This document shows positions 1 to 36,139 of a stretch of DNA of 36,139 bases, one piece after another. Each line of letters starts with the position of its first letter. Positions within the stretch are counted from its first letter, which is position 1. A program made the translations under genes and the position numbers. The DNA is from Megasphaera sp. (lineage in GTDB: Bacteria; Bacillota; Negativicutes; Veillonellales; Megasphaeraceae). The stretch covers positions 1 through 36,139 of the forward strand of contig JALCNL010000013.1 of NCBI GenBank assembly GCA_022649055.1. Direction: 5' to 3'. The notes beneath the pieces are model-generated. The model was not told the DNA's origin. It saw only the letters and a list, made by a program, of their open reading frames with translations, and ran no database searches.

Positions 1-917
1 TGACCGGTAACACCATTAACGGCAACATGATCACGTTCAATTTCATCTACAGTAATGTTACTAAAATCAGCTACTACATCAGGTGTAATATATTTTGATG
101 GATCGTGGATTTCATACATAAGCTGTTCTTTAACAGACTGTGGTGTAACTAAACCACCGGTATTACGTGTCTTAGTCAGAACCAATTTTCCCGGTTCACT
201 GATTTCAGCAATCGGATACCCGAGAAATTCCGGCCGTGGCACATTGCGCCAATCATAATCATAGTTGCCGCCAGTTGCCTGGGCTCCGCATTCACATAAG
301 TGACCTGCCAAAATTCCTGTTGCTTTAGCTGTCCAATCATCTTTTTTCCAGCCAAATTCATGAATAAGGGGAGCTTCAAACATAGCGGTATCCGTGGACC
401 GTCCCAAAATAATAATATCTGCGCCGCCTTCCAAGCATTCCAGAATAGGTTCCACTCCATAGTATACATTGGCATTTACCATATTGGGAAGAATTCGATC
501 AATATGTTCGTCCGTATCCATATGAGCCATGGAAATTCCCTGTGCCCGCAGTTTAGGAATGATATCCTTGACATCATCGCCAAGAACATAACCCACTTTC
601 ATGTGCAGACCACTTTCTTTAATGGCTTCTTTTACTTTTTCTACACATGACTTTACATTCATACCACCGGCATTCGTAATAACTTTTGTTCCTTTTTCTT
701 TTAAATCAGGAAGCATGCTTTTTAACGCTGTAATAAAATCACGCGCATATCCTGCTTCCGGACGTCTTTCCTGCTGTCGGCGCATAATGGATAATGTAAG
801 TTCCGCCAAATAATCACAGGCAATATAATCGACATTGTCCTGTTTTGCCATGGTAATCGGCGCATCGTTCAAATCGCCCCAGAACCCTTGACCGCCACCA
901 ATTCTGATTGTTTTCAT
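1..917 (-). CDS. AtuA-family (DUF1446) acyclic terpene utilisation-like protein, 3' end missing
   Basis: The reading frame opens at 917 (MKTIRIGGGQGFWGDLND) after an AGAGG ribosome site and runs uninterrupted off the left edge, giving 305 codons. The GGGQGFWGD start, the 'VITNAGGMN' segment, the 'VGYVLGDDV' segment and 'ADIIILGRSTDTA' are typical of the AtuA N-terminal domain (DUF1446). The family is named for acyclic terpene catabolism in Pseudomonas. Many anaerobe members sit in organic-acid gene clusters and their reaction is unknown, so terpene use should not be assumed. The gene lies downstream of, and on the same strand as, a sigma54 activator gene, with a sigma54-like promoter in the gap. 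It is probably the first gene of a substrate-induced operon that continues beyond the window. Family call firm, function open. Confidence 0.85.
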   Translation of the reverse strand, partial: MKTIRIGGGQGFWGDLNDAPITMAKQDNVDYIACDYLAELTLSIMRRQQERRPEAGYARDFITALKSMLPDLKEKGTKVITNAGGMNVKSCVEKVKEAIKESGLHMKVGYVLGDDVKDIIPKLRAQGISMAHMDTDEHIDRILPNMVNANVYYGVEPILECLEGGADIIILGRSTDTAMFEAPLIHEFGWKKDDWTAKATGILAGHLCECGAQATGGNYDYDWRNVPRPEFLGYPIAEISEPGKLVLTKTRNTGGLVTPQSVKEQLMYEIHDPSKYITPDVVADFSNITVDEIERDHVAVNGVTG

Positions 918-960
918 GCTGATAACCTCTTTTCTCAAATTAAGTCTACATCATTTTTAT

Positions 961-980
961 ATGAAATTATCATGCCAATT
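961..980 (-). promoter_or_regulatory. candidate sigma54 (-24/-12) promoter of the AtuA gene
   Basis: On the minus strand the bases read TTGGCATG-ATAA-TTTCA. The -24 GG is intact (975-976), and ten bases separate it from the -12 pair (963-964), which reads TC instead of the usual GC. Transcription would start near 951, leaving a leader of about 35 bases that contains the AGAGG ribosome site. The gene just upstream encodes a sigma54 activator, which supports the call. The imperfect -12 element is the main doubt. Confidence 0.5.
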
Positions 981-1096
981 ATATACATGAATTAATGTAA
1001 TATTTTATAGACTTAGTATTCATCTTATTTTTACTTAAAAAATGGCAAAAAATATCCCTTGACCGCTTGTTTACACTGTGTATACGGCCAAGAGAT

Positions 1097-1115
1097 ATGT
1101 ATACTTATTATACAT
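1097..1115. promoter_or_regulatory. inverted repeat, candidate activator-binding site (UAS)
   Basis: A perfect dyad ATGTATA-CTTAT-TATACAT lies about 130 bp upstream of the -12 element of the AtuA promoter, a normal distance for a sigma54 enhancer site. Related half-sites (GTTTAC, GTATAC) occur at 1068-1084 and 1119-1136, so there may be several sites. It sits directly after the stop codon of the activator gene. The role is inferred from position and symmetry. Confidence 0.45.
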
Positions 1116-1123
1116 AATATTGT

Positions 1124-2566
1124 TTACTTTGTATATATTTCATTGTCAAATCCATATAACTTCCATTTTTTATAAAAAGTGCGCCGACTGATTCCCAACA
1201 CGTTCATCGCTTTAGTTTTATTACCGCCTGTTTCCAAAAGTGCCTGCCGCATTCGTTCCCGTTCCATATTTTGTATATCATTCTTTAACCCTTGGACAGG
1301 TCGCAAGGGTATAGATATCTGAGATACTTTCGATAAAGTTTCTGTTGCTTCAGAAATTCCATTTTGTATATCTTCCGGTAAATCTTGTATCTGCAATTGC
1401 CGTGTTTTGCAAACAATAACAGCATATTCAATACAACTTTCCAATTGACGTACATTACCAAACCAAGGAACTTTCTGCAAATGACCGGCTGCTTCTTTTC
1501 CTAAATACACTTGTTTCCCATATTTATCATTAAATTTACGAATAAAATATTCTGCCAGAAGTAAAATATCACCGCGTCTTTCCCGCAACGGAGGTATCAC
1601 AATTTTAAAGGTATTAAGGCGGAAATATAAGTCTTCTCGAAATTTTCCTTCTTGTACCATTTGTTTTAAATCACGGTTGGTCGCAGCTATCACTCTTACG
1701 TCTACAACGTCCGCATAATCCGAACCAATTTTTTGAATTTCACCCGATTGCAATACTCGTAAAAGTTTAGACTGCATAAACAAAGGCATTTCTCCTATTT
1801 CATCGAGAAAAATCGTTCCCTTATGGGCAAGTTCAAATTTACCGATTTTGCCGTTTTTTGACGCTCCTGTAAATGATCCTGAAGTATACCCAAATAATTC
1901 ACTCTCAAAAAGACTTTCAGGAATCGCCGAACAATTCAAATTCACAAAAGGCTGACGGCGGGAACCACTAATACTTAATATTGCATTAACAATAACTTCT
2001 TTACCTGTACCGCTTTCTCCTTCAATCAGTACTGTCGCATCTGTAGGCGCTACTGTTTTAGCTAATTGCAGACAATGAAGAAATTTTTCATCCCGTCCAA
2101 TGACATGTGAAAATTCCGGCGGTATCGTCATATTTTCCACAGATACGGCATTAAATATGGACTTGCTGAGGCGCTGCGCCTTTTTCAATTCACGACTGAT
2201 CATATATACCTCGGTCATATCTTTGAAAACAGAAATAGCACCAATAAGTATAGTATCACTAATAATAGGCGTAATATTAGCAAGTATCCGCTTACTGCGG
2301 GATTTTACCTGCACAAGTGCATTAACGCGCGGTTTTTTATCCCGCAGCGAGTCCAATATAATCGCATCCGGTTCAATTTCGCTCATCAACTTATTCATGG
2401 CTTTTTCCCGCCGGACCTGTAAAATTCTCAAATAGGCATCATTCAAATATATAATTCGTGAACTGCTGTCAACGATAACGACTCCATCGCGAACACTGTC
2501 TAATGCCTCTAACATCAGCTGCTGTGTAATACTATTCAGTCCTTGACTTCTCATCATTTTTTTCAC
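1124..2566 (-). CDS. sigma54-dependent activator with PAS, AAA+ and Fis-type HTH domains
   Basis: A bacterial enhancer-binding protein of about 480 residues. An N-terminal PAS domain (about 15-125, 'DGVVIVDSSSRIIYLNDAYL') is followed by the AAA+ domain with Walker A GESGTGKE (about 183), the sigma54-contact loop GSFTGA (a variant of GAFTGA), Walker B 'GTIFLDEIGEM', an arginine-finger region 'LYFRLNTFKIVIPPLRER', and a C-terminal Fis-like HTH ('GGNKTKAMNVLGISRRTFYKK'). The PAS domain rather than a receiver domain suggests a small-molecule signal. The frame opens with GTG at 2566; ATG at 2557 or 2554 is also possible because the Shine-Dalgarno is weak. It starts 12 bases after the yhaN stop, so it is probably co-transcribed with it. 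The likely target is the AtuA promoter next door. Confidence 0.9.
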   Translation of the reverse strand: MKKMMRSQGLNSITQQLMLEALDSVRDGVVIVDSSSRIIYLNDAYLRILQVRREKAMNKLMSEIEPDAIILDSLRDKKPRVNALVQVKSRSKRILANITPIISDTILIGAISVFKDMTEVYMISRELKKAQRLSKSIFNAVSVENMTIPPEFSHVIGRDEKFLHCLQLAKTVAPTDATVLIEGESGTGKEVIVNAILSISGSRRQPFVNLNCSAIPESLFESELFGYTSGSFTGASKNGKIGKFELAHKGTIFLDEIGEMPLFMQSKLLRVLQSGEIQKIGSDYADVVDVRVIAATNRDLKQMVQEGKFREDLYFRLNTFKIVIPPLRERRGDILLLAEYFIRKFNDKYGKQVYLGKEAAGHLQKVPWFGNVRQLESCIEYAVIVCKTRQLQIQDLPEDIQNGISEATETLSKVSQISIPLRPVQGLKNDIQNMERERMRQALLETGGNKTKAMNVLGISRRTFYKKWKLYGFDNEIYTK

Positions 2567-2578
2567 CCATCTTTATTG

Positions 2579-5569
2579 TCAAACCGGATTAATGATTCCT
2601 TGTTCGATTTCAAAGAGATGAACCGTATCTGTTTCTCCCGATAGCTCCTGTTGCACTTGCTGCGCAATTTCGCGTGTTTCATTTGAACAAGTAAACAAAA
2701 ATATTTGTTCCTTTTTTCCCAAATCCGCAAGAAAACGCATTGCTTCTTTTTGCCGTTGTTCATCAAATCGAACAAGAATATCATCCAAAATCAACGGCAT
2801 CGGCTCTATTTGCTGTGCAAACGCCATAGCCAAACCAATGCGAATAGCTAAATAAATTTGATCACCTAAACCACTACTCCATTGTTTTTCCGGAATGCGC
2901 CGTTGATTTTCATCAATAGCAAAAAGCTGTCTTCCGTCAAAAGTAGCTTGCAATGTATACCGCCCTTGCGTCATAAGACGGAGGTATTCACCCGCATTGC
3001 GAATAACCAATGGCTGGCGAACTTTTTCATAATACGTTTGTGCCTCTCCTAAGATATACTGTGCATACATCATTGTCAGCCAAACATCAATTTTCCCATC
3101 CAGAAGTGTTTTCCTGTTTTCTTTTTCCTGGAGCATTTTGCTGTAAGTATCGCTTTTGGCCATTTGGCTAAGTCGTTCAACAATACTTCCGCGCCGTTCG
3201 GCAATAGCTGCCAGCTGCTTTTCAGCTTCGGCAATCGAGCCTTCACATTGAGATATCTGCTGTTTCCAGTATTTCATATCATGCACCTTAAGTTCTCGCC
3301 GTAAATCACTGAGATTCTTATCATTCTTGGCAATAAGGCGGATATGTGCTTCAGATTGTTCATACACTTCTTTATATTGATGAAATTGTCGAAACTTTAA
3401 TATCTTGCTGCGAAAATCTCCCTCCGAACGGGCTCCGGCAGCCTGCATTAATTCCCGCTGTTGATGAACCCGTACTTCCTTATCTTTTATCCAACGGGCA
3501 ATCTGGTCTTCCCTATCCCGCTGTTGCTTATCTTGTTCTTTAGCAACTTCTGCCTGAATCCGAATATCCTGCCAGCGGCGATACATGGTCTCTATACTTT
3601 GCGGTGTAACTGGTTCAGACACATGGATTTCTCGGAATATCTGTTCAGCATCATCCACTAATTGAGAGATTATTTTTTTCCAATTTTCCTGCTGTCCCAT
3701 CCAATCCTGATACTCTTTAGTGATAGTAAGCCATTTTTCCCAACAGTCCTTTGCAGCGGGGACCTGGGATGCCTCCAAATTTATTAAACCGCTTATTTGC
3801 TGCCATTTAGACCAGCGTTGTTCACTATCTGCCAAATTGCTTCGGCATATTTTCCCCTCATCCTGCCATTTTTTTACCATCGAATCATATATCACTTGCT
3901 GTTGTTTTTCCCATTCTCCTTTTGTTTCCCGTGTTTTCCAATCCATATACTGCTTGCGAACTTTATCCAAGCGAGTATCCCATATAATGTTATCACTATC
4001 TTCCGGAACAGTAATTCCGGCTTTTTCCGCCAGTGCTGAAATATGTCCATGCAAATATTCCAACCTGCCTCGTAATTCTCCTATCTTTTCAGGAGCCCTG
4101 TTTGTACGCATATTTTGTTTCCAGAAGGCCCCAGCAGCCAGTACACCACAAATACCGGAACCGATGTATCCCGCAGTTTGATCTAATCCGTATAAAATAA
4201 CACCAGCAGCTAAAGCAGCCGCAGCTAATACCAATAAAATTCCAAACCATAAAAAAGCTCTTGACGTTTCTACCGGCTCCTCCTGCAGCCATGTTAATTG
4301 TTCCTTAAGCTTGTCTTGTTCTATCAAATCCTGCTGAATATGATTCACTGTCGAACCAATTTCCTGCCACTCTTCTTTTGTCCGTTCAGAACTACTTTTA
4401 TCATCCGCAGGCAAATCCACACCCACATTTTTAGGCTTGGCAGCTTCCCATTTCTCCTGTTCTTGACGATACAGAGCCACATCCGTAGCCAATGCCTTTC
4501 CCGTTTCCCAATCAATGCCACGAAAAATATCATTGCCTCCAGTCCAGCCATCCATAGACATTTTCAGTTGTTTTATTTCTGACTTCCAAGTAGCTTCTTT
4601 TTGTTGAGAATTGGTAATTTCTTCTTCTCCTTGTTTCCATTGCGGAATTTGACGAAAAAGATTCTCCAGCTGATCTCCACAAGCAATCCACCGATTCCAT
4701 TCTTCTTTATACGCAGAATTTTTCTGCGAAGTGTCTTCAAGCTGTTTTATTTGACCATCAATTTCACTAATTTTAGTTTCCAATTCTTTCCAACGCTGCG
4801 CTCCGTTTTCCGGAAACTGCGAAACTTCTGCTAACGACTGCATATGCACCAATGCATCTTGCCCCTGTTTATAAACCTCCCACGCTGCAATCGGCATAGA
4901 AATCTTTTCTATTTGATGTTTTGTTTCAGTAATACTGATACGTATACGATTTTCTTCTTCATGTGTTTCCTGTTCCTTCGCTTGTAAATCGGCAAATTCT
5001 GTTTCTTCATAAGCTAAAGAATAAATATGCTGATCATACTCTTTCTGTTCATTCAGAAGAACATTGACAGGTTTTTTCCCCTGCGGTGATGCCACAAAAA
5101 TATCTCCCATAAGACGAATCAAATCGCGCCGAGTCACCCCCATGCGTACGCCGCCTTCAACACTGAAAAAATGGCTTCGAACTTCATCATTAGATAATAT
5201 TTTAAATCCCTGCAAATCTTCCAATCCCATCGCAAATATTTTGTCATAGGTCTGACGGTCCAAACCATGCCACCATAAATTAGAAGGTTCTTCATGCATG
5301 GTATCATCACCAGTAGAAATATACGACTCTTTTTCATTACGATAAATTCGATATTCCCGTCCATTCATACGGCGTATGTCCATATGACCGTATAGGCCCT
5401 GCCAATCGCCGCGCAAATATCCAAAAAACATAGACCGTACATATTTCATAAGAGTCGTCTTACCACTTTCATTCTGTCCATGCATAACAATAAGTCCGTT
5501 TTCCGGTGGATTCCAAGTAATATTATGATAAATTCCAAAATCTTCCAAATCCATTTGTATAATTTTCAT
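2579..5569 (-). CDS. yhaN: YhaN-like SMC/SbcC-type ATPase with central membrane hairpin
   Basis: A 996-residue ATPase. The N-terminus has a Walker A motif, GQNESGKTT (about 31-39), in the AAA_27/YhaN setting ('MKIIQMDLEDFGIYHN'). Long Gln/Lys/Glu-rich coiled-coil stretches flank two hydrophobic segments at about residues 437-485 ('FLWFGILLVLAAAALAAGV', 'GYIGSGICGVLAAGAFW'). The C-terminus has an ABC-like signature region ('WSSGLGDQIYLAIRIGLAMA') and Walker B 'MPLILDDILVRFDE'. YhaN partners the YhaO metallophosphoesterase in a membrane-associated SbcCD-like pair thought to act in DNA processing. It starts 5 bases after the yhaO stop, with AGAAGAGGATAA as ribosome site, so the two are translationally close. 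Length matches the Bacillus family (about 960). Confidence 0.9.
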   Translation of the reverse strand: MKIIQMDLEDFGIYHNITWNPPENGLIVMHGQNESGKTTLMKYVRSMFFGYLRGDWQGLYGHMDIRRMNGREYRIYRNEKESYISTGDDTMHEEPSNLWWHGLDRQTYDKIFAMGLEDLQGFKILSNDEVRSHFFSVEGGVRMGVTRRDLIRLMGDIFVASPQGKKPVNVLLNEQKEYDQHIYSLAYEETEFADLQAKEQETHEEENRIRISITETKHQIEKISMPIAAWEVYKQGQDALVHMQSLAEVSQFPENGAQRWKELETKISEIDGQIKQLEDTSQKNSAYKEEWNRWIACGDQLENLFRQIPQWKQGEEEITNSQQKEATWKSEIKQLKMSMDGWTGGNDIFRGIDWETGKALATDVALYRQEQEKWEAAKPKNVGVDLPADDKSSSERTKEEWQEIGSTVNHIQQDLIEQDKLKEQLTWLQEEPVETSRAFLWFGILLVLAAAALAAGVILYGLDQTAGYIGSGICGVLAAGAFWKQNMRTNRAPEKIGELRGRLEYLHGHISALAEKAGITVPEDSDNIIWDTRLDKVRKQYMDWKTRETKGEWEKQQQVIYDSMVKKWQDEGKICRSNLADSEQRWSKWQQISGLINLEASQVPAAKDCWEKWLTITKEYQDWMGQQENWKKIISQLVDDAEQIFREIHVSEPVTPQSIETMYRRWQDIRIQAEVAKEQDKQQRDREDQIARWIKDKEVRVHQQRELMQAAGARSEGDFRSKILKFRQFHQYKEVYEQSEAHIRLIAKNDKNLSDLRRELKVHDMKYWKQQISQCEGSIAEAEKQLAAIAERRGSIVERLSQMAKSDTYSKMLQEKENRKTLLDGKIDVWLTMMYAQYILGEAQTYYEKVRQPLVIRNAGEYLRLMTQGRYTLQATFDGRQLFAIDENQRRIPEKQWSSGLGDQIYLAIRIGLAMAFAQQIEPMPLILDDILVRFDEQRQKEAMRFLADLGKKEQIFLFTCSNETREIAQQVQQELSGETDTVHLFEIEQGIINPV

Positions 5570-5574
5570 GTATA

Positions 5575-6840
5575 TTATCCTCTTCTATCTTCCAATAACC
5601 GCTGCATTCCCAGCCATTTTGCTTTTTCAAAGGCCTCCAAGAGACGACCGTCTGAAATATGCCGGCCATACGTACCAAGGCGTTCAAATTCCGGACGTTT
5701 TTCGAGTATTTCGCGCAACATTTGCAACTTTTCTTCTTGCGGCAGTCCATCTATTTTGTCAGATACATTTAAATAATCACCAACCATGTCTGGTAATTTG
5801 CTGCGTTCTTCCTGATTAATTTTAGGACGAGCCATATTACGAACCCGTTCTACCATGACAAATGCATACTTTCCCTGCTCTTCTTCTCGCCAGCTATCAA
5901 TCCAATATTGAACTGCTTCATCATTATTTATAACTTTGTACATACTGCCTGCGCCGATAAAATTAACCGTCAGAAAAGTTGGTCTGCCAATTTCCTTTCG
6001 TATCTTTTCTTTAGCTAGACGCACGTTTTCTCTAATTTCAGATACAGACTCAATCGTATCGATTGGTACATTGATACTCTCCCAGCGAACAATGCTGGTA
6101 TCTATAAACTGCAGTGACGTTGTTCCATAGGGGCCTACTTCAACATAGTAGCAACCGTGGACACCTGTTTCTGTGCAATCCAACCCCTGTGGACTGCCGC
6201 AGTATACAATCCATGGTTTTTCCTGCAAGACCTGTGGGGTATGAACATGCCCAAGCGCCCAATAATCCATCCCGCTGTCTTTCAAACTATTCAACGTACA
6301 AGGCGCATATGTTGAGTTTTCTCCGCCTACCTGCGTATGCATGAGTCCAATAGCATATTGATCATCCTCGTGGCGGATATACTCTCCGGCAAAGTTGTTT
6401 CTTTCTTCACTATGCGCATAGCTGCGGCCATAAATTTCTGCCCGTTCTTCGCCATCTATAATTAGAGGGATTCGTTCAACTTGTTCAGTGCTAAATACAT
6501 GTACATTCGGCGGCAGCGGAATTTTAGCTTTCCAAGCATCCAGCGGATCATGATTTCCATGAACAGCAAATACTTCTATGCCGTGCTGTCCCAACTTGTG
6601 CAGCAAGCGAACATAATCCAGCTGCGCCGTCAAATTATGTGTTGCGCTGGTATATACATCCCCCGCAATAAGTACAGCATGCACTTGCTTATCAATAGCG
6701 GCCTGAACAATCTTTTGAAATGCTCGAACCGGAGCTTTTCCAATAATACGTTTCCATCTTTCATCGGTAATCATTATATTTTCAAAAGGACTTCCCAAAT
6801 GTAGATCACCGCAATGAATAAACCGTAAACTTGTCGACAT
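5575..6840 (-). CDS. yhaO: YhaO-like metallophosphoesterase (SbcD/Mre11-type nuclease)
   Basis: A 421-residue calcineurin-like phosphoesterase. The metal-site motifs appear in order: 'FIHCGDLHLGSPF' (DxH), 'AVLIAGDVYTS' (GDxY), 'FAVHGNHDPLD' (GNHD), 'IGLMHTQVGG' and 'WALGHVHTPQ' (GHxH). The chosen start is ATG at 6840, which overlaps the upstream MocR stop (TAATG) and is preceded by AGAGGGAG; an in-frame extension to 6864 would lie inside the upstream gene and lacks a ribosome site. It is the nuclease partner expected for the adjacent YhaN ATPase. By family it probably cuts DNA ends or hairpins. The substrate is not known from sequence. Confidence 0.9.
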   Translation of the reverse strand: MSTSLRFIHCGDLHLGSPFENIMITDERWKRIIGKAPVRAFQKIVQAAIDKQVHAVLIAGDVYTSATHNLTAQLDYVRLLHKLGQHGIEVFAVHGNHDPLDAWKAKIPLPPNVHVFSTEQVERIPLIIDGEERAEIYGRSYAHSEERNNFAGEYIRHEDDQYAIGLMHTQVGGENSTYAPCTLNSLKDSGMDYWALGHVHTPQVLQEKPWIVYCGSPQGLDCTETGVHGCYYVEVGPYGTTSLQFIDTSIVRWESINVPIDTIESVSEIRENVRLAKEKIRKEIGRPTFLTVNFIGAGSMYKVINNDEAVQYWIDSWREEEQGKYAFVMVERVRNMARPKINQEERSKLPDMVGDYLNVSDKIDGLPQEEKLQMLREILEKRPEFERLGTYGRHISDGRLLEAFEKAKWLGMQRLLEDRRG

Positions 6841-8234
6841 TAGTCTCCCTCTTTCTTTGCCCACGCATCATGAAGTACCGTAATGGCCTGTTTTAACTTA
6901 TGACTAGGTATCTTTGAAAAGGAAAGAAGAAATTCTTTGCGTTCCTCTTGTTCCTTCGTTTCATAAAAAGCTTGAATCGGCAAAACCCGGCAACCTTTTT
7001 TTTCAGCTCTGTACTGCAATTCTGCCGCAGTATAAGCACTGTTCAAAGTGACTCGGCAATACACCCCTGATACAAGACTGCTGACCTCTATGTCTTTACC
7101 AAACGCACTAAGCAAAAGTGCCTTCATCAAATTGCCTTTTTCTTGATAATCTTTACGTAATCTTCGTACTTGGCGAGCCATTTCTCCACTGCGAATGTAA
7201 GCCGCCAGCACACATTGTTCCGGAACAGATGCCCCTTGACGGAATAACCCGCGCTTTTCGTTATAAAATGCTAATAATCGCGGCGGCAACACCATATAAC
7301 TAAGTCGTACAAAAGACGGAAGTACCTTAGATAAAGAGCCCATATATATGACTCTTCCATGGGTATCTAACCCCTGCAAAGCCGGAACAGGTCTACCATA
7401 ATAACGGAGTTCACTATCATAATCATCTTCTATGATTAACCCATCCATCTTTTCCGCCCACTGCAATAAACGATGCCGCATTCCCGCCGGCATAATGGTA
7501 CCTGTAGGAAATTGATGAGACGGGCTGACATAAACTAATCGAATCCCATTCGTTTCCAACATATCCATATCCATCATACCGTTTTGTACGGAAAAAGGGA
7601 ATATGTCATAACCACTATTGCGAAATATTTCACGCCCCAGTTTAAACCCAGGGTTTTCTACTCCAATACAGGAATAGGAACGAAGTATGTTTGTTAAAAT
7701 TCCGAGCAAAGACGGTGTGCCTGCTCCAATAATGATACTTTCCGCACTTGCATACACACCGCGGGCTTGATAAACGTACTGACTTAAAATTTCTCGTAAT
7801 TCCGGAACCCCCTGCTCATCGTTGCATTGCATCAAATATTCCGGCCGAGAAAGAACATGATTCATGTAGCGGCGCCAGACTTCCAAGGGGAATCGTTCCA
7901 TATCCATATCGCCACTACCAAAATCATACTGAAAAAAGGAACGCTGCGCGGCATCCGGATGGTAAATCGGTTTTTTCTGCCCATCTTCTTTTTCGCTGCC
8001 TAAAAAAGCCACCTCATACCGAGCCTTATTGCGCCTCATAATATACCCTTCACTAGCCAGCTGATAATAGGCTTTTTCAATGGTCATTTTACTGACATCC
8101 ACCGCCTGTGCTAATTCCCGCACAGAAGGAAGCCGATTTCCTGCTTGCATCCGCCGTGATTCGATCTCATCCCGATAATATTCATATATCTGTACATAAT
8201 ATGGTTTTTTAATTGTTTTTTCTATCTGCAGCAT
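6840..8234 (-). CDS. MocR/PdxR-type GntR regulator with aminotransferase-like domain
   Basis: A 464-residue fusion of an N-terminal winged HTH of the GntR family ('RLPSVRELAQAVDVSKMTIEKAYYQLASEGYI', about 30-70) and a class I aminotransferase-like domain. The PLP-binding lysine is in 'YMGSLSKVLPS' (about residue 302) and the 'IIEDDYDSELRYYGRPVPAL' segment is typical of the subfamily. Start ATG 8234 follows GGAG by 7 bases; an upstream in-frame ATG at 8264 has no site. Members often control PLP or amino-acid genes, but no such gene is next to it here. It heads a tight run (TAATG overlap) with yhaO and yhaN. Whether it autoregulates from the 8235-8400 gap is unknown. Confidence 0.88.
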   Translation of the reverse strand: MLQIEKTIKKPYYVQIYEYYRDEIESRRMQAGNRLPSVRELAQAVDVSKMTIEKAYYQLASEGYIMRRNKARYEVAFLGSEKEDGQKKPIYHPDAAQRSFFQYDFGSGDMDMERFPLEVWRRYMNHVLSRPEYLMQCNDEQGVPELREILSQYVYQARGVYASAESIIIGAGTPSLLGILTNILRSYSCIGVENPGFKLGREIFRNSGYDIFPFSVQNGMMDMDMLETNGIRLVYVSPSHQFPTGTIMPAGMRHRLLQWAEKMDGLIIEDDYDSELRYYGRPVPALQGLDTHGRVIYMGSLSKVLPSFVRLSYMVLPPRLLAFYNEKRGLFRQGASVPEQCVLAAYIRSGEMARQVRRLRKDYQEKGNLMKALLLSAFGKDIEVSSLVSGVYCRVTLNSAYTAAELQYRAEKKGCRVLPIQAFYETKEQEERKEFLLSFSKIPSHKLKQAITVLHDAWAKKEGD

Positions 8235-8350
8235 ATCATATCTCCAATTTCCACATACTATCACTTTTCTTTATATTGATATATTATATATTGTACTCAA
8301 AAACTGGCATAGTGAAAAGAGGTAAAACACAAAAAATCTGTACCATTTAA

Positions 8351-8406
8351 TTGTAAACAAAATATATTATTAAAAAGTTGACTAATATTTTTTTTTGCCG
8401 TATACT
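8351..8406 (+). promoter_or_regulatory. bioB promoter overlapped by a BirA-like operator
   Basis: TTGTAAAC (8351-8358) and GTTGACTA (8377-8384) form an imperfect dyad with 18 bases between, matching the layout of known BirA boxes (TTGTAAAC...GTTTACAA). The right half-site overlaps the -35 box TTGACT (8378-8383). With 17 bases to TATACT (8401-8406) this is a good housekeeping promoter. Biotin-dependent repression by BirA binding over the -35 box is therefore expected. The downstream gene is a biotin synthase, which supports the call. Confidence 0.7.
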
Positions 8407-8443
8407 TATCTACAATCTACAAAAAAAGGGGATGGTCACACTT

Positions 8444-9424
8444 ATGATTATCGAATATGCAAAAAAAGTAATGTCCGGGCAGGATATCACACCCCAAGAA
8501 GGGAATGAACTTATCTCTGTTACTGATGAGGACACTCCGTTGTTGCTGGCTATGGCCGACAAAATCCGCCAACATTTTGCAAATAATGAAGTAGACTGTT
8601 GTGCCATCATTAATGGACGTTCGGGAAAATGTTCTGAGAATTGCCGTTTTTGTGCTCAATCCATTCATTACGATACGGGTGCCGCAACCCACAAATTACT
8701 TGATTCCGATATAATTATCAACGCTGCAAGAAAAGCAAAAGACTTGGGAGCTGCCCGCTTCTCTATAGTTACCAGCGGACGTTCTATTTCAGAAGGAGAA
8801 GAATTCAACCAAATTCTCACAACACTGCAGCATATCAAAAACAATGTAAAAATAGAAACCTGCTGCTCTCTAGGTCTTATCAATCTTACACAAGCCAAAG
8901 CACTAAAAACAGTCGGCATTTCCCGATACCATGCCAATATTGAAACCGCACCTTCATATTTTCCCCAAATTTGTACCACTCACACCTTTACAGATAAAGT
9001 ATCCGTCATTCATATTGCACAAAAGGCAGGGCTTCGACTTTGTTCAGGAGGAATATTCGGATTAGGTGAAACACGCAGTCAGCGTATAGAAATGGCTTTT
9101 ACGTTGAAGTCCCTCGGCATTGATTCTATACCTTTAAATATTCTGAACCCTATCATAGGAACCCCTTTTGAAAACAATAAACATCTTGATCCCTGGGAAA
9201 TTCTCCGAGCTTTTGCTGTATTCCGATTCATTCTGCCTTATGCCCTCATCCGCACCGCCGGCGGACGCGAAATAAACCTCCGATCCATGCAGGCTTATGC
9301 CTTAACCGGGGGTTTAAACGGGTTGATGATTGGCGATTATCTGACAACAAAGGGACGCACTATTAGTGAAGACCAACAAATGCTGCGTGATTTAAACCGC
9401 CGTACTGCGGCCCCGCATTTATGA
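8444..9424 (+). CDS. bioB: biotin synthase (probably the anaerobe-type BioB with a non-standard auxiliary cluster)
   Basis: A radical SAM enzyme of 326 residues that inserts sulfur into dethiobiotin. The SAM cluster motif is C63-x3-C67-x2-C70 ('GKCSENCRFCAQS'). Of the E. coli [2Fe-2S] ligands, the equivalents of C128 (C140), C188 (C200, 'LCSGGIFGLGE') and Arg260 (R275, 'GGRE') are present. The position of C97 is Ser107 ('RFSIVTSG'), and extra cysteines occur at C141 and C177 ('ICTTH'). I recall that BioB enzymes from obligate anaerobes can use an auxiliary [4Fe-4S] cluster, which would fit. Start ATG 8444 is preferred; ATG 8432 lies directly against the AAAGGGG site. No bioA, bioD or bioF is nearby, so it may serve precursor salvage. 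It overlaps the convergent kinase by 6 bases. Confidence 0.9.
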   Translation: MIIEYAKKVMSGQDITPQEGNELISVTDEDTPLLLAMADKIRQHFANNEVDCCAIINGRSGKCSENCRFCAQSIHYDTGAATHKLLDSDIIINAARKAKDLGAARFSIVTSGRSISEGEEFNQILTTLQHIKNNVKIETCCSLGLINLTQAKALKTVGISRYHANIETAPSYFPQICTTHTFTDKVSVIHIAQKAGLRLCSGGIFGLGETRSQRIEMAFTLKSLGIDSIPLNILNPIIGTPFENNKHLDPWEILRAFAVFRFILPYALIRTAGGREINLRSMQAYALTGGLNGLMIGDYLTTKGRTISEDQQMLRDLNRRTAAPHL

Positions 9425-10687
9425 AGAAACACACATAGCCGCAGCAACCGCCGCTCCAATAACAGGTCCATCTTTAACAATAAGAGGCTTAACCGGTATC
9501 GGACGAGTCCAGCCTGAATCATCGACAGCTAAGCAGGCACGCATTGCATCTTGGACCATTATAATACTACCCGTGACATTTGCTATTACACTGCCTTCAA
9601 TAGCAAGCGTCTGTTCTGGAATCTCCCCACTCGGATAAAGATATCGCAAAACACCGCTGCATGCAGCGCCCGTTAACTGAGCTGAGCGAATAAAAATACT
9701 AACAGCCATCTCCTTCAGCCGTTCTATATCCCGCTGAATAATAATGCGATGCCATAACCGCCCCATCATAAACCGCAGCTGCTGTACATCCGCGACGTGC
9801 AGCAACGCATTCATTTCCTCTGTCGTACATGCCGGAATGTCCGCGATGTCAAAATAAGTCATCACTGTCCGTCGAAAAACTTCACAAAGATAGCGTCCCG
9901 CTACCATTTTTTCCAAGCAATGATCTCCCGGTTTTTCCGATGCTTTGTCTACTTCCTTATCCCATTTTAATTGTCTTCCGCCATTATAATTCCCTGCTTC
10001 TATATTATAAATATGGGTTGCTGCCGCATCATAAAAACAAATATTAAAACCAGTTCCACAGATAGCCGCTACCTTGGATGCTCCGCCGCGATAAGAAGAT
10101 GCCAAAAGAGCCGCCGTCGTATCATTAATCAAAGCTGCCGGAATGATATCCGTCAATCCTTTCCGCACCAATGCCTGCTGCAATAACTTATTAATATAGC
10201 GGCCTTTCATATGAGGTACTTTGATCTCTTTAGACCATGCCAGAAGCCGGGCATCTCGGATGTGATCCTGGCAAACGGCAAAAGAAAAACTATGCCCCAG
10301 CACATATGTACAATTTGGCAGAGCCACCGTCGCTACACAATCAGCAATAAAATCAAATAAGGTCTCCCTATCTGTATCAGGACTGGTAAAATCATATTGT
10401 CCTATACTCTTCAAAGGCCGTGCTACTTGCTTTTCTATAATATAACACCGTTTTCCTATTAATCGCACACGAGAAGCTCGAATATTTGTGCCGCCCCAAT
10501 CCAACGCCAAGTAGACTCCCTTTTCATATCCCGACGGTAAGCCGATGCACGCATCCAATTTGGAAAGAGAAGAAGGTCGTCCATTCATCGCATCCTGCAG
10601 AGAATGACAAAATTGATCCGAAAATATTTTCAATTGTTCATCATGCCAATAAAATTGTTTTGAAATATGCGTGTATTCTTCACTCAT
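9419..10687 (-). CDS. hexokinase-family (eukaryotic-type fold) sugar kinase
   Basis: A 422-residue kinase of the actin-like ATPase superfamily. The phosphate-1 loop 'LALDWGGTNIRASRV', the sugar-binding/adhesion region 'VLGHSFSFAVCQ', the catalytic-Asp segment 'AALINDTTAALLASSY' and phosphate-2 'AAICGTGFN' match the hexokinase type 1 family found mostly in eukaryotes and sporadically in anaerobic bacteria. This is unlike the ROK or Glk families. The start at 10687 has GGAGG 7 bases upstream; an extension to 10702 would overlap that site. Substrate could be glucose, another hexose or GlcNAc; MupG activity encoded elsewhere in the window would release free GlcNAc inside the cell, but a link is only inference. 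The gene is divergent from the thi operon. Confidence 0.8.
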   Translation of the reverse strand: MSEEYTHISKQFYWHDEQLKIFSDQFCHSLQDAMNGRPSSLSKLDACIGLPSGYEKGVYLALDWGGTNIRASRVRLIGKRCYIIEKQVARPLKSIGQYDFTSPDTDRETLFDFIADCVATVALPNCTYVLGHSFSFAVCQDHIRDARLLAWSKEIKVPHMKGRYINKLLQQALVRKGLTDIIPAALINDTTAALLASSYRGGASKVAAICGTGFNICFYDAAATHIYNIEAGNYNGGRQLKWDKEVDKASEKPGDHCLEKMVAGRYLCEVFRRTVMTYFDIADIPACTTEEMNALLHVADVQQLRFMMGRLWHRIIIQRDIERLKEMAVSIFIRSAQLTGAACSGVLRYLYPSGEIPEQTLAIEGSVIANVTGSIIMVQDAMRACLAVDDSGWTRPIPVKPLIVKDGPVIGAAVAAAMCVSS

Positions 10688-10760
10688 AACGGATACCTCC
10701 AATATGTATATTGTACCATATTCATAAAACGTACGAAATAAATTTTTCCACTATTACTAG

Positions 10761-10788
10761 TTGACTTTTCAGCAAAAAAGGCTATACT
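10761..10788 (+). promoter_or_regulatory. thi operon promoter
   Basis: TTGACT (10761-10766) and TATACT (10783-10788) are spaced by 16 bases, placing the start near 10795. Only about 14 transcribed bases precede the leader hairpin, so there is no space for a TPP riboswitch aptamer between promoter and terminator. Confidence 0.7.
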
Positions 10789-10808
10789 TTTTTTAGAGTG
10801 CTAACTAT

Positions 10809-10870
10809 AAAAGCCGCACGAAGGGGTACACCACCTAGGGTGTAATTCTTCGTGCGGCTTTTATTTTTTT
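10809..10870 (+). terminator. terminator-like leader hairpin (attenuator) before thiS
   Basis: Arms 10809-10823 and 10848-10862 pair perfectly over 15 bp, GC-rich in the middle. They are followed by a run of T (ATTTTTTT), so this is a strong intrinsic terminator. Inside, a GGG/ATT internal loop leads to a second 6-bp stem (TACACC 10827-10832 with GGTGTA 10839-10844) capped by ACCTAG. The thiS ribosome site (GGAGG) follows within 10 bases of the T run. The hairpin lies between promoter and thiS, so it probably controls read-through. The structured apical part may be the sensor or a protein site. No classic TPP-riboswitch sequence is present. Confidence 0.75.
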
Positions 10871-10888
10871 AGAAAGGAGGTCCATATT

Positions 10889-11083
10889 ATGCTTACCATC
10901 AATGGGAAAAAAGTTGCTGCTGACGGTATCACGTTAAACAACTATCTAACACAAGAGGGCTATCGAAAGGAACGAGTCGCAGTTGAACTTAACGGTTCCA
11001 TCATACCGCGCAGTGCCTATGCTCAAACGCGCCTCATCGATAACGACAAAATAGAAATCGTGCAATTTGTTGGCGGCGGCTGA
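10889..11083 (+). CDS. thiS: sulfur carrier protein ThiS
   Basis: A 64-residue ubiquitin-like protein ('MLTINGKKVAADGITLNNYL') ending in GGG. The C-terminal glycine is adenylylated by ThiF and then carries the thiocarboxylate sulfur used by ThiG. The ribosome site GGAGG is at 10877-10880. It is the first gene of thiS-thiG-thiH-thiF. Confidence 0.95.
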   Translation: MLTINGKKVAADGITLNNYLTQEGYRKERVAVELNGSIIPRSAYAQTRLIDNDKIEIVQFVGGG

Positions 11084-11134
11084 CCCATCATCTAAAAGAC
11101 AGTTGTACCTTATAAAAAACAAGGAGTGGTTATA

Positions 11135-11905
11135 ATGGAAACAAACGATACATTCGTATTAGGCGGTCATGAATTTTCATCTCGTTTTATTTTAGGTTCA
11201 GGTAAGTATAATGTAGATTTAATTAAAGCGGCTGTCGAACAAGCTGGTGCAGAAATCATTACGATGGCCTTGCGGCGTGTCGAAGCCGGTCAAAAAGATA
11301 ACATTCTCGATTACATTCCTAAAAAAATAACACTGCTGCCAAATACGTCTAGTGCCCGTACTGCCGAAGAATCAATTCGCATTGCCCATCTTTCCCGAGA
11401 ACTTGGTTGCGGAGATTTTATCAAAATCGAGGTTATGCGTGACACAAAATACCTGCTCCCCGACAATGCCGAAACCATCAAGGCAACAGAGCAGCTTGCC
11501 AAAGAAGGATTCATCGTATTGCCTTACATGTACCCGGATTTATATGCGGCTCGTTCTCTCCGTGATGCCGGTGCTGCCGCAATTATGCCCCTTGCTTCGC
11601 CGATTGGCACAAATAAGGGACTTTCTACTCGTGATTTCATTCAAATTCTCATTGATGAAATAGATTTGCCAATCATTATCGATGCAGGTATCGGCCGTCC
11701 TTCCCAAGCCTGCGAAGCCATGGAAATGGGCGCTTCGGCAATTATGGCCAACACCGCGCTTGCCACAGCTGGTAATATACCGCTTATGGCAAAAGCATTC
11801 CGCCAGGCTATCGAAGCAGGCCGAGCAGCTTATCTATCTGGACTTGGCAGGGTTCGTGAAACGGCATCTGCATCAGATCCGCTTACAGGCTTTTTAGGAG
11901 ATTAA
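11135..11905 (+). CDS. thiG: thiazole synthase ThiG
   Basis: A 256-residue TIM-barrel enzyme that condenses 1-deoxy-xylulose 5-phosphate, dehydroglycine and ThiS-thiocarboxylate into the thiazole phosphate. Recognised by '[12 protein letters not shown]' near the N-terminus, the Schiff-base lysine in '[10 protein letters not shown]', '[20 protein letters not shown]', '[15 protein letters not shown]' and '[20 protein letters not shown]'. Start ATG 11135 has AAGGAG 8 bases upstream; GTG at 11126 would overlap that site. It lies between thiS and thiH, whose product supplies dehydroglycine. Confidence 0.97.
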
Positions 11906-11916
11906 GGGGTGTTATA

Positions 11917-13077
11917 ATGGAAGAAAAACGTATCGATCACATGAAATATTTACCGGATATGGAAATTATCGACTCTACTATGCTGGAAGATGTACTGCAA
12001 TATCACGATGCATTTCGCAATGAAGACTTTACCTCGAAAAATGTAAAAAAAGCTCTTGCCAAAACCCATTTGGAACCTCAGGATTTTATGGCCCTTCTTT
12101 CTACGGCAGCTTTGCCTTTTCTGGAGGAAATAGCTCAAAAGGCACACACCGTAACGCGTCGTCATTTTGGTAACTCCATTAACTTATTTACACCTATCTA
12201 TTTTGCGAATTATTGTGAAAATTACTGTATTTACTGCGGTTTCAATTCTCATAACAAAATTCAGCGTGCTAAGTTATCTGATGTTGAACTTCGTCAAGAA
12301 TGCACAAATATTGCTAAAACCGGATTGGAAGAAGTGCTTATGTTAACCGGTGAAAGCCGTCATATGTCCGATGTAGCGTATATCGGTAATGCCATTAAAA
12401 TTGCCAGGGAATATTTCCGTATTGTAGGTGTGGAAATTTATCCGGTAAATGTAGATGAATACAAATATTTACACGAATGCGGCGCAGACTATGTCACAGT
12501 ATTTCAAGAAACGTATAATTCTGACAAATACGAAACACTTCATCTCGCCGGTCACAAACGTATTTTTCCTTATCGTTTTTATTCTCAGGAAAGAGCTATT
12601 TTAGGCGGCATGAGAGGGGTTGGTTTCGCAGCACTCTTAGGACTTGATGATTATCAAAAAGATGCCGTTGCTACCGGTATGCATGCCTGGCTTATACAAA
12701 AAAAATATCCTCATGCAGAAATCTCGTTGTCATGTCCGCGCCTTCGCCCTATTATTAATAATGATAAAATAAATCCAAAAGACGTACATGAAAAGCAGTT
12801 GGTCCAGATAATTTGTGCCTATCGTTTATTTATGCCATACGCCAGCATCGTTGTTTCCAGCAGAGAAAGTCCTTATTTCCGCAACAATATTATCAAAATC
12901 GCTGCTACAAAAATATCTGCCGGAGTATGTACTGGTATAGGCGGCCATATAATAGAAGATGAACAAAAAGGCGATGAACAGTTTGAAATCAGCGACACCC
13001 GCTCTTTCGACGAAATTTATGCTGCTGTTAAATCAGAACATCTCCAGCCTGTGACCAGTGAATACATTTATTTATAA
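11917..13077 (+). CDS. thiH: 2-iminoacetate (dehydroglycine) synthase ThiH, radical SAM
   Basis: A 386-residue radical SAM tyrosine lyase. The cluster motif C-x3-C-x2-C appears in 'YCENYCIYCGFNSHN', and the C-terminal 'VVSSRESPYFRNNII' segment is typical of ThiH. It cleaves tyrosine to dehydroglycine and p-cresol and supplies dehydroglycine to ThiG. Aerobes use the oxidase ThiO instead, so ThiH fits an anaerobic lifestyle. The start at 11917 follows AAGGGG and lies 11 bases after the thiG stop. Confidence 0.96.
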   Translation: MEEKRIDHMKYLPDMEIIDSTMLEDVLQYHDAFRNEDFTSKNVKKALAKTHLEPQDFMALLSTAALPFLEEIAQKAHTVTRRHFGNSINLFTPIYFANYCENYCIYCGFNSHNKIQRAKLSDVELRQECTNIAKTGLEEVLMLTGESRHMSDVAYIGNAIKIAREYFRIVGVEIYPVNVDEYKYLHECGADYVTVFQETYNSDKYETLHLAGHKRIFPYRFYSQERAILGGMRGVGFAALLGLDDYQKDAVATGMHAWLIQKKYPHAEISLSCPRLRPIINNDKINPKDVHEKQLVQIICAYRLFMPYASIVVSSRESPYFRNNIIKIAATKISAGVCTGIGGHIIEDEQKGDEQFEISDTRSFDEIYAAVKSEHLQPVTSEYIYL

Positions 13078-13089
13078 GCAGGGTATGTC

Positions 13090-13908
13090 ATGACAAAAAA
13101 AATAAATATAAACGGACAGACACAAACAACAGAATTTCTGTTTCTCCAAGACTTGCACCATCATTGCTTTCCTTCGGCAGATCTATCAATTTTAAACGGA
13201 TATGCCACTACTGAAAACTTACCGTTGCAAACAGGTGATGACATTTATTTTATCGAAAAAAACAAATTGCCATCCCGTGCATCATTAGAAGCAATGATGT
13301 GTTCCCGTCATACTCCTCATGTTCACGAGAAAGTAAAGCAAGGAAAAGTTGCCATTGCCGGACTTGGCGGTCTCGGTTCTCATGCTGCTATTTTTTTAGC
13401 ACGCACCGGGGTAGGCTCACTGCATCTTGTAGACTTTGATACTGTCGATGTCAGCAATTTAAATCGACAAGCTTATCGGATCAACGATTTAGGTAAACAA
13501 AAAACGGCTGCCCTAGCTGCGCAGATTGCAGAAATAAACCCATTTATTCATGTACATACAAACTGTGTCAAAGTGACCAGCGAAAATGCCGCTTCTCTTT
13601 TTGCAGATGATTGCATCATCTGTGAAGCCTTTGATAATCCTGCTGCCAAAGCGATGCTTATTAATACAATAGTAACACAGTGTCCCAAAAAATATATTGT
13701 ATCTGCCTCTGGTATGGCAGGTTACGGAAACAGTAACGATATTCAAACACGAAAAATCACAGACCACTTTTATCTTTGTGGTGACGGCACCCAAGGTGCC
13801 ATACCCGGGCGGGGTCTTATGGCCCCCCGGGTCGCTATTTGTTCCGCCCACGAAGCTAACCTGATTGTAAAACTTCTGGTAGATATTTTACCAGATGCCG
13901 CACGTTAG
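13090..13908 (+). CDS. thiF: ThiS adenylyltransferase ThiF with N-terminal ThiS-like domain
   Basis: A 272-residue E1-like protein. Residues 1 to about 60 resemble a ThiS/ubiquitin fold ('MTKKININGQTQTTEFLF', 'ENLPLQTGDDIYFIEKN') but lack the terminal GG. Residues from about 80 form the ThiF nucleotide-binding domain ('VAIAGLGGLGSHAAIFLART', 'LVDFDTVDVSNLNRQAY'). This fused layout is the ThiF variant seen in clostridia and relatives. The zinc CxxC pairs of E. coli ThiF are not evident, as usual in this variant. It starts 12 bases after thiH and probably ends the core thi operon. Confidence 0.9.
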   Translation: MTKKININGQTQTTEFLFLQDLHHHCFPSADLSILNGYATTENLPLQTGDDIYFIEKNKLPSRASLEAMMCSRHTPHVHEKVKQGKVAIAGLGGLGSHAAIFLARTGVGSLHLVDFDTVDVSNLNRQAYRINDLGKQKTAALAAQIAEINPFIHVHTNCVKVTSENAASLFADDCIICEAFDNPAAKAMLINTIVTQCPKKYIVSASGMAGYGNSNDIQTRKITDHFYLCGDGTQGAIPGRGLMAPRVAICSAHEANLIVKLLVDILPDAAR

Positions 13909-13916
13909 TCTATACA

Positions 13917-13945
13917 TTGACTCACCTATGATATTAAGGTATAGT
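13917..13945 (+). promoter_or_regulatory. internal promoter upstream of tenI
   Basis: TTGACT (13917-13922), 17 bases, TATAGT (13940-13945). It lies in the 78-base gap after thiF, so tenI can be transcribed independently of the attenuated thi leader. Near-symmetric ACCT (13924-13927) and AGGT (13937-13940) lie between the two boxes. Confidence 0.55.
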
Positions 13946-13986
13946 ATTATATATAAAATAAACTTGCAATGAACAGGTGATATAAC

Positions 13987-14580
13987 GTGCAAAATATACT
14001 TGCTATAACAAACCGCACATTAGCTCCCAACAACTATTGGGAACAATTAGAAAAAATAGCCGCATCGGATGTAAACACCTTGATTCTGAGAGAAAAAACA
14101 CTAAGTGAAGAGGATTACATGACATATGCCCGGCAAGCATTGCAAATCTGCAATGCTCACGGAAAGACGTGCATTCTCCATCACTTTGGGAAAACAGCTA
14201 TTCAGCTTCATGTTCCACGATTTCAATGTTCCTTGTCCTATCTACGGATTCATTCTTCTATTTGTTATTTTATGACTACCTTAGGCGTTTCTGTGCATAC
14301 GGCAAAAGAAGCAAGAGAAGCAGAAGAACTGGGGGCTACCTACATCATGGCCAGCCACATATTTGAGACAAATTGCAAGCCTGATTCCCCTGCCATCGGA
14401 GTCAGCGAACTAAAAAATATTTGTAATGCTGTTTCCATTCCGGTATATGCCTTAGGCGGGATTACTGAAAAAAATATTGCTGCACTGAACGCTCTTCCTA
14501 TTTCAGGTATAGCGCTTATGTCCAGCTTAATGACTTGCTCCGATATACCGGCATATTTAAAACAGCTGGACAATAACTAA
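13987..14580 (+). CDS. tenI: TenI-like thiazole tautomerase (ThiE/TenI family)
   Basis: A 197-residue TIM-barrel protein, starting with GTG at 13987. It has the family's 'LILREKTLSEEDY', 'LGVSVHTAKEAREAEELGA' (the GxSxH motif) and 'ALGGITEKN' segments. The stretch 'ASHIFETNCKPDSPAIG' resembles TenI (HVFETDCK) rather than the phosphate-binding GPIFPTxTK of ThiE. TenI converts the ThiG product to the aromatic carboxythiazole phosphate. The position behind thiSGHF fits that role. A residual ThiE activity cannot be excluded by eye. Confidence 0.75.
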   Translation: MQNILAITNRTLAPNNYWEQLEKIAASDVNTLILREKTLSEEDYMTYARQALQICNAHGKTCILHHFGKTAIQLHVPRFQCSLSYLRIHSSICYFMTTLGVSVHTAKEAREAEELGATYIMASHIFETNCKPDSPAIGVSELKNICNAVSIPVYALGGITEKNIAALNALPISGIALMSSLMTCSDIPAYLKQLDNN

Positions 14581-14615
14581 CTACTTGTATAGCCATTCTA
14601 AAAAGGAGCCTTCGT

Positions 14616-15140
14616 ATGAAGCAAGCTTATATTATAATAGACATGCAGAATGATTTTATTACAGGTACGCTGGGATCGACCTCGGCACAACGTATTGTTC
14701 CCCGCATCGAAGAGGAAATTATCAAAGTAAAGAAAAATGCAGCCGATACGACAGAACTCATTTTCACACAAGATACACACGATGAACGGTATTTGGACAC
14801 ACAAGAAGGAAAAAATCTCCCCATACAACACTGTCAAAAGAATAGTCATGGTTGGAATATTTGCCGCGATCTTCTACCTTATACACTGGATGCTGTTGTT
14901 TTAGAAAAATCCACATTTGGATGCACTGCACTCATAGAAGCGGCAGCGCCTTATGATACACTGGTCCTTATGGGGCTTTGTACAGATATTTGCATCATTT
15001 CCAATGCACTGCTGCTTAAAGCTTTTTATCCCGAAAAAAACATTATAGTGTACAGCAGCTGCTGTGCCGGAAGTACGGAAGAAGCACATCAAACGGCGCT
15101 AACTGCCATGCAGGCCTGTCAAATCCACATAATACGATAA
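14616..15140 (+). CDS. isochorismatase-like cysteine hydrolase (nicotinamidase-related)
   Basis: A 174-residue hydrolase with the expected catalytic triad: Asp in 'YIIIDMQNDFITG', Lys in 'AVVLEKSTFG' and Cys in 'LMGLCTDICIISNAL'. The segment 'FTQDTHDERYLDTQEGKNLP' is common to a Firmicute branch related to nicotinamidase (PncA). By family it cleaves an amide such as nicotinamide; the substrate is not fixed by sequence. AGGAG precedes ATG 14616, which follows tenI by 35 bases, so it may be co-transcribed. Confidence 0.85.
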   Translation: MKQAYIIIDMQNDFITGTLGSTSAQRIVPRIEEEIIKVKKNAADTTELIFTQDTHDERYLDTQEGKNLPIQHCQKNSHGWNICRDLLPYTLDAVVLEKSTFGCTALIEAAAPYDTLVLMGLCTDICIISNALLLKAFYPEKNIIVYSSCCAGSTEEAHQTALTAMQACQIHIIR

Positions 15141-15180
15141 ATAAATCACTCTGTACAAACATAAAAACCCAGAATAGGTT

Positions 15181-15223
15181 GTACCCCCATATGCTATTTT
15201 TTTGATTAACTATATAGGGGTAC
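15181..15223. repeat. imperfect 12-bp inverted repeat in a non-coding gap
   Basis: Arms 15181-15192 (GTACCCCCATAT) and 15212-15223 (ATATAGGGGTAC) pair with one mismatch around a 19-base T-rich loop. No T run follows directly, so it is not a classic terminator. It may end the upstream transcript or be an operator. The rest of 15141-15329 shows no gene; an isolated TATAAT is at 15251-15256. Confidence 0.55.
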
Positions 15224-15329
15224 TTCAATATTACTGGCTTTTTAGTACTGTATAATAAAAAATCCACAAGCATAAACCAAACCAACATTACGTCAACGCT
15301 ATGTCCATCTTCTATGCATATAACTCATA

Positions 15330-15386
15330 TTATCATATCATTTTGTGAAATAATATTGTATTTTATTTCACAAAATGATATGATAA
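15330..15386. promoter_or_regulatory. perfect 24-bp inverted repeat containing the promoter of the outer-membrane protein gene
   Basis: Arms 15330-15353 and 15363-15386 are exact reverse complements, separated by 9 bases. A promoter fits inside: TTGTAT (15356-15361, in the spacer) and TATGAT (15379-15384, in the right arm), 17 bases apart, pointing to the gene at 15432. Transcription would start just after the repeat, so the repeat acts as DNA, not RNA, for this transcript. A dimeric or tetrameric repressor, or a metal regulator such as Fur, could bind here. The regulator is not identified. Confidence 0.6.
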
Positions 15387-15431
15387 CTTATGTTTATAAA
15401 AGTTCTTATACCGAGAAAGGGATGTAAAAAC

Positions 15432-16067
15432 ATGAAAAATAAATCTTTAGTATTAACGGCTATGCTAGCAACATGTATTACTTCTTTTGCCTTTGCAGCC
15501 CCACAGACACAATGGGACAAAGGAGAAACTCAAATTGATTTAGGTGTTTGGAATGCGAAAGCTGAATCCGGCGGTTCTACGGGCAGTAAGTGGAATGTAA
15601 ACGGCGGTGCAACCTACGGCTTAACCAACCAATGGGCCGTACAATATGAATACACCGGTTTAAAAACAAAGCATGACAGTACTACCGGAAATTCGCAGGA
15701 AATAAATGCCGTATATTCTCTTAACAAAAATGTTGCCGTGTATGGCGGTTGGAACCGCATTAAAAATTCGTTTAATAATACCGGAATTAATGAAGGTGTC
15801 AGCAATTATAACTGCACAAATAACGTACTGCAATTAGGTGTTATTGCAAAAAAATCTATTGGAAATAATTTTGATGTGTACGCTAAAGGCGCTTTGGGAA
15901 CAAAAAAGACTTCCTTGTGGGAAGCCGGCATCAATTATGCTGTATCTAAAAATCTGGACGTCAACGCGGGATATCGGTATGTCAATACGGAAATTAATGA
16001 CGATATCAATCTTACCTATAAAGGTGCTATCATCGGTGCCTCCTATCGCTTAGGGAGCGGCAAATAA
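15432..16067 (+). CDS. outer-membrane beta-barrel protein (small porin/opacity-like)
   Basis: A 211-residue exported protein. The signal peptide is MKNKSLVLTAML...FAFA, with cleavage after residue 22 (AFA|APQ); the Cys at 15 is not a lipobox. The mature part alternates polar and aromatic residues in short Gly/Asn-rich strands ('WAVQYEYTGLKTKHD', 'NVAVYGGWNRIKN', 'FDVYAKGALGTKK', 'LDVNAGYRYVNTEI'), as in 8-stranded barrels, and ends '...GASYRLGSGK'. There is no SLH domain, unlike the large Negativicutes porins. The start is ATG 15432, after AAAGGG. It stands alone between a palindromic promoter region and a strong terminator. This is direct evidence for an outer membrane. Ligand or function unknown. 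Confidence 0.8.
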   Translation: MKNKSLVLTAMLATCITSFAFAAPQTQWDKGETQIDLGVWNAKAESGGSTGSKWNVNGGATYGLTNQWAVQYEYTGLKTKHDSTTGNSQEINAVYSLNKNVAVYGGWNRIKNSFNNTGINEGVSNYNCTNNVLQLGVIAKKSIGNNFDVYAKGALGTKKTSLWEAGINYAVSKNLDVNAGYRYVNTEINDDINLTYKGAIIGASYRLGSGK

Positions 16068-16098
16068 AGTTTAATAGTAATACGAATACGATTCTTAT

Positions 16099-16147
16099 GC
16101 GTTACAAAAGGACAATGTCTAAATTGTCTTTTTGTAACGCGTTTTTT
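16099..16147 (+). terminator. intrinsic terminator of the beta-barrel gene
   Basis: Arms 16099-16116 and 16123-16140 form an 18-bp stem with a single G-T pair and a 6-base loop, followed by GTTTTTTAT. Confidence 0.9.
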
Positions 16148-16212
16148 ATAATAAATTAACTTAAAAAACGATTTTTATCCAATAAAAATAAAGATAATTT
16201 GTATCTATTACG

Positions 16213-16543
16213 CTATTTTTTTGTTTTATTTAAATACAAAATATATTCATCTCCCCATATTTTAAGGACCGACAAAACACTTTTAAATTTCTCTCCTACT
16301 TCACTTAACCGATATTCTACTCGGGGAGGTTCTGTCCGAATAATTAATCCTTCTTTTTCCAGTGTTTTTAATTGACGTGACAACGTTGTGTGTGTTATTT
16401 CTTCAAGCATTCGTCTTTGAAGTTCATTAAAACGAATCGCTCCCTCCTGATAGAAGATATAAAATATACATAGACCACTTTCCAGTTAATACCTTTTGCG
16501 CAGTTACATAAGGGCAACGCCCAAACAATTCCTTCTTTTCCAC
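16213..16543 (-). pseudogene. HxlR-family regulator broken by a one-base frameshift
   Basis: From GTG 16543 (after GGAAAG) the frame encodes 'RCPYVTAQKVLTGKW' and 'SMYILYLLSGG', the N-terminal half of a MarR-like HxlR regulator. It then goes out of frame. The second half continues in another frame with 'AIRFNELQRRMLEEITHTTL', 'SRQLKTLEKEGLIIRTEPPR' and 'VEYRLSEVGEKFKSVL'. Total length is 331 bases, one more than 110 codons. Removing one G from the GGG at 16442-16444 restores a normal protein of 109 residues with an exact LSGGAIRF joint. It is either a recent frameshift or a sequencing error. HxlR proteins control a neighbouring redox or detoxification gene; here the divergent neighbour is also decayed. 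Confidence 0.85.
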
Positions 16544-16665
16544 ACGCGTTTCTTTCCGATACCGGTATCAATAAATATCGTACTTGTGATATTTATTCTG
16601 TGCGTTATAATTATACTTGTTAAATAACAACAAATACAACGGTATCTATGGAAGGAGATTTTAAA

Positions 16666-16967
16666 ATGAATGGAATAATGGAATATCTAAAATCTTGTGG
16701 AACATTTTATCTTGCAACCAGTGATGCCGGACAAGCTCATGTTAGACCATTTGGAGCGGTATGTACAAAAGAACATGGATTCGAGTCGAAGGCAATGTCA
16801 AAGAAGACTTACGCCGAGAAGCTAGAGCCGCTATGATGAATGCCAACAAGGCAGTATTAAGCAGTATGTAAACCGTTGATGATAATTTAATGACTGTGTT
16901 TTATTTTGAACAGGGCATAGCTGCTATTTATTCTTGCACAACAAATCCTAAAATAATTGAATTCTAA
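16666..16967 (+). pseudogene. pyridoxamine 5'-phosphate oxidase-like (flavin) gene with internal deletion and stop
   Basis: ATG 16666 follows AAGGAG and encodes 'MNGIMEYLKSCGTFYLATSD' and 'AHVRPFGAVCTKEHGF', the N-terminus of the FMN-binding split-barrel family. At about 16778-16785 the sequence jumps, out of frame, to 'VEGNVKEDLRREARAAMM', which lies some 35-40 residues further on in family members. A TAA at 16869-16871 then interrupts 'SSM*TVDDN', where Tyr is normal. The end 'AAIYSCTTNPKIIEF' is preserved. Two independent lesions make this a real pseudogene. It is divergent from the broken HxlR gene, a common regulator-flavoprotein pairing. Confidence 0.85.
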
Positions 16968-17112
16968 TGTATGATTGCAAATAAAGAAACCCACCGCATA
17001 TGCAATGCCCTCATAAAGTTAACCCTTCAACTGATTTCTTAGAACTTGATAAACTCTTATAAGATACTGTCACGAAATGATAGACAGTCAATATTACATC
17101 TAAAATAGAGTG

Positions 17113-17270
17113 ATGCCCATGAACGATACAACAAATATAACCTTTTTATATTTAATCGTACTTGTAACACTTTTGCAACAAAAAAAGTAAACCGCCCACC
17201 CTAGGCAAATAAACGGTTTGCTTAAAATTTGACTTATTGGGAACTGACCGTTTATCGGGCAGTCCCTTTT
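17113..17270 (+). other. possible type I toxin-like small peptide locus with structured 3' end
   Basis: ATG 17113 encodes a 25-residue peptide (stop 17188-17190) with a hydrophobic stretch 'FLYLIVLVTLL' and a QQKK end, like small holin-like or TxpA-type membrane toxins. Directly after the stop come AAACCG/CGGTTT arms (17189-17194, 17214-17219). A terminator hairpin follows (17239-17246 with 17260-17266, then TTTT). This layout (AACCGCCC after the stop, then GGGAACTG...CAGTCCC) resembles, from memory, the 3' ends of Firmicute holin-like toxin mRNAs. The ribosome site is weak (AGAGTG) and no clear antisense promoter was found, so it could be a remnant. The rest of 16968-17455 holds no other gene that I can support. 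Confidence 0.4.
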
Positions 17271-17455
17271 GCACCTTGTACAGAAATTGCAATCAGCTAT
17301 TATCACAACCGCGGAATCAAAGAGTTGAGGAGATAGTAATTGTTGCATACCAGGAAGAAAATCGATAAAAGTTATACTGGTTAAATGAAGACAAAAAAAG
17401 AAACCTTACCATAAGTGGTGGCAAAGTTTCAAAATAAAGGTAAAAACAATCCTTT

Positions 17456-17532
17456 GGTGGGATTAGGGAGACTCGAACTCTCGACCTCCACGATGTGAGC
17501 GTGGCGCTCTAACCGGCTGAGCTATAATCCCA
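17456..17532 (-). tRNA. tRNA-Val(CAC)
   Basis: Read on the minus strand, the acceptor GGGATTA (from 17532) pairs with TAATCCC, discriminator A and an encoded CCA end at 17458-17456. The D-arm GCTCAGCCGGTTAGAGC, the anticodon stem CCACG-CTCACAT-CGTGG with anticodon CAC, and the T-loop GTTCGAGTC are all present. 77 bases. It reads GUG. Confidence 0.95.
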
Positions 17533-17546
17533 AGTGTACTTCTCCA

Positions 17547-17574
17547 TTATAACAAGCTGAAAAAAAATTGCAAG
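17547..17574 (-). promoter_or_regulatory. tRNA-Val promoter
   Basis: On the minus strand: TTGCAA (17574-17569), 16 bases, TATAAT (17552-17547), 14 bases before the tRNA 5' end. Confidence 0.7.
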
Positions 17575-17645
17575 CTTCATTTGGTAACGTATGCCAAATG
17601 ATTTTAAATAACAGTATATATACTTTATTTATATAGTTTTAATTA

Positions 17646-17674
17646 TTGACATATGTCATAAATAATCATATAAT
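17646..17674 (+). promoter_or_regulatory. consensus promoter with a 12-bp palindrome over the -35 box (DUF134 operon)
   Basis: TTGACA (17646-17651), 17 bases, TATAAT (17669-17674): a full consensus. TGACATATGTCA (17647-17658) is a perfect palindrome overlapping the -35 box, so a dimeric repressor could shut the promoter. Such a strong promoter would need control. Candidates are the DUF134 protein itself or a Crp/Fnr-type protein. Confidence 0.7.
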
Positions 17675-17705
17675 AATGCCATACCTTAGAAGGGAGGTTT
17701 TTCCT

Positions 17706-18056
17706 ATGCCACGTCCTCAACGTTGCCGCCGTGTTTGTTCTATGCCAAGATCAGGAGAATTTGCTCCTGCTGGAATAGATTGTCCAAATACTGTAGATAC
17801 CGTAATCATGAGTATTGATGAATATGAGGTAATCCGTTTGATTGACTTGGTCGGATTAACGCAAGAACAATGTGCTTTGCAAATTAATGTTGCACGAACA
17901 ACTGTTACCGGTATCTATGACGTTGCCCGCCGTAAAATTGCCGATGCCCTCGTCCATGGAAAACGCCTGCTTATCGAAGGCGGTAATATTGAACTATGTA
18001 AACAAGCCGGCAAATGCTGCAATTCCTGCCATTGCCGTTCTACACAACACATATAA
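17706..18056 (+). CDS. DUF134 (UPF0251) family HTH protein
   Basis: A 116-residue protein. It has a conserved N-terminus 'MPRPQRCRRVC', an acidic linker 'VIMSIDEYEVIRLID' and a sigma70-region-4-like HTH ('LTQEQCALQINVARTTVTGI', about 58-77), and ends in a cysteine cluster 'CKQAGKCCNSCHC'. The family nearly always lies beside Mrp/NBP35 ATPases and NifX/NifB-type proteins, as here, and is presumed to be their regulator, perhaps sensing a metal or Fe-S cluster through its cysteines. ATG 17706 follows GGGAGG. It is 16 bases upstream of the ATPase gene, so the two are one operon. Function not established. Confidence 0.85.
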   Translation: MPRPQRCRRVCSMPRSGEFAPAGIDCPNTVDTVIMSIDEYEVIRLIDLVGLTQEQCALQINVARTTVTGIYDVARRKIADALVHGKRLLIEGGNIELCKQAGKCCNSCHCRSTQHI

Positions 18057-18072
18057 AAAGGAGATTGATAAA

Positions 18073-18903
18073 ATGAGTGAAGAATGTAATCATGAATGTT
18101 CCAGCTGCGGCAGCTCTTGTGACAGTCGTACAAAACCAGAAAGCTTGCAAGTCGCTCCACATATGGGTACTCACGTAAAACACGTTATTGGTATTGTTAG
18201 TGGTAAAGGCGGTGTTGGTAAATCTCTGGTCACCGCCCTATTAGCTGTACAAATGCAACGCAAAGGCTATAAAACAGCGATTTTAGATGCTGATATTACA
18301 GGCCCGTCGATACCTAAAATTTTCGGTATGACCGAAAAAGCTACCGGCGATGAACACGGAATCTTCCCAGTAAATACAAAAAAGGGCATTGAAGTCATGT
18401 CCATCAACCTTTTATTAGAAGATACTTCTTCGCCCGTTGTATGGCGTGGTCCTGTCATTGCCGGCGCCGTAAAACAATTTTGGACAGATATTGTTTGGGG
18501 CGACATCGACTACATGTTTGTAGACATGCCGCCGGGAACGGGTGATGTTCCATTGACCGTTTTCCAATCACTTCCTGTCGATGGTATCTTTGTGGTTACC
18601 TCTCCCCAGGAACTTGTTTCCATGATAGTAGAAAAAGCCCTCAAAATGTCAGAAATGATGCATATTCCCGTATTAGGTCTTATTGAAAACATGAGTTATT
18701 TTGAATGTCCCGATTGTCATACACAGCATGAAATTTTTGGTGCCAGTCATGTTGCAGAAACTGCCGAAAAGTATCAAATTCCTCATTTCATGAAATTACC
18801 AATCGATCCGGAATTTGCAGCTCATTGCGACGCTGGTGACATAGAAAGTTTTAACAAAAATTATTTAGAAGGAACGGCTACATATTTAGAATCTGTTTTT
18901 TGA
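18073..18903 (+). CDS. Mrp/NBP35-type P-loop ATPase, Fe-S cluster carrier
   Basis: A 276-residue SIMIBI ATPase. Four N-terminal cysteines (5, 9, 12, 16: 'CNHECSSCGSSC') may hold a cluster. The deviant Walker A is 'SGKGGVGKS' (43-51), Walker B 'YMFVDMPPGTGD', and a C-terminal CPDC pair is the usual bridging-cluster site of the dimer. Family members load Fe-S clusters onto target proteins. The start is ATG 18073 after AAGGAG; longer in-frame readings run into the DUF134 gene. The adjacent NifX-like gene suggests this carrier serves a specific metallocofactor rather than general Fe-S assembly. Confidence 0.92.
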   Translation: MSEECNHECSSCGSSCDSRTKPESLQVAPHMGTHVKHVIGIVSGKGGVGKSLVTALLAVQMQRKGYKTAILDADITGPSIPKIFGMTEKATGDEHGIFPVNTKKGIEVMSINLLLEDTSSPVVWRGPVIAGAVKQFWTDIVWGDIDYMFVDMPPGTGDVPLTVFQSLPVDGIFVVTSPQELVSMIVEKALKMSEMMHIPVLGLIENMSYFECPDCHTQHEIFGASHVAETAEKYQIPHFMKLPIDPEFAAHCDAGDIESFNKNYLEGTATYLESVF

Positions 18904-18921
18904 TAGTATAGGAGGTATTAT

Positions 18922-19305
18922 ATGAAAATAGCTGTTACTTATGAAAATGGCTCTGTATTCCAACATTTCGGTCATACGGAACAATTTAAGATTTATACGA
19001 TAGAAAATAATGTTATTACTGCCAGCCAAATACTGGGAACCGATGGTGCCGGTCATGAATCATTAGCTGCCTGGTTAAAACAAACCGGTGTAACCACGCT
19101 TATTTGCGGCGGTATTGGCGGCGGTGCTCAACAAGCTCTCACAGCTGCTGGCATTATTTGGTATGGCGGCGTTACGGGTTCTGCCGACGACGCAGTAAAC
19201 GCACTGTTAAAAGGTTCGTTATCGTATGATCCGAATGCTCGCTGCAGTCATCACGATCACGACAAACAGGATAACCACCCTCATCACTGCGGTCATCATC
19301 AATAG
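18922..19305 (+). CDS. NifX/NafY-like dinitrogenase-cofactor family protein with His-rich tail
   Basis: A 127-residue protein of the PF02579 type ('MKIAVTYENGSVFQHFGHTE' at the N-terminus, 'TTLICGGIGGGAQQALTAAG', 'WYGGVTGSADDAVNALL'). The family binds iron-molybdenum precursors or iron-sulfur polymers. The last 20 residues are rich in His and Asp with single cysteines ('CSHHDHDKQDNHPHHC'), a likely metal-binding tail. No nitrogenase genes are seen, so another metallocofactor or iron/thioferrate storage is more likely. GGAGG precedes ATG 18922. Last gene of the DUF134 operon. Confidence 0.88.
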   Translation: MKIAVTYENGSVFQHFGHTEQFKIYTIENNVITASQILGTDGAGHESLAAWLKQTGVTTLICGGIGGGAQQALTAAGIIWYGGVTGSADDAVNALLKGSLSYDPNARCSHHDHDKQDNHPHHCGHHQ

Positions 19306-19370
19306 AAGCACATAAAGAAAGCTATATCCCAAATTGGGTATAGCTTTCTTTATATGCTTCTATTTTTTTT
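19305..19370. terminator. long bidirectional terminator shared by convergent genes
   Basis: A stem from GAAGCA (19305-19310) to TGCTTC (19355-19360) pairs almost throughout, with one mismatch, one bulge and an AAATT loop. It is followed by TATTTTTTTT on the plus strand. Its base touches the stop codon of the NifX-like gene (19303-19305) and that of the HD-GYP gene (19360-19362). Confidence 0.85.
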
Positions 19371-20595
19371 GTACCGCAAAAACATGATCAATCAAATAAT
19401 TAATTTTTTCAGGATCATGGAATAACACCGCCACCAACGAGCCATCAATTTTACCATGCTGCGCCATTCCCTGCATTATTTGTCGCACCGCATCCTGCTC
19501 CATCGTGGCATGATATGGACGTTTCTCCGTAAGTGCCGTAAAAATGTCCGCCACCGCAACAATACGGGATCCTAAAGACAATGACTCTCCCTTGATTCGG
19601 AACGGATAGCCTTTTCCATCTAATGTTTCATGATGATACGCCGCCCACACTGCAACATCTTGAAGGCCTTCAATGTTATGAAGAATATGATACGTATAAT
19701 AGGGGTGCTGCTTAACAATATAAAACTCTGAACTAGTCAATCTATCGGGCTTTTCCAAAATAGTGCGGGAAACCGCTAATTTTCCTATATCATGGAGCAA
19801 TCCCGCAATGCGCATCAACTTTACTTCATCCGCGCAAAACCCTTTTTGACTTGCCAAGTATTCAGAAATAACCGCAACCCTGCGGGAATGACTGCCGGTA
19901 AACGGATCATTCCAATCAACAACGGTTGCCAATATTTCCGCTATATCCATGACATCCTTTAGTGAATAACAAATATCTCCATATCGGCCAACCCGCTTAA
20001 AAAATTCAGGAAACGCATAGGCGTTGACCAAATCAAGCCAAAATCCTTCTGGTTGAGCTATCTGAAGAAATACATCAACCAACTCCGGTTGAAAGTATGT
20101 CCCGCTTTCTTCACGTATACTTTCCAGAATATCCGGGACCTGATCAAAAATAAATCGTTGCGAATCAATCTGTATAGCCACATTATCAGAAAGACAAACA
20201 ATCCGGCTTAGTAGCGGAATTTGTTCTCCTGCCAATCCAGATACATTATTCCCATCCCAACGATCATGATGATATCGAACATACGGAGCCATATCATGAA
20301 ATGCTGCAGAGTTTTTCAGCAGCTTATATCCCGCATACGCATGCGTATATAAATCCGCGCTTTTTCCAACTTGAAGTCCTGCTACTTTTTTCCAGCTGGC
20401 AGCCGCTCCAATATCATAAATAAGGGAAACATGTACCAGCATTTGTCTCTCTTCACGTGTTAACTCCATTTTATCTGCCATATGATCCGCTATCATGGCA
20501 ACTCTCCATTGGTGACTGGATAATCCGCCTGCTGATAATTCTAAGGCTAATGATATACTTTGCAGTAATTGAATAGGGCTAATAAAGAAATCCAT
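19360..20595 (-). CDS. tandem HD-GYP domain protein, first copy degenerate
   Basis: A 411-residue cytoplasmic protein with two HD-type modules. The second (about 220-400) is a full HD-GYP: 'GSHSRRVAVISEYL', 'LLHDIGKLAVSR', 'KQHPYYTYHIL', 'AYHHETLDGKGYPFRIKG' and 'IVAVADIFTALTEKRPYH'. It is expected to hydrolyse c-di-GMP (or cGAMP). The first (about 20-170) keeps 'SSHQWRVAMIADHMA', 'YVRYHHDRWDGNN' and 'SRIVCLSD' but has YD where HD is needed ('LIYDIGAAA'). It is probably inactive and may be regulatory or a ligand sensor. No receiver or membrane segment is seen. AAGGAGG precedes ATG 20595. Confidence 0.9.
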   Translation of the reverse strand: MDFFISPIQLLQSISLALELSAGGLSSHQWRVAMIADHMADKMELTREERQMLVHVSLIYDIGAAASWKKVAGLQVGKSADLYTHAYAGYKLLKNSAAFHDMAPYVRYHHDRWDGNNVSGLAGEQIPLLSRIVCLSDNVAIQIDSQRFIFDQVPDILESIREESGTYFQPELVDVFLQIAQPEGFWLDLVNAYAFPEFFKRVGRYGDICYSLKDVMDIAEILATVVDWNDPFTGSHSRRVAVISEYLASQKGFCADEVKLMRIAGLLHDIGKLAVSRTILEKPDRLTSSEFYIVKQHPYYTYHILHNIEGLQDVAVWAAYHHETLDGKGYPFRIKGESLSLGSRIVAVADIFTALTEKRPYHATMEQDAVRQIMQGMAQHGKIDGSLVAVLFHDPEKINYLIDHVFAVQKK

Positions 20596-20657
20596 AATAA
20601 CCTCCTTTATGAACCAGTGATGCTTATTTTCTATATCAAGGACACCGACATATTATT

Positions 20658-21428
20658 TTATATAATGATAGTCTGCATTTTTTCTGTAAGTGCCTGCAGC
20701 CTCCACGAGCGGGAAACGGGAGAAGTCAATTCTCGCCGCACCAGTTTCCGCATACCGCTTTTGTCTGATTCTTCATACGGCACATGATATATAACCACAT
20801 TTGGCACATGAAGATAGGACAGCCATTGTTTTCCACGGGCGTCCATGTAAGATAGTGGATTGATAAACGCAGCTTTTAACGTTGTATCTTTTAACAATTG
20901 TACCACATTTTTTACCGAATATGTCCAATCCGTATCTGCCATAAAAAGATAACTATACCCTGATGATATAATAATAACTCCATAATGCCGCGCATTATAC
21001 TGCGGTCCTCCCATATGGATTGTTTTAAAAAATATAATCCAGCTGTCTTCAGAAAGCCTATCATAGTATATTTCTTCATCACGTTCTCCTATAGAAAAAA
21101 TTCTGGCCCCCGATCTGCCGGGTACTACAACACCTACATCTTCATATTGATTGGGTGGTTCCGTTACCTTAGGAATATATACATTTTGCACAGTATTATG
21201 CATAAGATAAGTATTAACATAAGCAGCATTAAAATGATCTTCATGCCGATGAGTAAATACCAATGTTCGAATATGCCGGAACATAGATGCAGTTCCCTCC
21301 GCCGCTGCATCCATCTCATGCAGCGGCTCACTGAAAAATTCATTTTTCCCGTATAACCCGTCAATTACTATAGATAATCCCGTATCCCTCAGCCATACCC
21401 CGGCATTGCCTATAAGTGTAACTTTCAT
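20658..21428 (-). CDS. MBL-fold metal-dependent hydrolase (UlaG-like branch)
   Basis: A 256-residue metallo-beta-lactamase-fold protein. The N-terminal 'MKVTLIGNAGVWLRDTGLSI' and the metal motif 'VFTHRHEDHFNAAYV' (HxHxDH with Arg/Glu inserts) are clear, and a later metal ligand lies in 'YLFMADTDWTYS'. The C-terminal His in 'VVIYHVPYEESDKSG' probably completes the site. The substrate is unknown; relatives act on lactones, phosphodiesters or ascorbate phosphate. It lies 62 bases upstream of the HD-GYP gene on the same strand, so co-expression is possible. Confidence 0.75.
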   Translation of the reverse strand: MKVTLIGNAGVWLRDTGLSIVIDGLYGKNEFFSEPLHEMDAAAEGTASMFRHIRTLVFTHRHEDHFNAAYVNTYLMHNTVQNVYIPKVTEPPNQYEDVGVVVPGRSGARIFSIGERDEEIYYDRLSEDSWIIFFKTIHMGGPQYNARHYGVIIISSGYSYLFMADTDWTYSVKNVVQLLKDTTLKAAFINPLSYMDARGKQWLSYLHVPNVVIYHVPYEESDKSGMRKLVRRELTSPVSRSWRLQALTEKMQTIII

Positions 21429-21472
21429 TATTTTTCCCGCCTTTTATTATTATATATATAATTGATATTAAT

Positions 21473-22606
21473 TTATTTGTCATTATACGCTAATTTCATT
21501 TCTACAATCCGCAGTACCTTTTTATCTATCTTATCCCGAGACAATTCTCCGCTGCGATAGGCTTTCAGCAGTCCTTTATAGACTTCTTGTTCATGCTCAT
21601 AATCATGACAAACTAAAATAATATCTGCACCAGCTTTAATTGCCATAACTCCCATTTGAGAAAAAGTATAGTGCTTAGACATCGCCCCCATTTCCATATC
21701 ATCCGTTAAAATAAGTCCTTTATATTTATACTGATTACGTAATATATCAGTCATGATTTTTTCTGATACACATGCCGGATATTGCATATCCAATGCCGGA
21801 AAAGTCATATTAGAAACCATGACAAACATATTTTTATTATCCATATGCTGTATCAAATCTCTGAAGGGTTTTAAATCCTCCTGCTCTAATTGTTCCCGTT
21901 CAGCATCTACACTGCCCCCGTCCATATGAGGATCTATTTCTGCCTTGCCGATACCGGGAAAATGTTTAAGAACGCATAAAATACCTGTTTCTTTGTACCC
22001 CGTACAAGCTTGTTCTGCATAAGTCAAGACCACGTCCGGATTCTCACTATAAGATCGCCCATGAGATAATCCTAAATCCACAACAGGAGAAAAATTGACA
22101 TTTATACCCAATTGTTTTAATTCTTTACCCGTGGTCTCTGCCCATACTTTCGTCTCTAAAAGTTTTCTTTGACCTAATTCTTGTTCACTAGGAACCTCCG
22201 GAAAATGGCTGCGCATCCGCAGTACAGCCCCACCTTCTTGATCAAGAGCAATAAATGGAAAAATCCCACTATTTATACCGATTTTTTCTTGTAAATCTGC
22301 TGTAAGTTTTTTTACCTGATTTTGATTTTGCATATTTCGGTCAAATAAAATAACATTACCAAATTTATATTTAGCCAATGCATGGTCTGTTTTTATATCT
22401 ACCACCGGACCAGTAATACCGATCATCATAAGCTGCCCTATTTTTTGAGTATCACTCATATGTGACACTATCTGCGCTGCTTGTTCATTTATCGTATGAT
22501 GCTGCACTGATGACTGCGCTTCATTTTGTACTTCCTGTTTACAGCCGCTGAAACAGACCGTCATGCTTATCAACACTATACTTGCAATAACTTTATTTAT
22601 TTTCAT
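21473..22606 (-). CDS. nagZ: NagZ-like beta-N-acetylglucosaminidase, GH3 lipoprotein
   Basis: A 377-residue GH3 enzyme with a lipoprotein signal (MKINKVIASIVLISMTVCFSG, Cys22), so it is anchored outside the cytoplasm. GH3/NagZ motifs: 'FIALDQEGGAVLRM', 'LGINVNFSPVVDL', 'CVLKHFPGIGKAEIDPH' (the Asp-His dyad D-P-H is kept, with Ile instead of the His in FPGHG) and the nucleophile region 'GLILTDDMEMGAM'. It should release GlcNAc from peptidoglycan fragments in the periplasm or at the surface. It links to the nagA-murQPG recycling genes 2 kb downstream. It is transcribed from a promoter in 22607-22670 that I could not define clearly. Confidence 0.88.
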   Translation of the reverse strand: MKINKVIASIVLISMTVCFSGCKQEVQNEAQSSVQHHTINEQAAQIVSHMSDTQKIGQLMMIGITGPVVDIKTDHALAKYKFGNVILFDRNMQNQNQVKKLTADLQEKIGINSGIFPFIALDQEGGAVLRMRSHFPEVPSEQELGQRKLLETKVWAETTGKELKQLGINVNFSPVVDLGLSHGRSYSENPDVVLTYAEQACTGYKETGILCVLKHFPGIGKAEIDPHMDGGSVDAEREQLEQEDLKPFRDLIQHMDNKNMFVMVSNMTFPALDMQYPACVSEKIMTDILRNQYKYKGLILTDDMEMGAMSKHYTFSQMGVMAIKAGADIILVCHDYEHEQEVYKGLLKAYRSGELSRDKIDKKVLRIVEMKLAYNDK

Positions 22607-22672
22607 ATATACATCCCCTCCCGCCAGATACGATTATATACTTTACATTATACTAAATTTTTTCTTTTCGGC

Positions 22673-22703
22673 AAAAAAGGGCCGCGCAGAAATGCGACCC
22701 TTT
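22673..22703 (-). terminator. terminator of the beta-hydroxyacid dehydrogenase gene
   Basis: Arms 22676-22685 and 22694-22703 pair with one mismatch (AAAGGGCCGC with GCGACCCTTT). On the minus strand they are followed by more T residues (CCCTTTTTTG). It lies 14 bases after the stop at 22718. Confidence 0.8.
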
Positions 22704-22717
22704 ACGGGGAAACATAT

Positions 22718-23602
22718 TTATTTATTTTCTTTGCCTACTTTAACATTCATTTTTTCTTCAAAATACTTGACCATCGCTGCCTGGTCTTCATTGATATGTC
22801 CATTATCATTCATCCAGTCCATCACCATAAGCACAACATCCGTCATTGGTAAATCAATATCCAGATGATGAGCATAATGCTTTGCATTAATGATATCTTT
22901 GCGATGAACTGCAATCCGCGCGCCTGGTTCATAATCACGGGCAAGCATTTTAGGAACTTTATTTTCATAGGCTGGTCCGCCGGCAAATCCATACCTTGTT
23001 GCTTCAAACGTTGTCTGCAAATCAATACCCGCTTTAGCAGCAAATGCATAGCCTTCAGCAACAGCAACCATATAGGCTCCGGCAATCGTATTATTGACCA
23101 GTTTCGTAACATCTCCGCTGCCTGTTCCTCCCGTATACACAGGAATTCCCATACATTGTAAAAGAGGTTCTACCCGATCATAAATATCTTTATCTCCTCC
23201 TGTCATAATTGCCAGCGTACCATCAATCGCCTTCGGATTTCCCCCGCTTACAGGAGAATCCAACAGTGACATTCCCGCAGCTTTAACCTTTTGGTACATA
23301 TCAATAATAATATTCGGTGCTGTCGAAGATAAATCAATGATAATGTTGCCCGGTTTGCCATATGCAATCGCTTTTTCAATAGAATTGATAATAATAGGAT
23401 GTGTTGGCAGCATCTGCATGATTACATCACAATTTTTGTAAATCTCTGTCTGATCACTGATAGCATGTCCGCCCGCTGCTTCTAATTCATCCAGTCTTTC
23501 TTGGACAACATCAAATCCATACAATTCACAACCTGATTTTTTAATCACATTTTTTGCCATGGGAAGACCCATGACACCTAATCCTAAAAAACCAATTTTC
23601 AT
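22718..23602 (-). CDS. beta-hydroxyacid dehydrogenase (GarR/HIBADH family)
   Basis: A 294-residue NAD(P)-dependent dehydrogenase. It has the Rossmann start 'MKIGFLGLGVMGLPMAKNVI', the substrate-binding 'LLDSPVSGGNPKAIDGTLAI' and the catalytic Lys in 'GSGDVTKLVNNTIAG'. Candidates are 2-hydroxy-3-oxopropionate (tartronate semialdehyde) reductase, 3-hydroxyisobutyrate dehydrogenase or 2-(hydroxymethyl)glutarate dehydrogenase; sequence alone does not separate them. Start ATG 23602 has AAGGAG; an upstream in-frame ATG at 23674 lacks one. It is monocistronic, with its own terminator. Confidence 0.85.
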   Translation of the reverse strand: MKIGFLGLGVMGLPMAKNVIKKSGCELYGFDVVQERLDELEAAGGHAISDQTEIYKNCDVIMQMLPTHPIIINSIEKAIAYGKPGNIIIDLSSTAPNIIIDMYQKVKAAGMSLLDSPVSGGNPKAIDGTLAIMTGGDKDIYDRVEPLLQCMGIPVYTGGTGSGDVTKLVNNTIAGAYMVAVAEGYAFAAKAGIDLQTTFEATRYGFAGGPAYENKVPKMLARDYEPGARIAVHRKDIINAKHYAHHLDIDLPMTDVVLMVMDWMNDNGHINEDQAAMVKYFEEKMNVKVGKENK

Positions 23603-23711
23603 TTTGAACAACTCCTTTTTCCTCTTATAATAATATAAATAAAAAACTATGATCTTATGTGCTTTCCCTGCCACATCAGTGGCTTATACCATTGAATGAA
23701 CTTTTGATGTA

Positions 23712-23728
23712 TTGGCACAACACCTGCA
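23712..23728 (+). promoter_or_regulatory. sigma54-like -24/-12 sequence
   Basis: TTGGCAC-AACAC-CTGCA matches the sigma54 consensus well: GG at 23714-23715, GC at 23726-23727 and ten bases between. It points right, toward the Crp/Fnr gene 344 bases away, or toward an undetected transcript. It may be a chance match, since no activator site was recognised. Confidence 0.35.
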
Positions 23729-23993
23729 CAATGAACAAATTTTCCCGTTATAACAGACATACGCGCTCGAGTTTATCCAGCATATTTCTCATATGAAAAC
23801 TGTACTCTTAAATTATAGTTCCAATCACAGGAACTCCCTTTCGATCATCTCTAAAAATCTAACGGTTGTAAATCACCCCTTCTTCAACACTATTTACAAT
23901 CAATTACTTTCCATAAATAATTTATCGGCAATTATTATGATAAATTTTCATCTCTATTATACTATTTTGTAAAAAATACTTCTGTATAATCTA

Positions 23994-24021
23994 TTACAAT
24001 GTCATTATTTTATGTTATAAT
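23994..24021 (+). promoter_or_regulatory. promoter of the Crp/Fnr gene
   Basis: TTACAA (23994-23999), 16 bases, TATAAT (24016-24021), giving a leader of about 45 bases before ATG 24072. Confidence 0.6.
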
Positions 24022-24071
24022 TTCATCAAGAACATCCGTGTAATATTATCCATGGAAGGGAAGGTACCAAC

Positions 24072-24725
24072 ATGTCTACCAATGATTTATTCCAGCCAAA
24101 TCTGCTGTGTATTCCCGAAATATTCAAAGAATACGGTCAAAAAAAGACTTTTCAATCTGGAGAAATTTTATTTATGAAAAATGATCCTGCTGATTATTTA
24201 TATTATATTATTGACGGCCGCCTGCGCGCATTCCTTCCTTATCCAGATGGCAGTGAACGTACATTATGCTATTTCTCCAATAATAACTTAGCCGGCGAAG
24301 AAATATTTGCAACGCCGTCTATCCGTATCGTTTGTGCAGGTGCTATGACAAAACTAAATACCTATCGGTTAGATGCCAAGATATTGCTTCGGGCATGTAT
24401 GAATGATGATGAAAGCATGCACGAATTATTATCTTTTTTTATGAAAAAAATAACATTGCTGCATAGTTGGATTTTCTATGCTCAATTTATAAAAAATGAA
24501 GAAAAAATAGCATGTCTCTTGTATTCTATAACCGATGAAAATGATGATAAAGTAAATTTAACACATGAACAAATTGCTGCTGTGACCGGCATGAGCAGAG
24601 TAACAACAACCCGGGTCATGAACAATTTAGTGGAAAAAGATATGCTCATTCAAGAATATAAGCATATTCGAATATTGGACCGCCAAAAATTACGGGAAAT
24701 ATTTGAAGGAAAAGAGTTTTACTAA
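24072..24725 (+). CDS. Crp/Fnr family transcription regulator
   Basis: A 217-residue regulator. The N-terminal cyclic-nucleotide-binding-like beta-barrel (about 15-125, 'GEILFMKNDPADYLYYIIDG', 'LAGEEIF') is followed by a dimer helix and a winged HTH ('LTHEQIAAVTGMSRVTTTRV', about 165-185). The N-terminal Fe-S cysteines of FNR are absent (only C13), so an oxygen-sensing cluster is unlikely; effector unknown. AAGGGAAGG precedes ATG 24072. Dyads of the kind such proteins bind (for example TGACATATGTCA at 17647) occur in the window, but no link is proven. Confidence 0.88.
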   Translation: MSTNDLFQPNLLCIPEIFKEYGQKKTFQSGEILFMKNDPADYLYYIIDGRLRAFLPYPDGSERTLCYFSNNNLAGEEIFATPSIRIVCAGAMTKLNTYRLDAKILLRACMNDDESMHELLSFFMKKITLLHSWIFYAQFIKNEEKIACLLYSITDENDDKVNLTHEQIAAVTGMSRVTTTRVMNNLVEKDMLIQEYKHIRILDRQKLREIFEGKEFY

Positions 24726-24770
24726 CCTTCCTAGATTATCATTGAATTTTTAATGACAACTTCTTTTTTA

Positions 24771-24816
24771 GATATAACGAACGCCTCCAAATAAAATGGG
24801 AGGCGTTCGTTATATC
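24771..24816. terminator. 18-bp perfect hairpin between convergent genes
   Basis: Arms 24771-24788 and 24799-24816 are exact complements with a 10-base A-rich loop. It sits between the convergent Crp/Fnr gene and nagA. The T run on either side is poor, but position and stem strength suggest a two-way terminator. Confidence 0.7.
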
Positions 24817-24857
24817 TTGTACTCTTATACGGTATATAGAAGACTATATCTCAGCTA

Positions 24858-26003
24858 CTACATCTCGCTAAATACCGTCTTTCCGTTAATAACAGTATAT
24901 TGTATGTTACCATTTTCATCAAAAATTGTAACATCAGCATTCTTACCTGCTTCCAGCGATCCCATATGATCATAGACCCCTAGATCTTTAGCCGGATTAA
25001 TGGTGACCATGGCAATCGTATCTGGTAAAGAAGCACCTGTATTACTTAAAAAATTCATCACAGCTTTATCCATAGTCAACACACTGCCAGCCAATGCTCC
25101 ATCTGCCAAACGTGCCTGTCCCTTTTCAACAAATACATCCTGTCCCCCGAGCTCCGACTTCCCATCACCTAAAAGACAAGCTCTCATGGAATCTGTAATA
25201 AGAATAATTCCATCACGTCCCTTCACTTTGTATACAAGTTTCTGCATTGCCGGGTGTACATGGAGATTATCGCAAATGAGTTCACAACGAATTTTATCTT
25301 CTGTAAAGGCCGCTCCGATAATTCCAGGCGCACGGTGATGCATTGCCGGCATAGCATTGAATAGATGCGTTATATGACAAGCAGCAGTATGTCTCATAAC
25401 AGACAGAACGTCCTCATAAGAAGCGGCACTGTGCCCGATAGATACCAAGATATTATTTTTTTCACATTTGTCTAAAAATTGATGATTGGAACACATTTCC
25501 GGTGCCAAGGTAATAATTTTAATACATTCTCTATACCCTTCCAGCCATGAAAAATCAGGCGCTGCGATATTTTTTCCATCCTGCGCACCTTTATACTCAG
25601 CATTAATAAACGGCCCTTCCATATGCGCTCCTAAAATATGTGCTCCTTGGATTTTCCCCTGTGAATGTTTAATACGCGTTAAAATCCGTTCGACCCGCGG
25701 CCGATCATAGGTCATTGTAGTAGGAACAAATGCCGTAACACCTGTCCGCGGTAATAATTCGCTTATCGTTTCCAAGGCTTCATCTGTATCATCCATTACA
25801 TCATAACCGCCGCAGCCATGCACATGTTCATTGATAAATCCTGCCGATACAAATCCTCCCTGTGCATTTATAATATCTGTACAATGACCGGCATGCCATT
25901 CATTCCTCGGTATGATTCCTTTTATTTTTTCATCATACAAGAGTACCTGACCTGTTGCCAGTTCATGCGGCAAAATAATAATTCCATTAATAATCGCCTT
26001 CAT
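24858..26003 (-). CDS. nagA: N-acetylglucosamine-6-phosphate deacetylase
   Basis: A 381-residue amidohydrolase. It has 'AGFINEHVHGCGGYDVMDD' (HxH metal pair kept), 'LGAHMEGPFINAEYKGAQ' (metal Glu), 'SIGHSAASYEDV', 'CHITHLFNAMPAMHHRAPG' and the catalytic Asp in 'GIILITDSMRA'. It removes acetate from GlcNAc-6-phosphate to give glucosamine-6-phosphate. It is divergent from murQ-murP-mupG, whose product GlcNAc-6-phosphate is its substrate. No nagB is in the window. A GGAG lies 10 bases before ATG 26003. Confidence 0.95.
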   Translation of the reverse strand: MKAIINGIIILPHELATGQVLLYDEKIKGIIPRNEWHAGHCTDIINAQGGFVSAGFINEHVHGCGGYDVMDDTDEALETISELLPRTGVTAFVPTTMTYDRPRVERILTRIKHSQGKIQGAHILGAHMEGPFINAEYKGAQDGKNIAAPDFSWLEGYRECIKIITLAPEMCSNHQFLDKCEKNNILVSIGHSAASYEDVLSVMRHTAACHITHLFNAMPAMHHRAPGIIGAAFTEDKIRCELICDNLHVHPAMQKLVYKVKGRDGIILITDSMRACLLGDGKSELGGQDVFVEKGQARLADGALAGSVLTMDKAVMNFLSNTGASLPDTIAMVTINPAKDLGVYDHMGSLEAGKNADVTIFDENGNIQYTVINGKTVFSEM

Positions 26004-26108
26004 ATTCTTTCATCTCCACTGCTATGTATATTTCTTTTAGTATATCATAGAATATCAATATTTTTCCTTGGATGCAGTCTCCTTATAAAATTTATCACTA
26101 TTTATATT

Positions 26109-26151
26109 TTGCTTTCCCCGTAGTTTTAGCATTATAATAAAGTATATTATA
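26109..26151 (+). promoter_or_regulatory. murQ operon promoter with operator-like dyad
   Basis: TTGCTT (26109-26114), 18 bases, TATAAT (26133-26138). A perfect dyad TATAATA-AAGTA-TATTATA (26133-26151) covers the -10 box and start site, consistent with repression. The MurR-type regulator common in such operons is not in the window. Confidence 0.5.
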
Positions 26152-26172
26152 GTATTCAGAAAGGGTCTTCGT

Positions 26173-27090
26173 ATGATCGAATTAGAAAAACTCCATACAG
26201 AAAAATCAAACCCTGCTAGTGAACAAATTGATACTGTCTCAACACTAGAAATGACACGTATCATAAATAATGAAGATAAAAAAGTTGCTCAGGCAATTGA
26301 ATGCATTCTTCCTCAGATAGCCGCGGCTATTGATCTTACCGCTCCTGCACTTCGCGCAGGAGGCCGTCTGTTCTACATAGGCGCCGGGACTTCCGGACGC
26401 TTGGGGATCTTGGATGCCGTAGAATGCCCGCCTACTTATGGAACAGACCCACAAACAATACAAGGTTTGATCGCCGGCGGATACAATGCCATGTTTCGAG
26501 CGAAAGAAGGTTCCGAAGATGCAAAAGAGTTGGGCGAATCTGATTTAAAAGCCAAAAATCTAACGAACCGCGATGTTGTCATCGGCCTATCCGCCTCCGG
26601 CAGAACCCCGTATGTATTAGGGGGATTAGCCTATGCCTCTTCTATCGGCGCTGTGACAATTTCTATTGATTGTTCCCCGGACTCAAGTATCTCTCATTAT
26701 GCACAAATTGATTTATGCGCACTCGTCGGACCTGAAGTAATAACTGGATCCACCCGCATGAAGGCCGGCACGGCGCAAAAAATGATCCTCAATATGCTTT
26801 CAACCGGAATCATGATCAAATTAGGAAAGGTATATGGCAACCTGATGGTAGATGTCAAATCTTCTAATGAAAAATTAAAAGAACGAGCCCTGCGTATTGT
26901 CATGAAAGCTGCCGGCTGCAACCGTGAAACAGCGATTGCAGCACTATCGAAAACCAACAATAATACGAAGGAAGCAATTATTGCGGCCGCGCTGGATATC
27001 TCTAAACAAGAGGCTTCCTCCTTATTAACAGCTTGCAACGGGTATGTTTATCTGGCTTTACAAAAGAAAAAGAGGTTGCATCATGACTAA
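26173..27090 (+). CDS. murQ: N-acetylmuramic acid 6-phosphate etherase
   Basis: A 305-residue SIS-domain lyase that removes lactate from MurNAc-6-phosphate to give GlcNAc-6-phosphate. Signature segments are 'LHTEKSNPASEQIDTVS', 'GGRLFYIGAGTSGRLGILDA', the catalytic Glu in 'AVECPPTYG', 'DVVIGLSASGRTPYVLGGL' and 'GSTRMKAGTAQKMILNM'. Full length. AGAAAGGG precedes ATG 26173. Its last 8 bases overlap murP. Confidence 0.97.
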   Translation: MIELEKLHTEKSNPASEQIDTVSTLEMTRIINNEDKKVAQAIECILPQIAAAIDLTAPALRAGGRLFYIGAGTSGRLGILDAVECPPTYGTDPQTIQGLIAGGYNAMFRAKEGSEDAKELGESDLKAKNLTNRDVVIGLSASGRTPYVLGGLAYASSIGAVTISIDCSPDSSISHYAQIDLCALVGPEVITGSTRMKAGTAQKMILNMLSTGIMIKLGKVYGNLMVDVKSSNEKLKERALRIVMKAAGCNRETAIAALSKTNNNTKEAIIAAALDISKQEASSLLTACNGYVYLALQKKKRLHHD

Positions 27091-28462
27091 TAAAGAATTA
27101 GCACAAGCCATTTTTTCTATTACCGGCCCTGCAAATAATATTATCCGTGTTCAAAACTGTATGACACGGCTGCGGTTACATGTACAAGAAGAACATTTTG
27201 TCAAAGAAGATTTTCTTAATCTCCCCGGCGTTATCGGCGTCAACAAAATAAATGATGAATGGCAAATCATTTTAGGTCCGGGAAAAGCCACGAATGTTAC
27301 CACCGAATTCAAAAATTTATTAGAACCAGTCGATACCACAGGAGAGCAAGAAAACACACTTTTCCAGCTGGCACAAAATGCCCAAGTCGGCGACGGTAAA
27401 GCTCTCCATGATACAATTCGACAGAAAAATGCAACTCCCGGAAAGTTAATACTAAAAAAAATATCTAATATTTTTATTCCTATTATTCCCGCTTTTATCG
27501 CTTGCGGCTTAATTACAGGACTGTTAAATATCTGTATAAAATTAAATCCTTTATTAGCTGCACTGCCAATAATACAAATTTTAGAAATTGCCGGCAATGC
27601 CGCCTTTTGGGGCCTAAACTTGTTCGTCGGCATTAGTGCTGCCAAAGAATTTGGCGGTTCTCCCATGCTAGGCGGTGTTATGGCCGCCATTATCACCCAT
27701 CCAAGTTTAACCCATATCAGTGTGTTCGGCAGCTTTCTTGTGCCGGGAAGAGGCGGTATTATCGCCGTCTTACTCGTCGTACTTTTTGCTTCTGTTTTAG
27801 AAAAACACCTTCATAAAATTATCCCCGAAATGTTCGACCTCTTTCTAACCCCCCTTATCGTCGTACTTATTTCCACTTTCATCGCCTTATTTATCTGTCA
27901 GCCTATCGGGGGGTATCTTTCAGAAATAATTGGCTTTGCCGCTACAGAATCCATCGGCAGAGGGGGTGCCCTAACTGGTTTTATTTTAGGCGGAACTTTT
28001 TTACCAATGGTTATGCTTGGTATTCATCAAGGATTAACTCCTATTCATGCAGAATTGTTATCTCGCTATGGGGTAACGATTCTCTTGCCCATCTTGGCCA
28101 TGTCTGGCGGCGGTCAGGTAGGTGCCGCTATTGCCGTATATATCAAAACAAAAAATCATCGTTTAAAAAAGACGATTATTTCTTCCCTTCCAGTGGGTCT
28201 CATGGGTATTGGTGAACCGCTCATTTATGGAGTAACACTACCTTTAGGAAAACCTTTTATTGGTGCTTGTATCGGCGGTGCTTGCGGCGGAGCTATTCAG
28301 GCTGCCTATATGGTAGGTTCGGCAACATTGGGAATTTCCGGCTTACCCCTAGCTGCTGCTGCAGATAATATCCCTATCTATTTATTAGGCTTAGTCACAG
28401 CGTATATTACCGGTTTCATCGCCACATGGATCATTGGCTTTGATGATCTTCAAAATAGATAG
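27083..28462 (+). CDS. murP: PTS EIIBC transporter for MurNAc-type sugars
   Basis: A 459-residue PTS permease. The EIIB domain (1 to about 85) has the phosphorylated Cys26 in 'RVQNCMTRLRLHV'. The EIIC domain (about 120-459) has several membrane helices and the 'GIHQGLTPIHAELL' and 'GIGEPLIYGVTLPLGKPF' motifs of the sucrose/glucoside/MurNAc group. No EIIA domain is attached, as in MurP, so it borrows one. Operon context with murQ and mupG indicates uptake and 6-phosphorylation of MurNAc or MurNAc-GlcNAc. The start ATG 27083 lies within the murQ end and has AAAGAGG 7 bases upstream; translational coupling is likely. Confidence 0.92.
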   Translation: MTNKELAQAIFSITGPANNIIRVQNCMTRLRLHVQEEHFVKEDFLNLPGVIGVNKINDEWQIILGPGKATNVTTEFKNLLEPVDTTGEQENTLFQLAQNAQVGDGKALHDTIRQKNATPGKLILKKISNIFIPIIPAFIACGLITGLLNICIKLNPLLAALPIIQILEIAGNAAFWGLNLFVGISAAKEFGGSPMLGGVMAAIITHPSLTHISVFGSFLVPGRGGIIAVLLVVLFASVLEKHLHKIIPEMFDLFLTPLIVVLISTFIALFICQPIGGYLSEIIGFAATESIGRGGALTGFILGGTFLPMVMLGIHQGLTPIHAELLSRYGVTILLPILAMSGGGQVGAAIAVYIKTKNHRLKKTIISSLPVGLMGIGEPLIYGVTLPLGKPFIGACIGGACGGAIQAAYMVGSATLGISGLPLAAAADNIPIYLLGLVTAYITGFIATWIIGFDDLQNR

Positions 28463-28471
28463 GAGGTTCGT

Positions 28472-29551
28472 ATGCAAACAGGCATTTCATTATATCCGGG
28501 GTTAGACAACACACTGGAACAAAATATGGAGTTATTAAAAAAAGCAAAAAACTATGGAATCAGTCGTATCTTTACATCATTGCACATTCCTGAAACAAAT
28601 CAAACATTGTTCAAAAAAGAATTGCGGAACCTATTACTGCAAGCTCACATACTTCAATTAGATGTGGTATGTGATGTTTCCCCCCAGGCTTGTACGCTTC
28701 TCGGCCTGAAAAAATTAGACCCCATTGAATTACAAAAAATAGGTATTACGACTATTCGCTGTGATTACGGCTTTAGTATTGATAAAATTGCGTTATTCAG
28801 TACTATCATGCAGGTTCAGCTTAATGCTTCTACACTTACTCATGATACTCTTACCGCTCTTCAAGCCGCGAACGCTGATTTTTCCCATATGGATGCCCTG
28901 CATAATTTTTATCCCAGGCCCTATACAGGACTAAGTGAACGCTATTTCTGCAGTCAAAACAACTATCTCCGGGAAAAAGGAATTTCTGTAGGTGCTTTTA
29001 TTCCCAGCTGCAGCAGCAGCGGACGCCGTGGTCCTCTTTATGAAGGGCTGCCCACACTGGAGGCACATCGGAACATAAGCGTCAGCTTAGCAGCTCGTCA
29101 TTTAACCGCATTAGACACAGACTCTATTTTTATTGGTGATTCTCATCCTACGGACGAAGAACTATCTGCTCTTACACAAACACAAAAAAATGTAGTGGTT
29201 CTAAAAGCCCGTTTATTAAGTCATGATCCCTTTGTTCGTGATTTTCTCTCCCACTCCTTTACCGCTCGCCAAGATCCCTCTCGCGACGCTGTACGTGCAC
29301 AAGAAAGCCGTAATTTATTACATGGTCATAGTATCCAGCCAGATGCTACAACCATTCTCGACAAACGTTTGGGAGACATTACCATAGACAATAAAGACTA
29401 TAAGCGCTATATGGGAGAAGTACAAATTATTACAACGGAACAACCTTCCAATGAACGAACCAATATTGCCGCCCGAATCATACCGAATGAACTCTTTCTC
29501 ATCAAATACATCACACCGGGACGACAATTCCGTTTCGAATTTATACGATAA
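28472..29551 (+). CDS. mupG: 6-phospho-N-acetylmuramidase MupG (DUF871)
   Basis: A 359-residue DUF871 protein: an N-terminal TIM-barrel ('MQTGISLYPGLDNTLEQNME', 'YGISRIFTSLHIPE', 'LHNFYPRPYTGLSERYF') and a small C-terminal cyclophilin-like domain ('DKRLGDITIDNKDYKRYMGE', 'TPGRQFRFEF'). In Staphylococcus MupG cleaves intracellular MurNAc-6P-GlcNAc into MurNAc-6P and GlcNAc, feeding MurQ. The gene order murQ-murP-mupG supports the same pathway here. AGGAGG precedes ATG 28472, 9 bases after murP. Confidence 0.92.
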   Translation: MQTGISLYPGLDNTLEQNMELLKKAKNYGISRIFTSLHIPETNQTLFKKELRNLLLQAHILQLDVVCDVSPQACTLLGLKKLDPIELQKIGITTIRCDYGFSIDKIALFSTIMQVQLNASTLTHDTLTALQAANADFSHMDALHNFYPRPYTGLSERYFCSQNNYLREKGISVGAFIPSCSSSGRRGPLYEGLPTLEAHRNISVSLAARHLTALDTDSIFIGDSHPTDEELSALTQTQKNVVVLKARLLSHDPFVRDFLSHSFTARQDPSRDAVRAQESRNLLHGHSIQPDATTILDKRLGDITIDNKDYKRYMGEVQIITTEQPSNERTNIAARIIPNELFLIKYITPGRQFRFEFIR

Positions 29552-29601
29552 CCAAATATGTAAATATAAATTCACCGGAACCTGTCATTGGCATAGCTCA
29601 T

Positions 29602-30726
29602 TTATGTAATTTTTTTAGAAAATTTTACAAGACTTATCGTAAATACCCCAATAATAAATACTCCCAGCGCGGCTGCCTGTGTCCATAAATATTGTATGCC
29701 TATTCCTTTAAGAATAATGCCCCGCATGATTTCCATATAAAAAGTAGCGGGCAGTATATCCCCTAAATAATAAAAGAGAGTCGGCATCGCTTCACGCGGA
29801 AACATAAATCCTGATAAAAGCACGCTGGGCAGTAAAACAAAGAAGGACATTTGCATCGCTTGCATTTGTGTTTTAGCTATTGTTGATATCAAAATTCCTA
29901 AGGCCAAAGAGGCTACTATAAAAGGCGTTGTTAATAAAAACAATAAGCTTAAGCTTCCCCGCACCGGTAAATCGAAGACGAGGATACCGGCGGATAGTGC
30001 CACCGCAGCTTGAATATATCCAACAAAAATATATGGAATAATTTTCCCCAGCATAAGTTCATATGACTTCATCGGTGTTACCAAAAGCTGTTCCAACGTT
30101 CCCGTTTCCCGTTCCCGTACAATTGCCATAGATGTTATCATAACCATTGTCATGGTTAGGACAATTCCTAAAATACCGGGAACCATATAATATGCAGTTA
30201 CAAAATCCGAATTATACCAAGGTCTGATACGTATGTCATACGGTGTAATATATTTTTCTCCCGTTAATTGCCGATATTTTTTTCCCACAAGTTCCTGCGA
30301 CTTTAGCTGACCAATAATTTGTGCCGCATTAATGGCCGAAGAGGCAGTCATAGAGTCCGATGCATCTACAATAACCTGCACTGCAGCGCTCCGTCCATGC
30401 TTTATATTACTGGCAAAGTCAGGGGGAATAATGATACCGACTTTTTCTCGTCCGGAATCAACTGCGTCATCCACTTCTTTAAAATTACCCGCAATATCTT
30501 TGATATCAAAATAGCCGCTGGCAGTAAAAGAATCCAGTAGGTCACGGCTATCCTGCTGCAAACATTGATCATACACAATGGTTGGTAAATGCTTAACATC
30601 GGTATTAATAGCAAATCCAAACAACAGCAGTTGTACCACTGGCAAAAAAAGCATCATGGCAATAACTGCTTTATCGCGTTTCATTTGCAAAAATTCTTTG
30701 ACCAGCAATGCTTTTAAGCGAATCAT
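29602..30726 (-). CDS. ABC-2 type export permease
   Basis: A 374-residue membrane protein of the YbhS/YbhR/YhhJ type. One N-terminal helix ('AVIAMMLFLPVVQLLLFGFA') is followed by a large external domain (about 40-170) and about five C-terminal helices ('VPGILGIVLTMTMVMITSMA', 'AAVALSAGILVFDLPV', 'LGVFIIGVFTISLV'). 'RERETGTLEQLLVTPMKSYE' is the family's coupling-helix motif. It overlaps the ATPase gene by 4 bases (ATGA). Only one permease is present, so a homodimer is expected. Substrate probably a drug or lipid-like compound. Confidence 0.9.
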   Translation of the reverse strand: MIRLKALLVKEFLQMKRDKAVIAMMLFLPVVQLLLFGFAINTDVKHLPTIVYDQCLQQDSRDLLDSFTASGYFDIKDIAGNFKEVDDAVDSGREKVGIIIPPDFASNIKHGRSAAVQVIVDASDSMTASSAINAAQIIGQLKSQELVGKKYRQLTGEKYITPYDIRIRPWYNSDFVTAYYMVPGILGIVLTMTMVMITSMAIVRERETGTLEQLLVTPMKSYELMLGKIIPYIFVGYIQAAVALSAGILVFDLPVRGSLSLLFLLTTPFIVASLALGILISTIAKTQMQAMQMSFFVLLPSVLLSGFMFPREAMPTLFYYLGDILPATFYMEIMRGIILKGIGIQYLWTQAAALGVFIIGVFTISLVKFSKKIT

Positions 30727-31628
30727 CCGGATACCTCCCCACGAAATTTCCGTAGATAATATACAAATACATCTTCCAATGTTGGACGGATAATTTGTGG
30801 AGAAAAAACGGTAAATTCTTCTAATTGATTTCTATCTGCTAGTATATGCAATGCTACTCCGAACGGGTACATATCTATATATGGCTTTCTATCTTTTTCT
30901 ATGATTTTTTTCAATTTCAAGGGTTCATCTGATTTTATTTCCAACAGGATTCCTGGCAATGTACTTTTTAAATTTGCAATCGTATCATCCACGATTAATT
31001 TACCATCAAAAAGAAATCCTACTTTATCACAGCGTTCTGCTTCATCCATCAAGTGTGTCGTTACCATGATAGTTGTACCGGCAGCCGCCAATTCACAAAC
31101 AATATCCCAAAATAGACGCCGAGCCATGGGATCCACACCGCCTGTAGGTTCATCTAGAAAAAGAACCTTGGGGCGATGAAGAATCGCACACCCTAATGCC
31201 AGTCTTTGACGCCATCCGCCTGACAGATTCCCTGCTAATTCCCGCTTTCGCTTAGATAGGTCCGCCATATCCAGCATAGCTTCTATCCGCTCCCTTTTTT
31301 CATTTCCTTTTAAGCTGTACATTCCCGCATAAAAAGATAAATTTTCATACACAGTTAAATCCGGGTACAGGCTGAATTTTTGTGACATATATCCCATTTG
31401 AGCTCTTATTTTATCTTGTTCCATCACAATATCGTGACCCAAGATAGATCCTTTCCCTTCATCAGGAGTTAAAACCCCGCATAACATACGTATCATTGTT
31501 GATTTTCCTGAACCGTTAGAACCAAGAAATCCATAGATAGTACCTGGTTTTATTGCAAGATCAACATGATCAACAGCTGTTAGTGATCCAAAACGCCGTG
31601 TCAATCCGACCGCCTCTACAGCATACAT
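30723..31628 (-). CDS. ABC transporter ATP-binding protein
   Basis: A 301-residue ATPase (a single nucleotide-binding domain). It has Walker A 'FLGSNGSGKSTMIRML', Q-loop 'YMSQKFSLYPDLTV', signature 'NLSGGWRQRLALG', Walker B 'VLFLDEPTGGVDP' and H-loop 'TTHLMDEAERC'. It is in the CcmA/YbhF-like family, but half the length of the double-domain YbhF. It powers the adjacent permease and is linked to the HlyD-like adaptor by operon position (18 bases). Confidence 0.93.
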   Translation of the reverse strand: MYAVEAVGLTRRFGSLTAVDHVDLAIKPGTIYGFLGSNGSGKSTMIRMLCGVLTPDEGKGSILGHDIVMEQDKIRAQMGYMSQKFSLYPDLTVYENLSFYAGMYSLKGNEKRERIEAMLDMADLSKRKRELAGNLSGGWRQRLALGCAILHRPKVLFLDEPTGGVDPMARRLFWDIVCELAAAGTTIMVTTHLMDEAERCDKVGFLFDGKLIVDDTIANLKSTLPGILLEIKSDEPLKLKKIIEKDRKPYIDMYPFGVALHILADRNQLEEFTVFSPQIIRPTLEDVFVYYLRKFRGEVSG

Positions 31629-31646
31629 TTTATCATCTCCCCCGAT

Positions 31647-32630
31647 TCACCCAATAACAACATCCGCAGGCATTCCCGGTTTAAAAATGTTTTCTGAATT
31701 ATCCAACTTTACTTTAACCGCAAACACCATATTTGCCCGTTCCCGCTGCGTAATGCTTTGGCGGGGTGTATATTCTGCATTTTGACTGATTTCTTTAATT
31801 TTTCCTTGAAAAACACGGTTGGGAAATGAATCGACACGGACAGCAACAACTTGTCCGGTCTTAATACGTCCCAGCTGTTCTGAAGCTACATATATCTTTA
31901 CCCAGCAATCTCCCATTTCCCCAATAGTGGCAATCGGAGAGCCCACTCCGACATATTCTCCATTTTCAAAATTTTTTGTTAGTACCAACCCATCTGCCGG
32001 ACAATATATAGTTGTATCCGCCTCCTGCGTCCGGGTTGCTTCAAGAATTGCGCCCGTTCTTTCTACTTCGCGCCGTTGTGCCGCTATTACTTCTGTTCGA
32101 TTTCCCTCTTGCAGCAGGCTTAGCTTAGCCTGTGCGGATTGCAGTGTGCGATACGCAACATCAGCCGCTGATTTAGAAGCATCCAGCTGCTGCACGGAAA
32201 TAGCCTCCTGTTGATATAAAACCATATATCTCTGATAATCATTTTGCGTTTTTTCATATACAGCTTGTGCGGATTGAACGTTAGCGGACGCATCTGCCAA
32301 TTCCTGCGGACGAGGACCATTTTCCAAATCCTGTAATTGTGCTTTAGCTTTATCCCATGCCGCCTCATCTCTCAACAATTGTGCTTTTATATCTGGCCGA
32401 TCAATCTGCACTACAACTTGACCTTGTTTCAAAGAACTGCCTACATCAAAAGATATTCCGCTGATATACCCGCTGACTTTTGGCATAATATCAGCCTTCG
32501 TAACCTCAATTGTTCCCGTAGCTGTAATTTCCTGTCGTGAAGGATTATACAACTTGTACATGGCTGTCCCAATCAATACTAATACAAGAAAGATTCCGAT
32601 AACTATTTTTTTAGGTATGTTTTTTTTCAT
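31647..32630 (-). CDS. HlyD/YbhG-like periplasmic adaptor (membrane fusion protein)
   Basis: A 327-residue adaptor. It has an N-terminal membrane anchor ('IVIGIFLVLVLIGTAMY'), a lipoyl half ('ITATGTIEVTKADIMPKVSG'), a coiled-coil hairpin rich in Ala/Gln (about 80-195), the second lipoyl half ('CPADGLVLTKNFENGEYVGV') and a beta-barrel end. It connects an inner-membrane exporter to the outer membrane, which again fits a diderm cell. Start ATG 32630 follows GGAGGG; it overlaps the TetR gene end by 20 bases. Confidence 0.9.
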   Translation of the reverse strand: MKKNIPKKIVIGIFLVLVLIGTAMYKLYNPSRQEITATGTIEVTKADIMPKVSGYISGISFDVGSSLKQGQVVVQIDRPDIKAQLLRDEAAWDKAKAQLQDLENGPRPQELADASANVQSAQAVYEKTQNDYQRYMVLYQQEAISVQQLDASKSAADVAYRTLQSAQAKLSLLQEGNRTEVIAAQRREVERTGAILEATRTQEADTTIYCPADGLVLTKNFENGEYVGVGSPIATIGEMGDCWVKIYVASEQLGRIKTGQVVAVRVDSFPNRVFQGKIKEISQNAEYTPRQSITQRERANMVFAVKVKLDNSENIFKPGMPADVVIG

Positions 32631-33225
32631 CACAATCCCTCCTGATTCCATTTAAAAAAATAGAAATAGCTTGCTGTACATACTCTTTTTCATTATCATC
32701 ATAATTTTTTAATACAATTTTTCTAACAGGTGTCATAAAGAAATAAAAATTAATAATTCCTGCTAATGACATAACTGCATGTTCAATATTTATATCTTTC
32801 TTAAAAATGCCGGCTGAAATACCTTTAGATATCGCTATATGTATCGTGTTAAAAGCTTTGCGAATATGTTTTTGAATAATTTGTTCCAAATAGGGAGACG
32901 GATGGCTTAATTCCTGATATAAATAAAGCATAATATAAGGATTATGCATATGAATATTTAACACCATCATTGCAAAGTGCCGAATAAATTCCTGCGGCTT
33001 CTCCTGTAAAACATCAATCGTGTGAATAGCATCGTCGATTTGTGAAAACAAAACATCTAATACTGCCTCATAAAGCCCTTCTTTCCCACCAAAGTAATAT
33101 GAAATAGCGGCGCTATTTACATGCGCAGCCTCCGCAATTTCCCGTATAGATACACCAGCATAGCCTTTCGCCGGAAATAAAGGCATAGCTGCTTCAATAA
33201 GACGATTTTTTGCATCTTTATCCAT
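32611..33225 (-). CDS. TetR-family repressor of the export operon (CecR-like)
   Basis: A 204-residue regulator with a classical TetR HTH at the N-terminus ('LFPAKGYAGVSIREIAEAAH' then 'VNSAAISYYFGGKEGLYEAV', about 15-55) and a helical ligand domain of the CecR/DUF1956 kind. It is the first gene of TetR-HlyD-ATPase-permease, the same order as E. coli cecR-ybhG-ybhF. An operator-like dyad lies directly upstream. AGGAAG precedes ATG 33225. It most likely represses its own operon until a toxic compound binds. Confidence 0.9.
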   Translation of the reverse strand: MDKDAKNRLIEAAMPLFPAKGYAGVSIREIAEAAHVNSAAISYYFGGKEGLYEAVLDVLFSQIDDAIHTIDVLQEKPQEFIRHFAMMVLNIHMHNPYIMLYLYQELSHPSPYLEQIIQKHIRKAFNTIHIAISKGISAGIFKKDINIEHAVMSLAGIINFYFFMTPVRKIVLKNYDDNEKEYVQQAISIFLNGIRRDCDEKKHT

Positions 33226-33255
33226 TATTTAACTTCCTCCATTGCTTTTTATTTT

Positions 33256-33303
33256 AAATCAATCGTTTGATTTTATTGTAATATGTTTTCAAATGTTTGT
33301 CAA
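33256..33303 (-). promoter_or_regulatory. export operon promoter and TetR operator
   Basis: On the minus strand: TTGACA (33303-33298), 17 bases, TACAAT (33280-33275). Immediately downstream lies the perfect dyad AAATCAA-TCGT-TTGATTT (33256-33273) at the transcription start, ideal for TetR-type repression. Confidence 0.75.
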
Positions 33304-33310
33304 TAAAACA

Positions 33311-33357
33311 CAAAAATCCACCTATATTGAACAGCTTTCGTTCCATTTGGGTGGATT
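33311..33357 (-). terminator. terminator of the LDH/MDH-like gene
   Basis: Arms AATCCACC (33315-33322) and GGTGGATT (33350-33357) pair. An inner GAAC/GTTC stem lies in the loop. On the minus strand TTTTTGTGTTTTATT follows. Confidence 0.75.
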
Positions 33358-33375
33358 CTGTATTATATGCTATTG

Positions 33376-34335
33376 TTATTTTTTTAAATTTTCCGCTCGT
33401 TCCAAAAAACCACGTAAAATATCACAAGAAGTATTAAAGTTTTGTTGTTCCTGTTCGTTAATTGGTATCTCTAATATCTCTTCAATACCATTTTTACCAA
33501 TAACGCAAGGAATACCCGCCGCCACATTCTGTTGTCCATATTCACCATGCAAAACAGTCGAACAAGGCCATACTAGTTTTTGATCATGAAAAATAGCGGT
33601 TATAATCATATGCGCTGCATTGGCAATACCAAATTCTGTACATCCTTTGCCATCAATTTCAATATCACCCGCTCGTTTAACCTGCACCTGTAAATCATCC
33701 AAGCAAATATGCGCCAACTCTTTTTTTTCTTTAAGCAAATCCAAAAAACATTTACCGTTAATAAAAATTCGGGACCACACAATAAAACTGGAATTGCCAT
33801 GTTCTCCCATGCAGAATCCCTGAATAGAACGACGACTGTATCCTGTAGCATGAGAAATTACCCGCAATAAACGGTATGTTTCCAAACTCGTTCCCGTACA
33901 AAAACAACGATGACTTTCCCATTTCATTTGACGACGAATATATTCACAGATAATATCGGCCGGATTGGAAATGCTGACCATAATACCTTTAAAATCAACG
34001 TGTTTAAGATGTGAAATAACTTCATCTGCCATTTTAATAGAATCATCAAACATATCCAACCGAGTTTCACCCGGCCGACGGCTGCGGCCAAACGCCATTA
34101 CCAAAATATCGGCATCATTGAGTTCTTCGTATTCTCCCGCACGAACATCCGCATATTTACCACATAACGCACCACTAATTCCATCATCAAGATCTAGAGC
34201 CTGCGCTGCTGCTTTTTGCTTATCAATATCAATCAAAACAATATCATCTGCTTCTCCCGACTGGATTAAAGCCAATGCGACATGAGATCCGACATGCCCT
34301 GCCCCAACAATAACAACCTTACGCGTCTGTAACAT
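33376..34335 (-). CDS. L-lactate/malate dehydrogenase family enzyme with Arg at the specificity position
   Basis: A 319-residue NAD-dependent 2-hydroxyacid dehydrogenase. It has the Rossmann motif 'VVIVGAGHVGSHVA', 'ISNPADIICEY', the catalytic His179 in 'GEHGNSS' and Arg155 in 'SLETYRLLR' (carboxylate binding). The loop 'FGRSRRPGETRLD' follows the LDH pattern, but the LDH-specific Gln102 position is Arg86, as in malate dehydrogenases. The Asp that partners the catalytic His is Glu152. Oxaloacetate/malate or another 2-oxo acid is therefore possible. Start ATG 34335 follows GAGGAGG. It is divergent from the MFS transporter gene. Confidence 0.85.
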   Translation of the reverse strand: MLQTRKVVIVGAGHVGSHVALALIQSGEADDIVLIDIDKQKAAAQALDLDDGISGALCGKYADVRAGEYEELNDADILVMAFGRSRRPGETRLDMFDDSIKMADEVISHLKHVDFKGIMVSISNPADIICEYIRRQMKWESHRCFCTGTSLETYRLLRVISHATGYSRRSIQGFCMGEHGNSSFIVWSRIFINGKCFLDLLKEKKELAHICLDDLQVQVKRAGDIEIDGKGCTEFGIANAAHMIITAIFHDQKLVWPCSTVLHGEYGQQNVAAGIPCVIGKNGIEEILEIPINEQEQQNFNTSCDILRGFLERAENLKK

Positions 34336-34708
34336 GGAAAATTCCTCCTCTGATATACACACTAGTTCATTTACACTTATTACTATACCTGTCACGTAAA
34401 AAAATAGCAAGAAACAAAACAATATCCGGCACCTGTCACACATTCTTTCTTAAAATACTAGTATTTCCAGCTTATTTGCAATTCACATGTCATTATGATA
34501 CAGTAACATATTGTCTTGTATAACTTGTATATTTTATTTTCAATCAATAATAAAAATGTTATCAATGCTGTTCAAAAAATAATATTGTTGAAAATAATTG
34601 TATAGGGTACAATGAAATAGTAATCATGTTTCGTTGTTTCAATATGTGAATTATTGAACATAATATGTATATCCCAGCGAAACGGCATATATCAGAGGAG
34701 GAATTAAC
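34336..34708. promoter_or_regulatory. divergent control region of the LDH-like and MFS genes
   Basis: A 373-base gap without a gene. Toward the MFS gene: TTGTTG (34585-34590), 17 bases, TACAAT (34608-34613). Downstream of that start, the perfect dyad TTCAATA-TGTGAAT-TATTGAA (34638-34658) lies in the leader, and related TTCAA/TTGAA half-sites occur at 34571-34575 and 34588-34592. These look like sites for one regulator. A promoter for the minus-strand gene was not clear. Confidence 0.55.
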
Positions 34709-36040
34709 ATGGGATCAGTAAATCAAAGTCCTATATCCAACACGCAAAAGCGGACTAAAAAACGATGGTTTATGCTGATGCTTTTGTTTATTCTTACAGC
34801 TATCAACTATCTGGATCGGACAAACATGGCCGTCGCCGCACCAAGCATGAGTACCGAGCTAGGCTTTAGTGCTGCCACAATGGGCTTATTATTTTCAGCA
34901 TTTTCCTGGGCATATGGATTTATGCAAATTCCCGGAGGATTATTTATAGAGCGTTTCGGCTCCCATATCGCTTATACGATATCACTTTTTTTATGGTCAT
35001 TATTTACTGTAACTATGGGCTTTGGCCGCAGCTTCGCCTCCTTGTTCGGAATTCGTCTGGCAATTGGGGCCGCTGAGGCTCCCGCCTTTCCAACAAATAG
35101 CCGTGTTGTTGCCAGTTGGTTTCCCAATCAGGAACGCGCTATGGCAACTGCAATATATACAGCAGGAGAATTTATTGGACTGGCATTTTTAACACCGGTG
35201 CTATTTTGGATTTTAAATACGTATACCTGGCATTACATTTTTTATGTTACCGGTATTATCGGTATGATCGCCAGTGTCTTCTGGTATCTATTATATCGCG
35301 AACCCAAGGAATGCACTGATGTAAATGAAGCTGAATTAACGTATATTCGTGAAGGCGGCGGTTTGGCAGACGCTGCACCAAAAACATCAAAAATCACGTG
35401 GGCACAGCTCATTGATTTATTTAAGCATCGCCAGCTTCTCGGCGTATATTTAGGACAGTTTGCTAATACTAGTACTATGTATTTCTTCTTAACATGGTTT
35501 CCGACTTATTTGGTTGTCGCGAAACAAATGCCTATGTTAAAAGCTGGTTTTTATGCTGTCATCCCTTATATAGGTGCTCTTTTCGGAGTGCTTCTTGGCG
35601 GCTTTTGGTCAGATTTCATGCTCAAACACGGAGCGAGTCTTTCTAAGGCACGAAAAACGCCTATTATCTGCGGTCTTATTTGTTCTATGACTATTATGGC
35701 GGCCAATTACGCAGATTCCTTGGATGCCGTTATTGTTATTATGGCTGTTGCCTTTTTTGGACAGGGCATGGCCGCTATTGTATGGAGTACTGTCGGTGAT
35801 ATTGCTTCTGCTGATTCGGTAGGGGTTGCAGGCGGCGTCTTTAACTTTATCGGCAATATGGCCGGTATCATTACCCCTATTGTTATCGGCATTATCGTTC
35901 AATCAACCGGATCCTTTGTAGGTGCTATGATTTTTATCAGCTGTGTTGCTGCTATCGGCGTATTTTCTTTTATTTTTATTGTAGGAGATATTCACCGCAT
36001 CAAATCAATAGCCATTATATCTGAAAAAGAGACGGATTAA
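34709..36040 (+). CDS. MFS transporter, anion:cation symporter (ACS) family
   Basis: A 443-residue, 12-helix major facilitator. The first helix 'LFILTAINYLDRTNMAVAAP' and the following 'MSTELGFSAATMGLLFSAFS' are diagnostic of the ACS family, which carries sugar acids, dicarboxylates and related organic anions. Other segments: 'FMQIPGGLFIERFG', 'RLAIGAAEAPAFPTNSRVVA' and 'GVLLGGFWSDFM'. GAGGAGG precedes ATG 34709. With the divergent 2-hydroxyacid dehydrogenase it may form a small organic-acid module. Confidence 0.9.
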   Translation: MGSVNQSPISNTQKRTKKRWFMLMLLFILTAINYLDRTNMAVAAPSMSTELGFSAATMGLLFSAFSWAYGFMQIPGGLFIERFGSHIAYTISLFLWSLFTVTMGFGRSFASLFGIRLAIGAAEAPAFPTNSRVVASWFPNQERAMATAIYTAGEFIGLAFLTPVLFWILNTYTWHYIFYVTGIIGMIASVFWYLLYREPKECTDVNEAELTYIREGGGLADAAPKTSKITWAQLIDLFKHRQLLGVYLGQFANTSTMYFFLTWFPTYLVVAKQMPMLKAGFYAVIPYIGALFGVLLGGFWSDFMLKHGASLSKARKTPIICGLICSMTIMAANYADSLDAVIVIMAVAFFGQGMAAIVWSTVGDIASADSVGVAGGVFNFIGNMAGIITPIVIGIIVQSTGSFVGAMIFISCVAAIGVFSFIFIVGDIHRIKSIAIISEKETD

Positions 36041-36094
36041 ACTATCAATTATTTGAAAAATAATATACTTTTATGCAGTTTGCTGCAAATAGTA

Positions 36095-36131
36095 ACGGCA
36101 CTATCCTCCTCATTAGAAAAGATAGTGCCGT
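36095..36131. terminator. hairpin after the MFS gene
   Basis: Arms ACGGCACTATC (36095-36105) and GATAGTGCCGT (36121-36131) pair perfectly over 11 bp. The window ends 8 bases later, so a T run cannot be judged. Confidence 0.6.
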
Positions 36132-36139
36132 ATTCGTAT

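Follow-up and report, generated by a model that had tools for sequence, protein, structure and literature searches.

A terminator-embedded thiS leader in a Megasphaera relative as a very probable member of the HMP-PP riboswitch class

How is a thiazole operon regulated when its leader consists of a terminator hairpin and lacks a TPP riboswitch? The window, i.e., the whole stretch of 36,139 nucleotides of Megasphaera sp. DNA that was analysed (contig JALCNL010000013.1), raises this question with a thi operon on its forward strand. The first regulated gene, thiS, encodes the sulfur carrier (10889-11083; TIGR01683) and is followed by the thiazole synthase gene thiG (11135-11905, with an alternative GTG start at 11126), the 2-iminoacetate synthase gene thiH (11917-13077; TIGR02351), a thiF gene of family 2 (13090-13908; TIGR02354) and a thiE/tenI-type gene (13987-14580) for a thiamine phosphate synthase or a thiazole tautomerase, whose matches lie under the curated cut-offs. 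Because the NCBIfam search gave no model match for thiG, this gene was named from its operon position and its sequence, which has near-full-length matches in 30 relatives. The operon-borne ThiF has about 55 extra N-terminal residues (13090-13260) resembling ThiS (INGQTQTTEF...NGYATTENLPLQTGDDIYF), despite the presence of thiS in the operon. Between thiF and the thiE/tenI-type gene lies a promoter-like site (TTGACT-17-TATAGT, 13917-13945), which suggests that the latter gene may have a second, riboswitch-free promoter.

The first-pass annotation had described a promoter followed by a terminator hairpin and thiS, and this order was borne out. The thi operon has a sigma-70-type promoter (TTGACT-16-TATACT, 10761-10788; 10 of 12 consensus matches), a call that is weak alone and is accompanied by a promoter-like site kept at the same place in relatives. 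Transcription would start at about 10795-10797, and the RNA folds into a single hairpin (10807-10864) that is separated from thiS by a ribosome-binding site and has a minimum free energy of -41.3 kcal/mol (z = -7.5 versus dinucleotide shuffles, none of 200 being equally good). Its stem, initially read as a perfect 15-bp helix, actually comprises 19 bp, i.e., 17 Watson-Crick and 2 G-U pairs between a 5' arm at 10807-10825 (folding and model-based alignment) and a 3' arm at 10846-10864 (folding), and the supposed GGG/ATT internal loop is a GGGG (10823-10826) facing AUUC (10845-10848) where one G-C and two G-U pairs are followed by a G/A mismatch (10826/10845) between stem and tip; in most relatives these positions are G-U or G-C. 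The tip P2 (UACACC-ACCUAG-GGUGUA, 10827-10844; folding and alignment) consists of 6 bp (10827-10832/10839-10844) and the loop ACCUAG (10833-10838), and the U-rich tract UUUUAUUUUUUU (10859-10870) forms the intrinsic terminator tail and the presumed pause site of RNA polymerase. At the other end, the 5' leader AGAGUGC (10795-10801), a transcript start conserved in the leaders of relatives, contains GUGC (10798-10801), the 5' strand of a competing ON-state stem. Its 3' strand, GCAC (10816-10819), is also part of the terminator 5' arm, so that the two pairings are mutually exclusive. This ON-state stem, which apparently corresponds to P1 of Atilho et al. (2019) and P0 of Stav et al. (2019), is short (4 bp with a 14-nt loop) and weaker than the versions of many relatives.

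The claim that the leader is devoid of a TPP riboswitch was confirmed by Rfam. The scan of the leader at gathering scores returned no family, the TPP riboswitch included, and at E <= 10 gave sub-threshold, chance-like matches only; the TPP aptamer core was not found in the thiS leader, and RF00059 occurs in the genome only on the contigs C56 and C59. The TPP riboswitch is comparable as a regulator of thiamin genes in this genome, but it possesses a large separate aptamer, which is missing from the thiS leader. On C56 it precedes thiC, a gene that is present in the genome together with thiD, and the second one (C59, 12029-12133, minus strand) scores 54.1 bits versus a gathering score of 54.3 and lies upstream of a transporter gene, whose product is apparently of the NCS1 type and CytX-like (HMP uptake) as judged from its sequence. 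When Rfam release 15 was run against 16 loci, clear members of the class discussed below gave no match for the motif, and Rfam 15 apparently does not contain this class. The missing Rfam match of the leader is therefore no argument against membership.

Stav et al. (2019; PMC6429828) described a conserved RNA upstream of thiS, the thiS motif, in line with the comparative surveys mentioned in the first-pass annotation. This motif has been characterized as the HMP-PP riboswitch, an ON switch whose aptamer resides almost wholly within an intrinsic terminator (Atilho et al. 2019; PMC6478431). According to the text of the latter report, HMP-PP binding, ON switching and the effects of mutants were demonstrated for Clostridium members, and the landmarks are G24-27 (mutation M1 being G26C), C35 (M2), an unpaired loop at 35-39 and wobble partners at 46-49. 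If position 24 is set to 10823, the GGGG of the window copy occupies 24-27, C35 falls on C10834, eleven positions past the first G just as in the published spacing from 24 to 35, the loop 35-39 covers 10834-10838, and AUUC at 10845-10848 takes the place of 46-49. On the basis of these text landmarks, the architecture and the gene context, the segment 10795-10870 is with high confidence assigned to the HMP-PP riboswitches (thiS motif RNAs) and would turn the thiSGHF(E) thiazole operon ON.

The closest likeness is to the thiS leader of Clostridium sp. Maddingley as described in the text of these reports (PMC6478431, PMC6429828), which shares the terminator-embedded aptamer without a separate aptamer domain, the position upstream of thiS, the GGGG at 24-27, C35, the loop 35-39, the partners at 46-49, the competing 5' stem and a switch at about 52-54. 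The window copy differs in its host, a Megasphaera relative, in its short 4-bp ON stem with a 14-nt loop and in the AUUC at 46-49; as far as the published description goes, neither copy stands in tandem with a TPP riboswitch. The Guanidine-IV riboswitch and the HRC-8-4 motif, compared by paper description only, differ from the window copy in ligand and genes. By analogy with the Clostridium members, we infer that the copy in the window would bind HMP-PP and regulate the operon in its host, the predicted ON signal being HMP-PP and not TPP or thiazole.

The proposal that relatives should be inspected for covariation and for conservation of the apex led to a clear picture. The same element is present in the leaders of ThiG-bearing relatives, the stem covaries, and the apex is almost invariant and conserved across families, so the alternative that the apical part lacks conservation fails; four loci (L029-L032) read from one related family do not have the element. 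A covariance model built from 18 leaders gave the window copy 75.4 bits (E 1.7e-17), and found no other convincing copy in its own genome. At the level of the class, 65 of 300 genomes had a match, and at the level of the phylum 13 of 398. Named genomes scanned with a sequence pattern yielded at least 120 stretches, mostly from Clostridia (Lachnospiraceae, Clostridium, Eubacterium, Roseburia, Flavonifractor); among the pattern matches listed, Megasphaera, Colibacter, Veillonella and Pelosinus are also represented, and the exact sequences of Clostridium sp. Maddingley and C. lundense are not. Pattern matches from Shewanella (L103), Gammaproteobacteria (L106), Actinomycetota (L131), Gemmatimonadetes (L158) and Acidobacteriia (L172) were rejected as apparent chance matches in coding sequence without a U-run.

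Among the matches listed, the arrangement GGGG-N4-CCACC-loop-GG was found in 142 non-redundant relatives (<80% identical), nearly all of them before thiamin genes. GGGG and CCACC were fixed in the search pattern, so that their invariance in this set is by construction, but the ThiG-anchored leaders, which were collected without pattern selection, show the same letters. Stem covariation was assessed after aligning 63 matches to the model, since MAFFT mis-registered members with 8-nt loops: 95.3% of the pair cells hold standard pairs, 12 pairs have changed on both sides, and two-sided changes were counted in 174 cells versus 46 +/- 6 in shuffles that leave some phylogenetic relatedness in place (0 of 500 reach the observed value). 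For the competing 5' stem, the 142 sequences among the matches listed gave a duplex energy of -4.68 kcal/mol with their own partner versus -3.44 +/- 0.13 kcal/mol with swapped partners (0 of 2000 permutations), and helices of at least 5 bp occurred in 43% versus 22%. This covariation of the 5' stem across 142 relatives among the matches listed represents independent support for the published mechanism.

These data also bear on a competing explanation, a plain intrinsic terminator that serves an upstream transcript or acts in both directions without any sensing, which would account for the strength of the hairpin, its U-run and the score of 35 bits that the reverse complement reaches with the covariance model. 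The gene upstream of the hairpin is divergent, however, so that there is no upstream transcript for it to end; the hairpin starts about 20 nt or less from its own promoter, upstream of thiS, and both the conservation of the apex across families and the covarying 5' stem speak against a mere terminator. We consider this explanation very improbable.

The HMP-PP riboswitch reading also predicts where along the transcript the decision would be made. When the RNA from 10795 was folded with successively later 3' ends (nested 3' truncations), the ON-stem (10798-10801:10816-10819) had a probability of 0.95 at position 52, 0.67 at 53, 0.14 at 54 and 0.01 at 55, and the lower stem of the terminator was formed from position 55 onward. 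According to the published text, in-line probing of a Clostridium RNA detected the aptamer-state stem with 52 nt exposed, both forms with 53 and the terminator with 54 (PMC6478431), and the computed ON-to-OFF switch at 52-55 agrees with this experiment on another member of the class. With RNA polymerase at the U-run (10859-10870), about 12 nt would still be inside the enzyme and the exposed RNA would end near 10851, with the leader GUGC paired with the GCAC of the terminator 5' arm and the P2 tip free. HMP-PP, supplied by ThiC and ThiD, would bind the nascent RNA while the polymerase sits in the U-run. If abundant, it would occupy a pocket formed by GGGG and the loop CC (a proposed pseudoknot) and hold the leader-stem arrangement, so that transcription enters thiS; if scarce, the exposure of 2-3 further bases would allow the 19-bp terminator to close and transcription would stop. 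In this scheme, the OFF state has the GGGG paired to the 3' side, and its proposed ON-state partner is the loop; both sides of the pseudoknot (GGGG and CC) are conserved, with too little variation for covariation to bear on it. In this model, anatomy, conservation, covariation, gene context and switch point come from the present analysis, and ligand, ON logic and mutants are carried over from other members of the class.

The first-pass annotation had left three options for sensing, i.e., the hairpin itself as a ligand sensor, a structure that reads the ThiS or thiazole status, and a bound protein. The first one agrees with the landmarks of the thiS motif; the other two did not hold up. The LicT/BglG leader (RF03530) is likewise a short leader with a terminator, and cmscan reported a match to bglG-cis-reg, but its 22 bits are far below the gathering score of 80. 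Moreover, according to the text of Atilho et al., a small molecule elicits the response of class members, both when transcription is run with purified components and in in-line probing (PMC6478431). A protein-bound antiterminator or attenuator, or a structure reading ThiS or thiazole status, is accordingly extremely unlikely. A different concern is that the leader might be a relative of the thiS motif with a changed ligand, e.g., HMP-P, thiamin monophosphate or thiazole, since other riboswitch classes are known to have undergone ligand drift. The leader retains every landmark position that the published text names and has the standard gene context, which makes a changed ligand a very unlikely reading of this copy.

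The HMP-PP riboswitch assignment is further supported by the genes that follow the motif elsewhere. Among the matches listed, ThiS is the first recognised gene within 300 nt in 134 of 175 distinct matches and ThiF, ThiG or ThiE in 11 more, so that one automatic test places 145 of 175 before such genes; most of the remaining matches have a divergent or more distant ThiS, ThiW (PF09512) or a thiamine-binding protein (PF01910), or lie at contig ends. In Clostridium aestuarii (L134:4141-4370, minus strand), the motif is located about 130 nt behind a TPP riboswitch and before a thiamine-binding-protein gene, and this tandem layout of TPP and HMP-PP riboswitches is already described in the published text (PMC6478431). 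Several further copies have other neighbors. Divergent copies (38-48 bits, GACGGGG..CACC) precede stand-alone ThiF genes with a ThiS-like N-terminus at five loci (L200, L202, L204, L073, L074). One copy is found before ThiW (L208), and ecfA-like ATPase genes of ECF transporters are preceded by the motif at a distance of 150-500 nt in one family of the class (L205 / L221:4158, minus strand; L215:228). ThiW is an ECF S component, and the ECF energy module may therefore be co-induced.

A second strong copy (62-67 bits) is located directly before a permease gene in three genomes of the Megasphaera family, i.e., G005 (L199), where the permease frame is split, G010 (L201:262-1800) and Megasphaera sp. 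NM10 (G011; L203). At >=89% identity the permease occurs in three genomes of the family, and all three carry the motif; among NCBIfam models, it matches PheP and AroP best, with scores below the equivalog cut-offs. No report of an association between motif and permease was found in the literature searched. ThiH consumes tyrosine, and tyrosine supply is hence a plausible reason for the permease copies. Tentatively, at somewhat less than even chances, the Megasphaera-type HMP-PP regulon might extend past the thiamin genes, with HMP-PP calling for tyrosine import via a PheP/AroP-like permease that feeds ThiH and thiazole synthesis. The permease copies represent a testable extension of the HMP-PP riboswitch regulon.

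The thiS leader of this Megasphaera relative is a well-preserved example of a riboswitch class described before; the locus is thereby well explained and largely ordinary in kind. The assignment to a validated class resolves the apparent oddity of a thi leader that lacks a TPP riboswitch, and it illustrates that Rfam-based genome annotation overlooks the HMP-PP riboswitch class. With respect to the physiology of the host, our analysis suggests a split control within one genome, in which the pyrimidine branch (thiC and an apparently HMP-type transporter) is under TPP riboswitches and the thiazole branch is switched ON by HMP-PP. Given HMP-PP-dependent read-through, thiazole synthesis in the cell would be confined to times when the pyrimidine partner is already available.
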